Position numbers and translations under genes: made by a program
The notes under the pieces: generated by a model
What the model was told of the DNA's origin: nothing
The model's input: the letters and a program-made list of their open reading frames with translations, nothing else
Databases searched by the model: none
Shown: positions 1 to 64,000 of the stretch, in pieces
Layout of the letters: each line of letters begins with the position of its first letter
Position numbering within the stretch: position 1 is the first letter of the stretch
Assembly (NCBI RefSeq): GCF_001940235.1
Contig: NZ_MJIE01000001.1
Span: 1,240,001-1,304,000 of the forward strand
Direction of reading: 5' to 3'
Source: Hornefia porci
GTDB taxonomy: Bacteria > Bacillota > Clostridia > Peptostreptococcales > Anaerovoracaceae
DNA: 64,000 nt

Positions 1-2709
1 TCCCAGAGAAGCGGCCATCAAACCGACATAAAGCAGAAGATTACTATTGTCTCCTGTCTTTGGCGTATTGCTCGATGTCGTATCCGGCGACTTTGGTGTA
101 TTCTTGGTATTCGTAATCATGAAACCACTCTTGGCATCGCCAGTGATCGTTGTAGCGTAGCCAGACACCTTCTCTTCTTTTATCGTGTAGGTGATTTCGT
201 TTCCATCCTTATACCTGTCAAGACCTTTGAATGTATACTGCCAATGATTCTCCTTGGACAGTTTCTGTGTATCTACCTTCTTGCCATCCGCATAGAGATT
301 GACGGTAATACTGTCTGCTGCACCGCCAATCCACTTCTTGGTTACCGGGATGGATACCTTGCCGGTAATGGTATTGGTGATGGTAAAACCGTCTTTAGCT
401 GTGCCAGAAATGCCAGTTACATACCCATCCACTTTCACTTCAGCGACCGTATAAACAATCTCATGTCCATCTGATTCATCATATTTCGGAAGATTTGTGA
501 ATGTATGCTTCCAGTTGCCGTCCGCTGTCAAGGTAGCTGTAGCCTTCTCGACGTTGTCTGCCAGAAGTTTTACTTTTATCTGATTTGTTGTCTTGCCAAC
601 CCACTGCTTGGTTATCGGTACGGATACCTTTTCCGTATTTGTGTTCCTTACAGTATATCCGGAAGTTGCATCGCCTGTGATTTCCGTTTTGTAATTGTCA
701 ACGGGCTCTTCTTTGACGGTATACCGGATTTCCTTACCATCTTTATACTTCTCAAGATTGGTGAAAGTGTGCTGCCAGTTATTTGCATGATTCAATGTAA
801 CGGAATCGACCTCCTTACCATCAGCATACAAACGAATCGTAGCTGAAGACCCTGCTTTTCCGACCCATATTTTTGTGACTGGAATGGATACCTTTCCGGT
901 AATCGTATTGGTGATCGTAAAGCCAGTGCCTGCTGTCCCACTGATGACGCTATTATAGCCATCCACTTTGACCTCTTCGATTGTATAGTCAATTTCATGT
1001 CCGTCTGTACCATCGTATTTCGGAAGATCGGTAAAGTTATCTTTCCACTGATTTTCTGCATTCAGAATAACGGTTTTCCCAGTGTCTCTCTTATCTGCAA
1101 ACAATTTCACTGTGACATCTTTACCAACCTTCCCCACCCATGTCTTTGTGACTGGAACGGAAATCTTTTCTATATTGGTATTGGTAATGGTATAACCGTC
1201 TTCCTGCGAGCCAGTTACCTTTCCTTCATATCCAGTTGGCACATCCTCCCTGACCGTATATTTGATTTCTGAGCCGCTCGTCGTGTACTTACGCAGGTTA
1301 TCGAAAGCGTCTTTCCATCTGTTCGAGGTATTCAGTGTAACTATCTTCCCAGTATCTTTCCCATCGGCATACAGATGCACGGTCACCGCATCACCCATTG
1401 TTCCAACCCACTTTTTATTGACAGACACTGAAGTTTTGGTCGGCTCATCCTTGATGGTCTGCAGTGCACCGCCAGAAGCAGTGACCTGCAAAGAATATTC
1501 ATCATCATTTAATTGGTATCCAGCAGGGGCAGATTTTTCCTTTATTTTGTATATGCCAGAGGTAAGCGAACCGGAAGTGACGGTACCATCATCACCAGTA
1601 GTCAGCTCAAACGTACTGCCATCCGGTCTTGTGACCTCAAAAACCGCCCCTGATAAAGTGATCGAATTGTCATCAGCATCCACTTTTGTGAGTTTAATCT
1701 TATTGGCTAATGTCCCTGTGCCTGAGCCGCCTGAATCCGCTGAGATATGCGTTGCGCTGGCGGTCTTACTCTGTTCGGTCGATGTCAGACTCGTATTATT
1801 ATGCAGTGTTGTTCCGGCTGTATATGTCGTTTTATAACTAAGGCGATACTGATCGCCATTGACATCTCCCAACTTTAAAGTGAACGATTTGCCATCTCCG
1901 GCGATAGTCAGCTTCCCATCTAAATTGACCGTTTCATAGGTCCGGTCAATGTCACCTGTCGATGTAAATTTGACACGAATCAGCTTGAAGCTGTCAGCCA
2001 CATACGTTTCGGAGCCTGCGCCTTCGGAAAGATGATCGGATATCACAACATTGCTGAGCGTTGCCTTTTGATGATTAATTCGAACATACCACTCCGCATG
2101 CGCTTTATCGCTTGCAGATTGCCCCCACTTACCAATGATTTCCGGTTCAAGATCGGTAGGTCCAGTGACGGTAACCGTTACTGGAACAACTTGACCACTG
2201 ACAGATATACTGAAGGTATTTTCTTTTCCAATTGTAATCTGATTCTTATCAAATCGTGCAGAAAGACGAATGTTTCCTTTGACATTTTCCTTTCCTTCTA
2301 CCCAATTTGTGAATGTGACACGCACATTCCCGCCTTTGTTGTCAGTACCGGGATTAACATGTGCCTTGGCGATAACCGTAATGCCATCACTACCATAGAT
2401 ATTAAAGTCAACTGCTGCACTGTCAGACGGGAAGACCATCTTGTCAGGCAGTGTGATATCAAAGTAATCTCCCTCATGCAAATTTGCCCCACTTGAACTA
2501 GCATCCCAATCCATCGCAAGATAGAATGTATCGGAATGATACACGCGGTTCTTGTCGCTTCCGCTTAAGTTCTGAATTGATAATTTTGTAACGGTTGCAT
2601 CTACTTTTTTTGCTGTTCCTTCCGCAAACACAGCCGTACCTGTTCCTTGGAACAATACGCCAAACACCATGAGCAGTGACAGCAATATTCCAAACCATTT
2701 CTTTTTCAT
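1..2709 (-). CDS. Sortase-anchored CnaB-repeat adhesin (3' end cut by window)
   Basis: Open frame from ATG at 2709 to base 1 with no stop (903 codons seen). A purine-rich stretch (GGAAGGGAACGAGGAAT) precedes the ATG. Order: signal peptide about 1-29 (MKKKWFGILL then a hydrophobic core ending VFAEG); a Cna/collagen-binding-like beta-rich region about 30-320; a SpaA-type domain about 333-410 (KIKLTKVDADD, APAGYQL); five CnaB-type repeats starting near residues 423, 520, 610, 695 and 790, each beginning V-x-K-x-W-(V/I)-G and containing YT-(I/V)-x-E; then NTPKTGDNSN followed by the start of a hydrophobic helix. The Lys in VTKxW and the Glu in YTxxE are where this family forms intramolecular isopeptide bonds. 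PKTG is a variant sortase motif. The membrane helix and charged tail lie beyond the window. Likely role: cell-wall-anchored adhesion; the ligand is unknown. Confidence 0.9.
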   Translation of the reverse strand, partial: MKKKWFGILLSLLMVFGVLFQGTGTAVFAEGTAKKVDATVTKLSIQNLSGSDKNRVYHSDTFYLAMDWDASSSGANLHEGDYFDITLPDKMVFPSDSAAVDFNIYGSDGITVIAKAHVNPGTDNKGGNVRVTFTNWVEGKENVKGNIRLSARFDKNQITIGKENTFSISVSGQVVPVTVTVTGPTDLEPEIIGKWGQSASDKAHAEWYVRINHQKATLSNVVISDHLSEGAGSETYVADSFKLIRVKFTSTGDIDRTYETVNLDGKLTIAGDGKSFTLKLGDVNGDQYRLSYKTTYTAGTTLHNNTSLTSTEQSKTASATHISADSGGSGTGTLANKIKLTKVDADDNSITLSGAVFEVTRPDGSTFELTTGDDGTVTSGSLTSGIYKIKEKSAPAGYQLNDDEYSLQVTASGGALQTIKDEPTKTSVSVNKKWVGTMGDAVTVHLYADGKDTGKIVTLNTSNRWKDAFDNLRKYTTSGSEIKYTVREDVPTGYEGKVTGSQEDGYTITNTNIEKISVPVTKTWVGKVGKDVTVKLFADKRDTGKTVILNAENQWKDNFTDLPKYDGTDGHEIDYTIEEVKVDGYNSVISGTAGTGFTITNTITGKVSIPVTKIWVGKAGSSATIRLYADGKEVDSVTLNHANNWQHTFTNLEKYKDGKEIRYTVKEEPVDNYKTEITGDATSGYTVRNTNTEKVSVPITKQWVGKTTNQIKVKLLADNVEKATATLTADGNWKHTFTNLPKYDESDGHEIVYTVAEVKVDGYVTGISGTAKDGFTITNTITGKVSIPVTKKWIGGAADSITVNLYADGKKVDTQKLSKENHWQYTFKGLDRYKDGNEITYTIKEEKVSGYATTITGDAKSGFMITNTKNTPKSPDTTSSNTPKTGDNSNLLLYVGLMAASLG

Positions 2710-2764
2710 ATTCCTCGTTCCCTTCCATTTTATTTGGTTTTTATAAGCATTGCAGGAGCTGTTG

Positions 2765-2897
2765 CAAAAAGTAGACTTTTTGTTTCACACGCGATATCTG
2801 TTTTTTTGTTAGAAATCATAATCATTCATTCTTGAGAGCGCCAATACACCTATACAATTGTAGTTTAACGTTACTATTACAAAAAGTCTACCTTTTC
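2765..2897. repeat. 19-bp inverted repeat pair flanking the adhesin promoter region
   Basis: The arm at 2765-2783 (CAAAAAGTAGACTTTTTGT) and the reverse complement of 2879-2897 match at 17 of 19 positions; the inner 13 bp are perfect. The 95-bp spacer holds a minus-strand promoter candidate. Each arm is itself nearly palindromic around a central AG. This geometry fits a phase-variable invertible promoter, but a MITE or IS remnant is possible: 2754-2771 (AGGAGCTGTTGCAAAAAG) resembles an IS1182-type terminus. No recombinase gene is seen nearby. Confidence 0.5.
2815..2844 (-). promoter_or_regulatory. Candidate promoter of the adhesin gene
   Basis: On the minus strand TTGGCG (2844-2839), an 18-bp spacer and TATGAT (2820-2815) point at the adhesin start about 106 bp downstream. 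It lies wholly between the inverted repeats. The -35 box is weak, so this is a candidate only. Confidence 0.4.
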
Positions 2898-3052
2898 TCC
2901 CATTTTCACCTCTAATGATCATCATTTTGTTTCGCATTTTATTTATAACGGGTTTTCAACAGTTGAATAAAGAGTAGGTTTTCCAGATCCATTGCATTTC
3001 AACGTGCGACGGATTTTTTGTCAAATTTTTTGATATTTTTAGTTGTATGGTG

Positions 3053-3081
3053 TTGTATTCTATGATGTTTTGTGATATAAT
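3053..3081 (+). promoter_or_regulatory. Promoter of IS1634 transposase, apparently leaderless
   Basis: TTGTAT (3053-3058), a 17-bp spacer and a consensus TATAAT (3076-3081). Only six bases (GTAAGT) separate the -10 box from the ATG at 3088, so transcription should begin at or within a base or two of the start codon. No Shine-Dalgarno sequence is present. Confidence 0.65.
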
Positions 3082-3087
3082 GTAAGT

Positions 3088-4947
3088 ATGAAACTAAACT
3101 ATGACAGAAAATCAAAAGATCCTACCTACTTCATCCAGCAGGGCTTTCGCAACGGCAAGAAGACCTCGACCCGAAACGTAGCTCGGATCGGGAAACATTC
3201 GGAGCTTCTGGCGATCACAGACGATCCTCTGACTTACGCCAAAGAACAGGTCGCCAAATACAATGAGGAGTGGAAAAAACAGAAGGTAACGATGGAAATG
3301 TCCATCAACTTCGATGAAAAAGTCAAAGCGACGGATGATCCCGCTTCTGCCTCTACCCTGCGCAATATCGGTTACTTCTATCTGCAGCAGATCTATCATG
3401 ACCTGCAGATCCGTTCCTTCTTTCAGTCCGTCCTCAGGGATCGGAAGATCGAATTCGATCCGGATCTGGTGAACCGGTTCCTGACCTATGCGCGCATACT
3501 TCATCCCGGCTCCAAGCTGGATACCTGCCGCCATCTGAACCGTTACTATGAGCAGCCTGATTTCGACTATCAGCATATCCTGCGGACCATGGATCTGATG
3601 CAGGAGAACTACGATGACTATCTGGTTCATCTGTTTGAGCACAGCAACGACATCGTGAAGAGAAATACTTCCGTCTGCTACTATGACTGCACCAACTTCT
3701 ACTTCGAGATCGAATCTCCCGATGATGACTACCTTAATCCGGTAACCGGAGAGATCATTAAAGGTTTCCGCAAGTATGGCTTCGGCAAGGAGCATCGTCC
3801 CAATCCCCTGGTAGAGATGGGACTGTTCATGGATTCTGACGGCATTCCTCTCTCCATGTGTCTGACTTCCGGATCAGATAACGAACAGACAACCGCCATC
3901 CCTCTGGAGAAGAAACTGACCGAGATGTTCGATGGCAAGCCCTTCATCTACTGTGCGGATGCGGGGCTGGGGTCCTACAATATCCGCAAGTTCAACTCCA
4001 TGGGAGGGAGGGCTTTCGTTATCACCCAGTCCATCAAAAAACTGTCCGAGCGGCTGCAGCAGGCGGTTTTCAATGACTGTGACTATCGTCTGTTGTCCAA
4101 TGACCGCCCGGTATCCCTGGAGAAGATGTTCTCTTTTGACCGCGAAGAACCGAAAAACCGCAGCCTTTATGATGACAAAGCCTACAAGATCGTCAACGCA
4201 GATAACCTGGTCGATCTGGATATGTGCGAAGAGAAGCGTTACAAGAACGGCAAGGTGAAGCAGGTCAAGGTGAAAGGCGTGCTGGAGCAGAAACTGGTTA
4301 TCACCTTCTCCCGAAAGATGATGGAATATCAGCGATATATTCGCAATCGTCAAGTTGCAAGAGCGGAAGCCCTTCTGAAGAACCTTGACCCTGATACCTA
4401 CAAGAAAGGACCTCACGATGTGACGCGCTTTATCAAGCGTACTTCCAGAGGAAAAGCCGGAGAGAAAGCCGTTGACCGTTATGCGATCGACAAGGAACTC
4501 ATCGCAGAGGAAGAAAAGTATGATGGTTTTTATGCCATCGCCACCAATCTGGATGATGAGGCAAAGACGATCGTAGAGATCAGTGCCCGGCGACATAGGA
4601 TCGAAGACTGTTTCCGTGTGATGAAGACTAGCTTCTCCGGTCGCCCGGTCTACCATCATAACCGGGAGCGCATCACCGCACACTTTATGATCTGCTACAC
4701 ATCGCTTCTGATCTACCGGTTGCTGGAGAAGAAGATGGTTGATGCCGGGGAGCACTTCACCACAGACAATATCATTGAGACCATCAAGAACATGGACGTT
4801 GCCAACGTGCAGGATATGTACTATATGGCGACCTATACCGGTTCCCGGGCACTGACCGCGATCAACGGGATCCTTCCTCTGGATTTGGATCGGAAAAACT
4901 ACCTGCCAAAGGATCTCAACAAAAAAATCAGAAAAATTTCAAAGTGA
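3088..4947 (+). CDS. IS1634-family (IS4-like DDE) transposase
   Basis: 619-residue transposase, a full length for the family. The N-terminus has YDRKSKDPTYFIQQGFRNGK and NVARIGK, typical of IS1634-type enzymes. The DDE core shows the first acidic patch at YYDCTNFYFE, the second at YCADAGLGSYN and the third at RRHRIEDCFRVMK, matching the IS4-group pattern of Arg, Glu and Lys around the last catalytic acid. There is no internal stop or frameshift, so it looks functional. The gene appears to be expressed from a promoter abutting the ATG without a ribosome-binding site. It inserts between the adhesin regulatory region and the IS21 remnant. Confidence 0.92.
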   Translation: MKLNYDRKSKDPTYFIQQGFRNGKKTSTRNVARIGKHSELLAITDDPLTYAKEQVAKYNEEWKKQKVTMEMSINFDEKVKATDDPASASTLRNIGYFYLQQIYHDLQIRSFFQSVLRDRKIEFDPDLVNRFLTYARILHPGSKLDTCRHLNRYYEQPDFDYQHILRTMDLMQENYDDYLVHLFEHSNDIVKRNTSVCYYDCTNFYFEIESPDDDYLNPVTGEIIKGFRKYGFGKEHRPNPLVEMGLFMDSDGIPLSMCLTSGSDNEQTTAIPLEKKLTEMFDGKPFIYCADAGLGSYNIRKFNSMGGRAFVITQSIKKLSERLQQAVFNDCDYRLLSNDRPVSLEKMFSFDREEPKNRSLYDDKAYKIVNADNLVDLDMCEEKRYKNGKVKQVKVKGVLEQKLVITFSRKMMEYQRYIRNRQVARAEALLKNLDPDTYKKGPHDVTRFIKRTSRGKAGEKAVDRYAIDKELIAEEEKYDGFYAIATNLDDEAKTIVEISARRHRIEDCFRVMKTSFSGRPVYHHNRERITAHFMICYTSLLIYRLLEKKMVDAGEHFTTDNIIETIKNMDVANVQDMYYMATYTGSRALTAINGILPLDLDRKNYLPKDLNKKIRKISK

Positions 4948-5031
4948 TATTTCCATACAACTTTTTGAAACACAACGGGGGTATGTAAGTTTTTCTGTAA
5001 ATAAAGGTCTTCCGTGAGAAGTGTATAGTGG

Positions 5032-5055
5032 GCTGGTCAGTTCCTTCTGACCAGC
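5032..5055. other. Perfect 9-bp hairpin after the IS1634 element
   Basis: GCTGGTCAG (5032-5040), loop TTCCTT, then CTGACCAGC (5047-5055). It is GC-rich but lacks a clear T-tract on either side. It may terminate transposase transcription weakly or be an IS end structure. Confidence 0.4.
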
Positions 5056-5090
5056 TCTTGAACATTGTTTAACAGAATGATCTTTCCATG

Positions 5091-5126
5091 TCAAGACATG
5101 CCCTTGTCAAGGAGGGCATGTCTTGA
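5091..5126. other. Perfect 13-bp hairpin in IS junction
   Basis: TCAAGACATGCCC (5091-5103), 10-base loop, GGGCATGTCTTGA (5114-5126). There is no T-tract. It lies just past the istB stub, in sequence with no recognisable gene (4948-5148), and may mark a deletion junction or IS end. Confidence 0.4.
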
Positions 5127-5148
5127 ACATACGATCTTGTGATCTCTG

Positions 5149-5202
5149 CTATTCAGGCAAGCGCATCCGTCTAAGTTTCTCGTAGGTATCCCTATTCATC
5201 AT
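5149..5202 (-). pseudogene. istB: istB remnant of IS21-family element
   Basis: Starts ATG ATG inside the end of istA, the usual translational overlap of IS21 elements. It encodes only 17 residues, MMNRDTYEKLRRMRLPE, then TAG. This is the normal IstB N-terminus; the AAA+ ATPase body (about 250 residues) is absent. The sequence after the stop does not resume an IstB frame, so a deletion is more likely than a point mutation. Without IstB the element should not transpose by itself. Confidence 0.75.
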
Positions 5203-6743
5203 GGCCACCTCCAAAGTACGAAGCACCACGAAGGTGGGTGTAGCGGTTCACAGAGTCTTCCGATTCTTTCGAATCTTCCTCTTTAGGGAGGTCTTGACCG
5301 GCTTCGAGAATCAATCTAATATTCTTGTACCGGGGATTCGGGATGTGCACCAGTGCGACAGCGCAGGCATTTTCAAGGCGGCCGGAGGAGTATTTATCAG
5401 CCAGCTTCAGGAGGGACAGGCAACCTTTGTAAGCCTGTTCTTCCACCCGGTATGCTGCAAACATCCTGTCTACAACTTCTCTGGTATGCGGACCTATGTT
5501 TTCCGCCCAGCGTTTGAATCTGCCGCTGTCCCATTCGCTGTACAGTTGGTGGTTTTGAGGCATATGGTCTACGTTCGTTGCATACTGACCTATACCGTCC
5601 GTGCAACCTTTTATGGTTGCAGATACGCATGCCCTGGTAGTAAATCTCAACTACGTTATTGGTACTGCGGACATCCACTTTCTTCCTGACGTATGCGTAT
5701 GGAACAGAGTAGTTCTGCTTGTCGAAGGAGATGTGGTAGTTCATCTGAACCGTTGCCACCTTCCACGTTGCATACTCGTATCTGTACCTCGGCAATGGCT
5801 TCATGAACGGAAGCTCTTCTTCGGCATATACAGAGAAGCGTGAGCCCTCCTTCTTCTGAAACGGCTTATGGTTGAATTCTTCGAGCTCCTTGCGGATCGC
5901 TTTGTTAAGTTCATGGAGACTGAAGAATCTCCTGTTACGAAACCTTGAAGCAAGCCGTCTGGTCAGGGCACCGACCGATCCTTCTACCGCAGCTTTGTCC
6001 TTTGGAGCCAGAACACGTGCCGGCAGCAATGCGGTGTTGTAATGATCCGCAAGTTCCTCATAACTCTTGTTGAACACCGTATCCTCAGGTTTCTTGTTCT
6101 TTATGACACCTGTTTTAAGGTTGTCACATACAAGAAGCCTGGTACTGCCACCGAAGTATGCATACATGTGTACATGGGCATTAATCCAGGCTTCCTGTTT
6201 CATGTTTGTAAATGCTTCCGCATAGCAGAACATGCTGAACGGAAGCGTAGCTACAAACAGGCAGCATTTCTGGTCTTTGTCGTCGTCAGCGTCATAGTAC
6301 GAGAACGTGGTGCCGGCCCAGTCCACCATGAGTTTGTCGCCGGGCTTATGACTTATGTGCATCGTCAGTCTATGCTGATCGACATAGTCAGAATACAGTT
6401 TACAGAACTGAGAATACATGTACGGAGGCTTCCTGGCCTCTCTGCACTGATCACAGTACTCATCCCACAACGAACGAAGAGTGACACCGTCTTTGATAAG
6501 TTCTTTGTGTACCCATTCAAAGTCTGGCGTGACTTGAACTGGGATCAGTTCCTTCTCGGGAAAGAGAAGCTTAACGATTTCCGACTCTTCCATCTGCAGA
6601 AACTCAGGAAGTGGCTTGCCACTTCGTATAGATGCTGCTACAACGGACGACACCGTATTTCTCGATACTTTCAGTATCTTGGCTATCGCTCGCTGAGACT
6701 TCCCGTCAGCAATACACTGCAGGATCTTTTTTTCTTTGGACAT
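5192..6743 (-). pseudogene. istA: Frameshifted IS21-family transposase IstA
   Basis: ATG at 6743 follows GGGAGG at 9-bp spacing and begins MSKEKKILQCIADGKSQRAI, with the HTH GKSQRAIAKILKVSRNTV. The integrase core follows: DKLMVDWAGTTF (first Asp), LLVCDNLKTGV (second Asp), KDKAAVEGSVG (Glu). The frame breaks near 5594. After NHKRLHGR the expected continuation GQYATNVDHMP reads in another frame, explained by one extra base. It then runs to GGGHDE at 5192. The C-terminal part (RFKRWAENIGPHT, KLADKYSSGRLE) is well preserved, so the lesion is recent or a sequencing error. The stop overlaps the istB stub. Confidence 0.85.
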
Positions 6744-6797
6744 TAATGTAGTCCTCCCTTCAAATGAATTCGGCTTCTGCCGTAAATTCATTCTAAA

Positions 6798-6900
6798 GGG
6801 TGGCGCTCTACATCGGAATACATATTCATTCCGACTGGCTTCGCCAAGTGGACAGGGTGGCTCTCTCTATCGGACGAGGTGGCTCCCAGACGGCGGAATA
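6798..6900. repeat. IS21 left-end multiple terminal repeats
   Basis: Three related direct repeats upstream of istA: at 6798 (GGGTGGCGCTCTACATCGGA), 6854 (AGGGTGGCTCTCTCTATCGG) and 6877 (AGGTGGCTCCCAGACGGCGG). IS21 elements carry such repeats at their ends as transposase-binding sites. The last repeat abuts the IS1182-type fragment, so the IS21 terminus is about 6900. Confidence 0.65.
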
Positions 6901-7304
6901 CTCAAGCATTTCTGTGCAATTGGCCAGAAGCTGTTTCGCACAGGGGCAAAATGCAGGCTGCGAAACCTGGCAATGGTTGCATGGTCCGGCGAAGCTTTCC
7001 CTTCCAGCAAGTACATGTAGTTAATGTCTCTGTTACAAGCAAGTTCAATTGCCCGACTCGTGTATTTCCCGTCAAGGTAAGCATAGAGAAGTAGTTTCAA
7101 CATCTGGCGTGGGGTTACTTGATTTTCCTTCAGCAAACTGTAAGTTTCGTAAAGACAAGTCAGATCCATTTCCTCCACGAACTGACTCAGTAACCGCACA
7201 CTGTCATTATCCGGAATGATGATGTTAAGATTCATTGGAATTTTAAGTTGAAAACATTTCTCATTCGTTGTATAGTTTTTGTCAGTGGTAGATAGCTTTT
7301 TCAT
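6901..7304 (-). pseudogene. Truncated IS1182-type transposase N-terminus
   Basis: ATG at 7304. The first about 125 residues match the IS1182 group: LLSQFVEEMDLTCLY, TPRQMLKLLLYAYLDGKYTS, RAIELACNRDINYMYL and SPDHATIARFRSLHF. After HFAP the correct frame shifts: the alternative frame reads CAKQLLANCTEMLE, as in intact relatives, implying a lost base near 6953. The gene is then cut at about 6900 by the IS21 end, so the catalytic domain is missing. TAAAAT lies six bases before the ATG, and no ribosome-binding site is visible. Confidence 0.8.
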
Positions 7305-7321
7305 ATGTATATTTTACCACA

Positions 7322-7363
7322 AAACCCCTTGCAAGTCTTCAATTTGCAAGGGGTTTAACCTTT
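7322..7363. terminator. Hairpin insulating the IS1182 transposase gene
   Basis: AAACCCCTTGCAA (7322-7334), 9-base loop, TTGCAAGGGGTTT (7344-7356): a perfect 13-bp stem. CCTTTTT follows on the plus strand and TTTTG on the minus strand. It lies between the IS end and the transposase ATG and would block read-in transcription from outside the element. Confidence 0.6.
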
Positions 7364-7404
7364 TTAGAAAAAGAGGGAGCCGCCGCTCCAGCCTATCTTC
7401 TTTT

Positions 7405-7425
7405 AGATAGTTGTGCGACAGCCCC
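7405..7425 (-). repeat. IS1182-type terminal inverted repeat (one end only)
   Basis: On the minus strand the sequence from 7425 reads GGGGCTGTCGCACAACTATC, typical of IS1182-group termini, and leads toward the transposase start. The opposite end is absent from the window because the element is cut by the IS21 copy. Confidence 0.55.
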
Positions 7426-7455
7426 TTGTTAGATCCGAATGAATAGAGACCTTAA

Positions 7456-7503
7456 AAAACCTCCCTACTCGTACGTTCATTTTACGTTAGTACGGAGGTT
7501 TAC
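7456..7503 (-). terminator. Terminator of the PLA2/thioredoxin operon
   Basis: On the minus strand an AAACCTCC...GGAGGTTTTTT stem, with an inner GTAC/GTAC pairing and a run of six T, lies about 70 bp beyond the stop of the last gene in the leftward operon. Confidence 0.7.
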
Positions 7504-7570
7504 ACAATCTTTGGGATACTCCCGATTTAGAAGTATTGTTAAAGGAAACCAGACACGGTTGATTTACCGC

Positions 7571-7963
7571 TTACCCTTTTTCTTTGTATTGTCTTCTTAT
7601 GATTACAACTCCTAGGAGAACAACCACGACATGCGGGATATATATTGCCAAATCTTTCCAACCCGTCATTCCCATAACAGCGATAAGGGAAACTAAAACA
7701 GCGAGAAAATATGGCACAATCAGTAAACATCGACCAACAATATTTCTAAATGCCATAAAATGCACCAACACCGCTAACCCCAGAAAATATGTTCCCCATG
7801 TCATTGGATTAATAGTAGCAAACATTCGCGTTAGTGGATGTGTATCCATATCTGCAACTCCAAACATCCAATAAAAGTACAACGCAAAATACAGTAGCAT
7901 AATGACGTCTAACACTATTGCTGTCACACGTAACAAAGTGACCTTTGAACTTATTTCTTGCAT
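7571..7963 (-). CDS. Four-TM small membrane protein
   Basis: 130 residues with about four hydrophobic segments: near 10-33 (VTAIVLDVIMLLYFALYFYW), 55-72, 76-96 and 103-122, and a basic tail (RRQYKEKG). ATG at 7963 has GGAGGG nine bases upstream and overlaps the end of the phospholipase-like gene by 13 bp, implying coupled translation. No family is recognised. As last gene after a secreted PLA2-like protein and a thioredoxin-fold protein, it could be an export, immunity or protective membrane protein, but nothing in the sequence proves this. AT-rich like its neighbours. Confidence 0.8.
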   Translation of the reverse strand: MQEISSKVTLLRVTAIVLDVIMLLYFALYFYWMFGVADMDTHPLTRMFATINPMTWGTYFLGLAVLVHFMAFRNIVGRCLLIVPYFLAVLVSLIAVMGMTGWKDLAIYIPHVVVVLLGVVIIRRQYKEKG

Positions 7964-8565
7964 GAGAAGTTCCCTCCTTTCTTCGTTACATTACTGGTTT
8001 TAATTTGCAGCCACGCCTTTATCACCTTTGCCATAGCTTTCTGCTTGACGCCTGTCATCTTATTGTAATTTGTATTGATGTAAGATAAGAAAGTTTTATC
8101 ACAAGAGCATTTATGCCTACCTTTGTTCTCATAACAAACATCGTGATTTTTGCACCCTTTATCAAGTAAATCGATTGGCGTACCTGAGCCATAATAAGGA
8201 CCACACCAATTCCCATATACCGGGAAAGCTATTGCTTTCTTTTGAGCAGCAGCCATGCTCTGGCTTGACCCTCGTATTGTTATTTTTTCGTTGTCGTTTG
8301 ACTGGCTTAATCCAAACGCATATACCTGATCGGCTAAATCAAGTTGCTTTCCACTTACCCCATCTTGGAGTGCGGCGTCTCTATCGTATATTACGTTACC
8401 GTCATCTTTAACTACAAAATACTTCTGGATATTGCTCACTTCTTTATCGAGCTCGCGTAATTCATTGGTACTCATCGCATTTACGATTGAATGCGTCGGT
8501 GCAACAACAACACCAACAATTATTAATACTGCTATGATTTTTTGAATCCTGTTCCGCATGGACAT
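7951..8565 (-). CDS. Secreted phospholipase A2-like protein
   Basis: 204 residues. Start ATG at 8565 behind AAAGGAGG. Signal peptide about 1-30 (KIIAVLIIVGVVVAPTHSIVNA). After a charged linker the core (about 115-160) carries the PLA2 signature: a calcium-loop-like segment GNWCGPYYGSGTPIDLLDKG, then CKNHDVCY with the catalytic His-Asp pair, then CSCDKTFLSYI with the second Asp in the C-x-C-D context of the family. Six Cys in the mature region suggest three disulphides. PLA2 enzymes hydrolyse the sn-2 ester of phospholipids with Ca2+. Secretion and Cys content suggest an extracellular lipase, toxin or antagonistic factor. The adjacent thioredoxin-fold gene may supply disulphide formation. Function is inferred; activity is unproven. 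Confidence 0.78.
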   Translation of the reverse strand: MSMRNRIQKIIAVLIIVGVVVAPTHSIVNAMSTNELRELDKEVSNIQKYFVVKDDGNVIYDRDAALQDGVSGKQLDLADQVYAFGLSQSNDNEKITIRGSSQSMAAAQKKAIAFPVYGNWCGPYYGSGTPIDLLDKGCKNHDVCYENKGRHKCSCDKTFLSYINTNYNKMTGVKQKAMAKVIKAWLQIKTSNVTKKGGNFSCKK

Positions 8566-8567
8566 AT

Positions 8568-9056
8568 TTACCTCCTTTCCTCACTTTCTATAAACTTCTT
8601 GAATTTTTCCTTGTATTGTTTGGAATTTATCTCATCATAACCAAATTGGACGGCTTGTCCTTTTTCAAACTTAACTATAGTAGGGATGCTATCAATTGAT
8701 ATTGAATCTAAATATTTCCTTTCTTCGTCAGTGATTTCATTCTTAAGTTTGACATAGTACATCCGATTGTTCGCATCACCTTCATAGTCAATATACAACT
8801 CACGAATATTGTTTATGCTCTCTCTGCAATCAATACAGTTGCTTCTTCCTATGTAATAGCAATTTCTATCATTAGGATTTTTGCTTGCTTCCTGAAGATC
8901 CATGACCGATTTCGTTTCAAATGATCCAGTTATGGCAACATAAGAACTTTCAGCAAAATAAGGCTCAACGATCGGATAAAAATACATTCCAACCTTTATA
9001 AGAACTATAGCTAAAAAAACCGCTATTATTTCGTTTTTCGTAAAGCTAATCCTCAT
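8568..9056 (-). CDS. Membrane-anchored thioredoxin-fold protein
   Basis: 162 residues; ATG at 9056 after AAGGGG. One N-terminal TM helix (about 9-29, IIAVFLAIVLIKVGMYF), then an extracellular thioredoxin-like domain with a CxxC site in RSNCIDCRESI (about residue 74) and a cis-Pro loop SIDSIPTIVKFEKGQ. The layout resembles PedC/BrcD-type bacteriocin accessory thioredoxins. It lies directly between the genes of two secreted proteins, two bases from the Cys-rich PLA2-like gene, so a role in oxidising or reducing that protein's cysteines outside the membrane is plausible. An extra Cys occurs at NCYYIGR. Confidence 0.75.
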   Translation of the reverse strand: MRISFTKNEIIAVFLAIVLIKVGMYFYPIVEPYFAESSYVAITGSFETKSVMDLQEASKNPNDRNCYYIGRSNCIDCRESINNIRELYIDYEGDANNRMYYVKLKNEITDEERKYLDSISIDSIPTIVKFEKGQAVQFGYDEINSKQYKEKFKKFIESEERR

Positions 9057-9065
9057 AGTGCCCCT

Positions 9066-9626
9066 TTATTCGAATCTTTTCGCATAAGCCTTAAATGATA
9101 TCTTCTTACCGTTTGTGTTGTATGCTGAAACAGTGTAGGCCAAATATACTCTTGTCCCCTGGCCATTCACCGTCCCATATCTCACTGCATCACTGCGAGT
9201 AATAGTCATGGTTTTTGCTTTTCCTGCCTGAACGGTCATTGAATGTATAGCAGTACTGCCTCCGATGGAACCCTTATATGCAGTAACGGTAATGGGGTTA
9301 CTGCCGATATTTGTGATTTTCACAGTAGTATATGGCTTACTCCCTGTAGTAAGAAGGGAAACTGCCATTGAAAGAGACTTTTTAACGCTATATTCATTCT
9401 TGTATGATTTGTTCCACAAAACTGCAGTTCCTTTTGTCAGTAGCGCAACCTGATCCTCTGCAGTTAAGTCTGTCTTGTCTAGAGACAACTCGTTTAAAAT
9501 GATTTGTTCTTCTTGCTTTGATAGCGATTGTATTTTTGCGCCTTTAACCTCATCCGATGCGAACACCAAAGAACTTTGTGAGCTTAATATACATACAGCC
9601 ACCAAAGTGATTATTAATTTTTTCAA
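9066..9626 (-). CDS. Small secreted protein of unknown function
   Basis: Signal peptide (LKKLIITLVAVCILSSQSSLVFA) then about 160 residues with a C-terminal beta-rich segment (YTTVKITNIGSNPITVTAYK ... VYLAYTVSAYN). The start is unclear. An ATG at 9635 directly abuts the GGGAG motif, so the in-frame TTG at 9626, nine bases after GGGAG, is preferred. First gene of the leftward operon, with its own promoter. There are no Cys in the mature part, unlike the PLA2-like partner. No family recognised. Confidence 0.72.
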   Translation of the reverse strand: MKKLIITLVAVCILSSQSSLVFASDEVKGAKIQSLSKQEEQIILNELSLDKTDLTAEDQVALLTKGTAVLWNKSYKNEYSVKKSLSMAVSLLTTGSKPYTTVKITNIGSNPITVTAYKGSIGGSTAIHSMTVQAGKAKTMTITRSDAVRYGTVNGQGTRVYLAYTVSAYNTNGKKISFKAYAKRFE

Positions 9627-9675
9627 AATTCTCATCTCCCATTAGTTGTGCACTTTACTATTTTCTATATTATAT

Positions 9676-9704
9676 AATATAAACTAACAGCATTATAATG
9701 TCAA
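9676..9704 (-). promoter_or_regulatory. Sigma-A promoter of the leftward PLA2 operon
   Basis: Minus strand TTGACA (9704-9699), 17-bp spacer, TATATT (9681-9676), about 40 bp before the start of the first secreted-protein gene. Confidence 0.7.
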
Positions 9705-9818
9705 CCAATATTTACTTTTCCTAAATAGTATCTGTTCGGTAATTTGACAGTTTCAAACTACCGGCCACGTATCTTCACCGTTTTTCAAGGTGAAAATAAA
9801 CTTTTCACTTCGGCAATA

Positions 9819-9847
9819 TTGATTGTGCATATTATTTATAGTATAAT
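9819..9847 (+). promoter_or_regulatory. Promoter of the padR operon
   Basis: TTGATT (9819-9824), 17-bp spacer, consensus TATAAT (9842-9847), 29 bp before the PadR start codon. It diverges from the leftward operon promoter about 115 bp away. Confidence 0.65.
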
Positions 9848-9861
9848 ACTCTAGGTTATAC
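9841..9861. promoter_or_regulatory. Candidate operator for PadR autoregulation
   Basis: GTATAA (9841-9846), 9-bp gap, TTATAC (9856-9861), a perfect 6-bp inverted repeat overlapping the -10 box and the expected transcription start. Another weak inverted repeat (TTCACC...GGTGAA) lies just upstream near 9775. Binding by this PadR is an inference. Confidence 0.4.
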
Positions 9862-9876
9862 TGCGTGGGAGATTAT

Positions 9877-10230
9877 ATGGTACAAGAGCGAAATAACTTT
9901 AAATTGGGAACCGTGGAGATGCTAGTCCTATCTCTACTGTCACAAAAAGACCTGTACGGCTATGAGATTAGCTTACTGCTAAAAGATTTATCAGCGGGTT
10001 CTTTTGTTGTTCCAGAAGGAAGTCTCTACCCCATATTATACAAATTGGAAGATAAGAAACATATAACCTCACATTCCGTTCAAATTGGAAAAAGAAGAGT
10101 GAGGAAATATTACCATATTGAAGGTACTGGGATAGAAAGGCTTAATCAGCTTTTGTCTGAGTACCGTTTAATCGCTGATAGCATTGAATTGATTTTGGCT
10201 GCAAATCTTTTAGATGAGAAGGGGGATTAG
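9877..10230 (+). CDS. PadR-family transcriptional regulator
   Basis: 117 residues from ATG 9877, chosen over the GTG at 9865 because GTGGGAG sits five bases before the ATG. Winged-helix features: GTVEMLVLSLLSQKDLYGYEI, then VVPEGSLYPILYKLEDKKHI (recognition helix) and a wing with KRRVRKYYHIEGTG, followed by the short C-terminal dimer helix. PadR repressors usually control a linked membrane or export gene. It is followed three bases later by a HAAS-type membrane protein, the common pair in Firmicutes. It probably represses its own operon and possibly the divergent PLA2 operon. Confidence 0.88.
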   Translation: MVQERNNFKLGTVEMLVLSLLSQKDLYGYEISLLLKDLSAGSFVVPEGSLYPILYKLEDKKHITSHSVQIGKRRVRKYYHIEGTGIERLNQLLSEYRLIADSIELILAANLLDEKGD

Positions 10231-10232
10231 TA

Positions 10233-10619
10233 ATGCATGTTAACACAGAAGTTCAAAAATATATAAAACAAATACACTATCTTCTTCCCGCCTTCAACAA
10301 ATCCGAGAGATTATTTTTATCAGATTTATCAGAACGAATATATGACTATTTAGATGACAACCCTAGTGCTGAAATTAAGGACATTGAGAACCAATTTGGC
10401 ACTCCGCTGGAAATATCTCAAAGTTATATTTCCTCACTGGACACAGATGAGTTGCTCAATCGAATCTCTGCAAGAAAACTTTTACGTCGCGTTTTCATTA
10501 TCATCACAATAAGCTTAATTCTAGGGCTCAGCATCTTTAGTGCCTTTACGTATAAGGCATATATACACTACAAAAACACCGTTATTACTGAAACTGAAAC
10601 TGTTATTGATAAAGATTAG
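10233..10619 (+). CDS. HAAS/DUF1700-like membrane protein
   Basis: 128 residues. The N-terminal half is a helical HAAS-type signalling domain (YIKQIHYLLPAFNKSERLF, DLSERIYDYLDDNPSAEIKD, QFGTPLEISQSYI). One TM helix follows near 88-108 (VFIIITISLILGLSIFSAF) and a short outer tail. Such proteins are nearly always encoded next to PadR regulators and are thought to transmit membrane signals or serve as PadR targets. ATG 10233 has GGGGG upstream and follows padR by two bases. Confidence 0.75.
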   Translation: MHVNTEVQKYIKQIHYLLPAFNKSERLFLSDLSERIYDYLDDNPSAEIKDIENQFGTPLEISQSYISSLDTDELLNRISARKLLRRVFIIITISLILGLSIFSAFTYKAYIHYKNTVITETETVIDKD

Positions 10620-10653
10620 GGTTAACCCAAAATTGTAAAGGAGGGAGATCAAT

Positions 10654-11142
10654 ATTATTAAGCGAATCATGTTCATTGTTACACTGTGCGCACTTCTTTT
10701 CTGCACTTCTCTTACCGTCTTTGCAGATTCATCCGATTGCAAAGTCGAAACTGAGTATTTAAGCGATGGTAGCTATTACGAAACTGTCATAATCCAAGAA
10801 TTAACACCTCTTATGGTTGACGCTGCGCCATCATTATCTAAATCAAAGACCATAACAGGTTCCAAAACAACGTACTATAAAAACTCTTCCGGAAAGGTCA
10901 TGTGGTATGTCAAAGTGACAGGAATTTTCACATATGGAGGCGGAAGCGCAAAATGCACTAACGCCTCAGTTACTGCCGAATCAAAAAACAGTGCCTGGAA
11001 AGTATCCAACAAATCATCTTGGAAAACGAGCAATAAAGCTTTCGCTAAAGCAACTGGTACACACTATTTCAGTGGAATGCCAAAAGAATCCTTCACTCGC
11101 ACCGTAACACTTATTTGTAGCGCGACAGGGAAGATGTCTTAA
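10654..11142 (+). CDS. Small secreted protein, probable AUU start
   Basis: The strong site AAAGGAGG (10637-10644) is nine bases from an in-frame ATT at 10654, but 24 bases from the first ATG (10669). From ATT the product starts (M)IKRIMFIVTLCALLFC, giving the Lys-Arg n-region a signal peptide needs; from the ATG there is no basic residue. The mature part (about 140 residues) has KTITGSKTTYYKNSSGKVMW, YVKVTGIFTYGGGSAKCTNA, SKNSAWKVSNKSSWKTSNKA and CSATGK. This Ser/Lys-rich beta pattern is common in small secreted clostridial proteins of unknown role. Third gene of the padR operon. Confidence 0.7.
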   Translation: MIKRIMFIVTLCALLFCTSLTVFADSSDCKVETEYLSDGSYYETVIIQELTPLMVDAAPSLSKSKTITGSKTTYYKNSSGKVMWYVKVTGIFTYGGGSAKCTNASVTAESKNSAWKVSNKSSWKTSNKAFAKATGTHYFSGMPKESFTRTVTLICSATGKMS

Positions 11143-11160
11143 CACTTTAAGATGCTGTAT

Positions 11161-11200
11161 TGTAAAACTGGTATATACCATGGTGTATGCCAGTTTTACA
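11161..11200. other. Near-perfect 40-bp palindrome after the padR operon
   Basis: TGTAAAACTGG at 11161 pairs with CCAGTTTTACA ending 11200, and the centre (TATATACCATGGTGTATG) is itself nearly palindromic. It lies 19 bp past the last gene but lacks a T-tract, so it is either a weak terminator or a small mobile palindrome. Confidence 0.45.
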
Positions 11201-11220
11201 ACTAAAAAAAGAGCTACAAG

Positions 11221-11273
11221 TGAACTAACCCCCAAAAGATAGACCAAAACTGTAACTGAAGGAGGTCAGTTCA
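11221..11273. mobile_element. 53-bp relic of an IS3/IS150-type element
   Basis: Begins TGAACTAACCCCCAAAAG, which looks like an IS150-group left end, and finishes GGAGGTCAGTTCA, the inverted right end (TGAACT-ACC match). Almost all internal sequence is missing, leaving both termini back to back. Confidence 0.5.
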
Positions 11274-11320
11274 CCATACAAGTTTCGTTATTAGTAGCAT
11301 TTTTCACAATCCCAATGTAA

Positions 11321-11344
11321 ATTGGGCGTTTTATCGCCCAATCA
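11321..11344 (-). terminator. Terminator at the end of the conjugation operon
   Basis: ATTGGGCG (11321-11328), loop TTTTAT, CGCCCAAT (11335-11342). On the minus strand it begins at the stop codon of the hydrolase gene and is followed by a weak T-rich tail (TTTACATT). Confidence 0.5.
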
Positions 11345-12979
11345 ATATTTCGGAATTCCATATCCAAATATCTGCCTTCCACCTATCGGATAACTGCGTC
11401 TTCTGCAACTGTCGGAGCTGTTTCCCTCTATGGTGTAAACGGTTCTGCCATCGCATTTTTCCACCAGTCCCACGTGATCCGGGCTGCCGTCGCCGCCCCA
11501 GTCGAAGAAAATCAAATCACCGGCGCTTGGCTTGTAGCTTCTGTTCTGCCATTGGTGATGAGACTTGAACCAGCTTATGCCACTCCCGACGGCAGCGAAT
11601 TTCGGTATTGTCCCGCTTTGAATATATCCGCACTGGTCTGCGCACCATGACACGAAGCAGGCGCACCATTCCACACGGCCATGAAAACCGTACCAGCTCC
11701 AGAATTTCCGGCCGCCTTTGTTACCGATCTGCCGGGTAGCGACGCTGACGATTTTGCCGTTGCCGATACCATAGTTGTAATTGCCGTATGGATAGTATCG
11801 AAGAACATGGGCAGGGTACTGCTTATCGCCATAGGATTTCCAGCCGTGCTTTTTCGCCTGCATGTCCGAGAAATCCGAAGCGTTCTCCACCGTGTATCCG
11901 CTGTCTCTGGCTATGGCCCAGGAAATATATCCGTTGCCGTAGTTGTACCCTTGCAGTGCGAGGCGGATCCGGTCCATGTCCATGGGGTTCTTGCATCTCG
12001 CCTCCTTCAGGGATGCAGCCAGTGCCTGAACACCGCACTGGATCGAATATTCCGGGTCCTTGATGCTGTTCGGAGAGTGGGGATACTTCTTGTTGTAGCC
12101 GCTTTCCGAGGCCTGCATGGGATCGGCTCCTCTGCCTCCGGACTCCTGCATCATCACGGCCTTAATCAGCTCCGTATATTCACCGATTCCGTATTGGCCG
12201 GCATATTTGGAAATCACAGCAGAATAGGCTTCTACCTCCGGGCTCACCGGCGTGTAGTTTGCCGAACTGTCATCCCCGAAGAAGTAAAACGCTGCTCCAA
12301 ACAGGATGCAGACAAGCACTATCGCAAGGCAGACGATTCCTACGGCAGATAGTGTGGAGATCAGTGCTCTAGCACTTTGAACCAGATCCCTTAGCCGTCT
12401 TGCCGTCCTTTGCATCAACCTGCCGGTCCGCCTTCCTGCTCTTTTTCTAAGATAATAAGTCTGCACGGATCTCTTTCTTGAAGCCACTATCGTCCGATGC
12501 TTTGCAAACTCACGGATCGTCCTCTCTTTTCCTTTTGTTCTCGCAAGCTGACGGCTGTTGGCAAAGTTCCGGATGCTTTGCTCACGGCTGCCGGGATAAA
12601 TCCGGAGGCTTCTCTGCCTGCCGGCGATCTGCTGTTTTTCTGCAAGCTGTCTTTTGCGGAAACGTATGAAGCCTTGGGTTCTGACCGAGGATTCAGGAAC
12701 GCCAACCTGCGCCTGACCCACCGCATAGCGGATCTTTCCCGTCGTCAATGTGGCTGTTTTTTCCGCCATATATACCGCATCTGTTCCGGCATCCTGTGCC
12801 ATTCCCGTGATCCGGTTCGATGCATACTCATCCGGAGATCTGCTGCTTCGGGTGCGGGGATCGTCGATTAGGTCCTTTGTTCTGGTCTGTACGTCTTTCA
12901 ACCGGCAGGTCATGGCCGCTGCCCGGTCCAGTGACTTGATGGTTCCTTTCTGAACTTGCCGGGTCTTTATCTCAGGCAT
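11342..12979 (-). CDS. Conjugation cell-wall hydrolase: lysozyme-like plus CHAP
   Basis: 545 residues. About 1-210: basic, Arg-rich cytoplasmic region (repeated RSLRIYPGSRE/RTIREFAKHR-like segments). TM helix about 213-237 (ALISTLSAVGIVCLAIVLVC). Lysozyme-like transglycosylase domain about 250-375 (YTELIKAVMMQESGGRG with catalytic Glu, SIQCGVQALAASL, ALQGYNYGNGY). C-terminal CHAP domain about 400-545 with Cys in VEWCACFVSWC and His in GSPDHVGLVEKC. These two-domain VirB1-like enzymes open peptidoglycan for the mating channel in Tn916/Tn1549-type elements. ATG 12979 follows AAAGGAGG. A terminator separates it from virB4. Confidence 0.92.
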   Translation of the reverse strand: MPEIKTRQVQKGTIKSLDRAAAMTCRLKDVQTRTKDLIDDPRTRSSRSPDEYASNRITGMAQDAGTDAVYMAEKTATLTTGKIRYAVGQAQVGVPESSVRTQGFIRFRKRQLAEKQQIAGRQRSLRIYPGSREQSIRNFANSRQLARTKGKERTIREFAKHRTIVASRKRSVQTYYLRKRAGRRTGRLMQRTARRLRDLVQSARALISTLSAVGIVCLAIVLVCILFGAAFYFFGDDSSANYTPVSPEVEAYSAVISKYAGQYGIGEYTELIKAVMMQESGGRGADPMQASESGYNKKYPHSPNSIKDPEYSIQCGVQALAASLKEARCKNPMDMDRIRLALQGYNYGNGYISWAIARDSGYTVENASDFSDMQAKKHGWKSYGDKQYPAHVLRYYPYGNYNYGIGNGKIVSVATRQIGNKGGRKFWSWYGFHGRVEWCACFVSWCADQCGYIQSGTIPKFAAVGSGISWFKSHHQWQNRSYKPSAGDLIFFDWGGDGSPDHVGLVEKCDGRTVYTIEGNSSDSCRRRSYPIGGRQIFGYGIPKY

Positions 12980-12996
12980 ACATCGCTCCTCCTTTC

Positions 12997-13030
12997 AAAA
13001 AATATGAGGACCGAAGTCACCGGTCCTCAT
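12997..13030 (-). terminator. Terminator between virB4 and the hydrolase gene
   Basis: ATGAGGACCG (13004-13013) and CGGTCCTCAT (13021-13030) form a perfect 10-bp stem; on the minus strand ATTTTTTG follows. The hydrolase ribosome-binding site comes directly after, so read-through would set hydrolase levels. Confidence 0.7.
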
Positions 13031-13059
13031 GTACGGGAGGGGATTCCTCCCGGCTTTTC

Positions 13060-15564
13060 CTACGATTTTTCACGCAGAGGCTTCAGATATTTTTCCACCA
13101 GAGCATCGAACTCTTCCTGGGATTTTGCCACTTCACGGATCTTCTCCAGAATGCGGAGCTCCTGATCGGTGAGCAGGTCAGATTCAGGAGAAGATGCTGC
13201 AGACGATTTACCAGGTGCAGGTTTCTGCGGCTCTTCCAGTCCTTCTCCCGGCTTGGTGGTCATCAGTTTGTACAGCTTCGTATTTTTCGGGAATTTATTC
13301 TCAAAAGGAACCAGAGATGAGCCCACCTTGATCAGGCCGTGTCCTGCTTCCACGTTTGTGATATATGAAAGCTGAAGATCGGAGATGTTCAGCAGACGGG
13401 CCAGCTCGATCCGGTCTGTGGCCGCCTGGTTCAGCATGACGATGAACTCGGAGTTTGAAAGCATGGTACGGGCCGTGTGAGACTGGAGAAGATCCAGCAC
13501 GTTCTGTGTGATCCCGGTGCAGTAGGCGCCGTATTTCCGGACACGCTTCCACAGCTTGTACAGAAACTGGGCAGAATACTCGTGCATAAACAGAATATAG
13601 ATCTCGTCAATGAATACGAATGTCTGCTTTCCTTTCTGCCGGTTTTCCGTAATGCGGTTCAGGATGGAGTCAAGGATCACCAGCATGCCGATGGCACGAA
13701 GCTGTTCTCCCAGCTCCAGAATGTCGTAGCAGATCAGTCGGTTTGAGGTATCCACGTTGGTCTGTCTTGCGAAGGTGTTGAGGGACCCTCTTGTAAAAAG
13801 TTCCAGCTCCAGCGCCAGAGACTGGGCCTCCGGTTCCTTCTGCTTCAGTAGCTCGTCCCGGAAGTCCGCAAGAGTCGGCGGCGTGCCCATATAGTTTCCC
13901 TGCTTGTAGTAGCGGTAGACGTTTTCCGTGCAGCGGTCGATGATGGACTGCTGTCCTTTGGCAAACTTGTGCCCGGCGATAATCTGCTCGCAGAGAGACT
14001 GGAGAAACTGGGACTTTTCGATGATCGGGTCCGTTTCTCCGTAATTGCTGCTCATGTCCATGGCATTGATGTGGTTCTGGGAGGTGGCGGAGATCTCAAT
14101 GACAGATCCGCCCAGTGCCTTGATGAGAGGCGCATACTCACGCTCCGGATCCACAACGATAATGTCCGCATCAGTGGACAAAATGAGATTGGTGATCTCG
14201 TTCTTTGCCGTAAAGGACTTTCCTGACCCGGAGACTCCCAGGATAAAAGAATTGCCGTTCAGTAGTTTTCTCCTGTCTGCGATCATCATGTTCTTGCTGA
14301 TGACGTTCTGGCCATAGTAGATTCCGTTTTTGTCATAGACCTCCTGAACCCTGAATGGCATGAAGACTGCAAGGGACTCTGTGGTCAGAGTACGGAATGC
14401 GTCAATCTTCCGGACTCCGAAGGGCAGGGCAGTCTGCAGTCCCGGAAGCTGCTGGAACTTCAGAACAGCCATCTGGCAGAGATGCTTTCTGGCGATGGTC
14501 ATGATCTCCTCTGAATCATTGTCCAGCTGTTTCTTGCTATCTGCCGTATGCACTACCGTGATCACCGCAAACATCATGCGCTGGTCTCTGGTGGTAAGGT
14601 CATCCAGAAATTCCTTGGATTCCTTCCTCTGCTGCTCCATGTCGTAGGGGACAACGGCAGAAAAGTTGTTGTTCATGTTCTGCTTTCTCTGCCAGTTAGT
14701 GATATTCGTCTCCACCCCAAGGAGCCTTTGTTCCACTTCCTTCACCGCCTCGTCCGTCGGCACCGGAATCACGTCGATGCTCAGCATCATGCTTCTATTG
14801 ATGTCCGTGATTTCCGCCACCATGCTGTCCTTGATATATGAGGCGTAGTCCCGGAGGAGAATCACACGGCCGCAGCGGTCACCGACCTTGAAATAGTCGG
14901 AGTGGTTCTCGTAATCGTCCGGACAGATATTGTCCTTGAAGCTGTGGCCTTTTCTCATATGGTCCTTCATGTCGAACTGAAAGCTCGTCTCTTCGCCGGT
15001 TCGCATGAAGTCATGGATGATCCGGAGACGTTCCACCGCATCCATCTCTGTGCAGACGGATCCCAGCCGGCTGAAGTGGGCGATGAGATCTGCGCCTACA
15101 CGGGCAAAGTACACCCGGGCATCCTCAATGCATTTTTTGTTTACGGATATCGTGACATACTTGTCCTGAACGATGGCGTTGGAGCCGGTGGCCTTTTCCA
15201 TGAGCATCTCGTTGTATTCCTCACGGTATTCGTTGAGTCCGTCATCCTTCATGTCGATCAGGATCTGCTTCTCGAAATCCGTCCGGTTCAGCCTGCGGTT
15301 GTTGATGGTGATCTTGGTGGTGCTTCCGCTGTCCAGTGCATTCAGAAGCTCCGAGTATTCCAGAAACATGGCTTCCTTGTCCTCCCGGGAGGCCACCGCA
15401 TAGTTGATATCCTCGAACTTGTAGGTCATGGAATACTTGTTTTTTCCGGAAAGAAAAATCCCGTCAGACCATATGGTGCTGACGGGAATGATGTCCTGGA
15501 CTTTCTTCGGGACCTGAAAGCGTTCTTTGTCCTGCTTCAGGATATTGGTCAGTGTTTTGATCAT
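13060..15564 (-). CDS. virB4: VirB4-like conjugation ATPase
   Basis: 834 residues, ATG 15564 after AAGGAG. N-terminal about 400 residues match the TraC/VirB4 non-catalytic half (IPVSTIWSDGIFLSGKNKYS). The ATPase half has Walker A GVSGSGKSFTAKNEI (about 455), ADIIVVDPEREYAP, Walker B FVFIDEIYILF (about 660) and the Gln motif GITQNVLDLL. It energises assembly of the type IV secretion channel at the membrane. The C-terminus ends in a charged helical tail (EKIREVAKSQEEFDALVEKY). It is the VirB4 variant seen in Tn1549/CTn-type elements, flanked as usual by the PrgI and hydrolase genes. Confidence 0.93.
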   Translation of the reverse strand: MIKTLTNILKQDKERFQVPKKVQDIIPVSTIWSDGIFLSGKNKYSMTYKFEDINYAVASREDKEAMFLEYSELLNALDSGSTTKITINNRRLNRTDFEKQILIDMKDDGLNEYREEYNEMLMEKATGSNAIVQDKYVTISVNKKCIEDARVYFARVGADLIAHFSRLGSVCTEMDAVERLRIIHDFMRTGEETSFQFDMKDHMRKGHSFKDNICPDDYENHSDYFKVGDRCGRVILLRDYASYIKDSMVAEITDINRSMMLSIDVIPVPTDEAVKEVEQRLLGVETNITNWQRKQNMNNNFSAVVPYDMEQQRKESKEFLDDLTTRDQRMMFAVITVVHTADSKKQLDNDSEEIMTIARKHLCQMAVLKFQQLPGLQTALPFGVRKIDAFRTLTTESLAVFMPFRVQEVYDKNGIYYGQNVISKNMMIADRRKLLNGNSFILGVSGSGKSFTAKNEITNLILSTDADIIVVDPEREYAPLIKALGGSVIEISATSQNHINAMDMSSNYGETDPIIEKSQFLQSLCEQIIAGHKFAKGQQSIIDRCTENVYRYYKQGNYMGTPPTLADFRDELLKQKEPEAQSLALELELFTRGSLNTFARQTNVDTSNRLICYDILELGEQLRAIGMLVILDSILNRITENRQKGKQTFVFIDEIYILFMHEYSAQFLYKLWKRVRKYGAYCTGITQNVLDLLQSHTARTMLSNSEFIVMLNQAATDRIELARLLNISDLQLSYITNVEAGHGLIKVGSSLVPFENKFPKNTKLYKLMTTKPGEGLEEPQKPAPGKSSAASSPESDLLTDQELRILEKIREVAKSQEEFDALVEKYLKPLREKS

Positions 15565-15586
15565 ATTCGTTTCTCCTTGTCAGTGT

Positions 15587-16021
15587 TCATTGTCTGTGTT
15601 TCAGCTTCCGACTGTGATTTCTGCCGGCTTTTCCGCTCCTCATGGCTCTCCCGCCACGTCTGCGAAGAGGAAACTTCTTTTTACGGCTCTCCTCAGCCGA
15701 CTCCCGGAACATGCTGTAGTAGAGGTTGGTGTTGCCAAAGCAGAGGTGCTCCGGAAGAAAAATCTCTGACCGGATCCATGCGGCAATGAATTTTTCTGCA
15801 GTCATCCCGTTGTACTTCAAAAATCCGATGGCAGCGAATGGTGCGGCTGCGACGATGCAGATCCAGCTTACTGTCTCCAGCCCCAGAACCGGCTTGAAAG
15901 TGAAATAGATCAGAACGGCGATGGCGCAGGCCAGTACAGAGAAGATAAACTGCCGCAGCGTAAGCCCGAAAAACATGGACTCTGTGTATTCGCGGATCTC
16001 CCGGTTGATGCGTACTTCCAT
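15587..16021 (-). CDS. PrgI-family conjugation membrane protein
   Basis: 144 residues with VRINREIREYTESMFFGLTL at the start, two TM helices about 25-45 (FIFSVLACAIAVLIYFTF) and 52-72, then the conserved YNGMTAEKFIAAWIRSEI segment and a very basic tail (RKKKFPLRRRGGRA). PrgI proteins are VirB3-like inner parts of Gram-positive conjugation channels and sit directly upstream of virB4, as here. ATG 16021 overlaps the stop of the upstream gene (TAAATG) and has AAAGGAGG. Confidence 0.85.
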   Translation of the reverse strand: MEVRINREIREYTESMFFGLTLRQFIFSVLACAIAVLIYFTFKPVLGLETVSWICIVAAAPFAAIGFLKYNGMTAEKFIAAWIRSEIFLPEHLCFGNTNLYYSMFRESAEESRKKKFPLRRRGGRAMRSGKAGRNHSRKLKHRQ

Positions 16022-16978
16022 TTAGCGCGCCTCCTTTCCCCGTTCAAGCTGGATGGTGGACAGCTTTCCCTGAAAGTTGTCGAAGTGGTAGATGTTGTCG
16101 GAAAGAATGTCCTTGGGTTCTACCTGACTCCGGTTGGTTTCCTTCACCATATTCTGAAGGTCTCTTACCGGGATCTGGCTGGAATCCGGCACCAGCAGAA
16201 CTTCGTGCAGACTGCTTGGAAGAACGGTGTATCCTTCGCCCAGAATGTCTGCTGCCTGTTCCTTTACGCCGGGATAGAAAAATGCCGCAGCGCCGAACTG
16301 TCTGCTCCTGCTGCTGATGAGGTAGATCGGCTCAAGGCTTCCGTCATTATCCTTAAGCGGGGCATCGGTACCGGACAGAAGATTTCTTCCGTCTTTATCG
16401 CCAAAGACAACGTCCTGAAGGTCCTTCATCTCGGGAGGATCTATCTTTACGGCGCTGCGGATGGCTTCCTGGAAAAGTTCATTTCTGTTGTAGCCGTTTG
16501 CTTCGGCAATCCCGTTATTCACAACGGTGCGCCAGCATTCGCTCATGTTTCTGCTGAGCTGAAGATCGCAGATCAGCGCAAGACCGTTTCCCACATCCAG
16601 ATAAGGCTTGTCCCGCAGATACTCCCGGTTTCTCTTTGTCTCCACCAGACGAAGAGAAAGCTTGTTCCGGATGTTGTCAAAGGAAAGATCCGGCTCTGCC
16701 GGGTCCACACCTCTGATTATGCTCTCCAGATAGGCCCGGGTCACATCTCCCATGAGACGCTCCAGAGATGCGCCATGGCGGAAAAGGTCATATGCCTGAT
16801 CCAGATACAAGGTTGGGGACGCCTTGCTTCCATCCTTCTGAAAACAGAACCCGTGGTTCTTCTGATCGTTGATCTTCACTACTTCCACTTCCTTCAGACT
16901 GAGCCCGTTTCTGACATCTTCCGGCAGCTGCCGCAGGATCTCCTGCTTCGCCATTTCCATAAATTCTTTTTCTCTCAT
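16022..16978 (-). CDS. DUF5688-like protein of the conjugation operon
   Basis: 318 residues, soluble, no signal peptide. Contains KEVEVVKINDQKNHGFCF, SPTLYLDQAYDLFRHGASLE, RLVETKRNREYLRDKPYLDV and a C-terminal part with ILGEGYTVLPSSLHEVLLVP. This matches the DUF5688 pattern found in clostridial mobile elements. Function unknown; position next to prgI/virB4 suggests an accessory or regulatory role. ATG 16978 follows AAGGAGG. Confidence 0.72.
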   Translation of the reverse strand: MREKEFMEMAKQEILRQLPEDVRNGLSLKEVEVVKINDQKNHGFCFQKDGSKASPTLYLDQAYDLFRHGASLERLMGDVTRAYLESIIRGVDPAEPDLSFDNIRNKLSLRLVETKRNREYLRDKPYLDVGNGLALICDLQLSRNMSECWRTVVNNGIAEANGYNRNELFQEAIRSAVKIDPPEMKDLQDVVFGDKDGRNLLSGTDAPLKDNDGSLEPIYLISSRSRQFGAAAFFYPGVKEQAADILGEGYTVLPSSLHEVLLVPDSSQIPVRDLQNMVKETNRSQVEPKDILSDNIYHFDNFQGKLSTIQLERGKEAR

Positions 16979-17001
16979 TCGAATTCCTCCTTGATTTTAG
17001 G

Positions 17002-17042
17002 CAAAACAAAACGCCAGCCGGAATTAGCTGCCGTTTTGTTTG
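17002..17042 (-). terminator. Terminator after the first AbiE cassette
   Basis: On the minus strand AAACAAAACGGCAGC pairs with GCTGGCGTTTTGTTT across an 8-base loop (one mismatch), with a T-rich descending arm. It separates abiEii from the DUF5688 gene. Confidence 0.6.
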
Positions 17043-17068
17043 CATGTATGGAGTTTTCGTCTTTCATT

Positions 17069-17908
17069 TTATTCAGTAGCGTCATAATCTGACAAGAGTT
17101 CCTTCAACACATGAATAACGTCTGCGTATTCAATTCCTTTAGCATAGGAGAATTGTCTGCAGTACTTGTCCCACAGTTTTCGCAGGTCTACACTTTCCGA
17201 TATCAGACTGAGTATCTTCTCTCTGTTATTACCGATGTATTCCAAGCTGTCCCTGTGACGTGCAGTCGCAGTGAGCGCTTCGCAAAATACATCTCGATCA
17301 AATGACTCCGTTTTATATAGAACATACAGATCGTAGTAATCACGGGGACGAGTGGAAAAAACATTCCTTCTTAAGATTGTTTCGACCTTCTCTGCAAGAA
17401 TCGTTTCTACATTATACGACCACAGGCCGAATTTTTCGTCATCAAACATTGAAGAGAATTCCCGTCTTATTGCGTCCGGAGTCATAATATCTCCCGTTGA
17501 TATATCCATGCTCATGGGAGCTGCTATTTTCCCATAATCAGCCTGGATCATCACCCTGTATCCACCATACATGTCGTCATCCCGGATTGGCTCCATGTAT
17601 TTGAATTGAAAAGAAATACCATCCCCGGCATCGACAGCACATATCTCAGCTATTGCGCTTTCTATAGTTTCTGGTGTAAGTGGCAGATTTCTTAGTGTTG
17701 TATCAAGATCCATAGTCGAACGGTTTGACAATCCGACTATGGATGCAATTAAAGTTCCACCCTTTACAACAAATTTTTCTCTGTATCTTGTCATGGAAAG
17801 ACGAATAAGGAATCTCTCATTCAGGTAATGCTGCAGGACAAGTTGTGCAGGAATTTGCTTTTCCCTGGCGATATTCCGAATTTTTGCTTTAAGACTCATG
17901 TCATTCAT
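17069..17908 (-). CDS. AbiEii-type nucleotidyltransferase toxin (cassette 1)
   Basis: 279 residues. Nucleotidyltransferase features: FVVKGGTLIASIVGLSNRST followed by MDLDTTLRN (acidic pair), MSMDISTGDIMTPDAI, and NVETILAEKVETILRR with RPRDYYDLYVL. This is the AbiEii/MenT-like pattern: the toxin transfers nucleotides and blocks growth, in abortive phage infection for AbiE systems. The ATG at 17908 overlaps the antitoxin stop by one base (TAATG), implying coupled translation. The pair sits inside the conjugation operon but has its own promoter and terminator. A second, divergent AbiE pair occurs at 25856-27276. Confidence 0.9.
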   Translation of the reverse strand: MNDMSLKAKIRNIAREKQIPAQLVLQHYLNERFLIRLSMTRYREKFVVKGGTLIASIVGLSNRSTMDLDTTLRNLPLTPETIESAIAEICAVDAGDGISFQFKYMEPIRDDDMYGGYRVMIQADYGKIAAPMSMDISTGDIMTPDAIRREFSSMFDDEKFGLWSYNVETILAEKVETILRRNVFSTRPRDYYDLYVLYKTESFDRDVFCEALTATARHRDSLEYIGNNREKILSLISESVDLRKLWDKYCRQFSYAKGIEYADVIHVLKELLSDYDATE

Positions 17909-18501
17909 TAGAGCAACACCTCCATATAGTGCTTTACAACTCCCGATATATTCATCGCTTCAGCATATTCGGCCAGACGATCAAGACGCTTTTCCGGTAA
18001 ATTCGCATATGCACGGATGGCATAAAGGAACGTTTCGGTTCCCATTCGGTTTCGACTGCGGATCACGTCACAAATTGTACGGTCCACGTCATATGCCGGT
18101 ATTAAATTCCCTGCCGGGCTGGGAATTCTGATTTTGCCAAGGGACAGTAATTCCGGCTTTATATAATATACATTGCATTCTTTTAAAATTGCTGCCGGAG
18201 GTACACAGTTGCTTGACGTTGTCAGAGAATGTTCAAATGGAACACGATCTGAAATACCATGTAAATACAAAGCGGTTTCATGGGAGAAAACGATGCCGTC
18301 AAACCGCAGGGAAAGGGAAAGGAGTTCATCTTCAAGTTCATCGGGGAAGATATACTGTCCCTGTGCAATGCGTTCTAATTGGCCGAGCTTGCATAGTCTG
18401 GAAAGCACTGCTCTGGATACTCCTTCTTCCACGGCCGTATGAGTAGTAATGATTCCACCGGATTGATCACTGATCTCGTGAAGTTTTTCAAGCATAGTCA
18501 T
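17908..18501 (-). CDS. AbiEi-type antitoxin (cassette 1)
   Basis: 197 residues from ATG 18501 (AAAGGAGG 7 bases upstream); an upstream in-frame start at 18606 would read through the promoter. N-terminal winged HTH: SDQSGGIITTHTAVEEGVSR, LSRLCKLGQLERIAQGQYIF. C-terminal domain: FSHETALYLHGISDRVPFEH, AYDVDRTICDVIRSRNRMGT. AbiEi proteins repress their own promoter and neutralise AbiEii in type IV toxin-antitoxin systems. Mates with the downstream toxin. Confidence 0.9.
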   Translation of the reverse strand: MTMLEKLHEISDQSGGIITTHTAVEEGVSRAVLSRLCKLGQLERIAQGQYIFPDELEDELLSLSLRFDGIVFSHETALYLHGISDRVPFEHSLTTSSNCVPPAAILKECNVYYIKPELLSLGKIRIPSPAGNLIPAYDVDRTICDVIRSRNRMGTETFLYAIRAYANLPEKRLDRLAEYAEAMNISGVVKHYMEVLL

Positions 18502-18538
18502 TGCAGTGCCTCCTTTCTGTTGATACTTTCTTCGAAAA

Positions 18539-18567
18539 ATTATAATCCATATTTTGTCATTTGTCAA
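18539..18567 (-). promoter_or_regulatory. Consensus promoter of AbiE cassette 1
   Basis: Minus strand TTGACA (18567-18562), exact 17-bp spacer, TATAAT (18544-18539), a perfect sigma-A consensus 38 bp before the antitoxin ATG. The spacer repeats GACAAA, which could be read by the AbiEi HTH. Confidence 0.8.
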
Positions 18568-18643
18568 ATATATGTGTGTGCTTAAAAATCGTCCATGTTT
18601 TTTCACCTTTTCAGAGCACAGGGAGAGTAATTAGAAAACAGGC

Positions 18644-18688
18644 CGAAAAGGGCAATAGCAAGAGTTCCTCACTATCATGCCCTTTTCG
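18644..18688. other. 11-bp hairpin between trbL and the AbiE cassette
   Basis: CGAAAAGGGCA (18644-18654) and TGCCCTTTTCG (18678-18688), perfect stem with a 23-base loop. On the minus strand GCCTGTTTTCT follows. It probably terminates the coupling-protein/TrbL transcript upstream of the cassette. Confidence 0.5.
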
Positions 18689-18696
18689 CCTGCAGC

Positions 18697-19533
18697 TTAA
18701 AGTCCCATCATTTCCCGGACGATGGCATCGCTCATCTTGACTGATCCCACCAGAACGAGCATGTTGAACACCAGCTCGCCCACGTACTTCCATACCATGG
18801 CTGCCGGCGCCGCATCTGCGTCAACCACCGGCGGTGTGGATGCAAACTTGGTGAAGATGATACAGGCCAGAACGATGATCGCTCCTTCCAGACACACCGC
18901 CGCATATCCCTTCAGGAAGCTGATCCCCACATTCTGGGTGGGCTGCCCGGCAAATGTGGAGAGCGGGATCGGCGCGATGGCCGTGTACATATACAGCTTG
19001 AAGAACCTGCCATAGACGGTGAGAATGATGATGAAAGACAATACCGTTATGACCAGACTGCCGATCAGCGTCACCGCCCAAAGCGGAATGCTTTCAAAGA
19101 ACCCACAGTCTTCAATGGCTTTCACCATCTCTTTCGGCAGCGTTGTCTTTCCGGCAGCTGCAATCCCGGAGGACCGCATAATGGTACTGACGACTCCCTG
19201 AATAATGGTGAAGATCGCCATCATCAGCTCCAACCCGTAGGTGACAACGCCTTTTGCAATAGCAAAACGGATAAAAAGTTTCAGCGCATGCTCCGGCCGT
19301 TTCACTTCATCCAGACTGGCGCTGGTCCTTGCCATTCCCACCAGAAAAAACAAAACGAGCAGGGCAAGCCCTATGGCCTGTACTGCTCCGTTGATGTTCA
19401 GGATCACCTTCCAGATACCGCCGCCCTTGAACGATTCCGGCGACACGGTGAGAAACTGCCAGACTTCCGCCAGCTTTTCATTCCATGTGTTCAGTGCATT
19501 CTGGAGGTTCTGTACTACCCAGTTATCACTCAC
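18697..19533 (-). CDS. TrbL/VirB6-like conjugation membrane protein
   Basis: 278 residues starting at GTG 19533, nine bases after GGAGG. About six TM helices, including VILNINGAVQAIGLALLVLF, FAIAKGVVTYGLELMMAIFT, LIGSLVITVLSFIIILTVYG and YAAVCLEGAIIVLACIIF. Conserved segments MARTSASLDEVKRPEHALKL and PLSTFAGQPTQNVGISFLKG match the TrbL/VirB6 proteins of Tn1549/CTn-type elements, the polytopic part of the DNA channel. It lies between maff2 and AbiE cassette 1. Confidence 0.85.
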   Translation of the reverse strand: MSDNWVVQNLQNALNTWNEKLAEVWQFLTVSPESFKGGGIWKVILNINGAVQAIGLALLVLFFLVGMARTSASLDEVKRPEHALKLFIRFAIAKGVVTYGLELMMAIFTIIQGVVSTIMRSSGIAAAGKTTLPKEMVKAIEDCGFFESIPLWAVTLIGSLVITVLSFIIILTVYGRFFKLYMYTAIAPIPLSTFAGQPTQNVGISFLKGYAAVCLEGAIIVLACIIFTKFASTPPVVDADAAPAAMVWKYVGELVFNMLVLVGSVKMSDAIVREMMGL

Positions 19534-19589
19534 CGGCCATCACCTCCGGAATCATTATATTTCTTTGAATTTTTCATTGATGTCTCCCA

Positions 19590-19916
19590 CTATATGATCA
19601 TGTTCAGAATTTCTTTTGTAAACGTGATGATGATCCCGCCGGCCAGCGTCAGAAATCCGTTGGCGCGGGCACTGGGGTCGTGAGACTTCATCGACAATCC
19701 CACTTGCATGATGCCTAACCCCAGCAGGATCAGCCCGATGGCTCGAATCAGGCTGAAGATAAACGTGGACAGATTGTTCACCGTGGAAATCGGATCGCCT
19801 GCCGCAAAGCAGGTGGCTGCACCAACCGTGCAGGTTAGCACCATCGCCGCATATCCGGTGATGATGCTCCGTCTCCTTATCTCATCAGTTTTGAGTTCAT
19901 TCTTTTTCCTAGTCAT
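19590..19916 (-). CDS. Maff2-family small membrane protein
   Basis: 108 residues from ATG 19916 (AAGGAG eight bases upstream), overlapping the end of the coupling-protein gene by 8 bp. A basic N-terminus precedes a signal-like helix (ITGYAAMVLTCTVGAATCFA), then IFSLIRAIGLILLGLGIMQV and a C-terminal helix (NGFLTLAGGIIITFTKEIL). SMKSHDPSARANGF is characteristic of Maff2 proteins, VirB2-like small subunits encoded between VirD4 and VirB6 in these elements. Confidence 0.82.
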   Translation of the reverse strand: MTRKKNELKTDEIRRRSIITGYAAMVLTCTVGAATCFAAGDPISTVNNLSTFIFSLIRAIGLILLGLGIMQVGLSMKSHDPSARANGFLTLAGGIIITFTKEILNMII

Positions 19917-21717
19917 TAAACGATTCTCCTTCCTCGAATTCATGCTGCAGATCTTCTTCTGACAAAAGCTCATATCCCGTGGGCTCTGCCGGCTGATCGT
20001 CCTCATGTTCCAGGAACGCCGACGTCAGCTGGATGCTGAAGTCCGCCTTATCCGCTATGCCGTGCAGGAACGGTGGAGCTCCGCCGTCCTCTGTCAGCGC
20101 AATATTGGGATGCTTCAGAATGTCATACTTGAGATCCTTCACCGGCCGTTCGCCCCGGATAAAAAGAAGGGAATACCGGTTATCCAGCATCCGCACTTCA
20201 TCCGGCGTCATCAGTTCTCTTCCGGTGTTCTGGTAATTTGTTGAATAGTTGCCGCTCCTTCCGGTGGACCTGCCATAGGTGTTGGTATCGATGGTCTCTT
20301 TTCCCAGAAGCTCACTGACGTACTTATGGGTCTGCTGCTCGTTGCCGCCCAGGTAGACGAACTCGTCGCAGTTTCCCATGATGGATTCCCAGTCTTTCTC
20401 ATACAGCGCCTTGAGCTGCGCCAGATTCTGCAAAATGATACTGACTGATACGTTCCGGGAGCGCATGACAGACAGGATCTTCTGAAAGTCCGAAGGCATG
20501 GACAGGTTGGCAAACTCGTCCAGCACGAAATGCACGTGAACCGGAAGACTGCCGCCGTATTTCTTGTCTGCGCAATGGAAAAGCTGCTGAAAGAGCTGGG
20601 TGTACAAAATGGATACCAGAAAGTTGAAGCTGGTGTCGTTGTCCGGAATGATGGCAAACAGTGCTGTCTTCCTTTCTCCCAGTGACGGCAGGTCCAGTTC
20701 ATCGGTGATGGTCAGCTTTGCAAGACTCTCCAGATTGAATTTTTCCAGCCTTGCAGCCAAGGTAATCTGGATGGACTTCAGCGTCTTTGCCGCACCGGAA
20801 TGGTAATTGCGGTAATACTTGAGAGCAATGTGATCCGGATCTGTCTTTTCCAGATCGAAGAAAAGGTTGTCCAGGGGACTGGGTGAATTGTCCTCTTCGT
20901 CTACATCTCCGGCTCGGAGCATCTCCATGACCATGGCAAAATTCTGCTCTTCCTCCGGCGCCTCATACTTAAGATAAAAGATCAGTGCCAGAAGCAGCAT
21001 CTGTGCTGCCGTATCCCAGAAGGGATCATTGGACTGAGCACCTTTTGGCGTGGTGGACTTGAAGAGATTGGTCACCAGCCGCTGCACGTCGTTATCGTCC
21101 CGCAGATAGACAAAGGGATTGTAACAGTGCGACCGGTCCATTTCCTGAAGATCCAGGGCCTTCACCGCATATCCCTTTTCCTCCAGAAGATGGCCGGTTG
21201 CCCGGATGGTCTCACCCTTGGGATCCAGAATCACAAGGGAACTTTCTCCGCACTGCATGACATTAGGTTTGCAGTAAAACCGTGTCTTTCCTGCACCGGA
21301 TCCTCCGATGACCATTACATTCAGGTTCCTCCTGTGCTTCCTGCCGTTCAGACCGATCCGCACATTCTGGGTAAGCAGTTTGTTGTTTTCCGGGATCCTG
21401 TCGGCATATCTTTTATTCAGCGTTTTAGGATCTCCCCATTTCGCAGAGCCATGCTCCTCGCCTCGGCGGTAATTCCGCCGGGTGGAGAGCCAGATGCCGA
21501 TGCTGACAGCGTAGATCGCCAGGAAAAGCAGGATCGTTCGCAGTGTGTTTTCCGTCATCCGGATCTGAAAAGGCTGCCGGAAAGCGCCGGACAGTTCGTC
21601 CATGTGCTCCAACAGCCCATTCCTCATATATGGCGCAGCGATCAGCGCAGCCCAGATCACGGGAATCACCCCGATGACTGAGCCGAGCAGGATAGTCTTC
21701 TTATCGGTAGTGTTCAT
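19909..21717 (-). CDS. virD4: VirD4/TraG-type coupling protein
   Basis: 602 residues from ATG 21717 (GGAGG six bases upstream). Two N-terminal TM helices (ILLGSVIGVIPVIWAALIAA; LRTILLFLAIYAVSIGIWLS) anchor a cytoplasmic ATPase. Walker A: VIGGSGAGKTRFYCKPN. SLVILDPKGETIRATG and Walker B HFVLDEFANLSMPSD follow, with the STNYQNTGRELMTPDEVRML region near the C-terminus. It delivers the relaxase-DNA complex to the secretion channel. Overlaps both neighbours, so it is tightly operonic with maff2 and the small gene upstream. Confidence 0.94.
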   Translation of the reverse strand: MNTTDKKTILLGSVIGVIPVIWAALIAAPYMRNGLLEHMDELSGAFRQPFQIRMTENTLRTILLFLAIYAVSIGIWLSTRRNYRRGEEHGSAKWGDPKTLNKRYADRIPENNKLLTQNVRIGLNGRKHRRNLNVMVIGGSGAGKTRFYCKPNVMQCGESSLVILDPKGETIRATGHLLEEKGYAVKALDLQEMDRSHCYNPFVYLRDDNDVQRLVTNLFKSTTPKGAQSNDPFWDTAAQMLLLALIFYLKYEAPEEEQNFAMVMEMLRAGDVDEEDNSPSPLDNLFFDLEKTDPDHIALKYYRNYHSGAAKTLKSIQITLAARLEKFNLESLAKLTITDELDLPSLGERKTALFAIIPDNDTSFNFLVSILYTQLFQQLFHCADKKYGGSLPVHVHFVLDEFANLSMPSDFQKILSVMRSRNVSVSIILQNLAQLKALYEKDWESIMGNCDEFVYLGGNEQQTHKYVSELLGKETIDTNTYGRSTGRSGNYSTNYQNTGRELMTPDEVRMLDNRYSLLFIRGERPVKDLKYDILKHPNIALTEDGGAPPFLHGIADKADFSIQLTSAFLEHEDDQPAEPTGYELLSEEDLQHEFEEGESFND

Positions 21718-21895
21718 GGCAGGCCTCCGATACCAGAAATCGCTTTTGCTTCGCCTCATAGAGTTTAACCATCAGTTCGTCTATCGGATCCGTGGGAAGA
21801 CCATCCTTGATTTGCTTTGTGCGCATGTCGTTCAATGCATTCAGCAGAATGTTCCGGTCATAGGAATCCATCTCTAAGATCAGTTTTCTTTCCAT
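21701..21895 (-). CDS. Small helical protein, paralogue of 36474-36617
   Basis: 64 residues: MERKLILEMDSYDRNILLNA then MRTKQIKDGLPTDPIDELMV and a basic tail. ATG 21895 after GAGAGG; the end overlaps the virD4 start by 17 bp. It resembles the product at the right end of the element (shared YD-x-R-x-I, M-x-x-K, ID-x-L-x-VK). Unknown role, probably regulatory or structural in the element. Confidence 0.75.
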   Translation of the reverse strand: MERKLILEMDSYDRNILLNALNDMRTKQIKDGLPTDPIDELMVKLYEAKQKRFLVSEACHEHYR

Positions 21896-21897
21896 GG

Positions 21898-22617
21898 CTA
21901 CCTCTCATTCTCCCGACCGTCTCTGGCTCGGGCCAGCATCTCTCTGTTCACTTCGTCAGCTGCGGTTTTCACTGCAGTCAGTTCACGGCGTACATCTTTT
22001 TCCTTGCGGCCTTCGAAAAAGCGGGCAACGCGCTCGAAATCCACGTCCGGAGGATCCAGCCGGTAGTACTTCGCCATGAGATACACACTGAGATCCGCCA
22101 TGTTTACGGCTCTTCCACGGAACGCCTCGTCCCGGACAAAGGTCGTCATCGCCCGCTGACGAACGGCTCCCAGCAGCTCTTCCGGCGACAGCATTCCGCT
22201 CATCTCGTGGTATTCCTTCCTGCTGATCGTTCTTCCCATCGCCGTAGTCTGAGTAACATCGAAATTTTTACTGACATCCGAAGCAAAGCCCTGGCTTCCA
22301 TCCGGCCTCTCATAGGTGACCGGCTTCAGCATCAGGATAGCTTTCTCGCCTTTGTTCACAAAGATGCTGTCATTCTTCCAGTCATCAAAGGACCGGATCC
22401 ATGTTGCCTCCGGTCTCTGCCGCCCGATAAGAAGGGCATTGGAAACAGAACTTCGAAGGAAGCGAGCCTGCACATCCGCATAGGCCTTCAGCTTCTCCGG
22501 ATCCAGAAGCTTTTGCGTTTCCTCTGACAGCATTTCGAAGATGCGGTCTTTTTCTTCTCTCTTCCGGGTTTTGTAGACTTCACGGTCGAAAGTATCACTA
22601 CTATTCACCTGATTCAT
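21898..22617 (-). CDS. ArdC-N-like DNA-binding accessory protein
   Basis: 239 residues, soluble. Residues about 40-120 resemble the ArdC N-terminal (DUF1738-type) ssDNA-binding domain: VSNALLIGRQRPEATWIRSF, DSIFVNKGEKAILMLKPVTY. No HExxH metallopeptidase motif follows, unlike the protein at 27428, so it is a shortened, non-peptidase relative. The C-terminal half is helical and charged (VDFERVARFFEGRKEKDVRR). Operonic between pcfB and the small gene before virD4. It may protect or bind transferred strands; this is inference. Confidence 0.68.
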   Translation of the reverse strand: MNQVNSSDTFDREVYKTRKREEKDRIFEMLSEETQKLLDPEKLKAYADVQARFLRSSVSNALLIGRQRPEATWIRSFDDWKNDSIFVNKGEKAILMLKPVTYERPDGSQGFASDVSKNFDVTQTTAMGRTISRKEYHEMSGMLSPEELLGAVRQRAMTTFVRDEAFRGRAVNMADLSVYLMAKYYRLDPPDVDFERVARFFEGRKEKDVRRELTAVKTAADEVNREMLARARDGRENER

Positions 22618-22622
22618 TGTTG

Positions 22623-23375
22623 TTATCGCTCCTTTCCCGGCCGCTTGGGAAGCGGCACTTTCACAGTATTCTCTTTGGAGGAAAGCATCTTTTCTTTTTC
22701 CCGGGACAGCTTCTGCTCCCGGGACTGTCGCCTCCGGTAGTAGTTCAGCTTTTCCCGGACAGATGGCCTATTCATTCCAGTCGACCCATTTGAGCGGCTT
22801 GTTTGCCTCAAGCTTGGCTCGGACGGAGGGTCGTTTGCCGTCTTCGCCAAATCGGGGTTTGCCTTCTGCTTTTGTTTCCCGGGGCCTGCTCCCATGGTTC
22901 TTTCGCTTCTTGCCTCCGGCTCCTTCTTCTCCCGTGCATCCTTTTCCGGAAAATATTTCTCCTGTTCTTTGACGCTGCCGGTGACGGATGCCGTTGGCAC
23001 TGTTCCAAGGCGGAAGCGTTCGGTGATCCTCTGGATCTTGGAAGCGTCCTCGGCTCTTGCAATCACATCCACAACAGCATTCTCGTCTTTGTTGTTCTCG
23101 TCCCGCAGCACGCAGTAGAGCACCCCGTAGCGTTTGGCTTCCTGTGTGAATTTCTTCAGGTCCTTCTGCTGCACTGTATAGACCTTCAGTTCCTTTCCAG
23201 TTCTCAGCATGTTGGTGAGCCGGGTCTTTCCCTTTGTCTTCTGTTCTTCCTTCAGCACGGCGTGAAGTAGAATGGCGATGTTCTTGGCTCCGTTTCCGGT
23301 GATCCTCGCCGCCACCTCCACGCCTTCCAGCGACAGCCTGACGACCTGTTCTGCTGCATCTCCTCCTGGATTCAT
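22623..23375 (-). CDS. PcfB-family (DUF3801) conjugation protein
   Basis: 250 residues. The first about 125 are the PcfB/DUF3801 domain: AAEQVVRLSLEGVEVAARIT, GNGAKNIAILLHAVLKEEQK, ELKVYTVQQKDLKKFTQEAK, YGVLYCVLRDENN. The rest is a long Lys/Arg/Glu/Ser-rich tail. PcfB proteins act with the relaxase and coupling protein in Gram-positive conjugation. ATG 23375 overlaps the relaxase stop (ATGA), which fits a shared role. Confidence 0.82.
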   Translation of the reverse strand: MNPGGDAAEQVVRLSLEGVEVAARITGNGAKNIAILLHAVLKEEQKTKGKTRLTNMLRTGKELKVYTVQQKDLKKFTQEAKRYGVLYCVLRDENNKDENAVVDVIARAEDASKIQRITERFRLGTVPTASVTGSVKEQEKYFPEKDAREKKEPEARSERTMGAGPGKQKQKANPDLAKTANDPPSEPSLRQTSRSNGSTGMNRPSVREKLNYYRRRQSREQKLSREKEKMLSSKENTVKVPLPKRPGKER

Positions 23376-24724
23376 AATGGTTTTCTCTCCTTTCCCCGTG
23401 TTCTGTCTTCAATCACAGTTTCAAGATTCCGTTCTACCTGACCGGACCGTTCCCGGATGTCCCTGCAGAGCTTCAGTTCTTTCCGGGTATCCTTCAGCTC
23501 CGCAGTCAGCTTCCTTACCTGTTCCCGGTACTTTGCATCTTCCTCTTCCGGCATCTTCCGCCGGAGCTTCTGTCTCAACTCGTTTCGCCGCGCACTGATG
23601 GAAGAGTAATCTTCCGTCAGAGACTTCATTCTTTTTTCCAGATCCTCCTCCGTGCCAATGTTGTACCTTGCAAGGAGCTTTGCTTCCTCGCTGTACAGAT
23701 CACACTTCAAAAGCTCCTCTTTCAGGACCGCATGAAGCCGCACGGGATTCTGCCGGTACTTCGGCAGGTATCCCAGCTCGTAGCAGTACCGGAGATACAG
23801 TTTTTCCAGACCGCTTCTTCCCATGATTTTGTCGATCCGGCGCTTCAGGTCATAATGATTGGAGCTACGGGACTCTTTCTGCAACCGCTGCATCCTGACA
23901 CCGATATCATTTGAAAATACTCTCTGCTGAATCATCTCTCTTGTGTAGGTATCCCCCAGGCGATCGGTCCGGATGGCCTTTGTCCATCCCGGAGGCGTTA
24001 CGGTCCAGTACTTGCGCCGGGGATTGAACTGATACAGATAACCCCGCTTTTTCAGTTCCGATTTGAATTCCTCTATGTTGGCGCTGACCGAGATGGCTTC
24101 GTCCAGCGCCTGCCTTGCCACATTGTATCTGGTGGGCATGCCGGCTTTCTCCATTTTGAAGAGAGAGTAGGGGACCCGCTTTCCTTCCGGATGCTCGATG
24201 ACGGACAGATTCCGCTCACGGCAGATCCGGTCAGATACTGCACGGATCCTCATGGTCTCTTCCGTGCAGAAGTGAAAACGTTTTCCATCCACAAAAGAGA
24301 CTGAGTTGAAAACGATATGGTTATGAACATTGTTTGTGTTCAGGTGGGTGGCAACCACAATCTGGAAGCGGTCGCCCCAGAGTTCTCTTGCCATCTGTAC
24401 TCCGATCTCATGGGCTTCTTCCGGCGTTACCTCGTATCCGTCGAAGCTCTGCATGCAGTGTCCGCATACGATTCCACCCGTCTTGTTGAAGCTCTGTTTG
24501 GTAATGTTGAACTGTTCTCTCGCGTTCTCCACATCGCAGTTGATCCCGGTAGTGAAGTACTGCTTCTCCGTTTTGCTTTCGTCGGCGGCATAGGCAATGA
24601 TGTCCGCCAGTGCCTGCCGGTCTGCATCGGAGAGGCCAAGGTTTCTGGTCTTCTCCGGATTGCCGATATATGACAAAGAGTTTCCAGGATTGCCCCGGAT
24701 CCTTTTGATTTTCGTCACTGCCAT
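23372..24724 (-). CDS. MobA/VirD2-type relaxase
   Basis: 450 residues from ATG 24724 (GGAGG eight bases upstream; the GTG-type start at 24787 has none). N-terminal relaxase domain: likely nucleophile Tyr in GNSLSYIGNPEKT, then VCGHCMQSFDGYEVTPEEAH and the metal-binding His cluster in THLNTNNVHNHIVFNSVSFV. The C-terminal half (about 250-450) is helical and charged (RLQKESRSSNHYDLKRRIDK). It would nick oriT and lead the strand into the recipient. The mobC gene overlaps it upstream and a probable oriT lies just beyond. Confidence 0.93.
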   Translation of the reverse strand: MAVTKIKRIRGNPGNSLSYIGNPEKTRNLGLSDADRQALADIIAYAADESKTEKQYFTTGINCDVENAREQFNITKQSFNKTGGIVCGHCMQSFDGYEVTPEEAHEIGVQMARELWGDRFQIVVATHLNTNNVHNHIVFNSVSFVDGKRFHFCTEETMRIRAVSDRICRERNLSVIEHPEGKRVPYSLFKMEKAGMPTRYNVARQALDEAISVSANIEEFKSELKKRGYLYQFNPRRKYWTVTPPGWTKAIRTDRLGDTYTREMIQQRVFSNDIGVRMQRLQKESRSSNHYDLKRRIDKIMGRSGLEKLYLRYCYELGYLPKYRQNPVRLHAVLKEELLKCDLYSEEAKLLARYNIGTEEDLEKRMKSLTEDYSSISARRNELRQKLRRKMPEEEDAKYREQVRKLTAELKDTRKELKLCRDIRERSGQVERNLETVIEDRTRGKERKPL

Positions 24725-25050
24725 TCTGACTTCCTCCTTTCCGGTATCAGATATTTCCGTTCCATCTCGAGCCTGAACCCACGCCATGCCTCCGCCTCCG
24801 ATGAAAGAAGCTCCTGTGCTTCTACACCGGATGTCACCGCAGAAAGTGTCTGCAGCCGTTCCGCAAATTCAGATATCCGGTTCATGTCCTTGAAAAATTC
24901 CGTTCCCGGTCTTTCCGGCGGAGCATATCCCCGGAGAAGGAGACGGATCAGGTCGGTTTCGGTCATGCAGGCCCGCTTCGCTTTCTCTGCCAGGTCATCC
25001 GCCTGCTGTTCGGTCAGCCAGAATTGTTTCTTTCTTCCTCGTCTTCCCAA
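24715..25050 (-). CDS. MobC-like relaxosome protein, TTG start
   Basis: 111 residues from TTG at 25050, preceded by GGAGGTGAGG; no ATG is suitable and the upstream GTG at 25146 has no ribosome site. GRRGRKKQFWLTEQQADDLA then KAKRACMTETDLIRLLLRGY is a ribbon-helix-helix-like MobC pattern, followed by a helical tail (NRISEFAERLQTLSAVTSGV). MobC proteins bind oriT and help the relaxase open DNA. The stop overlaps the relaxase start by 10 bp. Confidence 0.8.
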   Translation of the reverse strand: MGRRGRKKQFWLTEQQADDLAEKAKRACMTETDLIRLLLRGYAPPERPGTEFFKDMNRISEFAERLQTLSAVTSGVEAQELLSSEAEAWRGFRLEMERKYLIPERRKSEWQ

Positions 25051-25288
25051 AACCTCACCTCCATTCTCCGGGGTCTTGCAGTAGATTGCATCCTCGCTTC
25101 GCTTCGGGCAATCCTTGCATAAACACCTGCCATTGCTCACCTGCACCGCGCTTGCGCTGCGACTTGCTTCGCAATGTTAGGGGTTTAAGGGCCCTCCCTA
25201 AATCTATGGGAACCGGCGGCCGGTGCCCATGCCTTTGTACTCACATGGGAGTACGAAGGCTTTGCTTGCTAAAGTTATGCACAGCATC
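25051..25288. other. Candidate origin of transfer
   Basis: 238 bp without a gene directly upstream of mobC and relaxase, where oriT normally lies. It contains ACCGGC-G-GCCGGT (25212-25224), a TTTAAGGG/CCCTAAA-like dyad (25184-25202), repeated GCTTCGC/CTTGCG motifs (25095-25175) and a 12-bp inverted repeat at 25231-25260. The nick site cannot be named from sequence alone. Confidence 0.5.
25231..25260. repeat. 12-bp inverted repeat inside candidate oriT
   Basis: GCCTTTGTACTC (25231-25242), loop ACATGG, GAGTACGAAGGC (25249-25260); one mismatch. There is no adjoining T-tract, which favours a relaxase-recognition dyad over a terminator. Confidence 0.5.
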
Positions 25289-25741
25289 CTACCTTTCCAT
25301 GGACTGTTTTCTCTCGTGCTTCATTGGATGAAATTTCTTCGACCTGATTCCGTTTTCCGTTACATAAAACTGCTCCGGAAATTCGAATTTCTTCCGCATT
25401 TTTTCTTCCAGATCAGGCGGCATGGACAGGAATCTTTCCCTTTCGACAGGTGCGTAGCAAATGAAAAACGGACCTGCAATGATGTCCTGCAGCCGCCCGT
25501 TCTGGTCAAATATTCCTCTGTTCAGTTCCATGCCGAGCATTTTTCCTTCCTCGTTGCAGACGATGGCGCAGTCTCCGATGCGTGGATCCGATGCCTCCTC
25601 AAAGGGCATATATTCTTCAATATTTCCCTCCACGAGCCTTTGCATCGACTCCAGATTATCCTCGATTTCTGCAATCTCTGCCTGTTCTCCCGGCTTAAGC
25701 AATAACACCCGGAGCTTATCATTTTCATTATGTTCGTTCAT
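25289..25741 (-). CDS. DUF3846-like protein
   Basis: 150 residues from ATG 25741 (AAAGGAG nine bases upstream). Matches DUF3846 by KLRVLLLKPGEQAEIAEIED, LVEGNIEEYMPFEE, CAIVCNEEGKMLGMELNRGI and a final IIAGPFFICYAPVERERFLS. Acidic, cytoplasmic, of unknown function; common in clostridial conjugative elements. First gene after AbiE cassette 2, beside the candidate oriT. The C-terminal 30 residues are basic. Confidence 0.75.
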   Translation of the reverse strand: MNEHNENDKLRVLLLKPGEQAEIAEIEDNLESMQRLVEGNIEEYMPFEEASDPRIGDCAIVCNEEGKMLGMELNRGIFDQNGRLQDIIAGPFFICYAPVERERFLSMPPDLEEKMRKKFEFPEQFYVTENGIRSKKFHPMKHERKQSMER

Positions 25742-25803
25742 ATTCAGGGCTCCTTTCACGATTAATATGCAGTAATTTTGGCAGCATAGCGTTCTGCTGC
25801 AAT

Positions 25804-25832
25804 AAAAAAACGGAGACATTCAAGTCTCCGTT
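25804..25832 (-). terminator. Terminator after AbiE cassette 2
   Basis: AACGGAGAC (25809-25817) and GTCTCCGTT (25824-25832), perfect stem, six-base loop; seven T follow on the minus strand. It lies 24 bp past the toxin stop. Confidence 0.85.
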
Positions 25833-25855
25833 GCAGACATCTGCGCATCAATGAT

Positions 25856-26692
25856 CTACAGATAAATTGATATATATCCTCTCAAACTTTCGATCATTTG
25901 ATCAAAAGAAAGTTCACCGACATAAGCATTTCGCTTGCAATACAGCTCCCAGCGTTTACGAAATCCGGCATTCGATTGAATATCGTTCAAATCACTGAGT
26001 ATACTATTTGCATCAAGTTCTGTATTCCGATACGCAAAAGTTGTATTCACTGCTTCCCGCAGTTTGTTTTTATCAAGGTTATCTGATTTCAAGTTAAACA
26101 GAAGGTAAAGGTCGTAAAAATCCTTGCTGCGGCTATTATCCGTCTTTCTTGAAACAACCGTCTCGAGTTTCTCTGCAATAATAGTCTCAAGGTTATATGA
26201 CATTACTTTTACAGTTTTGTCATCTTCAAATACAGAACAATATGGATATTCGATCGCATCTGGCGTTATCGGATCTCCAGTCGCAACATCTATGCTGAAG
26301 GGCTGACGTATATTCTCAATTTGACCCTCCATCAAAATTTTATATCCGGGATATTGATCTTCAATTTTAATGTTGTCAATCGATTTTAAAATATATCGCA
26401 GTCCATCCACACTATCGGAAGCGGCCAGTTCTGAAAAAATCTTTTTAATTTCACTTTCACTCAATGGATGATTTCTCAAAGACATATCCATATCCATCGT
26501 TGTTCGTGTTTGTATCCCCAGTACCGATGAAAGAAGGAATCCCCCTTTCAAAATCAAATCTGTCCTGTATTTGCTTGCTGCAATGCGTTCTAAAAAATGT
26601 TCGAAGAAATAAAGCAGTAGTAACGTGTTGATTGATACACCTGATTCTTTTGACCTCTTCCTGATCAGAGCCATCATTTTATCTTTGTTCAT
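25856..26692 (-). CDS. AbiEii-type nucleotidyltransferase toxin (cassette 2)
   Basis: 278 residues. DLILKGGFLLSSVLGIQTRT then MDMDMSLRNHPLSESE, FSIDVATGDPITPDAIEY and NLETIIAEKLETVVSR plus SRSKDFYDLYLL give the same motif order as the toxin at 17069, with low overall identity. It should be a nucleotidyltransferase toxin of a type IV system. ATG 26692 overlaps the antitoxin stop by four bases (ATGA). Codon use is more AT-rich than the surrounding conjugation genes, a sign of separate acquisition. Confidence 0.9.
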   Translation of the reverse strand: MNKDKMMALIRKRSKESGVSINTLLLLYFFEHFLERIAASKYRTDLILKGGFLLSSVLGIQTRTTMDMDMSLRNHPLSESEIKKIFSELAASDSVDGLRYILKSIDNIKIEDQYPGYKILMEGQIENIRQPFSIDVATGDPITPDAIEYPYCSVFEDDKTVKVMSYNLETIIAEKLETVVSRKTDNSRSKDFYDLYLLFNLKSDNLDKNKLREAVNTTFAYRNTELDANSILSDLNDIQSNAGFRKRWELYCKRNAYVGELSFDQMIESLRGYISIYL

Positions 26693-27276
26693 ATTACCTC
26701 CAGGATGTCATCCACTTTCTTTTCAATCTTCATCACGCCGGCATAAACACGGAGTTTCTTATAGTCTCTGTCAGGGTCGCTGGCATAGGCCTTCATGGCA
26801 TGAGAGAATATCTCCACATCAACGTTTTTCCTTCCTGCAATCAGGTCGCAGATGGTCCGTTCCTTGTCATAAACCCTGACCGCATTCCCGAAGACAGTTG
26901 GTTTCTCCACGATACCCATCGAATAAATTTCTTTTTTTACAAAATGAAATACGGTTCCGTCGGAAATATGCGAGCTGTTATACCCTTTATAGACGGTAAC
27001 CTCTTTCTGATAGGGCACACGATCTGTCATGCCATGAAGATACAGTGCGCTTTGAAACGAATAGATACATCTGCTGTTTGTAGTTTGAAAGAAATAGTAC
27101 TCATCATAATCACCGGAAGCATCACAATAAATACCTCTTGCAACTCTCTCAATGCGTCCTTTTTTGACCATTTCCGAGAGATACCAGGAAGGGATTCCCT
27201 GATCCCTTACCATAGAGGATGTGACAATTCCGTTATTTGCCTTTGCTATTGAATTAATCTTATCGTAAGCCGTCAT
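26689..27276 (-). CDS. AbiEi-type antitoxin (cassette 2)
   Basis: 195 residues. N-terminal winged HTH (IAKANNGIVTSSMVRDQGIP, LSEMVKKGRIERVARGIYCD), then YSFQSALYLHGMTDRVPYQK and VYDKERTICDLIAGRKNVDV, the same layout as the antitoxin at 17908. It would repress its own promoter and neutralise the overlapping toxin. ATG 27276 follows AAAGGAAG. Confidence 0.9.
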   Translation of the reverse strand: MTAYDKINSIAKANNGIVTSSMVRDQGIPSWYLSEMVKKGRIERVARGIYCDASGDYDEYYFFQTTNSRCIYSFQSALYLHGMTDRVPYQKEVTVYKGYNSSHISDGTVFHFVKKEIYSMGIVEKPTVFGNAVRVYDKERTICDLIAGRKNVDVEIFSHAMKAYASDPDRDYKKLRVYAGVMKIEKKVDDILEVI

Positions 27277-27298
27277 AGTTTCTTCCTTTCATGCTTAC

Positions 27299-27327
27299 AT
27301 TATTGCATATTGTTAGCGCAAAAGCAA
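27299..27327 (-). promoter_or_regulatory. Candidate promoter of AbiE cassette 2
   Basis: Minus strand TTGCTT (27327-27322), 17-bp spacer, AATAAT (27304-27299), 22 bp before the antitoxin ATG. It is weaker than the cassette 1 promoter. Confidence 0.5.
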
Positions 27328-27427
27328 GAACCATATCCATTTGACAACGATTCATCTGGGTCCCGTCACTATATGGAATTGAATACCACTGTTAATAACC
27401 TGTGCCTTCACAATACAGGAAGAACTG

Positions 27428-28333
27428 TCATCGCTCGTTCTCGATCCCCTTTTCGCTCTTTTCGCGCTGTTTTTCCATTGCATGATCGATGGACGTGATC
27501 ATCTCATCGGCGGTCTTTCTGATTCGTTCCAGCGAGTTCTTCAGTTCCTTTGTTTCTTTCCCGGAGGACCATCCGGCCACATATCCGAAGGTATAATCCG
27601 CAGTATCCAGGCCGAAGTGACTGCAGACAGTGTAGGCGATACTCTCCGCCTCGACTTCTTTTGTACTGCGGTCCGGTGGCTTTTCCTCATCCATATTCTC
27701 TTTGGAATGAAGTCTCTGGTGACTGATTTCATGGATCATGGTTTTGATGGTCTGGACCTGACTCATGCCGGAGCGTATAGCAATTCGCTTTGCCCCATCA
27801 TCGTAATAACCGTTGGCGCCGCCCTGGATGTTCTCGGAACAGATGGGAACCGGACAGATATCCTTCAGCGCATTGAACAGTTTGTGATAGTTTTTCACTT
27901 CTCCGGTCAGTTCATTGACGCCGATCATTGGAATCTCTCTGCCTTCTGTCTGTTCATAGGCGAACACGCTGACCACCCGAAAGCCGGTGATCTCGATGAT
28001 CTCACTATCCGCATCGTCTGTTACATCTTTCTCCACCTTATACTTGCAGGGAGCCAGAATACGGATCCCTTTTTCTCCTTTGCGGACCTGCCGGTCGAAT
28101 TCCTTCTGCCATGTCCGGTAGCCTGCAACCAGAGATGCGGAAGGGTACTGCATGGCGATCAGAAGGCAGTTGTTCAGAGAGTAGTGGTGGAATTTGCTCA
28201 TGCATTTCAGCATTTCCCGGTACTTGTCGCTTTCAAATACTTCCTTCACGCCTTCCTCCAGCCGGTCGGTGATCTCCCGGATCTGCTCCTGCCGGCTCTT
28301 CCGTTCAGGACCTCGCTTCTTCTTTTCATCCAA
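27428..28333 (-). CDS. ArdC-like antirestriction protein with metallopeptidase domain
   Basis: 301 residues from TTG 28333, nine bases after GGAG. N-terminal ArdC-type ssDNA-binding domain: FHHYSLNNCLLIAMQYPSAS, GYRTWQKEFDRQVRKGEKGI, RILAPCKYKV. C-terminal M78/IrrE-like zinc peptidase domain with TMIHEISHQRLH (HExxH) and the distal acidic EVEAESIAYTV. ArdC-type proteins shield incoming single-stranded DNA from restriction. The end (GWSSGKETKELKNSLERIRK) is usual for the family. It overlaps the Toprim gene by 8 bp. Confidence 0.85.
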   Translation of the reverse strand: MDEKKKRGPERKSRQEQIREITDRLEEGVKEVFESDKYREMLKCMSKFHHYSLNNCLLIAMQYPSASLVAGYRTWQKEFDRQVRKGEKGIRILAPCKYKVEKDVTDDADSEIIEITGFRVVSVFAYEQTEGREIPMIGVNELTGEVKNYHKLFNALKDICPVPICSENIQGGANGYYDDGAKRIAIRSGMSQVQTIKTMIHEISHQRLHSKENMDEEKPPDRSTKEVEAESIAYTVCSHFGLDTADYTFGYVAGWSSGKETKELKNSLERIRKTADEMITSIDHAMEKQREKSEKGIENER

Positions 28334-29264
28334 ATCTCGTTTCTCCTTTCTGCCGCAGGGCTCTCAGAAACATCAGCTCATCGTTGTAATCCTTTCCGTG
28401 AACAGGCGACTCATCCCGGATGTGGTACCGTTCATTCAACCAGCCGCTGATTGATGCAGCCGCACCTCTTCCGGCGGAGTCATCATCCAGATGGAGAATG
28501 ATTTCTTCCGTTCCCGGATGATGATCCAGATAATTTTCAAGTGCTGCCGGAAGCTTCACGGCATTCGCTCCTCCATATACGCCGCCCAGAGAGAGCAGTG
28601 AGTCACTGTTCCATCTTTCTCCGTTTATCTTCCGGATTGTGGCATAGGACAGAAGGTCGATAGCACCTTCAAAGATATGAACGCATTTTCCCGTGCCTTC
28701 GATCCGGAAGGAAAAGTGCTTGTCGGAGCCTGCAGCCTCGCCCATGATCCGGTCTTTTCCGGTCCCCCGGAAGAAAGCGTATCTCGCTTTTTTGTTCTCA
28801 TCCAAACCAAGAAAGACTGCACTGTGTGAAGGTAACGACTCATAAAGCAGTCCTCCGGCAATGCACTCTTCGAGAATTTCCCGGTCGATGCCCCGGCCGG
28901 TAAGATAGCGAAGAACCACATGATTGTCCTGTGCCTTCTCCGGCAGGAGCAGCCGCTTTGCTTTGCCGTCTTTCGGGACAAAAGAAAAAGGAGGCTGTTT
29001 CGCCTCAGTGCCCAGTATCATTCCTACCGCTTCTGTGAAGGGTACATCCTTTACTTTGATCAGATAATCCAGCGCCGATACACCACCGAACCCTCTGGAC
29101 CACCACATCCATTTACCGTTGGAGATCTTCAAACTGTCATGCTCTCTGGTGCAGTATTCACCGCCCGAAATATGGATCAGATTCCCCGGATCATTCTGTC
29201 TGAGATAGGTCAGAAGATCCATCTCCCGGGCATGCTCAATCTCTTTTGCCGTGAAGCCGGCCAT
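28326..29264 (-). CDS. Toprim (DUF3991-type) primase-like protein
   Basis: 312 residues from ATG 29264, eight bases after GGGAGG. N-terminal DUF3991-like region with GEYCTREHDSLKISNGKWMW, WSRGFGGVSALDYLIKVKDV and FTEAVGMILG, a degenerate CHC2 zinc-finger-like fold without the Cys set. C-terminal Toprim part: VHIFEGAIDLLSYATI (catalytic Glu), IILHLDDDSAGRGAAASISG (DxD). Such proteins probably prime or process the transferred strand. Widespread in Tn1549-like elements. Confidence 0.82.
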   Translation of the reverse strand: MAGFTAKEIEHAREMDLLTYLRQNDPGNLIHISGGEYCTREHDSLKISNGKWMWWSRGFGGVSALDYLIKVKDVPFTEAVGMILGTEAKQPPFSFVPKDGKAKRLLLPEKAQDNHVVLRYLTGRGIDREILEECIAGGLLYESLPSHSAVFLGLDENKKARYAFFRGTGKDRIMGEAAGSDKHFSFRIEGTGKCVHIFEGAIDLLSYATIRKINGERWNSDSLLSLGGVYGGANAVKLPAALENYLDHHPGTEEIILHLDDDSAGRGAAASISGWLNERYHIRDESPVHGKDYNDELMFLRALRQKGETRFG

Positions 29265-29302
29265 GTTCATCACCTCCCGAAACTGAAAAATGCAGGTTTT
29301 TT

Positions 29303-29803
29303 CTATCGTTCCCACTCGCTTGTATAGTCGTCTCTTGACCGCATTCCATCGAGAAGTCCTTTTCTGAGAAAACTGGCCTGTTCTCCGGTTTCTGCGGCGA
29401 TGATGATATGATCCAGCATCTTGATGCCCATGAGTTCCCCGCATCTGACCATCCGCTCGGTAACGGCAATATCCGCCGGACTCGGTTCACAGTTTCCGGA
29501 TGGGTGATTGTGAATACAGATGAAGGATGCTGCATTGGACAAAATGATGGCCTTGAACGCCTCTCTCGGATTGATCATGGCTGCATCCAGGGTGCCTACG
29601 CTGCAGATATGAAGGTTGATGGGCTTGCCGTTCGTCTTCAGATTCAGGATCGCAAATACCTCCCGGTCATAGTTTTTCAGCTCGCCTGCCACCACTTCCA
29701 TTACAGCTTCCGGGGACGTGACTTCTTTGGTGGAATAGAGAGAAGGCTCTTTCACCAGCCGGACATTCACGACTTTGATCTCATTTTCATTCTTCTTCGG
29801 CAA
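29303..29803 (-). CDS. RadC-like JAB-domain protein
   Basis: 166 residues from TTG 29803, nine bases after GGAGG. JAB/MPN metal motif: FICIHNHPSGNCEPSPADIA, preceded by NLKTNGKPINLHICSVGTLD and followed by GIKMLDHIIIAAE. It lacks the HhH part of chromosomal RadC, as do other mobile-element copies. The function of RadC-like proteins is unsettled; DNA repair or anti-defence roles have been suggested. Operonic with the small genes upstream. Confidence 0.88.
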   Translation of the reverse strand: MPKKNENEIKVVNVRLVKEPSLYSTKEVTSPEAVMEVVAGELKNYDREVFAILNLKTNGKPINLHICSVGTLDAAMINPREAFKAIILSNAASFICIHNHPSGNCEPSPADIAVTERMVRCGELMGIKMLDHIIIAAETGEQASFLRKGLLDGMRSRDDYTSEWER

Positions 29804-29933
29804 GGATCATCACCTCCTCTATCCGGATGCTGATTACGGTTCCGTCTTCCAGATCATTCACCAGCTTTCTGAGTTCTTCCATCTTATTGATTACTGCGGT
29901 ATCCGCCGTATTCGTATCTTTCATTGTTTTCAA
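29787..29933 (-). CDS. Small acidic helical protein
   Basis: About 48 residues. GGAGG is nine bases from a TTG at 29933, which is preferred; ATG at 29924 is the alternative. The sequence TADTAVINKMEELRKLVNDL followed by EDGTVISIRIEEVMILAEEE is a short coiled-coil then a beta strand. It overlaps both neighbouring genes, implying translational coupling. No family recognised. Confidence 0.6.
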   Translation of the reverse strand: MKTMKDTNTADTAVINKMEELRKLVNDLEDGTVISIRIEEVMILAEEE

Positions 29934-30195
29934 TGCGGTCATCCTCCTTTTCTTCAGGGTTACTGCTATTGGTCTTTGGGAGTTTCGGTTTCGCATCGTC
30001 CATTGCGTTGCAAAGGTAGGCGATGACCTTCCGGTCCCGGATCGCCTCCTGCAGCTCCAGGATCACACCGATTTCTCCGCTCAGTCCGTGATCATAGGCG
30101 ATTTTCATATCGATGGATGTGATCTTCTTTTCCGTGTCAAAACCCTCATCCGTCAGTTTGTTCAGTGTCTTCAGCTTGCTTTTGTCTGCTGTCAT
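29884..30195 (-). CDS. Small conjugative-element protein, unknown
   Basis: 103 residues from ATG 30195 (GGAGG six bases upstream). Charged and soluble: KSKLKTLNKLTDEGFDTEKK, ITSIDMKIAYDHGLSGEIGV, ILELQEAIRDRKVIAYLCNA, then a disordered acidic tail. Overlaps the next gene at 29933. No recognised domain; its place between a Cys-rich protein and the RadC-like cluster suggests a regulatory accessory. Confidence 0.65.
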   Translation of the reverse strand: MTADKSKLKTLNKLTDEGFDTEKKITSIDMKIAYDHGLSGEIGVILELQEAIRDRKVIAYLCNAMDDAKPKLPKTNSSNPEEKEDDRIENNERYEYGGYRSNQ

Positions 30196-30316
30196 TCTCG
30201 TCCTCCTTCCGTTTCCCATAGATGATCTCCATCATGCAGTATCCGCAGAAGGGTGCTTCCTTCCTGCGGTAGCGGCAGTTCTCCGGGCACTGCCTGCGCC
30301 CCTTCAGCCCGTTCAT
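30146..30316 (-). CDS. Small Cys-rich, possible zinc-binding protein
   Basis: 56 residues from ATG 30316 (GGGGAG upstream), overlapping the preceding stop by four bases. Four Cys in QCPENCRYRRKEAPFCGYC form a CxxxC...CxxC knuckle that could bind zinc. The rest is basic then acidic. Unknown role; probably nucleic-acid or protein binding. Confidence 0.65.
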   Translation of the reverse strand: MNGLKGRRQCPENCRYRRKEAPFCGYCMMEIIYGKRKEDENDSRQKQAEDTEQTDG

Positions 30317-30666
30317 GCGTAACTCCCCGGGCTCATCAGCTCCATGCCGTATTCGGTGAACTGATACCATCTGGTCCGGTCGAACCGGCTCTCGTTTCTT
30401 TCCGAAGCACGGAGAATCCGGCATTCGGTCAGTTCTTTCATGGCGTCCCGGATCATGTGCCGGCTCAGAAACGGGTAGACCGTCTGGATCATCTTCTGGG
30501 GCATTTTCCTCCAGTAATCATCGGCCGTGCCGTTCTCGTACTCCATGATCTCCCAGAGATACTGGGCGATCAGCGCTGGCCGGATCCCGCATATCATGGC
30601 GATGTTTCGGTTAAACCGGCATTCGTTTTCCTTTCGGATCTCACCATTGATCCCGTTTGTAATCAT
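30313..30666 (-). CDS. Winged-helix-like protein (replication initiator type?)
   Basis: 117 residues from ATG 30666 (GGAGGAAAAGGAA upstream). RFNRNIAMICGIRPALIAQY, LWEIMEYENGTADDYWRKMP, QTVYPFLSRHMIRDAMKELT and ECRILRASERNESRFDRTRW form a helix-turn-helix plus wing of the kind found in element-borne initiators and regulators. First gene of the small-protein group behind the adhesin terminator. Exact role unknown. Confidence 0.6.
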   Translation of the reverse strand: MITNGINGEIRKENECRFNRNIAMICGIRPALIAQYLWEIMEYENGTADDYWRKMPQKMIQTVYPFLSRHMIRDAMKELTECRILRASERNESRFDRTRWYQFTEYGMELMSPGSYA

Positions 30667-30691
30667 TTCCTTTTCCTCCTGACGGAACCAG

Positions 30692-30720
30692 AAAAAGAGC
30701 GGCATCGCTGCCGCCCTTTT
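30692..30720 (-). terminator. Terminator of the element adhesin gene
   Basis: On the minus strand GGGCGGC...GCCGCTC with a six-base loop, then TTTTTC, 23 bp past the adhesin stop. Confidence 0.8.
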
Positions 30721-30742
30721 GGCTCATTGGCTATTTCATACT

Positions 30743-33700
30743 CTATTCCTTCAGATCGTCCTGGTCCTCCGAAAGCTTATGCATTTGTCTTTTCTTGTAT
30801 GCGATTCCTGCTGCGGTGGTACCCGCTACCAGCATCAGCGCGATATATCCCAGAAGTTTTGTCCTGTCTCCGGTCTTCGGCGGAGCAGAGTTCTCCGGCG
30901 GAGTATCTGGCTTCTTCGGGAAATGAACGGTCTGGTCCTTGTCGGAAAGGTCTGCGTGGCTGGTAACGGTGATCCCGTTATGGATCAGATCCTCGAACAC
31001 GACCACATCGTCTCCCTGAAGCTTTTCGGCGTCAAAGGTGAACTGCATCTCGACCGTTCCGTCTTTCTTCTCTGCGGTAAACTTCTTCTCGGAAGTCACG
31101 GCAGAAAGTCCGTCACGGACCGGCTTTCCTGTTCCTTTGTCCATCAGGACACCCTTTACCGTGTATTCCTTTCCCACAACAAGGTTGTGATAGCTGACGG
31201 TATCCACGATGGAGACCTTCTTGCCCCGGGAAGCTTCATGATTTCCGGACTTGCTGTCCTTTGCCGTTGTTTTGATCTCCGGATGCCAGATCGTCTGATC
31301 CTGATCGGTGAGATCCCCGTGAGAGGCGACCCTGATTCCTTCATAGAAGAGATCCTCAAACACAACAGTGGTCCTGCCCTTCAGGGAAGATGCATCGAAA
31401 GTGAAATTCATTTCCACCGTTCCGTCGGCCTTGTGTGCCGTAAACTTTTTCTCGGAAGTGACCTTCTTTCCATTCACCATCACCGGTTTTCCGGTCTCCT
31501 TGTCCATCAAAACGCCCTTTACTGTGTATTCTTTTCCCGGAATCAGATTGCGGTAGTTTACCTTGTCCACAATAGTGGTTTCCTTGTGGGTTTCCCCGAC
31601 TTCGTCCTTTGTCTTCCGGTCCTCCGCATGGGTCTTTACCTCCGGGAAGTGGATGGTCTGGCCTTCATCATGAATGTCTGCGTGAGATGCGATGTTCACA
31701 TCGTTCTCATAGAGATCCTCGAACACCACCGTTGAGGTTCCGGCAAGGCCCGCACCGCTGAAGACAAACTCCACATCCACGGTTCCGTCCTTCTTCTCCG
31801 GCACGAATTTCTTCTGGGAAACCACCGGCTTTCCGTTCACCAGAAGCTCCTTTCCGGTCTTCTGGTCCATGAGCTTTCCTTTCAGAACATATTCCTTTCC
31901 GGGAACCAGATTGGTGTAGGAGACGGTGTCCATAAGTTTCACATCCTTCTCTGCGGCAGAAAGATTCATGCCGGTCTTTTCTGCTTTCGCCTTGGTTCCG
32001 ATGGTGATCAGATCATCTGTGATGGTCTCCAGGTCCACGGTTCCTGTGCGGGTTTTCTCATCCACGGTGAAGCTGAACTTCTGCAGAACATATCCTTTGT
32101 TGTTCTCGCAGCGCATCTCTTCGATGGTGTAGGTGTCATAAGGCAGAGCCCCTGCGTCGGTGATCATGGCAGCTTTGCTCCCGAACTGTCCTGTGCCGAA
32201 GAACACGCCGCATCGGATCTGCTCCGCTCTCTTTTTCAGAGACTCGGTAGAGATCTGTTTCTCGTTCAGAAGATCATCGAACGGATTCTGGCAGCGGGCA
32301 TTGTCTTTCCCTTCTTCCTCGTCCAGATCACCAGCGGCTCTTCGGTCCTTCGTGGAGAAGAATCCGTTTTTGTCCGTGACCACCACATGGGTCTCGCCGT
32401 TTGATGCGGCAATGATTTTGAATGGGACAAAGGCAAATCTTCTGGAATCGCCGTCACCAATCTTGGTTCCCTGAACGTCGCTGCGGTAGACATAGTTGTC
32501 AAAGGTCAGCGCCATTTCGTTCTGTCCGTCGTCGTAGGAAACGGTTTTTCCGTCTTCCCGGATCTTGAACAGATGCTCGCTCTTGTCCGTCCTCTGATAG
32601 GTCTTGTTGGTCTTCGTCTCGCGGATGGTGTAGGTTCCGTATGGAAGATCATCCGGAAGGGTCTCTGCCGTGTAGGCCTTTTTTGCTTCATTCCAGTGGA
32701 CGGTGATCTTTCCCATATCCTCACCGGACTTTACACGCTTGACTTTTCCGGAATCAATCAGATCCTTCTTTGAGGAAAGGGCCTTCCAGTCCACTTTGTT
32801 TTCCGGACTTCCGATATCACTGCGGACCAGCACATCGTGACCGGATACGTTTTTGATGGTCATCTCGATCCCGTTGAGATCAGCGCCGCCGAGTGCCTCT
32901 GATTTCTTCAGCTCCTTATCCCGCTTTACGATCTGAACGCCGCCACGCTGGACGTTTTCTCTCACGGGATCTGAAGTAATGTCGATGATCTCTCCGTCTT
33001 TCCGGATGCTGATGGCTCTGGACCACTTGTCATTGAGCTGATATCCGGAAGGCGCTTTGGTCTCTTTCACCAGATAATCGCCATAGGGCAGGGCGTCGGC
33101 AGCAGACTTTGCAAGTCCGTTCTTGTCCGTCCTGATCGTAACTGCCGCTTCTCCCTGGTTGATTTTCTTTTCTCCGAGGAAAACGGCATGACCGCTTTTG
33201 TTAAATGCGGTGAATTCCGCGCCTTCCAGCGATGCATCTCCCTGTGCGTACGGTTCATCCAGATCGTTATCGATCTTCTGCAGGCGGAATCCGCCCCGGA
33301 TATCCTCCAGGTATCCCACCACCATGTCCTGCACGCCGCTCATGGTGCTGATGAACACCTTGAAATTTCCCGGGATGGCCTCATCTTTTTCCGAATCCGC
33401 ATTCCAGAGTCCGTCTCCCAGTTTCTTTGCCTTTGTCCAGATATCCCCCAGACCGGAAGCTTTCGTTCCGCCCCAGGTCGCCATATCAGAGGGCCTTCCT
33501 TCGTAAATATATGCCATGGCAAGATGAGCGATGGCCCAGTCTTTGGTGAAGTTTCCGGTGTAGTATGCGCCTTTGATGTTGCTGATATTCTTCTCGTATC
33601 CCGGGTAGGACGGGGAGTAGAACACGATGTTTCTGAGGGCATTCCATTTTCCTTTGTCGTCGGAATCGGTGATTACTTTATCTACCGTGACCTTTCCGGT

Positions 33701-33976
33701 GGGCGGCGATGCCTTGGCCGGCTGGACGCAGTAGGTATATCTGCTTCCCAGCCCGTCTCCCAGGTCGCATTTCCTGGAATTGCTGTAGCCTCCGTCACCG
33801 GAGCCGTAGGTGATCCTGCCTCCGTCAGTGACCGTGTAGCTGCTTCCCACCTTGCCGGTGAATGCGCTGGCCGTTTCCGTCACCGCAGGAAGGGCGGACC
33901 CCAGCACCATCATGGAAGCAAAGGCGATGGTGAGCAGCTGCTTGAATTTCTGTTTGAATTCTGTTTTCCTGTTCAA
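30743..33976 (-). CDS. Sortase-anchored surface protein with T-Q ester (VaFE) repeats
   Basis: 1077 residues from TTG 33976 (GGAG seven bases upstream). Signal peptide about 1-38 (LLTIAFASMMVLGSALPAV). Thioester-domain-like region about 45-215 with conserved Cys in RYTYCVQPAKASPP. SpaA-like domains about 230-340 and 345-490 (APSGYQLNDKW; LPYGTYTIRETKT), then a third about 500-660. Three T-Q ester (VaFE) domains about 680-790, 800-905 and 910-1020, each with DxVxYxNLxxGKEY, VVFEDL and a terminal DxxQT. Sorting signal PPKTGD, TM helix (LLGYIALMLVAGTTAAGIAY) and charged tail. A conjugative-element adhesin, probably helping cell contact. Confidence 0.9.
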   Translation of the reverse strand: MNRKTEFKQKFKQLLTIAFASMMVLGSALPAVTETASAFTGKVGSSYTVTDGGRITYGSGDGGYSNSRKCDLGDGLGSRYTYCVQPAKASPPTGKVTVDKVITDSDDKGKWNALRNIVFYSPSYPGYEKNISNIKGAYYTGNFTKDWAIAHLAMAYIYEGRPSDMATWGGTKASGLGDIWTKAKKLGDGLWNADSEKDEAIPGNFKVFISTMSGVQDMVVGYLEDIRGGFRLQKIDNDLDEPYAQGDASLEGAEFTAFNKSGHAVFLGEKKINQGEAAVTIRTDKNGLAKSAADALPYGDYLVKETKAPSGYQLNDKWSRAISIRKDGEIIDITSDPVRENVQRGGVQIVKRDKELKKSEALGGADLNGIEMTIKNVSGHDVLVRSDIGSPENKVDWKALSSKKDLIDSGKVKRVKSGEDMGKITVHWNEAKKAYTAETLPDDLPYGTYTIRETKTNKTYQRTDKSEHLFKIREDGKTVSYDDGQNEMALTFDNYVYRSDVQGTKIGDGDSRRFAFVPFKIIAASNGETHVVVTDKNGFFSTKDRRAAGDLDEEEGKDNARCQNPFDDLLNEKQISTESLKKRAEQIRCGVFFGTGQFGSKAAMITDAGALPYDTYTIEEMRCENNKGYVLQKFSFTVDEKTRTGTVDLETITDDLITIGTKAKAEKTGMNLSAAEKDVKLMDTVSYTNLVPGKEYVLKGKLMDQKTGKELLVNGKPVVSQKKFVPEKKDGTVDVEFVFSGAGLAGTSTVVFEDLYENDVNIASHADIHDEGQTIHFPEVKTHAEDRKTKDEVGETHKETTIVDKVNYRNLIPGKEYTVKGVLMDKETGKPVMVNGKKVTSEKKFTAHKADGTVEMNFTFDASSLKGRTTVVFEDLFYEGIRVASHGDLTDQDQTIWHPEIKTTAKDSKSGNHEASRGKKVSIVDTVSYHNLVVGKEYTVKGVLMDKGTGKPVRDGLSAVTSEKKFTAEKKDGTVEMQFTFDAEKLQGDDVVVFEDLIHNGITVTSHADLSDKDQTVHFPKKPDTPPENSAPPKTGDRTKLLGYIALMLVAGTTAAGIAYKKRQMHKLSEDQDDLKE

Positions 33977-34205
33977 AACATTTCTCCTTTCCGTGACAGG
34001 GCAATCGCAGTAAAATTCACCAAATCACAGATTTGGGAATTTCTTGCGGCTGACCTTCATCGGCGCTGAAGCGCCGTGATAGGGCAAGCAAAAACGCCTG
34101 TGCTTTCACACAGACGTCCTGACTTGTCTCTCTTCTTTTAGATATATTTCTTCTTCGGGCAGTAACTGGTAGTAAATAAAGGGAGGGTTACAGGGAGGGA
34201 AAATT
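33977..34205. other. Regulatory gap upstream of the element adhesin
   Basis: 229 bp without a gene. On the minus strand it forms the adhesin leader and holds several small hairpins: CGGCGCT/AGCGCCG (around 34060), CTGTG/CACAG (around 34100) and CCAAATC/GATTTGG (34019-34035). No clear sigma-A pair was found. Confidence 0.4.
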
Positions 34206-34221
34206 GGGAGTGCGTACTCCC
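34206..34221 (-). terminator. Terminator after parB
   Basis: GGGAGT (34206-34211), loop GCGT, ACTCCC (34216-34221); AATTTTCCC follows on the minus strand. It is five bases past the parB stop. Confidence 0.5.
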
Positions 34222-34225
34222 GCAT

Positions 34226-35161
34226 TTATCGCTCCTGATCCCTGGCTTTTCGCTGCAGGAATCGGTTGTAGTGTTCCATGGCTGCCGCAACAAAATCCTC
34301 CCTTTTGGACAGCGGCAGGTCCCTTGGAAAAAGCTTCGCGATCCGGTCTCCCCGGAAGACGATGCGCTCCTTCTGGTTGGGCTTTTCCTCCAGCATGACT
34401 GCCTCAATGGATTCTGGAGTCAGTTTGCTTTCCCCGGCCATTTTTCTCATCCTGATCGCCTGAGAATGGGTAGGAGTGCACTGCTCCATGTCGATGCAGT
34501 TGAAGATGTCTTCCTGAATCTGTTTCGGGATATATGAAAGTTCAACTGCCGGGCGGAGGGCGATGTTTCCTTCATCCACCATTTCCAGAAGCTCCGGGAT
34601 TAGTTCAGTGAGGCGGATATACCGGTGAATTTGTCTTGCACTATCAGTGCCTTCTTCACCTAGTTTTTCTATGCTCAACTTCTCGCCCACTGGGCGAGAA
34701 GTTAAATCGTTCCTTTTGCCCTGTCGCTTCATCGCCTCCAGCCTCATCTTGTAGGCGAATGCTTTCTCACTTGGAAGAATCGTTGTTCTCTGAAAGTTGG
34801 ATTCCACCATGAATACTGTGGCTTCATCCCGGTCCATTTCTACGACGTCGCATCGGAGAGTAGGGAGTCCGGCCAGCTCGCAGGCTCTTTTTCTCCTGTG
34901 TCCGGATAGAAGCTCATACCGCCCGTCTTCTTTTTTCCGTACCGTAGCGGGAGTAATGATCCCGTTGATTCGAACGCTTTCCACCAGATTCATCATGTCT
35001 TCATCATCCCTGACTTTGTATGGATGATCCGGAAAGGGATCGATCTCTGTCAGCGGAATTTCGTAGATCCGCTTGAGTTTAGCGTCCTCCCGTTCTTCTT
35101 GAGAGGAAAACAGTTCATCGAGTGAGGGAAACTGTATCTCTTCTCTTTTCTCTTTCGCCAC
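34226..35161 (-). CDS. parB: ParB/Spo0J-family partition protein
   Basis: 311 residues from GTG 35161 (GGAGG nine bases upstream), overlapping parA by 47 bp. N-terminal ParB domain: IPLTEIDPFPDHPYKVRDDE, ELLSGHRRKRACELAGL, TVFMVESNFQRTTILPSEKA. HTH region around SIEKLGEEGTDSARQIHRYI and LRPAVELSYIPKQIQEDIFN. It binds parS-type DNA and, with ParA, stabilises the excised circular form of the element. A perfect palindrome lies inside its own gene. Confidence 0.9.
   Translation of the reverse strand: MAKEKREEIQFPSLDELFSSQEEREDAKLKRIYEIPLTEIDPFPDHPYKVRDDEDMMNLVESVRINGIITPATVRKKEDGRYELLSGHRRKRACELAGLPTLRCDVVEMDRDEATVFMVESNFQRTTILPSEKAFAYKMRLEAMKRQGKRNDLTSRPVGEKLSIEKLGEEGTDSARQIHRYIRLTELIPELLEMVDEGNIALRPAVELSYIPKQIQEDIFNCIDMEQCTPTHSQAIRMRKMAGESKLTPESIEAVMLEEKPNQKERIVFRGDRIAKLFPRDLPLSKREDFVAAAMEHYNRFLQRKARDQER
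34677..34703. repeat. Perfect 27-bp palindrome within parB
   Basis: AACTTCTCGCCCA, central C, TGGGCGAGAAGTT. The arms are perfectly complementary over 13 bp. It encodes part of the RPVGEKL segment in ParB. It could be a parS-like site or a mRNA hairpin. Confidence 0.5.
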
Positions 35162-35939
35162 AGCGGATCACCTCCTTCGTCAATGCTTCATAGGCCTTTG
35201 CCACCTTTCCGTTTCCATCATAGTCAAAGATACTCTGCCCGGATTTTGCTGCTTCTGCCGCCTTCACCGCCACCGGGATCTGGGTATCGAAGATCCGGAT
35301 TGCCATTCCGTAATGGGTCCGGATGCTACTGATCACATCTCTTGCCAGGTTGGTCCGGTTATCCACCAGCGTCATGACGATGCCGCCGATCTTCAGGTCC
35401 GGATTGGTGTGGGCCTTGACCCGGTCGATGCTCTTCATCAGCTGCGTCATTCCTTTGGCAGGAAGATACTGGGCCTGCACAGGGATGATCACTTTGTCCG
35501 CTGCGGTCAGCGCATTGATGGTGATCATGCCTAATGACGGCATGCAATCGATCAGAATATATTCGTAGTTTTTCTTTACCGATTGGAGAAGGTTATCCAG
35601 CACCTTTTCCCTGCTCATGGCGTTCACCAAACTGATTTCCATAGAAGAAAGATCCAGATTGGACGGGATCAGGTCCACGCCTTCCTCGTGATGAAGGATC
35701 GTATCTTCCACGATGGGTTTGCAGTCTTTGGTGACCAGATACATGAGCCTGCCCAGGGATTTCTCCAGATCATCCCCGTTCCATCCCAGAGACTGGGTGA
35801 GGTCACCCTGTGGATCCGAGTCGATGAGCAGCACCTTCTTTCCGGCCCTGGCAAGACCCACCCCCAGATTCAGCGCCGTGGTGGTTTTCCCCACGCCTCC
35901 TTTCTGATTGCAGATCGCAATGATTTCGCATTTTGCCAT
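35115..35939 (-). CDS. parA: ParA/Soj-family partition ATPase
   Basis: 274 residues. Deviant Walker A CNQKGGVGKTTTALNLGVGL at the N-terminus, VLLIDSDPQGDLTQSLG (A'), YILIDCMPSLGMITINALT (B) and PVQAQYLPAKGMTQLM. These are hallmarks of ParA ATPases, which move ParB-DNA complexes. ATG 35939 follows GGAGG. Encoded just upstream of parB and likely first gene of the partition pair. Confidence 0.93.
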   Translation of the reverse strand: MAKCEIIAICNQKGGVGKTTTALNLGVGLARAGKKVLLIDSDPQGDLTQSLGWNGDDLEKSLGRLMYLVTKDCKPIVEDTILHHEEGVDLIPSNLDLSSMEISLVNAMSREKVLDNLLQSVKKNYEYILIDCMPSLGMITINALTAADKVIIPVQAQYLPAKGMTQLMKSIDRVKAHTNPDLKIGGIVMTLVDNRTNLARDVISSIRTHYGMAIRIFDTQIPVAVKAAEAAKSGQSIFDYDGNGKVAKAYEALTKEVIRCGEREKRRDTVSLTR

Positions 35940-35949
35940 TCCTTACCTC

Positions 35950-36381
35950 CTAACTCAGCAGCTTCTGGTCCTTGCTGGGAAACATATCCCGGAGCCAGCC
36001 TTCCACGCAGTACCAGTCAACATATCCGTCATCAAAGAAGGAATCTGCAAATGCTTCGCAGGCATCAGGAACTTCACTGATGCAGTAATCCAGTGCCTCC
36101 ATTTCCGCCGCAGCGGATTCCATCCCATTCTGGCGGAAGATCCTGCCGAGAAGTGCGATCATAGCGTCCGGTTCATCCGAACAGGCCTCTGTTTCCAGCT
36201 TGCGTACGATCTCCAGGATCACTTCCTCATCCATTTCTTCGGTCATCTCAGCAAAATGCTCTGCAGCTCTCCTGGCCAGTGCATCCACTAACGGACAGCC
36301 TGCACAGTCTTCCGGTTCACGGTCTCCGGTTTCTCCCAGTCCCATTGCAATAATTTTCATTGTTTCCTTTGTTGTAGCCAT
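35950..36381 (-). CDS. Acidic protein of unknown function
   Basis: 143 residues, strongly acidic, helical: MATTKETMKIIAMGLGETGD, EDCAGCPLVDALARRAAEHF, MDEEVILEIVRKLETEACSD, VPDACEAFADSFFDDGYVDW. Several Cys (CAGC, AC, YC). ATG 36381 follows AAAGG. No family recognised. Located between parA and the terminal small gene, so a regulator or accessory is plausible. Confidence 0.65.
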   Translation of the reverse strand: MATTKETMKIIAMGLGETGDREPEDCAGCPLVDALARRAAEHFAEMTEEMDEEVILEIVRKLETEACSDEPDAMIALLGRIFRQNGMESAAAEMEALDYCISEVPDACEAFADSFFDDGYVDWYCVEGWLRDMFPSKDQKLLS

Positions 36382-36410
36382 CTCTTATCCTTTCTCCGAA
36401 AGCCGGATAG

Positions 36411-36440
36411 AAAAATAACCCCGCACCGGATTGTGCAGGG
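36411..36440 (-). terminator. Terminator after the terminal small gene
   Basis: On the minus strand CCCTGCAC, loop AATCCG, GTGCGGGG, then TTATTTTT. It lies 34 bp past the stop at 36474. Confidence 0.75.
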
Positions 36441-36473
36441 TCATGTATTCAGCTTTCGGCTGAAAGGATAAAC

Positions 36474-36617
36474 TTAATCGTCAAGAAATTTTACAAGAAG
36501 ATCATCGATGGCGTCGGTATAACGGTTCTCCTGGATCAGTTTGTTTTTCATTTCGATCAGGCAAAGGACAATGATCCTGCGCTCATCGTAGCTCAGCTTA
36601 AATTTGTTTCCGAACAT
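36474..36617 (-). CDS. Small helical protein at the element's right end
   Basis: 47 residues from ATG 36617 (AAAGGAGGG upstream): MFGNKFKLSYDERRIIVLCL, IEMKNKLIQENRYTDAIDDL, LVKFLDD. Paralogous to the 64-residue product at 21701. Last element gene before the guaA junction; likely regulatory but unproven. Confidence 0.7.
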   Translation of the reverse strand: MFGNKFKLSYDERRIIVLCLIEMKNKLIQENRYTDAIDDLLVKFLDD

Positions 36618-36938
36618 CTTTCTGCCCTCCTTTCTCATTATCATAGGGGAGAATCGTTCATTCGGCAATTATGCGAATGAGGCAGTAATGTGAAATGATA
36701 CCGCCGGTCAGACTGTCGTGAGGCCCTGTGAGTAGCAGGATTTTTTCTGCATGTACGTTTGCCGCAGCAGGCGCTCCGTGATATAAAAAAAAGTGATGAA
36801 CACATTGATTTTTCAATGTATCCACCACTTTGGCCAATCTATGAAATAATAGTATCAAATCAGTATCACGCGTTTTTCGCCCTTCACTGCCCCAGTTGGA
36901 ATTTCAATGGGAGCAGGAATGTGGCAAACCACTTGCGC
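36618..36938. other. Junction between conjugative element and guaA
   Basis: 321 bp with no supported gene (the 66-codon frame at 36658-36858 lacks a ribosome site and family features). It holds the guaA terminator and, nearer guaA, a close direct repeat TGATACT (minus strand, about 36860-36872). The 3' end of guaA is a known integration hot spot for mobile elements, so an attachment site may lie here. No duplicated guaA 3' end was found elsewhere in the window. Confidence 0.5.
36785..36833 (-). terminator. Terminator of guaA
   Basis: Minus-strand hairpin AGTGGTGGATACATTGA...TCAATGTGTTCATCACT (three wobble or mismatch pairs) followed by eight T, about 105 bp past the guaA stop. Confidence 0.75.
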
Positions 36939-38480
36939 CTATTCCATCTCGATCGTCCCCGGGGGTTTGCTCGTCAGGTCGTAGAATACGCGGTTGACGT
37001 GGTCGACTTCATTGACGATGCGGTTCATGCATTTCTGGAGGACTTCCCAGGGAATCTGCGCAGCCTCGGCGGTCATGAAATCGGAGGTGGTTACGCCACG
37101 GAGAGCGATAGCGTAATCATAGGTCCGGAAATCGCCCATGACTCCGACGGACCGCATGTTGGTCAGAGCGGCGAAGTACTGGCTTACCTGCCGGTCCAGT
37201 CCGGCCGCCGCGATTTCTTCCCGGTAGATCGCATCCGCGTCCTGCACGATTTTAACCTTTTCGGCTGTGACCTCGCCGATGATGCGGATTCCCAGCCCGG
37301 GTCCCGGGAAAGGCTGACGGAACACCAGCTCCTCCGGAATCCCCAGCTCCAGCCCGGCCTGCCGCACCTCGTCCTTGAAGAGCATGCGCAGGGGCTCAAT
37401 GATTTCTTTGAAATCCACGTGGTCCGGAAGTCCGCCGACGTTGTGGTGAGACTTGATGACTGCGGATTTTCCGAGTCCGCTCTCGATCACATCCGGATAG
37501 ATCGTGCCCTGTACCAGGTAATCCACAGCGCCGATTTTGCGCGCTTCTTCTTCAAAGACCCGGATGAACTCTTCGCCGATGATCTTCCGTTTCTGCTCCG
37601 GCTCCGTCACGCCGGCCAGGGCTTTGTAGAAGCGTTCACGGGCATCGACATGCACAAAATTAAGGTCGTAGGGTCCCTCCGGGCCGAACACACGGTCGAC
37701 GGAAGCGCCCTCGTCCTTGCGGAGCAGTCCGTGATCCACAAAGACACAGGTCAGCTGTTTTCCGATAGCCTTCGACATCATGACCGCCGCCACAGAGGAA
37801 TCCACGCCGCCTGACAGTGCGCACAGAGCCCGTCCGCTGCCGACCTTTTCGCGAATCTCATTGATCGTCCGTTCCACGAAATCGTCCATGCGCCAGTCGC
37901 CGCTGCAGCCGCAGGCGTCCAGAACAAATGCGGAAAGGACCTTCATGCCCTCTGCGGAATGCGTGACCTCAGGATGGAACTGCGTCGCATACAGCTTGCG
38001 TGAATCATCCTCCATCGCCGCCACAGGACAGACCGGCGTAGACGCCGTTATACGGAAGCCTTCCGGCGGTTCCGCGATATAATCCGTGTGGCTCATCCAG
38101 GCTACTGTCCGCGGTGATACATCGCCGAACAGACGGCCGCTCCGGTCGATGTCCACATCAGTTTTTCCGTATTCACTTACCGGCGCTGTGGCGACCTTTC
38201 CGCCCAGGCTCCAGGCCATGAGCTGTGCGCCGTAACAGATCCCCAGAATCGGCACACCCGCCTCGAACAGGGCTTTGTCGTAGTGCGGCGAACTCATGTC
38301 GTAAACACTGTTCGGACCGCCCGTCAGAATGATTCCTCGGGGATTCTTCGCCAGCAGCTCCGAAAGCGGCGTCGTGTAGGAATGCACCTCGCAGTATACA
38401 TTACATTCACGCACGCGTCTTGCGATCAGCTGATTGTACTGTCCGCCGAAATCCAGTACGATAACCAGTTCCTTTTCCAT
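36939..38480 (-). CDS. guaA: GMP synthase (glutamine-hydrolysing)
   Basis: 513 residues, normal length. N-terminal glutaminase: [20 protein letters not shown], catalytic Cys in [13 protein letters not shown], and QFHPEVTHS (His, Glu). ATP-pyrophosphatase: [16 protein letters not shown] (P-loop), [13 protein letters not shown]-terminal dimerisation domain ends PGTIEME. Converts XMP to GMP with ATP and glutamine. It follows guaB, giving the two-step IMP to GMP route. The mobile element abuts its 3' end. Confidence 0.97.
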
Positions 38481-38546
38481 AAATCAGATACTCCTTCTAT
38501 ACTTGTGCTATTTGCCTGCTGTTTGCCGCGCGGGCTTATGAACAAG

Positions 38547-38579
38547 TGAACTCCGCGGCCGTATCGGCTGCGAAGTTCA
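38547..38579. other. Long hairpin between guaB and guaA
   Basis: TGAACTCCGCGGCCG and CGGCTGCGAAGTTCA pair around TAT (13 of 15 pairs). There is no T-tract; it may protect mRNA ends or reduce read-through from guaB into guaA. Confidence 0.4.
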
Positions 38580-38608
38580 GTTATGCGGGCGATGCCCGTC
38601 CGTTTACT

Positions 38609-40117
38609 TTATCGGTTTCCGCCCTGCGAGGTGTCTCTCAGAATCACATCGTGCGCGCCGCCTTCGACAATCGAGGTCGCGGACACCAGTGTGATCTTGG
38701 CGTTCTCCTGCAGGTCGCGGATGCTGGTGGCCCCCACGTTGCACATGGTGGACTTCACCTTTGTCATAGAGAGATTGACATTGTCGTGCAGGGAGCCGGC
38801 GTAGGGAACATAGGAATCCACGCCCTCCTCGAACTTCATGCGGGGATCGCCTCCCAGATCGTAGCGCTGCCAGTTGCGGGCACGGTTGGAGCCTTCGCCC
38901 CAGTACTCTTTGACGTAGCTTCCGTTGACGTTCAGCTTGCTGGTGGGTGACTCGTCGAAACGGGCGAAATACCGGCCCATCATCAGGAAGTCTGCACCCA
39001 TGGCCAGAGCCAGCGTCATATGGTAGTCATAGACGATGCCCCCGTCCGAGCAGAGGGGGATATAGACGCCGGTCCTCTGAAAATATTCGTCCCGGGCCGC
39101 GGCAACCTCAATGACCGCAGTTGCCTGTCCGCGGCCGATGCCCTTCTGCTCCCGTGTGATGCAGATGCTGCCGCCGCCGATGCCGATTTTAACAAAGTCA
39201 GCGCCCGCCTCGGCAAGATAGTAGAAGCCTTCTTTGTCCACCACGTTGCCTGCGCCGATCTTGACCTCGTCGCCGTATTTCTTGCGTACCCAGGCAAGGC
39301 ATTCGCTCTGCCACTCGCTGTATCCCTCTGAGGAATCGATGCAGAGAACATCCGCGCCCGCGTCCACAACCGCGGGAATCCGTTCTTCGTAGTCCCGGGT
39401 ATTGACGCCCGCGCCGACGATGTAACTCTTATGAGCGTCCAGAAGCTCATTCTTGTTTGCTTTGTGAGCGTCGTAGTCCTTGCGGAACACAAAATACGTC
39501 AGTCTCTGGTTATCGTCCACCACCGGCACCGCGTTCAGCTTGTTGTCCCAGAGGATGTCGTTCGCCTCGCTGAGGGTGCATCCGTCCGGCGCCGTAATGA
39601 GCTTGTCAAAGGGTGTCATGAACTCGCTGATCGGCGTAGAGGGATCCATTCTGCTGACTCTGTAGTCGCGGCTGGTGACCATGCCGACCATTTTCCCCTC
39701 TGCAGTTCCGTCCTCGGTGATGGCGATGGTGGAATGACCGCTTCTCTTCTTGAGATCGACCACGTCCTGCATCGTCTGATCCGGTCTGAGATTGCTGTCA
39801 CTTCTGACGAATCCGGATTTATATGTCTTGGCCCTCTTCACCATCGCGGCTTCCTCTTCCACCGGCTGAGAGTTGTAGATAAACGAGATTCCTCCCTCCT
39901 TCGCCAGCGCGACTGCCATATTGTCGTCGGATACTGCCTGCATAACGGCTGAAACCAGCGGAATGTTCGCTGAGAGCGGTGGTTCCTCGCCTTTCCTGAA
40001 TTTCACGATGGGCGTTTTCAGTGAAACATTCTCGACGGTCATTTCCTTCGTTGTCAAACCGGGGACCAGCAAATACTCGTTGAACGTTCTGGATGGTTCC
40101 TTATAGAACTGGGCCAT
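38609..40117 (-). CDS. guaB: IMP dehydrogenase, Tritrichomonas-like type
   Basis: 502 residues with two CBS domains about 95-225 and a TIM barrel. Catalytic loop [20 protein letters not shown], where Cys attacks IMP, then [20 protein letters not shown] and [16 protein letters not shown]. The flap region has [20 protein letters not shown] with the Arg-Tyr dyad and [11 protein letters not shown]. The [13 protein letters not shown] loop and long flap differ from the usual bacterial GPGSICTTR form and closely resemble the enzyme of the protist Tritrichomonas foetus. Oxidises IMP to XMP with NAD+. A separate promoter lies upstream. Confidence 0.95.
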
Positions 40118-40196
40118 ATTTTTCCTCCTTTTTTTGTTGTCACGACCGACAAATCGTCGTGTTCAGATACTCCTGCTGTTTTTTATTTTAGCAAAC

Positions 40197-40225
40197 ATTC
40201 TATACCATTTCTATACTATTTTCAA
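40197..40225 (-). promoter_or_regulatory. Promoter of guaB
   Basis: Minus strand TTGAAA (40225-40220), 17-bp spacer, TAGAAT (40202-40197). The -35 box touches the stop codon of the preceding carboxypeptidase gene. A CACGAC/GTCGTG hairpin lies in the leader. Confidence 0.6.
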
Positions 40226-41572
40226 CTATTTCGCCAGGAAAAATTCCAGCATGTTTCCACGCTTTGCCTGAATGTAATAGCGGTAAATATGGTTCTTCTT
40301 CACTCCGGCGTCGGTATAGGCTTCCTCATCGTCTGCTCCGGCGGACGCGATCTTCTTAAAGGTCCCGCCGTCTGAGCGATAGATGTCATAGCCCTTCGCT
40401 CCGCTGACCCCGTCCCATTCCAGACGGACGCCGTCTTCCGATGTATAGCCGGCAGTGCTGATCCGGGCGGTATTTGCCGCGGAAATCCGATTAATTCTGC
40501 TGAGTGCCTGCCGGAACATCGCCGTTTTTCCGAGTGCGGAATAAATCGCCCCCTTCGCACCCGTGACCTTAGCGGAAGTGGTCTGCTGCTTCTCCGCCTG
40601 CTCGAGTGCCTCCTGCTCATCGATGACATTTCTGGCGTATTCAATCAGTTTGACGGTATCCGGATAACGCTTGTTCAGTTTATCGTTCATGACGACCGTG
40701 TAGATGTACCGGCCCTTATGTTCAGCCATCTCGATCAGCGAGGCGTTGTCCGCGTCCCAGGTGCCGGTCTTGCCGGCGATGATATTGTATTTCTCATAAG
40801 GGCGGCGGACCTTCTTGTGTTTTTCGTAGAAGGGATTCGTCGTCGTCACGGTAATCTTGTCGTCATACAGATTGGTGGGCGGGATCTTGTAGATTTTCGT
40901 CTGGCACACCTTCTGAACAAAGGAATAGCTGAAGCAGGCTCTCGCGATCAGAAGCATATCGCGGGGCGTAGAGTGACACCCCTTCTCGATAAGTCCGTTG
41001 GCGTTGACAAATTTCGTGCCGGTGCAGCCAAGAGCCTTTGCCGTCTTATTCATGAGCGCCGCGAACTTCGTTTTGTTTCCTGCGAGATTGCTCCCCAGGG
41101 TTGCCGCCGCGTCGTTGGCGGAATAGAGCAGCGTGGCGTAGATCAGGTACCGGACCTTCATCTTCTCCCCCTTTTTCAGGTAGAGCTTGCTCTCCATCAC
41201 CTTTGTGTCGGCCTTTGAGGCGGTGAATACAGTGTCAAGTGTGATTTTTCCGTCGTCGACGGCCTTCATCGTGAGATAGACGGTCATCAGCTTGGTGGTG
41301 CTCAGGGGATCGAGGCTTTCATTGATATTTTTGGCGTACAAAATCTGATTCGTCCCGCTGCAGAGAACCATCGCGCCTTCCGCGGACACCTCCGGCTTTT
41401 CGGCTGCGGATTCATAAGTGGAGACCGCGGAAGCGGTTCCGTCTGCGCTCTTCGCCCGATCTGCAGCGTCTGCACCGCTCTGCGCGGCAAAAATATCGCT
41501 CGGCGTCAGCATGACCGCCAGCGCCAGTGCGGCCGCAAGAAGCTTCTGTTTTCTCTTTTTCGTGATATTCAT
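40226..41572 (-). CDS. D-alanyl-D-alanine carboxypeptidase (PBP5/DacF type)
   Basis: 448 residues from ATG 41572. Signal peptide (MNITKKRKQKLLAAALALAV). Serine peptidase S11 motifs: DPLSTTKLMT (SxxK nucleophile), LLYSANDAAATLG (SxN), IIAGKTGTWDA (KTG). The C-terminal about 75 residues form a fibronectin-III-like domain (GVRLEWDGVSGAKGYDIYRS, YRYYIQAKRG) instead of the usual amphipathic anchor. Trims the terminal D-Ala of peptidoglycan stems. No ribosome-binding site precedes the ATG; the promoter places the transcript start at the ATG, so it may be leaderless. Confidence 0.9.
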   Translation of the reverse strand: MNITKKRKQKLLAAALALAVMLTPSDIFAAQSGADAADRAKSADGTASAVSTYESAAEKPEVSAEGAMVLCSGTNQILYAKNINESLDPLSTTKLMTVYLTMKAVDDGKITLDTVFTASKADTKVMESKLYLKKGEKMKVRYLIYATLLYSANDAAATLGSNLAGNKTKFAALMNKTAKALGCTGTKFVNANGLIEKGCHSTPRDMLLIARACFSYSFVQKVCQTKIYKIPPTNLYDDKITVTTTNPFYEKHKKVRRPYEKYNIIAGKTGTWDADNASLIEMAEHKGRYIYTVVMNDKLNKRYPDTVKLIEYARNVIDEQEALEQAEKQQTTSAKVTGAKGAIYSALGKTAMFRQALSRINRISAANTARISTAGYTSEDGVRLEWDGVSGAKGYDIYRSDGGTFKKIASAGADDEEAYTDAGVKKNHIYRYYIQAKRGNMLEFFLAK

Positions 41573-41807
41573 ATTACCATTATATCGCAGCCGGCGTTTC
41601 GTGTCCATATTCAGCTTGATGCGAGGCCGGCGGGCGCATCCACTCGGTGAAAAGTCGGAGGCGAGGCCGGCGAAGCGCCGCCGAAAGCACAAAAGAGACT
41701 GTGCCCCGGGAGTCCGGAGCGACTCCCGTTACGGGAGCCTTCCGGATTCCTGAAGCCGCAGCCTCTTTATCTGTCCGTATCTCGTTTTCAGTGAGGAGCG
41801 GAGTGAC
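41573..41807. other. GC-rich gap between groEL and the carboxypeptidase gene
   Basis: 235 bp without a gene. It contains a GCTCCCG-TT-ACGGGAG hairpin near 41724-41745 beyond the groEL stop (minus-strand CAGTCTCTTTTG follows), several CGGCG repeats near 41660-41690 and the downstream promoter. Confidence 0.5.
41579..41607 (-). promoter_or_regulatory. Promoter of the carboxypeptidase gene, apparently leaderless
   Basis: Minus strand TGGACA, 17-bp spacer, consensus TATAAT (41584-41579). Six bases (GGTAAT) then the ATG at 41572. The spacing matches that before the IS1634 transposase. Confidence 0.6.
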
Positions 41808-43746
<1,939 letters not shown>

Positions 43747-43790
43747 TTTCCTTACCTCCATTTATATTATTTCTATTGTTTACGATTCTG

Positions 43791-43817
43791 TTAGCACTCA
43801 CTTTATACGAGTGCTAA
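43791..43817. promoter_or_regulatory. CIRCE operator (HrcA site) of groESL
   Basis: TTAGCACTC, 9-bp spacer, GAGTGCTAA: a perfect match to the CIRCE consensus, bound by the heat-shock repressor HrcA. It lies in the groES leader just past the -10 box. Confidence 0.97.
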
Positions 43818-43828
43818 CCAACAGTTAT

Positions 43829-43858
43829 ATTGTATGACCTGGCGCACTTAATGTCAAT
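43829..43858 (-). promoter_or_regulatory. Sigma-A promoter of groESL
   Basis: Minus strand TTGACA (43858-43853), 18-base gap inclusive of the spacer edge, TACAAT (43834-43829). The downstream CIRCE would overlap the start of transcription, giving HrcA repression. Confidence 0.85.
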
Positions 43859-43883
43859 CTTTTTTTGAAAAAAAATAAAAAAA

Positions 43884-44783
43884 TCACAGGCTCCTCATAT
43901 AGTAGAACAGATACTGCTGAGCAAACCCTCCGAATTCCCCGAATTCTGCGGTCGCAAACGCTTTCATGCCCTTCACATCCTCTTCACGGAAGCCGTAGAG
44001 CTCGTGCATGACCCGGCGCACCCAGACGTCTATGGGGAAGCTGTCATACCTTTTCATTCCGAACAGCAAAATACAATTCGCCACCTTCGGGCCTACGCCG
44101 CTGAGGGACAAAACCTGCTCCGCCGTCTGCGGCAGGCCCTGCTCCGCCACCTGCCTTGCCGTTTCGATGACATACCGTGCGCGGTAGCCCAGCCGCGCCG
44201 GCGCGAGGTCCTCCGGCTCCAGCGCCGCCAGCGCCCGGGCACTCGGAAAGTCCGCATATTGGTCCCCGGCCGGCCCGGCATTCTGCCCGGATGCTCGCAG
44301 ACATTCCTGTCCGGGCGCCCGCTGTCCCGCCTGTCCGGGCGCCCGCCGGTTCTCCCCGCCCTCCGGCGCTGCCTCGGCCAGCCGGCATAGACGCTCAATA
44401 CAGCCCTTGATTCTCGGAATATTGTTGTTCTGCGAAATAATAAAGGAAACGATAACCTCCCAGAGATCCTGCCGGAGGATCCGGATGCCGGAGCCCCATT
44501 CACAGGCCCTGGCCATCACCGGGTCTTTTTCGGACAGAATTTCTTTAATCCGGCCGTAGTCCCGGTCCAGATCCAGATACGGCCGCCAGATTGTGTCAAA
44601 CTCTTCCTTTGTACAGGGAGTGACGGTGAGGGAATCTCCCCGCTGCTCCATCGTCACGCGACGGCCCATAGCCATGCCCGAATAAATGCCGGGCCCCGTT
44701 TTGTTCCAGCGAAAACACTGGCCACAGTCGAAGATGTGGTCAAGCTGAAAGTCTTTCAGATTTCTGATTGTATAACTGTTCAT
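43884..44783 (-). CDS. 8-oxoguanine DNA glycosylase (OGG type)
   Basis: 299 residues. N-terminal OGG domain with FDCGQCFRWNKTGPG and VTPCTKEEFDTIWRPYLDLD; FIISQNNNIPRIKGCIERLC; HhH-GPD with LSLSGVGPKVANCILLFGMK (catalytic Lys) and FPIDVWVRRVMHELYG (Asp). Removes 8-oxoguanine opposite C. A low-complexity insert about 140-175 (RAPGQ, APGQE, ASGQN) comes from a 24-bp tandem repeat (44306-44346) and is not part of the fold. ATG 44783. Confidence 0.9.
   Translation of the reverse strand: MNSYTIRNLKDFQLDHIFDCGQCFRWNKTGPGIYSGMAMGRRVTMEQRGDSLTVTPCTKEEFDTIWRPYLDLDRDYGRIKEILSEKDPVMARACEWGSGIRILRQDLWEVIVSFIISQNNNIPRIKGCIERLCRLAEAAPEGGENRRAPGQAGQRAPGQECLRASGQNAGPAGDQYADFPSARALAALEPEDLAPARLGYRARYVIETARQVAEQGLPQTAEQVLSLSGVGPKVANCILLFGMKRYDSFPIDVWVRRVMHELYGFREEDVKGMKAFATAEFGEFGGFAQQYLFYYMRSL
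44306..44346. repeat. 24-bp tandem repeat inside the glycosylase gene
   Basis: The 17-mer CCTGTCCGGGCGCCCGC occurs at 44306-44322 and 44330-44346, exactly 24 bp apart and in frame. It creates the RAPGQ repeats in the protein. Confidence 0.75.
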
Positions 44784-44820
44784 CGTTTCCTCTCACTCTG
44801 GATGAGATCCGGCAGGCACC

Positions 44821-44920
44821 GGCTGCTCGCGGGTCTTAGATATCGGCCGCTCGTAGGTCTCGAATGCCGGCCGCGGTCTCGGCTGCTCGCGAGTTCTGTG
44901 TACGGGCCGCTCGCGGACTG
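44821..44920. repeat. GC-rich 24-bp-period repeats upstream of the glycosylase gene
   Basis: Four related units begin GGC-(T/C)-GCTCG at 44821, 44845, 44881 and 44905, with spacing 24, 36 and 24. They fill most of the gap between the HypE-like and glycosylase genes. Confidence 0.6.
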
Positions 44921-44935
44921 CGGCTTCCCGGCGTC

Positions 44936-45949
44936 TCAGCGGTTTATGACCTTGTAAAGCTCATCGGCGCGGGGAGGGGCAATCTCCGATTCCTGTCCCT
45001 GCGGATCGATCTGGGTGATGCCGTGCTCCGCGCCGCAGATTTTTCCGATGATGGCAGACTTGATGTTCACATCGATTTTATGGTATTCCGTCACAATCTT
45101 ATACGCCTTCGACGGGGGTGCGACGATCAGCATGCATCCGCTGGAAATCAGCCGCAGCGGGTCGATTCCGTAATGGGCGGCGATTTTCTCTGTCACCGGA
45201 TCCACATGGATGGCCTCCAGCTCTACCTCGGCGCCCAGCCCGGAAATATGGCACATCTCCCAGACAGCTCCCAGGATCCCGCCTTCCGTCACATCATGCA
45301 TACCCGACGTGCCGATGCGGCCGGCCGTAACGCCGTCTTTCACCACGCTGACGTCCCGGATCATGCCCTGTGCCCTCCGCAGCTCCTGCGGCGTCAGAAC
45401 GCCGGTCAGTTCCTCCGCTCTTTCCGTGGCGATGATTCCGGTTCCTTCCAGTCCCGCGCTTTTTGTCATCAGAATCATATCTCCCGGCCGCATATTCCGG
45501 GCGCTGGCCGATTCTCCCGCGATTCCCCGGCCGAAAGCGGTAGAGACGATTACAGGCTGATTCACTGCGGGGGTAACCTCTGTGTGACCGCCGATGATTT
45601 CAACGCCGGCTTCTTCTGCCGCGGTTCCGGCCTGCGTCATGATGGTCTGCACATCGCTTTCCGTCGTTCCCACCGGCAGCATCACCGCCAGAGTGATTCC
45701 GAGGGGTTCAATCCCGTTGCTGGCCACGTCGTTGCAGGAGATGTGAATCGCCAGGCGCCCGATGTTCTTTACGTCCGCGGTAATCGGATCGGTGGACACC
45801 ACGCATTCATATTCCCCGTAATCGATTACGGCGCAGTCCTCTCCGATTCCGGCCCGGGTTTTCACCTCCGGCCGACGGTATCTGATTTTATCGATTACAA
45901 TACGCTGCAGAACGTCGCTGTCCAGCTTGCCGATTTTCAGTTCAGCCAT
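44936..45949 (-). CDS. HypE/PurM-like (AIR synthase superfamily) protein
   Basis: 337 residues from ATG 45949 (GGAGAGATCACC upstream), overlapping the ligA stop by 8 bp. AIR-synthase features: RPEVKTRAGIGEDCAVIDYG, DPITADVKNIGRLAIHISCN then DVASNGIEPLG, EIIGGHTEVTPAVNQPVIVS, HDVTEGGILGAVWEMC, ISSGCMLIVAPP. It resembles HypE or ThiL-type ATP-using enzymes, but no hyp or thi genes are nearby, and the HypE C-terminal Cys is absent (ends VINR). Substrate unknown. Confidence 0.8.
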   Translation of the reverse strand: MAELKIGKLDSDVLQRIVIDKIRYRRPEVKTRAGIGEDCAVIDYGEYECVVSTDPITADVKNIGRLAIHISCNDVASNGIEPLGITLAVMLPVGTTESDVQTIMTQAGTAAEEAGVEIIGGHTEVTPAVNQPVIVSTAFGRGIAGESASARNMRPGDMILMTKSAGLEGTGIIATERAEELTGVLTPQELRRAQGMIRDVSVVKDGVTAGRIGTSGMHDVTEGGILGAVWEMCHISGLGAEVELEAIHVDPVTEKIAAHYGIDPLRLISSGCMLIVAPPSKAYKIVTEYHKIDVNIKSAIIGKICGAEHGITQIDPQGQESEIAPPRADELYKVINR

Positions 45950-47915
45950 TGGTGATCTCTCCTTCCGCGATCCATTTCCGGACCGTATCTTCATTGATAA
46001 TCGGAACGCCCAGTTCATGAGCCTTCCTGTTTTTCCCTGACGTGGAATTCACATTGTTATTAATCAGCCAGGACGTTTTGCCGCTGACGGAGCCGGCTAC
46101 CTTCCCGCCGGCCTTCTCGATTTCCGCCTTCAGCGCATCCCGGTTCTCATAATACTCCAGCGAGCCGGTGATCACAAAAGTCATGCCCTGAAAGACCTCG
46201 CCCCGGGTTTCCTCTGTTTCATCCAGAACGAGAACCTCCAGCAGATCTTCAAGAATCTTCTTTTTCTCCGGATTCTGAAAAAAGGAGACATAGGCCTGTG
46301 CCATGATTTCGCCGACGCCGTCGATGGCCGTCAGTTCCTCTATTGTCATGGACTGGATCTTTTTCCAGTTACTGTGGGCCGCCCGGGCGATCAGTCCGGC
46401 GTTCGCTGCACCGATTCCCGGAATTCCGAGGGCGTAGAGAAGCCTCTCCGGCGTGGTTCTTCGAGCCCGCTCCGCGGAGGCCGTCAGATTCTCGAAAGAT
46501 TTTTCTCCGAAGCCCTCCATCTCCGTTATCTCCGTGCGGTACCGGTCCAGCCGGAAGAGATCCGAGAATTCCCGGACAAGTCCTCTGGAAATCAGCTTCT
46601 CCAGCGTGGCTTCGCTGAGCCCCTCAATGTTCATCGCGTTCCGGGACACAAAGTGACTGAAGCTTTTAAGCTGCTTGGCGGGACACTGCGGGTTCGTACA
46701 GTACAGAGTGCTGACCCCGCTGTCGCTGCGGATCTCAGTCCGCCCGCCGCATACGGGACAGACCTCCGGAACCGCGATGCTGTCGCTTCCCGTCAGATTT
46801 TCAGAGATCTGCGGGATAATCATATTTGCCTTATACACCCTGATCCTGTCCCCGACGCCCAGCTTCAGTTCCCGCATGATGCTGATGTTGTGAACAGAAG
46901 CCCGGGAAACCGTGGTCCCCTCCAGCTCGACCGGGTCGAAGACCGCCACCGGATTGATGAGACCTGTGCGCGAGGCGCTCCACTCAATTTCCCGAAGAAC
47001 CGTTTCCTCCTGCTGATCCTCCCATTTGAAGGCGATGGAATCCCGCGGAAATTTCGCGGTGGTTCCCAGCGACCGCCCGTATTCGATGTCATCATAAATC
47101 AGCACCAGACCGTCGGATGGAAAATCGTTGGTCTTAACCTGTTCCTCGAACCGGTCGATGGTTTCCGGAAGGTTCGTCTTATCCACATGACGGTACTCCA
47201 CCACGTCGAAGCCCTGTGAGGCGAGCCACTCCAGCTGTCCGGACCGGGTCCCGCCAAAATTCACATTTTCCGCCTCCACCAGTGAGAACGCGATGAACCG
47301 CACGTTCCGGCTCCGGGTGACAGAGGGATCAAGCTGCCGCACAGAACCGCTGCAGAGATTGCGCGGGTTCTTGTATTTCGCATCCGCATCGCCTATCTGC
47401 GAATTGATTCTCCGGAACTCTGAATAGGTGATGATTGCCTCTCCCCGCAGCACCAGTCTTCCGCGGTACGGCACATTCACCGGAACGTTGGCGAAGACGC
47501 GGGCGTTTCCTGTGACCACCTCGCCGATTTCCCCGTTTCCGCGGGTCAGCGCCTTGACCAGTTCTCCGTTTTCGTAGGTCAGCACGATGGTCAGTCCGTC
47601 CAGCTTCCAGGACAGGAGTCCATGCTGATCTCCCAGCCATTCCGCCAGCTCCTGCCGGCTCTTTGTTTTGTCCAGAGAAAGCATCCTGGACGGATGACGT
47701 TCCCGGGGAAGCTCCGACAAAACCTCGTACCCGACGTTCCGGGTCGGACTGTTGGCGAATACAATTCCGGTCTCCCGTTCCAGCTCCCTCAGCTCATCGT
47801 AAAGCCGGTCGTATTCGATGTTCGGCATGATTTCAATCCCGTCCTGATAATACGCCTTTGCCGCCCGGTTCAAAATATCGATTTTTTCTCTGATTTCCTG
47901 TTTTCTGTCTTTCAT
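45942..47915 (-). CDS. ligA: NAD-dependent DNA ligase LigA, variant
   Basis: 657 residues. Adenylation domain with the catalytic Lys in SWKLDGLTIVLTY; MLSLDKTKSRQEL; the usual GEDVT loop reads GEIGEVVTGN (Asp to Val). OB fold, then four-Cys zinc finger (CPVCGGRTEI ... YCTNPQCPAK), helix-hairpin-helix region (LGIPGIGAANAGLIAR) and C-terminal BRCT (GMTFVITGSLEYYENRDALK). Seals nicks using NAD+. ATG 47915, 15 bp after pcrA; repair operon with its neighbours. Confidence 0.95.
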   Translation of the reverse strand: MKDRKQEIREKIDILNRAAKAYYQDGIEIMPNIEYDRLYDELRELERETGIVFANSPTRNVGYEVLSELPRERHPSRMLSLDKTKSRQELAEWLGDQHGLLSWKLDGLTIVLTYENGELVKALTRGNGEIGEVVTGNARVFANVPVNVPYRGRLVLRGEAIITYSEFRRINSQIGDADAKYKNPRNLCSGSVRQLDPSVTRSRNVRFIAFSLVEAENVNFGGTRSGQLEWLASQGFDVVEYRHVDKTNLPETIDRFEEQVKTNDFPSDGLVLIYDDIEYGRSLGTTAKFPRDSIAFKWEDQQEETVLREIEWSASRTGLINPVAVFDPVELEGTTVSRASVHNISIMRELKLGVGDRIRVYKANMIIPQISENLTGSDSIAVPEVCPVCGGRTEIRSDSGVSTLYCTNPQCPAKQLKSFSHFVSRNAMNIEGLSEATLEKLISRGLVREFSDLFRLDRYRTEITEMEGFGEKSFENLTASAERARRTTPERLLYALGIPGIGAANAGLIARAAHSNWKKIQSMTIEELTAIDGVGEIMAQAYVSFFQNPEKKKILEDLLEVLVLDETEETRGEVFQGMTFVITGSLEYYENRDALKAEIEKAGGKVAGSVSGKTSWLINNNVNSTSGKNRKAHELGVPIINEDTVRKWIAEGEITNG

Positions 47916-47930
47916 TGCTCTGTATGTTCT

Positions 47931-50138
47931 TCAGATCTTCTTCAGCGGGGCCACGCCCAGCGCAAGCTTCTTGACGCCGGCTCCGTCAAACGCCACCGTA
48001 ACGATTGTATCTGTAGCCTCCAGCACCATGCCTTCTCCGAATTTTCCGTGGCTCACCCGGTCGCCCGGCGCGAAGCTCTCCGTGTTCTCCATTGCATTCT
48101 GCCGCGTGCTGTACCGGGCGTATTTCAGTGCGTCAAAGGGTTTATAAGGCTTCGCGGCGTATCCGTCCCGGCTTCCCGTGGAAACTCCCAGACTGGAATC
48201 TCCGGTCTTTCTCTGATAAACCGCGTCTCCTTCAATGAGACGCCGGTCCAGCTCCCGAAGGAACTGTGACTCCCTCGTATATTCCGTTCTCCCGTAGCGG
48301 GTGCGTTCCTCAGCGCTGGACAGGAACAGAAGCTCCTTTGCTCTCGTCATGCCAACATAGCAGAGACGCCGCTCCTCCTCCATTCCCGAAGGGTCGTCAA
48401 AGGCTTTGTTCCCCGGAAAGAGACCGTCCTCAAGTCCCGGCAGAAAGACCACCGGAAACTCAAGCCCCTTGGCACTGTGCATCGTCATCAGCGTCACCGT
48501 GTCCTGATGCTCGTCATAGTTATCCACCTCAGCCGCAAGTGTAAGCTGCTCCATGAACTCCTCGATGGAGGGATTTTCGGTTCCCTTTTCATAATCGTAA
48601 ATTACCGATTTGAACTCCATCAGGTTCTCAATCCGTCCTTCCGACTCGACGGTGCCGGTCTCCTCCAGTGCGGGAAGATATCCGGTTTTCGTAAGCAGCA
48701 GGTCATAGATGTCGGAAACCTTCAGGTTCGTCCGTTCCTGCCGGCAGAGGTTCAGGCAGTCCGTCAGCTCCCGTACCCGGTCATACGCCTTGCCCGGCAG
48801 CGTGTCCTGCACCTCAGGATCGCTGAGCGCCTCCAGCAGACTTTTGTTCTTCACAGCGGCGAAGCCCATGACCTTCTCCACGGTTTTGTCGCCCATGCCG
48901 CGCTTCGGCTCATTCACGATGCGCCGCATTGACAGGTCATCCTTCGGATTGACCACAAGCCGCATATAGCACATGATGTCCTTGATTTCCTTCCGGTCAT
49001 AGTAACGCATGCCGGACAAAATGCGGTACGGGATTCCATCCCGGGAAAGAGCGCTCTCAAAAAGCCGTGACTGGGCGTTGGTCCGGTACAGAATCGCGAA
49101 ATCCGTCAGCGGCCGGCCGGCGCGGTTCATATATCCGATCTGCCGGGCCACATACGCCGCCTCCTCATGGTCATTATTCGCCCTGTAATAGCGAAGCTTC
49201 TCGCCGCTGTCACGGTCCGTCCACAGCTTCTTGCTCTTTCGGCCGCGGTTGTTGCGGATTACCGAATACGCCGCGTCCAGAATGTTCCCCTTGCTCCGGT
49301 AGTTCTGCTCCAGCTTGATGACCTTCGCCTCCGGAAAATCCGATTCAAAGTCCAGGATGTTCCGGATATCCGCCCCGCGCCACTGGTAAATGCACTGGTC
49401 GTCGTCCCCGACCACGCACAGATTGTGGTGCCGGTCCGCCAGCTGGCGGATCAGCCGGTACTGAATATGGTTCGTATCCTGATACTCGTCCACCATGATA
49501 TACTGAAAACGCTCCTGGTAACGCAGCAGAATCTCCTCATTCCGCTCAAAGAGCTTCACGGTGTTCAGCAGAATATCGTCAAAGTCCATCGCGTTGTTCT
49601 GCCTCAGCCGCTTCTGATACTCTCTGTACACCAGGTAAATCGCCTTTGTTTTATAATTATTCTCCATTGTCTCCCGGTACTGCTCCGGATCCACGCCCTT
49701 CTCCTTCTGGTCGCTGATCACCGCCAGCAGATACTGCGGCGCGAATTCCCGGTCGCTGATCCCGTTTTCCTTCAGGATGTTTTTCACCAGGGTCTTCTGA
49801 TCAGTGCCGTCGTAGATGACAAAGTTCGGCTCATACCCCGCTTCCTCCGGATAGACCCGCAGAATGCGAAGGCACATGGCGTGAAAGGTCATGATCCACA
49901 TGGATCCCGCCCGGTCTCCCGCCAGATCCTCCACTCGCTCCCGCATTTCCCTGGCGGCCTTGTTGGTAAAGGTCACCGCCAGTATGCTGTACGGAGAAAT
50001 CCCCTCTTCAAGCATATGAGCGATACGGTGGGTCATGGTGCTTGTCTTGCCGGAACCCGCGCCCGCCAGAATCAGCAGCGGTCCCTCCAGCTGACGCACC
50101 GCCTCCTGCTGCCTGGAATTCAGATTTTCAAAACTCAT
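47931..50138 (-). CDS. pcrA: UvrD/PcrA superfamily-1 DNA helicase
   Basis: 735 residues. Motif I LLILAGAGSGKTSTMTHRIA, motif Ia AVTFTNKAAREMRERV, motif II IMVDEYQDTN, motif III VVGDDDQCIYQWRGADI, motif IV KLEQNYRSKGNIL, motif V/VI MTMHSAKGLEFPVVFLPGLE and YVGMTRAKELL. The C-terminal Tudor-like tail VSHGKFGEGMVLEATD is the PcrA signature for RNA polymerase contact. Unwinds DNA in repair and rolling-circle replication. Confidence 0.96.
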   Translation of the reverse strand: MSFENLNSRQQEAVRQLEGPLLILAGAGSGKTSTMTHRIAHMLEEGISPYSILAVTFTNKAAREMRERVEDLAGDRAGSMWIMTFHAMCLRILRVYPEEAGYEPNFVIYDGTDQKTLVKNILKENGISDREFAPQYLLAVISDQKEKGVDPEQYRETMENNYKTKAIYLVYREYQKRLRQNNAMDFDDILLNTVKLFERNEEILLRYQERFQYIMVDEYQDTNHIQYRLIRQLADRHHNLCVVGDDDQCIYQWRGADIRNILDFESDFPEAKVIKLEQNYRSKGNILDAAYSVIRNNRGRKSKKLWTDRDSGEKLRYYRANNDHEEAAYVARQIGYMNRAGRPLTDFAILYRTNAQSRLFESALSRDGIPYRILSGMRYYDRKEIKDIMCYMRLVVNPKDDLSMRRIVNEPKRGMGDKTVEKVMGFAAVKNKSLLEALSDPEVQDTLPGKAYDRVRELTDCLNLCRQERTNLKVSDIYDLLLTKTGYLPALEETGTVESEGRIENLMEFKSVIYDYEKGTENPSIEEFMEQLTLAAEVDNYDEHQDTVTLMTMHSAKGLEFPVVFLPGLEDGLFPGNKAFDDPSGMEEERRLCYVGMTRAKELLFLSSAEERTRYGRTEYTRESQFLRELDRRLIEGDAVYQRKTGDSSLGVSTGSRDGYAAKPYKPFDALKYARYSTRQNAMENTESFAPGDRVSHGKFGEGMVLEATDTIVTVAFDGAGVKKLALGVAPLKKI

Positions 50139-50229
50139 TCGTTACTCTCCATTCATTTGTCTGCCTGATGCGTGAACAGACACTTACTATTCTATCACAT
50201 TTACTCTGTCTTTGCTCTGCCTTTAGCAC

Positions 50230-50265
50230 AAAAAAAGAGCCGGAGCGCCTCCGCGATGCTCCGGC
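50230..50265 (-). terminator. Terminator after the DUF4430 gene
   Basis: Minus-strand GCCGGAGC...GCTCCGGC stem, then TCTTTTTTT. Ends the riboswitch-controlled transcript and shields pcrA. Confidence 0.8.
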
Positions 50266-50332
50266 GGCGCTCCTCGCCTCTCTCTTATTCTGTCGATGCA
50301 TTCTGCCGCCGCTGCGCCTGCGGCGTATTTAT

Positions 50333-51202
50333 CTACTCCTTTGTGTAATTGACGGTGTAGTGCCACTTGATTACATCGCCATTCTTCAGCTTGTATTTGG
50401 AGCAGGTGTAATTCGGCGTGACTCCGTTCACGTAGTACAGCCAGCCGCTGTTCTTGCCGCCGTCGAATTCCGCGAGATGACCGATGGAACTGATATACAC
50501 GCCGTCATAAGCGCCCGCGTCCTTCTTGATGTACGCGATGCCGCGGGATCTGCAGACGGACTTCAGCGCGTCGTAAACGGTTTCACCACTCTTGAACTGA
50601 TACTTTGTGGCTGACAGAATGACGCCGCTTGAAGGAATATTTTTTTTCTTGGCGGGGTCCTTCAGCCGGGACATATCATTTGCAAGATCCCTGCATTCGA
50701 TGCTGATGGTCACGGATTTTGCAGCCGAGGCAGCTGCAGACGATGAGCTGCCGTTTTTCTTGGCCGCTTCTGCCTTCTTCTCCTTAACCAGTTTCCGGTA
50801 GTTCTCCAGAGCCGCGGTCAGAACCTCTTTGTTCTCCACGATCTCCTTCTGGTCTTTGCTGAGCTTGTCATACGCCTTTTTCGCCTTCTGAATGGCGTCC
50901 TTGCTGTCCAGCGTCACCTTGTCCGGATCGCCGATCGCAGCGATCAGCTCGTCCACCTTTTTCACGGCGGCCTTGTCTTTCTTTTCCTTCGAGGACGCTG
51001 ATTTCTTCTCCGTCGTACCGGAATCGGACGCGGTCTGAGTCTCCGCGGATTCCTGCGCCGCTGTCGCCTTCGCCTTCTCCGCCCGGGCGCTTTTAATGCT
51101 CAGACCGAAAACCGCCGAGGTTGCCGCAAGTGCGACAATCACGAGAACAGCGATCGTCCTGATTTTCCTTCTCTTTGCCTTTCTCAACAGTTCATCTTCC
51201 AT
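50333..51202 (-). CDS. DUF4430 (transcobalamin-like) surface protein
   Basis: 289 residues from ATG 51202 (GGGGAAGAGTT upstream). One N-terminal signal anchor (IRTIAVLVIVALAATSAVFG), a long Lys/Ala/Glu-rich helical spacer about 40-165, then a DUF4430 domain about 200-289 with ETVYDALKSVCRSRGIAYIK, FDGGKNSGWLYYVNGVTPNY and CSKYKLKNGDVIKWHYTVNY. DUF4430 resembles the C-terminal part of transcobalamin. A cobalamin riboswitch sits directly upstream, so cobalamin capture at the cell surface is likely, possibly feeding the adjacent ECF transporter. Confidence 0.85.
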   Translation of the reverse strand: MEDELLRKAKRRKIRTIAVLVIVALAATSAVFGLSIKSARAEKAKATAAQESAETQTASDSGTTEKKSASSKEKKDKAAVKKVDELIAAIGDPDKVTLDSKDAIQKAKKAYDKLSKDQKEIVENKEVLTAALENYRKLVKEKKAEAAKKNGSSSSAAASAAKSVTISIECRDLANDMSRLKDPAKKKNIPSSGVILSATKYQFKSGETVYDALKSVCRSRGIAYIKKDAGAYDGVYISSIGHLAEFDGGKNSGWLYYVNGVTPNYTCSKYKLKNGDVIKWHYTVNYTKE

Positions 51203-51351
51203 AACTCTTCCCCTTTCTAACATTCCTGCGCTTTCCGATTCTTTCCTGCTACAGCAAACGAGGCAGGGTGACGGGGCCTGCCTCAAAATGAAAAAAGAAT
51301 GAAAAGCAATTGGGGCTCCCCGTAATCCGCACTATCCTCAGATAGTATAAA

Positions 51352-51375
51352 GGACTGTGGTTCTGCCCACAGCCC
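51352..51375 (-). terminator. Terminator hairpin of the cobalamin riboswitch
   Basis: Minus-strand GGGCTGTGG / CCACAGTCC stem with a GCAGAA loop, then TTTATACT. It lies between the aptamer and the DUF4430 start, as an intrinsic terminator closed when cobalamin binds. Confidence 0.65.
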
Positions 51376-51424
51376 GTATTCGCTGATGCATATGTTTCTA
51401 CCATCGGTTCACCGCCGATTAGAA

Positions 51425-51590
51425 ACGCTTTCGCGCAGGTCTCCTGGCTTATGGATCATCGCCGGCCGCGCCTTCCCGGTTTCCCAGTGGCATCCTGCGA
51501 CACAGCTCTCCAACTACAGTGGCGGGACCGCTCAGGCGTTCAACCTGATTCCCTCTTAGCTTCCGTGTGGAAGAACGCGAAACGCATTTT
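51425..51590 (-). ncRNA. Cobalamin riboswitch
   Basis: Minus-strand aptamer with the conserved elements in order: AAGAGGGAATCAGGTTGAAC, GCGGTCCCGCCACTGT, GCCACTGGGAAACCGGGAAG and AAGCCAGGAGACCTGC. P1 pairs GCGTTTCGCG with CGCGAAAGC. It precedes only the DUF4430 gene; the ECF genes lie upstream of it. Confidence 0.93.
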
Positions 51591-51644
51591 CAATTGCACC
51601 TTAATTGTATCGGATATTTCCCCTTTCGTCAAGAGGAAATTCCA

Positions 51645-52412
51645 TCACTGCTTCAGCAGCCAGGCGACGCTCTCGTCGCACTCCCTGCTCTCTATGGTCA
51701 GTGTCGCAGAGGGATCGCAGTAATCGTCGATTGCCGCCAGGATTTCCTTCATGTTCAGGCTTCCCGAGGTAAGAGGTCTGTGCTGGTCGCTGCTTCCGTC
51801 GTTATTATGAAGATGGAAGTGCCCAAGCCGGGGGCCCATAATCCGGATCCAGTCCGTGACGCTGTACTCAGGCTCTGTCACCACATTGGCGTGACCCACA
51901 TCAAGACAGAGCTTCACACGCGGATCGTCTATCTGCGATACAATTTCCGTCAGCGACTCCGGCTCTGAATCCAGCACATTCTCAATGTAAAGGGTGAAGT
52001 CCTCCGGCTTGTCCTCCATAAATCTGCTCCAGAATTTCACTGACTGCTTCACGTGCCAGACCGGGAAATAAATCAGCGGAATAAATCCGGAATGCACTAC
52101 CAGACGTTTCAGCCCCAGCCGCCGGCAGCCTTCGTAGGCCTGCTCGAAGCGTTTCATGGCGAGATCCACAAAGAGCGGGTCGATAGACTGCGGACAGAGT
52201 TCGGTGAAGGGACCGTGAACAATCGCGCCGCGCTCGTCCGAAACGCCGCATTCCTTCATTTCCTTCTGCATCGCGGCTATCGTCCGGTCGATTTTGTCCT
52301 CATCCAGAGTCTGAGAAATGCAGAACTGGTTGAATTCAATGCCGATACCGTATTTTTTTATCACCTTCAGCGCGTCGTCGGAAAACGTCGCCAGAAAAAT
52401 CTGCCTCTCCAT
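51645..52412 (-). CDS. Sugar-phosphate isomerase/epimerase-like TIM barrel
   Basis: 255 residues from ATG 52412 (AGGTGACGAT upstream), overlapping the EcfS stop region. Xylose-isomerase-like AP2 fold: YGIGIEFNQFCISQTLDEDK, IVHGPFTELCPQSIDPLFVD, KRLVVHSGFIPLIYFPVWHV, FTLYIENVLDSEPESLTEIV, VKLCLDVGHANVVTEPEYSV, LGHFHLHNNDGSSDQHRPLT. Metal-binding Glu, Asp and His residues are kept. Substrate unknown; its place in the ECF operon is unusual and hints at a ligand-linked modification. Confidence 0.8.
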   Translation of the reverse strand: MERQIFLATFSDDALKVIKKYGIGIEFNQFCISQTLDEDKIDRTIAAMQKEMKECGVSDERGAIVHGPFTELCPQSIDPLFVDLAMKRFEQAYEGCRRLGLKRLVVHSGFIPLIYFPVWHVKQSVKFWSRFMEDKPEDFTLYIENVLDSEPESLTEIVSQIDDPRVKLCLDVGHANVVTEPEYSVTDWIRIMGPRLGHFHLHNNDGSSDQHRPLTSGSLNMKEILAAIDDYCDPSATLTIESRECDESVAWLLKQ

Positions 52413-52416
52413 ATCG

Positions 52417-53382
52417 TCACCTGTAAATCCCGTATTTGATCTTGATTCTTTCCAGCTTCCTGATAAACATATCTCCGAAAAAGAAGATGAACACCGCGGC
52501 GCCGCCGGCGTGAACCGCATCGTAGGGTGCTCCGGAGATATAGAGAATCCGCAGCGTGTTCAGGCTCACCGGCCGCCCGCCCGGCATGGCGGCTGAGGTC
52601 ACCATCGCGCAGATATTCATGATTCCGCCGTACACGATGAATGTCACAAAGAAGGTGAACAGAGCCATGGTCAGTCCGTCCACGGAGAGTCGTTTCCGCT
52701 GCACCAGCAGACCTCCCAGCAGACCGGCCACCCCGAACGCGTAAAGCCGCCAGCCGAAAAATGTCTGGTCTTTTCCCGGCCAGATCAGATAGCAGATATA
52801 GGCCGCCGCCAGCGCAAAGGCGATGCAGAGTACCGGCCCCATCACCATCCGCAGGCTTCGCGAGGCAAGCTCGTCACGGAATCCCCGATCCCGGATCTCC
52901 TCGTAGTTTACTTTGTTGAAGGCGAGCCCCGCCAGGAATCCCAACAGCCCCCAGCAGAACATCTGCCACGGCGTCCATGGTCCCTGCCCCATATAAAAGT
53001 TGCAGACGAACCGCGCCAGTGCGCCGATCAGGAAACCCGCCTCCGGTCCCAGCGAAATTCCGGAGATGATTATCATGGCCGTCCCCGCCTGAATCGGAAC
53101 AGTCAGATGAAAGAAGAGGTGAATCACAACAGTCAGAGCTGCCATCATCGCGATCAGGACGATCTCCCGGGCCTTGGGCTTTCGCCGTTCGAACACCATG
53201 AAAAACGGAATCATCGTATAGATCACAATCAGGATGCTGCCAACCATATACAGATCCGAGCCCAGCAGGAAGCTTCCTCCCAGCACGGTAACAGGAATTA
53301 CGCCGAGAATCAGAAATGCGGAAACGGCGGTGCGTTTTCTGGCCGCGGCCTCATACTGAGTCAGATCGAATCCCCGACGCAT
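52417..53382 (-). CDS. ECF transporter substrate-binding S component
   Basis: 321 residues from ATG 53382 (GGAGGAGGTGG upstream). About eight hydrophobic segments: VSAFLILGVIPVTVLGGSFL, MVGSILIVIYTMIPFFMVFE, EIVLIAMMAALTVVIHLFFH, GTAMIIISGISLGPEAGFLI, LARFVCNFYMGQGPWTPWQM and LCIAFALAAAYICYLIW among them. QAGTAMIIISGISLGPEAGF is typical of S components. It is larger than most (usually about 190) because of the two extra N-terminal helices. Cobalamin is the likely substrate from context. Confidence 0.82.
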   Translation of the reverse strand: MRRGFDLTQYEAAARKRTAVSAFLILGVIPVTVLGGSFLLGSDLYMVGSILIVIYTMIPFFMVFERRKPKAREIVLIAMMAALTVVIHLFFHLTVPIQAGTAMIIISGISLGPEAGFLIGALARFVCNFYMGQGPWTPWQMFCWGLLGFLAGLAFNKVNYEEIRDRGFRDELASRSLRMVMGPVLCIAFALAAAYICYLIWPGKDQTFFGWRLYAFGVAGLLGGLLVQRKRLSVDGLTMALFTFFVTFIVYGGIMNICAMVTSAAMPGGRPVSLNTLRILYISGAPYDAVHAGGAAVFIFFFGDMFIRKLERIKIKYGIYR

Positions 53383-55028
53383 TTCGCCACCTCCTCCCAT
53401 GTGACAGCTTCAGGGAAGTAATCCCGCGCCATGCGGTTCGCCGTCGTCGTATAGAAATTGTTTCCCGGAAAGAACTCCTTCGGCGGTCCGGCCGACACGA
53501 TTCCTCCGTCGAAAAACATAGCGCAGCAGTCGCCGTATTCCGCGCAGAACTCGATGTCATGAGACACCATGAACAAAGTCCTGCCCGCATCGGTCAGCTT
53601 CTTCAGAACCTTCGCAAGGGCGATTTTAAAGAAAGGGTCCAGACCCTTGGTGGCCTCGTCCAGAAGAATCACATCCGGATCCACCAGCAGAACCTTCCCA
53701 AGCGCCAGTCGCTGCTGCTCACCTCCTGACAGGTCGTAGGGATGTGCCTTCCGGAGATGTTCGATCTCCATGAGCCGGAGCATATCCACAACCTTCTTCA
53801 CTTTTTCCCCGTCTGTACCTTTTTCGTCATGCAGGGCCTCCAGCAGCTCGTCCTCCACGCAGATCTCTGTGAACAGCGCCTGCGGGTTCTGGGGCAGCAT
53901 AGCCAGACGGCCGTTCACCTCAATTTTTCCGCGCTGAGGCTTTACAATCCCGGCGATTGCCTTCAGCGTTGTGCTCTTTCCTACGCCGTTTCCGCCGAGG
54001 ATACAAAAGAGCTGCCCCTTCTCCACATCCATCGTCAGTCCCCGAAGGACATCCTGGGAGTTCCGGTCGTAACGATACCAGACATTTTCCATATGGATTG
54101 CCGGATCCTTGATTTTCCGCGGTTTCTCTTCCTTCCCGGTTCCCTTCTGCCAGAGAGGGATCCCTTTTTCCGGTTCCTTCCCGGCCCGGCGCATCTCCTC
54201 ATCGATCCAGAGTCTTCCTTCACGGATGGTCAGCGGACTCTCGCCCTCTCCGCCTGCGGAATAGAAAATCCGGGTCACTGAAGGAAGCCCGTAGAACATG
54301 GGATGGCGGCTGCCGCCTCCGTTACCGGACATCAGCCGTCCGATGCGCCGGGGATCGTCATATGCGATGATTCTTCCCCGATCCATGACCAGGACTTTGT
54401 CGGCCATGGTAAACGCCTCCTCCAGACGATGCTCCGAAAGGATAACGGTAGTTCCGAGATCCCGGTTGATTTTGTAAATCGTTCGCAGGAACTCTGACGC
54501 GGCGATAGGATCCAGCTGCGAGGTCGGTTCGTCCAGGACCAGAAGTTTCGGCTGCATGGCCATGATCGACGCGAGGTTCAGCAGCTGTTTCTGCCCGCCG
54601 GACAGCTGGCTCACGTCTCTGCGGAACCAGGCCTGGATCCCGAAATAACTGGCCATCTCAGCCACGCGGCGTTTGATGGTCCGATTGTCCAGCCCCAGGC
54701 TTTCCAGTCCGAACGCCAGCTCGTGCCAGACCTTGTCCGTGACGATCTGATTGTCCGGGTTCTGCTGCACAAAGCCGATTTCGGACGCGTTTCTGCGATC
54801 GTCCAGCGCGGAAATCTCGGTACCTCCGTAGGTGACCGAGCCCTCTCTTCTTCCATAGGGAATAAGGTTTTTCTTCATGTGCCGCAGCAGCGTCGTCTTG
54901 CCGCAGCCGGATTTTCCGCATATTACAATAAACTCCGACGGATGCACCTCAAAGGTCACGCGGTCCAGCGCAGGACTGTCAGAGAGCGGATATGAAAATG
55001 TTACATTGCCAAACCGGATCGTTTCCAT
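53361..55028 (-). CDS. Fused ECF transporter ATPase (two ABC domains)
   Basis: 555 residues from ATG 55028 (GGGGAGG upstream). First ABC domain: Walker A GKSGCGKTTLLRHM, signature LSGGQKQLLNLASI, Walker B LLVLDEPTSQLD. Second: GGNGVGKSTTLKAIAG, LSGGEQQRLALGKVL, VILLDEATKGLD. EcfA1 and EcfA2 are thus fused in one chain. A charged linker (about 285-345) joins them. Hydrolyses ATP to power uptake with EcfT and S. The start overlaps EcfT and the end overlaps EcfS. Confidence 0.93.
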   Translation of the reverse strand: METIRFGNVTFSYPLSDSPALDRVTFEVHPSEFIVICGKSGCGKTTLLRHMKKNLIPYGRREGSVTYGGTEISALDDRRNASEIGFVQQNPDNQIVTDKVWHELAFGLESLGLDNRTIKRRVAEMASYFGIQAWFRRDVSQLSGGQKQLLNLASIMAMQPKLLVLDEPTSQLDPIAASEFLRTIYKINRDLGTTVILSEHRLEEAFTMADKVLVMDRGRIIAYDDPRRIGRLMSGNGGGSRHPMFYGLPSVTRIFYSAGGEGESPLTIREGRLWIDEEMRRAGKEPEKGIPLWQKGTGKEEKPRKIKDPAIHMENVWYRYDRNSQDVLRGLTMDVEKGQLFCILGGNGVGKSTTLKAIAGIVKPQRGKIEVNGRLAMLPQNPQALFTEICVEDELLEALHDEKGTDGEKVKKVVDMLRLMEIEHLRKAHPYDLSGGEQQRLALGKVLLVDPDVILLDEATKGLDPFFKIALAKVLKKLTDAGRTLFMVSHDIEFCAEYGDCCAMFFDGGIVSAGPPKEFFPGNNFYTTTANRMARDYFPEAVTWEEVAKCVGDSI

Positions 55029-55927
55029 CGGACCTCCCCACTGATATCGATAAGAATCGGCAGCGCCAGAAGCAGCACATAGGCGCCCAGCGTCAGCCCC
55101 GTCATCAGGTCGAACCGGCGAAGCACATACTCCGGGTAGAACCAGACGGTCGTTTTTCCCATAACCGCGCCCGCTATGACGACGACGCCAAGACCGCACA
55201 TCACAAGCAGAAGCAGCAGATCTCTCTTTGTGAACCGATAAAGATGGAAGCTGGTGCGCCCCCGCAGGCCGTAGCCTCTGGCCTCCATGGAATCCGCACT
55301 CTCAATGGAGGACTCCAGCGACCACGAGACGAGGATGGAAAGTTCCTTCCCGAACTGCCGGATCCGTGCGGCTCTGCTCTTCTTCTGATTTCCGGTCAAG
55401 CAGGCCTGCCCCATGCGGATCTCCGCGAAACGGTCCTTCAGGAGCGGCACATAGCGGAATATCATGGACAAAGTCAGACCCAGCACGGGCGCGGCCCGCC
55501 CGAAGATGAAAATGAGCTTGTCCGCGCTCATGACCACATTGAAGCTGACAAACCAGATGATCACTGACACCAGCATTACCGCGGCACTGAGTCCGAAGAT
55601 GAACGCCTCCATCGTGATTGCGTTGTCGTTGAGATAAAAGAGCACGGTGACGCCTTCATGAGTAAAAAGAACATTGATCACCGCCATCAGCACCAGCGTC
55701 CAGAAGCTGAAAATCAGGTTCAGCTTCACGGTTCCGCGTCCCTTCAGCAGGACAGAGTACGTCCATGACAGCACAAAGGTCGCCGCCAGGAACCACGGCG
55801 ACAGCGAAAACATCGTTATTCCAATGGCCAGTATGTAATAGATAAGATTAACCCAGGGATGAAGCCCTGAAAACTCGGAACTTTCACCGATTCCGTCTTT
55901 AAACATGCATTTCCTTTCTTCCGTCAC
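55001..55927 (-). CDS. ecfT: ECF transporter transmembrane protein EcfT
   Basis: 308 residues. HPWVNLIYYILAIGITMFSL at the start and AFIFGLSAAVMLVSVIIWFV, LTLSMIFRYVPLLKDRFAEI, then the coupling motif SIESADSMEARGYGLRGRTS (Ala-Arg-Gly boxes) typical of EcfT. Five or more TM helices. Couples ATPase strokes to S-component tilting. First gene of the operon, with its own promoter. Confidence 0.92.
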   Translation of the reverse strand: MTEERKCMFKDGIGESSEFSGLHPWVNLIYYILAIGITMFSLSPWFLAATFVLSWTYSVLLKGRGTVKLNLIFSFWTLVLMAVINVLFTHEGVTVLFYLNDNAITMEAFIFGLSAAVMLVSVIIWFVSFNVVMSADKLIFIFGRAAPVLGLTLSMIFRYVPLLKDRFAEIRMGQACLTGNQKKSRAARIRQFGKELSILVSWSLESSIESADSMEARGYGLRGRTSFHLYRFTKRDLLLLLVMCGLGVVVIAGAVMGKTTVWFYPEYVLRRFDLMTGLTLGAYVLLLALPILIDISGEVRWKRSGLAM

Positions 55928-56002
55928 CCGCCGGCGCCGCTGAATATCTGCAATATCCGGCGCTCATCAAGTCCGACGGGACTCAATGAACCGGCACTGT
56001 TT

Positions 56003-56032
56003 ATCTTACTACACATCTCCGTGTTCTGTCAA
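56003..56032 (-). promoter_or_regulatory. Promoter of the ECF operon
   Basis: Minus strand TTGACA (56032-56027), 18-bp spacer, TAAGAT (56008-56003). No riboswitch lies between it and ecfT. Confidence 0.7.
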
Positions 56033-56042
56033 TTTCCTCCGC

Positions 56043-56071
56043 TTGACGATTCTATCCGGAATTGATATAGT
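56043..56071 (+). promoter_or_regulatory. Promoter of the Cys-rich protein gene
   Basis: TTGACG (56043-56048), 17-bp spacer, TATAGT (56066-56071). Diverges from the ECF promoter with -35 boxes only 10 bp apart. Confidence 0.7.
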
Positions 56072-56093
56072 AGAAATCACATGGAGGTTTATT

Positions 56094-56423
56094 ATGACAG
56101 ACAAAGAAATCAAAGAGCTGCTGGAGAAAAAGTTTACCTTTTTCCAGCATAAAGAATGTGAATTTTTCCCCTGCCACAATACAAGCAGGCCGGAGAAGTT
56201 CAACTGCCTCTTCTGCTACTGTCCGCTTTACGCCCTGGGCTCGGAATGCGGAGGAAATTTCAGGTACACGGAAAACGGGTTCAAGGACTGCAGCGGATGC
56301 ATGTTCCCGCACGTTCACGAGAACTATCCGAAGATACTGGACAAATATGATCAGATTGTCCGGATCGCATCCGAGCACCGGGAGCAGCAGGCTGAACCGG
56401 AGAAAAGCGAATCGCAGGAATGA
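56094..56423 (+). CDS. Cys-rich small domain protein (PF04071-like)
   Basis: 109 residues from ATG 56094 (GGAGG six bases upstream). KFTFFQHKECEFFPCHNTSR, FNCLFCYCPLYALGSECGGN, GFKDCSGCMFPHVHENYPKI: eight Cys and two His, likely binding zinc or a cluster. The family is often found near cobalamin biosynthesis genes, which fits the ECF/riboswitch neighbourhood, but its role is unknown. The only plus-strand gene in the core part of the window. Confidence 0.85.
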   Translation: MTDKEIKELLEKKFTFFQHKECEFFPCHNTSRPEKFNCLFCYCPLYALGSECGGNFRYTENGFKDCSGCMFPHVHENYPKILDKYDQIVRIASEHREQQAEPEKSESQE

Positions 56424-56551
56424 CACCCGGGTGAATATGCAGGGTGCACCCGATGCACCCTGCGCGTTCGATGCTCCGACGTCTCCGGTGCGCCCGCATA
56501 CCCGGCGCCCCCCGCACATTCGGCTCACATTCAGCGTGCCTGCCAATCCTG

Positions 56552-56586
56552 AAAAAAGGACCGCCGCAACCGCAGCAGTCCTTTTC
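56552..56586. terminator. Terminator of the spc/alpha operon (bidirectional)
   Basis: AAAAGGAC-GC-GC...GC-GC-GTCCTTTTTT stem with a four-base loop (minus strand), T on both sides. Serves rplQ leftward and the Cys-rich gene rightward. Confidence 0.85.
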
Positions 56587-56635
56587 TTTGTCTTCTTATT
56601 CAGCTCTCTCCGCCGCCATACCGCGCTATAGCGCG

Positions 56636-56977
56636 TTATACCAGCTCGAGGAATACCATCTCGGCCGCATCGCCTCTGCGGGGACCCAGCTTCAGGATTC
56701 TGGTGTATCCGCCGTTTCTGTCTGCATACCTGGGTCCGATTTCCTCGAACAGCTTGGTCACAACAGACTCATCGTAAATGTAGCTCAGCACCTGTCTCCT
56801 TGCGTGGAGATCGCCGCGCTTCGCCAGAGTGATGAGTTTTTCGGCTTCTCTTCTGGCTTCCTTGGCTCTGGTGTCAGTCGTGGAGATCCTCTCTTCTCTG
56901 AACAGGTCAGTCACGAGATTTCTCAGCATCGCCTTCCTGTGAGCCGAATTTCTGCCCAGTTTTCTATATCCCGGCAT
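56636..56977 (-). CDS. rplQ: Ribosomal protein bL17
   Basis: 113 residues, [20 protein letters not shown] then [40 protein letters not shown] and [20 protein letters not shown]. Large-subunit protein near the exit tunnel. Last gene of the operon, 21 bp after rpoA. Confidence 0.98.
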
Positions 56978-56998
56978 CTCTATGCTCCTTTCTTCTAA

Positions 56999-57943
56999 CT
57001 ACTCGTCGCTGGGTTTCAGACTGAGACCCAGTTCTTCCAGCTTATTCTTAACCTCATCCAGAGATTTCTTGCCGAGGTTTCTGACCTTCATCATATCCTC
57101 CTCGGTACGCTCCGTCAATTCCTCCACGGTATTGATGGAAGCTCTCTTCAGACAGTTGAAGGAACGAACGGAAAGTTCCAGTTCCTCGATTGTCATCTCC
57201 AGAGCCTTCTCCTTCTGATCCTCCTCCTTCTCGATCATGATCTCCAGGCTGTCTGCCGTATCATCCAGCTGGATGAAGAGATTCAGATGCTCCTGCATGA
57301 TCTTGGCGCCGATGGACACGCCTTCCTCCGGCGTGATGGAACCGTCCGTCCAGATTTCCAGAACCAGCCGGTCATAGTCTGTAACCTGTCCGACTCTGGT
57401 GTTCTCCACGGTGAAGTTCACCCTACGCACCGGAGTATAGATGGAGTCTACCGGGATGACTGAAATCGGAGTGTTCTCCGTTTTGTTCATCTCCGCCGGA
57501 ACGTATCCGCGCCCCCGGGCCATGTTGATCTCCATGACCAGAGCCGCGTCCTCCTCCAGTGTCGCGATGTGAAGATCCGGATTGAAGATCTCCATCTCGG
57601 TATCGCCGATGATATCGGCCGCCGTCACTTCCTTCGGACCCACCGCATTGATGATCACTCTCTTCGTCTCATCACCGGTGAGCTTGACCGCCAGCTTCTT
57701 CAGATTCAGAATAATCTCCGTAACGTCTTCCTTGACGCCGGGAATCGTTGAGAATTCATGAAGGATACCGTCAATCTTCACGGAGGTGACTGCCGCGCCC
57801 GGCAGCGAGCTGAGAAGAATTCTTCTCATGCAGTTGCCCAGCGTCGTGCCGTAGCCTCTTTCCAGCGGCTCAACCACAAATTTGCCGTAGGTGCCGTCTT
57901 CGCTGATTTCCTTTGATATCGTTGGTTTTTCGATTTCTATCAT
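56999..57943 (-). CDS. rpoA: RNA polymerase alpha subunit
   Basis: 314 residues. N-terminal domain with [20 protein letters not shown] and [21 protein letters not shown]-terminal alpha-CTD with [20 protein letters not shown] and [20 protein letters not shown]. Core assembly and promoter UP-element contact. Confidence 0.98.
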
Positions 57944-57992
57944 GAATCAAAACCTCCTATTAATTCCAGTTGCAGTAACATCAGGTTATGCT

Positions 57993-58613
57993 TTATTTGG
58001 AATACAACTCGACGATCAGATGTTCAGCGATCGGCGTATCGATGTCGGCTCTCGTCGGCAGTGCAACCACTTTGCCCTCCAGCTTTTCGGTATCGACCGT
58101 CAGCCAGGAAGGTACAGTAATCTGCATGTCCTTGATTTCCTTGAATTTCGGTGAGCTCTGGCTCTTTTCCTTCACCTTGATCACGTCTCCGGCCTTGACC
58201 TCCAGACCCGGAGAATTGACCTTCTTGCCGTTCAGGGTGAAGTGGCTATGTACGATCAGCTGTCTCGCTTCCTTTCTGGAGGAAGCCAGTCCCAGTCTGT
58301 AAACCACATTATCCAGTCTGCTCTCCAGCAGGATCAGCAGGTTGTCACCGGTAACTCCCTTTCTGGAGGCTGCTTTCTCAAACAGGTTTCTGAACTGCGT
58401 CTCCTGCAGTCCGTAAAATCTCTTGGCCTTCTGCTTTTCTCTCAGCTGCAGTCCGTATTCTGACGTTTTCTTTCTGCCCTGACCATGCTGTCCGGGAGCG
58501 TAATTCTTTCTCTCAAGCGCGCACTTTGCTCCGTAGCATCTGTCGCCCTTCAGGAAAAGCTTCTGACCTTCTCTTCTGCAAAGCCTGCAGTTAGCGGCTG
58601 TATATCTTGCCAT
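57993..58613 (-). CDS. rpsD: Ribosomal protein uS4
   Basis: 206 residues: [20 protein letters not shown] with the N-terminal Cys pair of the zinc-type S4, [21 protein letters not shown]4 domain [20 protein letters not shown]. Early-binding 30S protein; may also regulate this operon. Confidence 0.98.
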
Positions 58614-58636
58614 ATGTTCTTACTCCTCCCTTCTAA

Positions 58637-59035
58637 TCAGACTCTTCTTCTCTTCGGCGGACGGCATCCGTTATGCGGAATCGGCGTGATGTCCTTGATC
58701 ATCGTGATCTGAAGGCCTGCCGCCTGCAGCGCACGAATCGCCGCTTCTCTTCCGGATCCCGGTCCCTTTACGTAAACTTCAACGGTTTTGAGACCGTGCT
58801 CCATCGCGGCCTTCGTCGCTTCCTCCGCGGCCATCTGCGCCGCGAACGGAGTGGATTTCTTGGAGCCCTTGAAGCCCAGCGAACCCGCGCTGGACCAGGA
58901 CAGTGCGTTTCCGTCCATATCGGTCAGCGTAACCAGTGTATTGTTAAAGGTGGACTGGATATGAGCCTGGCCTTTTTCCACATTCTTACGCTGGATTTTC
59001 TTTCTTCTGACGTTTTTCTTTCCTGCCTTAGCCAT
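58637..59035 (-). CDS. rpsK: Ribosomal protein uS11
   Basis: 132 residues with [40 protein letters not shown] and [15 protein letters not shown] at the end. 30S platform protein. Confidence 0.98.
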
Positions 59036-59036
59036 A

Positions 59037-59417
59037 TTAGCGTCCTCCTTCCTTCTTCTTTCTTCCTACTGTTTTCTTCGGACCCTTGCGCGTTCTCGCG
59101 TTGGTCTTGGTCTTCTGTCCTCTGACAGGCAGACCTCTTCTATGTCTGATTCCTCTGTAGCTTCCGATCTCCATCAGACGCTTGATGTTCATGGAAGTCT
59201 CTCTTCTCAGATCACCCTCGACCATGTAATCGTTATCGATGATCCTTCTGATCTTTCCTGCTTCCTCCTCGGTCAGATCCTTCACTCTCGTGTCAGGATT
59301 CACTCCCGCCTTCTCAAGGATGTTCTTCGCTGATGTTCTGCCAATTCCGTAGATGTAGGTCAACCCGATCTCTACTCTTTTGTCTCTTGGTAAATCGACA
59401 CCGGCTATACGTGCCAT
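59037..59417 (-). CDS. rpsM: Ribosomal protein uS13
   Basis: 126 residues from ATG 59417 (GGAGG upstream): [40 protein letters not shown]. The longer upstream frame is rejected because it lacks a ribosome site. Head of the 30S subunit. Confidence 0.98.
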
Positions 59418-59574
59418 ACGTTTCCTCCTTCTCCTATCTTCCGTCACAAATCCAGGGTGATATAGACAGGCGTTCTGAAAAAAATTTATATGCTCCCGCG
59501 ATCCTGGCACCGCGGGCTTTGTGTACAAAACCAGGTTCCCAGGGTTTCATCCGGCCTGAGCGGCCGCGACAATC

Positions 59575-59688
59575 CTAACCCTGTCTCTGCTTGTGCTTCG
59601 GATTCTCACAGATCACCATGAGCTTGCCGTGTCTTTTAATGACCTTGCACTTTTCACAGATCGGTTTTACTGAAGCTCTTACTTTCAT
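59575..59688 (-). CDS. rpmJ: Ribosomal protein bL36
   Basis: 37 residues, [20 protein letters not shown] ... [10 protein letters not shown], with the Cys3-His zinc pattern (CEKC, C, H). The smallest ribosomal protein; between infA and rpsM as usual. Confidence 0.97.
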
Positions 59689-59745
59689 TTTAAAACCTCC
59701 GTTCGCTTATGTTCCTCGGTATTTCCGGTATGAAACATATCAGAA

Positions 59746-59970
59746 TTAATTTCCTTTATCTCTCCAGATGATTCTTCCACGAGTCAGATCATACGGTGAA
59801 AGCTCCACCTTTACTTTGTCACCCGGCAGAATTCGGATATAGTTCATCCGGATTTTTCCGGAGATATGCGCGAGTACCTCGAAACCGTTTTCCAGCTTAA
59901 CGCGGAACATTGCGTTTGGCTGGGCTTCCACAACAGTTCCGATCGCTTCTATGACGTCCTTTTTCGCCAT
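59746..59970 (-). CDS. infA: Translation initiation factor IF-1
   Basis: 74 residues; OB fold: [51 protein letters not shown]. Binds the 30S A site during initiation. Confidence 0.98.
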
Positions 59971-59985
59971 GATTTACACCTCTCT

Positions 59986-60732
59986 TCAAATCGTGAGTAT
60001 ATCAGGTTCACCATCGGTGATTGCCACGGTATTCTCATAGTGTGCGGCCCATCCGCCATCTTCTGTAACGACAGTCCAGTTGTTCAGCAGCGTCTCCGTT
60101 TCATAGGAGCCCTGCACGATCATCGGCTCGATGGCCAGCGTCATGCCCTTCTGCAGCCGCGGCCCCTTTCCGGCTTTCCCGTAATTGGGAATCGGCGGGT
60201 CCTCGTGCATTTCACTTCCGATGCCGTGACCAGTATAGTCCCGGATCACGCCGAATCCTTCGCCTTCAACGATTTCCTGGATCCTGTGGGAGATATCATG
60301 GAGTCGGCAGCCTTCCTTCGCAAAGCGGATTCCTTCAAAGAAGGCCCGCTCTGCGGTATCGATCAGGCGCTGCGCCTCGTCGCTGATTCTGCCGACGCCG
60401 AAGGTTCTGCAGGAATCTGCCATATAATGCTCGTATTCCACGACCAGATCCACGCTGACGATATCCCCTTCGTTCAGCACTCTGTCCTTACTGGGGATTC
60501 CATGAACGACCTCCTCGTTCACTGAGGTGCATACATTGGCGGGAAATCCGCAGTATCCTTTTTCTGACGCGATCATTCCATGACTTTTCACAGCCTCTTC
60601 CACGTAACGGTCGATGTCCATCGTCGTGGTTCCCGGCCGGATGAACTGTTTCAGACCTTCAAAGATCTCCAGATTCACTTTTCCGGCCGTCCGCATCAGT
60701 TCGATTTCTTCTGGTGATTTCAAGACGATCAT
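59986..60732 (-). CDS. map: Methionine aminopeptidase type I
   Basis: 248 residues from ATG 60732 (GGAGGAG 10-12 bases upstream): MIVLKSPEEIELMRTAGKVN. Metal ligands in DIVSVDLVVEYEHYMADSCR, GHGIGSEMHEDPPIPNYG and MTLAIEPMIV. Removes N-terminal Met. Confidence 0.96.
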   Translation of the reverse strand: MIVLKSPEEIELMRTAGKVNLEIFEGLKQFIRPGTTTMDIDRYVEEAVKSHGMIASEKGYCGFPANVCTSVNEEVVHGIPSKDRVLNEGDIVSVDLVVEYEHYMADSCRTFGVGRISDEAQRLIDTAERAFFEGIRFAKEGCRLHDISHRIQEIVEGEGFGVIRDYTGHGIGSEMHEDPPIPNYGKAGKGPRLQKGMTLAIEPMIVQGSYETETLLNNWTVVTEDGGWAAHYENTVAITDGEPDILTI

Positions 60733-60739
60733 GCTATTA

Positions 60740-61390
60740 CTACTCCTCCAGAGCGGCTGTAATGCTCCCGAATGTCTCCTCCAGCGGCGCTGCGCCGTCG
60801 ATTCTTGCCAGAACGCCGGCCTTTTCATAATAATCCACCAGCGGAGCCGTCTCTCTGTTGTATACATCGATGCGGTTCTTCGCGGTTTCTTCATTATCAT
60901 CCGCTCTCTGGATCAGCTCGCCTCCGCATTTGTCGCAGACTCCCTCCCTGGCGGGCGGAATGTTGACAATGTGGTAGCTTGCTCCGCAGACTTTACAGAC
61001 TCTGCGGCCAGTCAGTCTCTTCATCAGTTCAGCTTCACCGACCTCGAGATCGATGACCTTGTCCAGCCTGTGTCCATGGGCAGCGAGGAATTCATCCAGC
61101 TTCTCTGCCTGATAAACGGTTCTCGGGAATCCGTCCAGCAGGAAACCTTTTTCGCGGCAGTCGTCCTTCAGCAGACGATCCGTGGCGATTTCCACCACCA
61201 GATCATCCGGCACGAGTTCGCCCCTGTTCATGTATTCCTGCGCCTTTTTTCCAAGCTCCGTTCCATTCTTGATATTTTCTCTAAAAATGTCTCCGGTGGA
61301 AATATGAGGAACGTCATATTTCTCGACGATTCTGTCCGCCTGCGTTCCTTTTCCGGCTCCCGGAGGCCCTAACAAAATAGTTCTCAGCAT
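60740..61390 (-). CDS. adk: Adenylate kinase with zinc LID
   Basis: 216 residues. P-loop LGPPGAGKGTQADRIVEKYD, DGFPRTVYQAEKLDEFL, four-Cys LID CKVCGASYHIVN ... CDKCGGELI that binds zinc as in Gram-positives. Makes 2 ADP from AMP and ATP. Confidence 0.98.
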   Translation of the reverse strand: MLRTILLGPPGAGKGTQADRIVEKYDVPHISTGDIFRENIKNGTELGKKAQEYMNRGELVPDDLVVEIATDRLLKDDCREKGFLLDGFPRTVYQAEKLDEFLAAHGHRLDKVIDLEVGEAELMKRLTGRRVCKVCGASYHIVNIPPAREGVCDKCGGELIQRADDNEETAKNRIDVYNRETAPLVDYYEKAGVLARIDGAAPLEETFGSITAALEE

Positions 61391-61466
61391 TTTCTCTGTA
61401 TCTCCCTGCCGGAGTTTCGGGAGCGGACGCTCCGCGAAACCCCACGTTCTATTTCATTTTCCGTTT

Positions 61467-62750
61467 TTATTTCAAAAATCCCTGGTAATTCCGCATTACC
61501 ATCTGATTCTCGAGCTGCCGCATCGTATCCAGCGCGACGCCGACTGCGATCAGCAGTGACGTACCGCCGAAGCGGATATCCAGTCCGGTGTACTCCGACA
61601 GCACCGTCGGCATTGTCGCAATGACTGCCAGGAACAGCGCGCCGACGATGGAAATTCTCGACATCACCCGATTCAGATATTCCACGGTGGCCTTTCCCGG
61701 ACGGATGCCCGGAATAAATCCGCCGTTCGCCTTCATATTCTGCGCCACTTCCACCGGATTAAAGGTAACCGCGGTATAGAAGTAGTTGAAGAAGATGATC
61801 AGCAGCACGTTCAGCACAGCGTATACCCAGACGCCCGGATTGCCTCCCGGCGACAGGTACTTCTCGCAGAAGCTGTAAAACGCGGTATTCGGGAAGAAGT
61901 ACATAATCGTCAGCGGGAACTGAAGGATGGACAGGGCGAAGATAATCGGAATTACTCCGGCCTGGTTGACCTTCAGAGGAATGTGTGTGGACTGTCCTCC
62001 GTACATCTTCCGTCCCACGACTCTCTTGGCGTACTGCACCGGAATCCTTCTGGTGCCCTGCTGAATCTCGATAACGCCCATGATGACCAGCAGTCCGAAC
62101 ACGATGAACAGAAGAATCGTGATGATGGACATGGAGCCGTCGGAATATTTGTTCCAGATGCTCGCGACTCCGCTGGGAATCCTGGCGACGATACCGCCGA
62201 AGATCAGCAGCGAGATACCGTTTCCGATACCGTATTCATTGATCTGTTCGCCGAGCCACATCAGGAATGTGGTTCCTGCGGTCAGGATCAGGGTGATCAC
62301 CACGAAGGTGAACCAGTTCTGATCGATGATGGTCTTCCGGAAGAGTCCGACTGTCAGACCCAGGCCCTGAACCAGCGCCAGCGCCACCGTCAGGTAGCGG
62401 GTGATCTGCGCCATCTTTTTCCGGCCTTCCATTCCCTCTTTTGCGAGACGCTCAAAGTATGGAAAAGCGATCGTCAACAGCTGTATAATGATCGATGCGG
62501 TAATGTACGGCGTGATGCTCAGAGCGAAGATAGTGAAGTTGTTGAACGATCCTCCTGAAAACAGGTTGAACAGTTCAAACAGACCCATATTGTCTCCGCT
62601 GAACATCTGCGCAAGGTACGTTCTGTTGATTCCCGGCACCGGGATATTGGACCCGATCCGGAAAACAACCAGCATCAGCAATGTGAAGATCAGCTTGCCA
62701 CGAATTTCCTTGACTTTAAGGGCCTGGGAAATCGTTTTGAACATCTCCAT
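61467..62750 (-). CDS. secY: Protein translocase SecY
   Basis: 427 residues, ten TM helices: FTLLMLVVFRIGSNIPVPGI, NNFTIFALSITPYITASIII, YFERLAKEGMEGRKKMAQIT, GIGNGISLLIFGGIVARIPS, IPLKVNQAGVIPIIFALSIL. Channel of the Sec pathway. Confidence 0.98.
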   Translation of the reverse strand: MEMFKTISQALKVKEIRGKLIFTLLMLVVFRIGSNIPVPGINRTYLAQMFSGDNMGLFELFNLFSGGSFNNFTIFALSITPYITASIIIQLLTIAFPYFERLAKEGMEGRKKMAQITRYLTVALALVQGLGLTVGLFRKTIIDQNWFTFVVITLILTAGTTFLMWLGEQINEYGIGNGISLLIFGGIVARIPSGVASIWNKYSDGSMSIITILLFIVFGLLVIMGVIEIQQGTRRIPVQYAKRVVGRKMYGGQSTHIPLKVNQAGVIPIIFALSILQFPLTIMYFFPNTAFYSFCEKYLSPGGNPGVWVYAVLNVLLIIFFNYFYTAVTFNPVEVAQNMKANGGFIPGIRPGKATVEYLNRVMSRISIVGALFLAVIATMPTVLSEYTGLDIRFGGTSLLIAVGVALDTMRQLENQMVMRNYQGFLK

Positions 62751-62751
62751 A

Positions 62752-63192
62752 TCAGATCACCTCTGCCTTTCCTCCCGCAGCTTCGATTTTTTCAACAGCG
62801 CTCTTGCTGAATTTATGTGCCTTGACGGTAAGGCTGTTTTTCAGCTCGCCGTCGCCAAGGATCTTGATTCCGTCCTTTACCTGCTTCACCATTCCCAGCT
62901 CAGCAAGCAGTTCCGGCGTTACTTCTGTGCCGGCTTCAAACCGCGCGAGGTCACTGACGTTCAGCACGGTATATTCCGTTCCGAAAATGTTCGTGAAGCC
63001 TCTCTTTGGCAGACGTCTGTAAAGAGGCATCTGTCCGCCTTCAAATCCGAGTCTGACTCCGCCGCCGCTTCTGGATTTCTGACCGTTCATTCCTCTGCCG
63101 CCGGTCTTTCCCTGTCCGGTGGCAGTTCCGCGGCCTCTTCTCTTACGGTTTTTCCCCGATCCGGCAGGCGCATTCAGTTCATGAAGTTTCAT
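62752..63192 (-). CDS. rplO: Ribosomal protein uL15
   Basis: 146 residues: [60 protein letters not shown]. Binds 23S rRNA; overlaps the secY region by one base gap. Confidence 0.98.
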
Positions 63193-63209
63193 ATTCTCGC
63201 ACCTCCAAT

Positions 63210-63392
63210 CTATACTTCTTCTACAGTTACAAGATGCGAAACTTTCCTGACCGCACCGCGCGTCGCCGGTGTGTCCTCAAGCTCAACGGAATGATGCATC
63301 TTTCTGAGTCCTAACGCTTCGACTACTTTCTTCTGCCTGGGGGAAGCGCCAATTGTGCTCTTTGTTAAAGTGATTTTCAACTTACCAGCCAT
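63210..63392 (-). CDS. rpmD: Ribosomal protein uL30
   Basis: 60 residues, [40 protein letters not shown]. Small 50S protein. Confidence 0.97.
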
Positions 63393-63405
63393 TCTGCGTC
63401 TCCTC

Positions 63406-63909
63406 CTATCTTAAAATTTCCTCCGGCGACTTGCCTCTCAGCTTCGCCACCTTCTCGACTGTCATCATGTTCTTCAGACCCTCCAGGGTTGCATACGCGA
63501 TGTTTCCCGCGTTGTCGGATCCGACGGACTTCGCTCTGACGTCCTTGATTCCGGCCGCCTCCAGAACGGTACGGGCAGAAGAACCGGCAATTACTCCGGT
63601 ACCCTGTGCAGCAGGCATCAGGATGACTCTTCCCGCGCCGAAAATGCCGACGTTCCTGTGTGGAATCGTGGTTCCGACAGTCGGAACATAAATCAGATTT
63701 TTCTTTGCATCTTCCGTCGCTTTTCTGACCGCCTCAGGAATTTCCTGTGCCTTTCCGAGACCAACGCCGACATAGCCGTTCTTGTCGCCGACAACCACGG
63801 TAACGGAGAATCTCATGTTCTTTCCGCCCTTGACCGTCTTGGCGACGCGTCTGATGTTTACGATGGTTTCGTTCAGATCCAGCTTGGAAGCATCAATAAT
63901 ATTACGCAT
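63406..63909 (-). CDS. rpsE: Ribosomal protein uS5
   Basis: 167 residues, [60 protein letters not shown]. 30S decoding-centre protein. Confidence 0.98.
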
Positions 63910-63922
63910 TATTTTCCTCCTG

Positions 63923-64000
63923 TTAGAATTTCAATCCGCCCTCGCGAGCACCCTCAGCCAGTTCCTTCACTCTTCCGTGATACAGGAAACCGCCTCTGTC
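63923..64000 (-). CDS. rplR: Ribosomal protein uL18, C-terminus only (cut by window)
   Basis: 25 codons and stop: [20 protein letters not shown] then GGLKF. This is the conserved uL18 C-terminus; the rest is past the window end. Confidence 0.9.

Follow-up and report, generated by a model that had tools for sequence, protein, structure and literature searches.

In animals, secreted phospholipase A2 (PLA2) is important both in antibacterial defense and in venoms. The stretch of Hornefia porci DNA analyzed here, 64,000 nucleotides in total and called the window below, encodes a protein of this kind between a thioredoxin-like protein and a small membrane protein, and the question it raises is what a bacterium uses such a set of genes for. 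According to the list of open reading frames (ORFs) and their translations, the genes form a tight leftward four-gene array running from 9635 to 7571 on the minus strand, with 9 bp between A and B, 2 bp between B and C, and a 13-bp overlap of C and D. The features are as follows.

9676 to 9704, minus strand: sigma-70-type promoter-like site upstream of gene A (TTGACA-17-TATATT, 11 of 12 matches, 17-bp spacer)
9066 to 9635, minus strand: gene A, first gene of the operon, encoding an orphan secreted-type protein of 189 aa
8568 to 9056, minus strand: gene B, encoding a protein of 162 aa that has a single membrane segment at its N terminus and carries CIDC in a thioredoxin-like domain
7951 to 8565, minus strand: gene C, encoding a secreted phospholipase A2 precursor of 204 aa
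7571 to 7963, minus strand: gene D, encoding a candidate immunity protein of 130 aa with four membrane helices
7440 to 7560, minus strand: hairpin with a U run 3' of gene D, a likely terminator (-32 kcal/mol, z -2.59)

The coordinates, the gaps and the C-D overlap agree with the four closely packed leftward genes described in the initial annotation. The single promoter and terminator which it also proposed stand in part: the hairpin with its U run and the 11-of-12 site speak for them, but the region contains 7 promoter-like sites against 10.1 expected from shuffles, so that such sites are no commoner than in shuffled sequence and the match upstream of A is weak evidence. The operon is adjoined by divergent genes encoding a PadR regulator, a DUF6120 protein and a secreted-type protein of 157 aa (9865 to 11142, plus strand).

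Gene C encodes a phospholipase A2 as judged by family profile, active-site residues and fold comparison, and its enzyme activity is predicted. In the family profile search it reaches 42.0 bits against PF00068, above the curated cut-off of 32.1, and its resemblance to PLA2 therefore exceeds chance. The protein has a signal-peptide-like N terminus, a conserved N-terminal domain (about residues 33 to 112) and a PLA2 domain (about 113 to 204). It carries the motifs GNWCGPYYGSG, CKNHDVCY and CSCD, the His-Asp pair, Tyr and second Asp (H141, D142, Y145 and D156), the Ca-loop glycines G122 and G126, and six cysteines at positions 121, 138, 144, 153, 155 and 202. Profile, motifs, cysteines and N terminus thus agree with the secreted PLA2-signature protein that had been claimed from the sequence, and the 204-residue protein, for which a comparison with PLA2 folds had been suggested as a check, matched that fold, the nearest structures being those of rice PLA2 (2wg7 to 2wg9). 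Across the PLA2 relatives, H141 and Y145 are kept in 32/32 and D142 in 31/32, and the N-terminal domain is acidic (negative in 31/32). A cationic PLA2 domain as a trait of the family was ruled out, as the charge is positive in 18/32 with a median of +1, the domain encoded in the window being the highest at +11.

Gene C is present as a single copy in its own genome, and relatives of it are few: PLA2 matches were found in 3 of 197 genomes of the family and in 17 of 393 of the order, own genome included in both, in line with the rarity in Clostridia that had been expected. In only 3 of these 17 does a secreted PLA2 adjoin a gene for a four-transmembrane (4-TM) protein. The survey of the phylum gave 5 of 398 genomes, own included; of its loci L119 to L122, L119 and L120 were inspected, and L120 encodes a short PLA2-like protein of another type. 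Phages searched with C alone yielded no relative, and those searched with A6 yielded one distant protein. Other genomes of the order (L089, L091, L092 and L094) encode PLA2-like C-terminal domains in proteins of about 216 to 238 aa without a signal peptide, a separate uncharacterized type.

How much of the operon forms a unit can be judged from near relatives. A Clostridia metagenome-assembled genome (G059, apparently the same as L011) lacks A but carries B, C and D, ordered as in H. porci and 40, 48 and 34% identical; it is the one genome besides H. porci with this arrangement. In another genome of the same genus (G402, the same as L012, Eubacterium minutum), C and D are present and B is missing, and no signal peptide is visible in that C. 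Gene A belongs to no Pfam or NCBIfam family, was absent from the plasmids searched and has a single marginal match besides its own among 297 genomes of the order. With no more than that match for A and no copy of it in G059, B-C-D stands as the conserved unit, to which A has been added locally. The four-gene co-conservation anticipated at the outset therefore survives for B-C-D, whereas a four-gene module was ruled out with A an orphan.

A small membrane protein is a recurrent companion of such enzymes in Gram-positive bacteria. One scan of species genomes gave 74 PLA2-relative loci, which were divided, from the titles of the records, into 44 Gram-positive loci and 30 others. A partner was defined as a same-strand ORF of 50 to 200 aa with at least 2 hydrophobic segments, starting from -80 to +250 bp of the PLA2 stop, and the same rule was applied, as a control, to every other ORF in the same loci that reached 150 aa. 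In the Gram-positive loci with a scored PLA2 ORF a partner was present in 30/42, against 12/331 control ORFs (28/42 against 6/331 when at least 3 hydrophobic segments were required), so that the linkage of PLA2 gene and partner gene exceeds chance and chance adjacency of the two was ruled out. The other loci gave a partner at 1/28 PLA2 genes and 3/180 controls. On inspection a partner was also recognized in L017, at a distance of 1 kb downstream; in L024, upstream and as a fusion; in L028, as an overlapping ORF; and in L054, where the contig ends within the PLA2. This brings the total to 34 of 44 Gram-positive loci. The 10 without a partner are L021, L022, L023, L025, L033, L044, L051, L052, L076 and L080, among which L021, L076 and L080 have a shortened PLA2 only and L033 ends soon after the PLA2. 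At 70% identity the PLA2s fall into 32 clusters; the strict rule assigns a partner to 21 of these, and the number rises to 24 when L017, L024 and L028 are included. A polytopic membrane protein thus adjoins most Gram-positive PLA2 relatives, which fits the self-protection that had been proposed for gene D.

Six plasmid loci, chosen from 13 plasmid records, were also examined, and 5 of them have a partner: downstream of the PLA2 in L004 and L006, upstream in L007, and in L005 (1684 to 2214) and L009 (4170 to 4700), from Vagococcus and Enterococcus plasmids, as a divergent fusion of an XRE DNA-binding domain with a partner-like 3-TM domain. The sixth, L008, has a PLA2 without the N-terminal domain and no partner. 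On this Enterococcus faecalis plasmid the PLA2 lies between secreted-type proteins of 164 and 345 aa (4228 to 6375). In phage phi575 (L010) the partner is upstream of the PLA2. Pfam searches with nine PLA2-linked partners gave no family at cut-off, except for the helix-turn-helix part of L009. A profile built from nine Bacilli partners and run on 4,556 ORFs reached, beyond its training set, Macrococcus (1.9e-10), Peptoniphilaceae (1.4e-4 to 5.7e-4), the Enterococcaceae XRE fusions (8.2e-4 and 8.6e-3), Nesterenkonia (1.2e-3) and Streptococcus (8.6e-3 and 0.037), while the other actinobacterial partners scored 0.017 or weaker, or not at all. One match below 0.01 was located away from a PLA2 gene (L060, 9149 to 9340). 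Upstream of the Kocuria PLA2, a second ORF matches the actinobacterial partner profile (L020, 5189 to 5674, E 9.3e-17).

The thioredoxin-like gene is a less regular companion. Gene B encodes a CIDC motif and one N-terminal hydrophobic segment, with a thioredoxin-like domain predicted to face outward. These features fit the outward CxxC thioredoxin-fold protein of the initial annotation, but the fold assignment is held back by scores below every curated thioredoxin cut-off (Thioredoxin_2, E 0.011 and 16.5 bits against 27; TIGR01068, E 4.8e-4 and 20.2 against 96.8 bits). A profile made from three B proteins (A5) matches 11 ORFs, in the window, in L002/L011 (one contig), L006, L034, L037, L039, L048 and L013, and twice in L024, and all 11 adjoin a PLA2 gene or are one gene away. 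Overall, a thioredoxin-like gene is beside the PLA2 in 7 of 44 Gram-positive loci, and none was found with B in the plasmid search. Two natural fusions link PLA2, membrane partner and thioredoxin-like protein. In L024, a partner domain (E 1.6e-27) is joined to a thioredoxin-like domain (1.1e-8); L024 is within the training set of the profile giving 1.6e-27, and the nine-member profile also finds it, at 4.2e-22. In L119 (1489 to 2229, minus strand), an anchored thioredoxin-like domain, recognized by the B profile (7.7e-8) and with no Pfam thioredoxin family reported, forms one protein with a PLA2 domain (2.3e-25); the neighboring 4-TM ORF has no match to the D profile (E 43). This PLA2 is probably inactive because the catalytic Asp and Tyr positions are changed, and the fusion is possibly a decoy or a regulator. 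The A5 matches at other PLA2 loci and the two fusions bear out the thioredoxin-PLA2 linkage that gene order had suggested. At E 0.001, neither VKOR nor a DsbD/CcdA domain was detected in the H. porci genome, which leaves B without an obvious redox partner; the thioredoxin search of this genome found one other protein and not B. Several thioredoxin-linked loci come from what we take to be anaerobes, which would fit a dedicated helper.

Gene D encodes four hydrophobic segments, and the predicted model consists of four long helices (pLDDT 83.1), as expected of the 4-TM protein that had been claimed; among the 23 Foldseek matches listed, none was at or below 0.001. Its relatives share a pattern around NPMTxGxY and MGMT and occur in 13 of 297 genomes of the order, own included. 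D adjoins a PLA2 gene in only three genomes, H. porci (G000), G059 and G402, the last of which has a second D without PLA2, and most D relatives have no PLA2 nearby. In G199 a PLA2 tail (E 1.8e-4) is followed by a shortened D. In G005 an intact D directly follows what appears by eye to be a PLA2 tail, the locus stopping about 0.3 kb upstream, and the search of family genomes gave no PLA2 match there. G174, G324, G333, G336 and G032 have D relatives and no PLA2 match in the search of order genomes, and the remaining D relatives are in G132, G196 and G396. Homology between D and the 3-TM partners was not detected with 3 or with 9 rows, the hhalign probability being at most 9% with 9 D relatives. 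The reverse search with the partner profile found relatives in 2 of 398 phylum genomes and in 3 plasmid records, one being the known PLA2 plasmid, and the four new 3-TM relatives (L124 to L127) have no PLA2 within the 3 to 6 kb examined. Relatives of D and of the 3-TM partners without PLA2 may also reflect an unrelated function of the partner.

The operon is located among genes of mobile elements. On the same strand, genes for a lysozyme-CHAP protein, a TraG-type ATPase, a coupling protein, a relaxase and a Toprim protein lie between 11.3 and 29.4 kb, and guaA is at 36.9 to 38.5 kb. The conjugation genes are interspersed with an AbiEii-type nucleotidyltransferase toxin domain (17069 to 17908, minus strand) and a covalent adhesin (30743 to 33976, minus strand), a surface protein of 1077 aa in which T-Q ester, SpaA and thioester domains were recognized. 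Downstream of the module there are transposase-like ORFs, recognized by eye from the translations (5397 to 6791 and 6867 to 7304), and a transposase with a DDE domain is encoded at 3088 to 4947. Related PLA2 genes are carried by a 4.4-kb plasmid on which two further genes are annotated, by a 7.1-kb plasmid, by a conjugative plasmid, where class III lanthipeptide and radical-SAM genes adjoin the PLA2 gene, by a plasmid with an epipeptide cluster, and by phages. The PLA2 of phage Javan179 (S. equi 4047) is 25% identical to C over 70% of its length and has a hydrophobic ORF of 70 aa 68 bp downstream, which shows no significant similarity to the partner profile (E 3.1). According to the available part of one report, the S. 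equi genome contains a prophage PLA2 98% identical to SlaA (PMC2654543), and we infer that Javan179 is that prophage.

The best reading of these data, to which we assign a probability of roughly 0.55, is that the PLA2 is secreted and acts against bacteria, that the membrane protein makes the producer immune, and that the thioredoxin-like protein is an optional disulphide helper. C would leave the cell via Sec, the route suggested by its N terminus, as a precursor with the conserved N-terminal domain, would fold with three disulphides, and would cut the phospholipids of competing bacteria from outside. D, in the membrane of the producer, would shield it from C, while B, anchored and facing outward, may help C to form or correct its disulphides, and the B-C-D module would travel as cargo of mobile elements. 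This reading rests on observations of the genes themselves, the PLA2 fold and residues, the recurrent linkage, the fusions and the partners without PLA2. It is favored by the downstream partner rule and its control, by both fusions, by the retention of partners where PLA2 is missing, by the mobile settings (small and conjugative plasmids, phages and ICE genes), by the nearness of peptide-antibiotic genes, and by analogy with the TslA/TilA precedent, as far as the available text describes it (PMC10730906). It is weakened by the presence of D beside PLA2 in only three genomes and by the 10/44 partnerless loci, and we also counted against it that the PLA2 domain is not generally cationic, that B stays under the thioredoxin cut-offs and that D is unlike the 3-TM partners. 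Moreover, a role in maturation or sensing accounts for some of what is seen, the XRE fusions in particular. It is unlikely, in our judgment, that the partner works with the thioredoxin-like protein in the maturation or release of a PLA2 used in nutrition or signaling, with no immunity involved. The fusions of L024 and L119 would fit one folding complex and the partner is translated with the PLA2, but partners also accompany PLA2s that lack a Cys pair (L026, L031, L043, L060 and L078), and 3-TM or D relatives persist without PLA2, where a maturation factor without its substrate should be lost.

C could be directed at a host, with the membrane protein only shielding the producer from its own enzyme, as the related gene on Streptococcus phage Javan179 and the contribution of SlaA to virulence, stated in the accessible portion of PMC2654543, would allow. 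Its relatives, however, are spread over soil, food, marine and skin bacteria (lifestyles being taken from general knowledge), on tiny plasmids and near peptide-antibiotic genes, and we regard a host-directed role as decidedly unlikely. Very improbable, in turn, is a partner that senses membrane damage or the PLA2 and controls PLA2 expression. The fusion of a partner domain to a DNA-binding domain in two plasmid types, divergent from the PLA2 and related to the partners (E 8.2e-4 and 8.6e-3), suggests sensing there, but none of the other partners has a DNA-binding domain, and D, with 130 aa and four helices, is too small for one. We give hardly any credence to self-protection by B through reduction of the disulphides of C at the producer surface; the partner-thioredoxin fusion of L024 would suit it, while a DsbD/CcdA-type electron carrier was not found in the genome and the thioredoxin domain of L119 is fused to the PLA2, as a folding helper could be.

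If a secreted antibacterial PLA2 with a membrane antidote is indeed what these loci encode, the same fold is used between bacteria, protection of membranes from PLA2 becomes testable with proteins of 80 to 130 residues, and there is a simple explanation of where phage-borne PLA2 virulence genes came from. More tentatively, and with the odds somewhat against it, the loci might represent an undescribed class of Sec-secreted PLA2 bacteriocins across Bacillota and Actinomycetota. Every bacteriocin would be paired with a small polytopic membrane protein for immunity and, in certain lineages, also with a disulphide helper of its own, and the streptococcal phage PLA2 would be a captured member of this interbacterial class.

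As far as the consulted excerpts go, PLA2 as a toxin domain and a Gram-positive phospholipase toxin with immunity are already known (PMC3482391 and PMC10730906), and in the excerpted open-licence literature the combination of a stand-alone secreted PLA2, a polytopic membrane partner and a linked thioredoxin was not recognized. With secreted PLA2s of PF00068, C shares the profile, the fold, the His/Asp/Tyr/Asp residues, the Ca-loop glycines and the Cys pattern, but it is bacterial, its N-terminal domain is acidic and conserved, and genes for membrane and thioredoxin-like proteins are linked to it. SlaA/SlaB (PMC2654543) likewise are secreted Gram-positive PLA2s on a mobile element, but are known as virulence factors, and no thioredoxin-like neighbor is annotated. 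The thioredoxin-like PedC/BrcD proteins (TIGR01295) are similarly encoded with a disulphide-containing antibacterial, PedC raising the potency of pediocin in the portion of PMC4919988 at hand; B reaches 16.3 bits against a cut-off of 120, by which membership was ruled out. Tox-PLA2 of polymorphic toxins is also a PLA2-fold domain proposed as an interbacterial toxin, but in the accessible text it has another motif (CxxHxxxYxN, PDB 1kp4), occurs in long repeat-bearing toxins and is listed in a row with a dash where other rows name immunity families (PMC3482391). TslA/TilA similarly pairs a Gram-positive antibacterial phospholipase with an adjacent immunity gene, of which orphan copies are reported in the available part of PMC10730906. 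TslA, according to the same text, relies on helper proteins and on a targeting domain of the type VII system, and its immunity protein TilA is a lipoprotein, whereas the module described here has a signal peptide, a PLA2 fold and a polytopic membrane partner.
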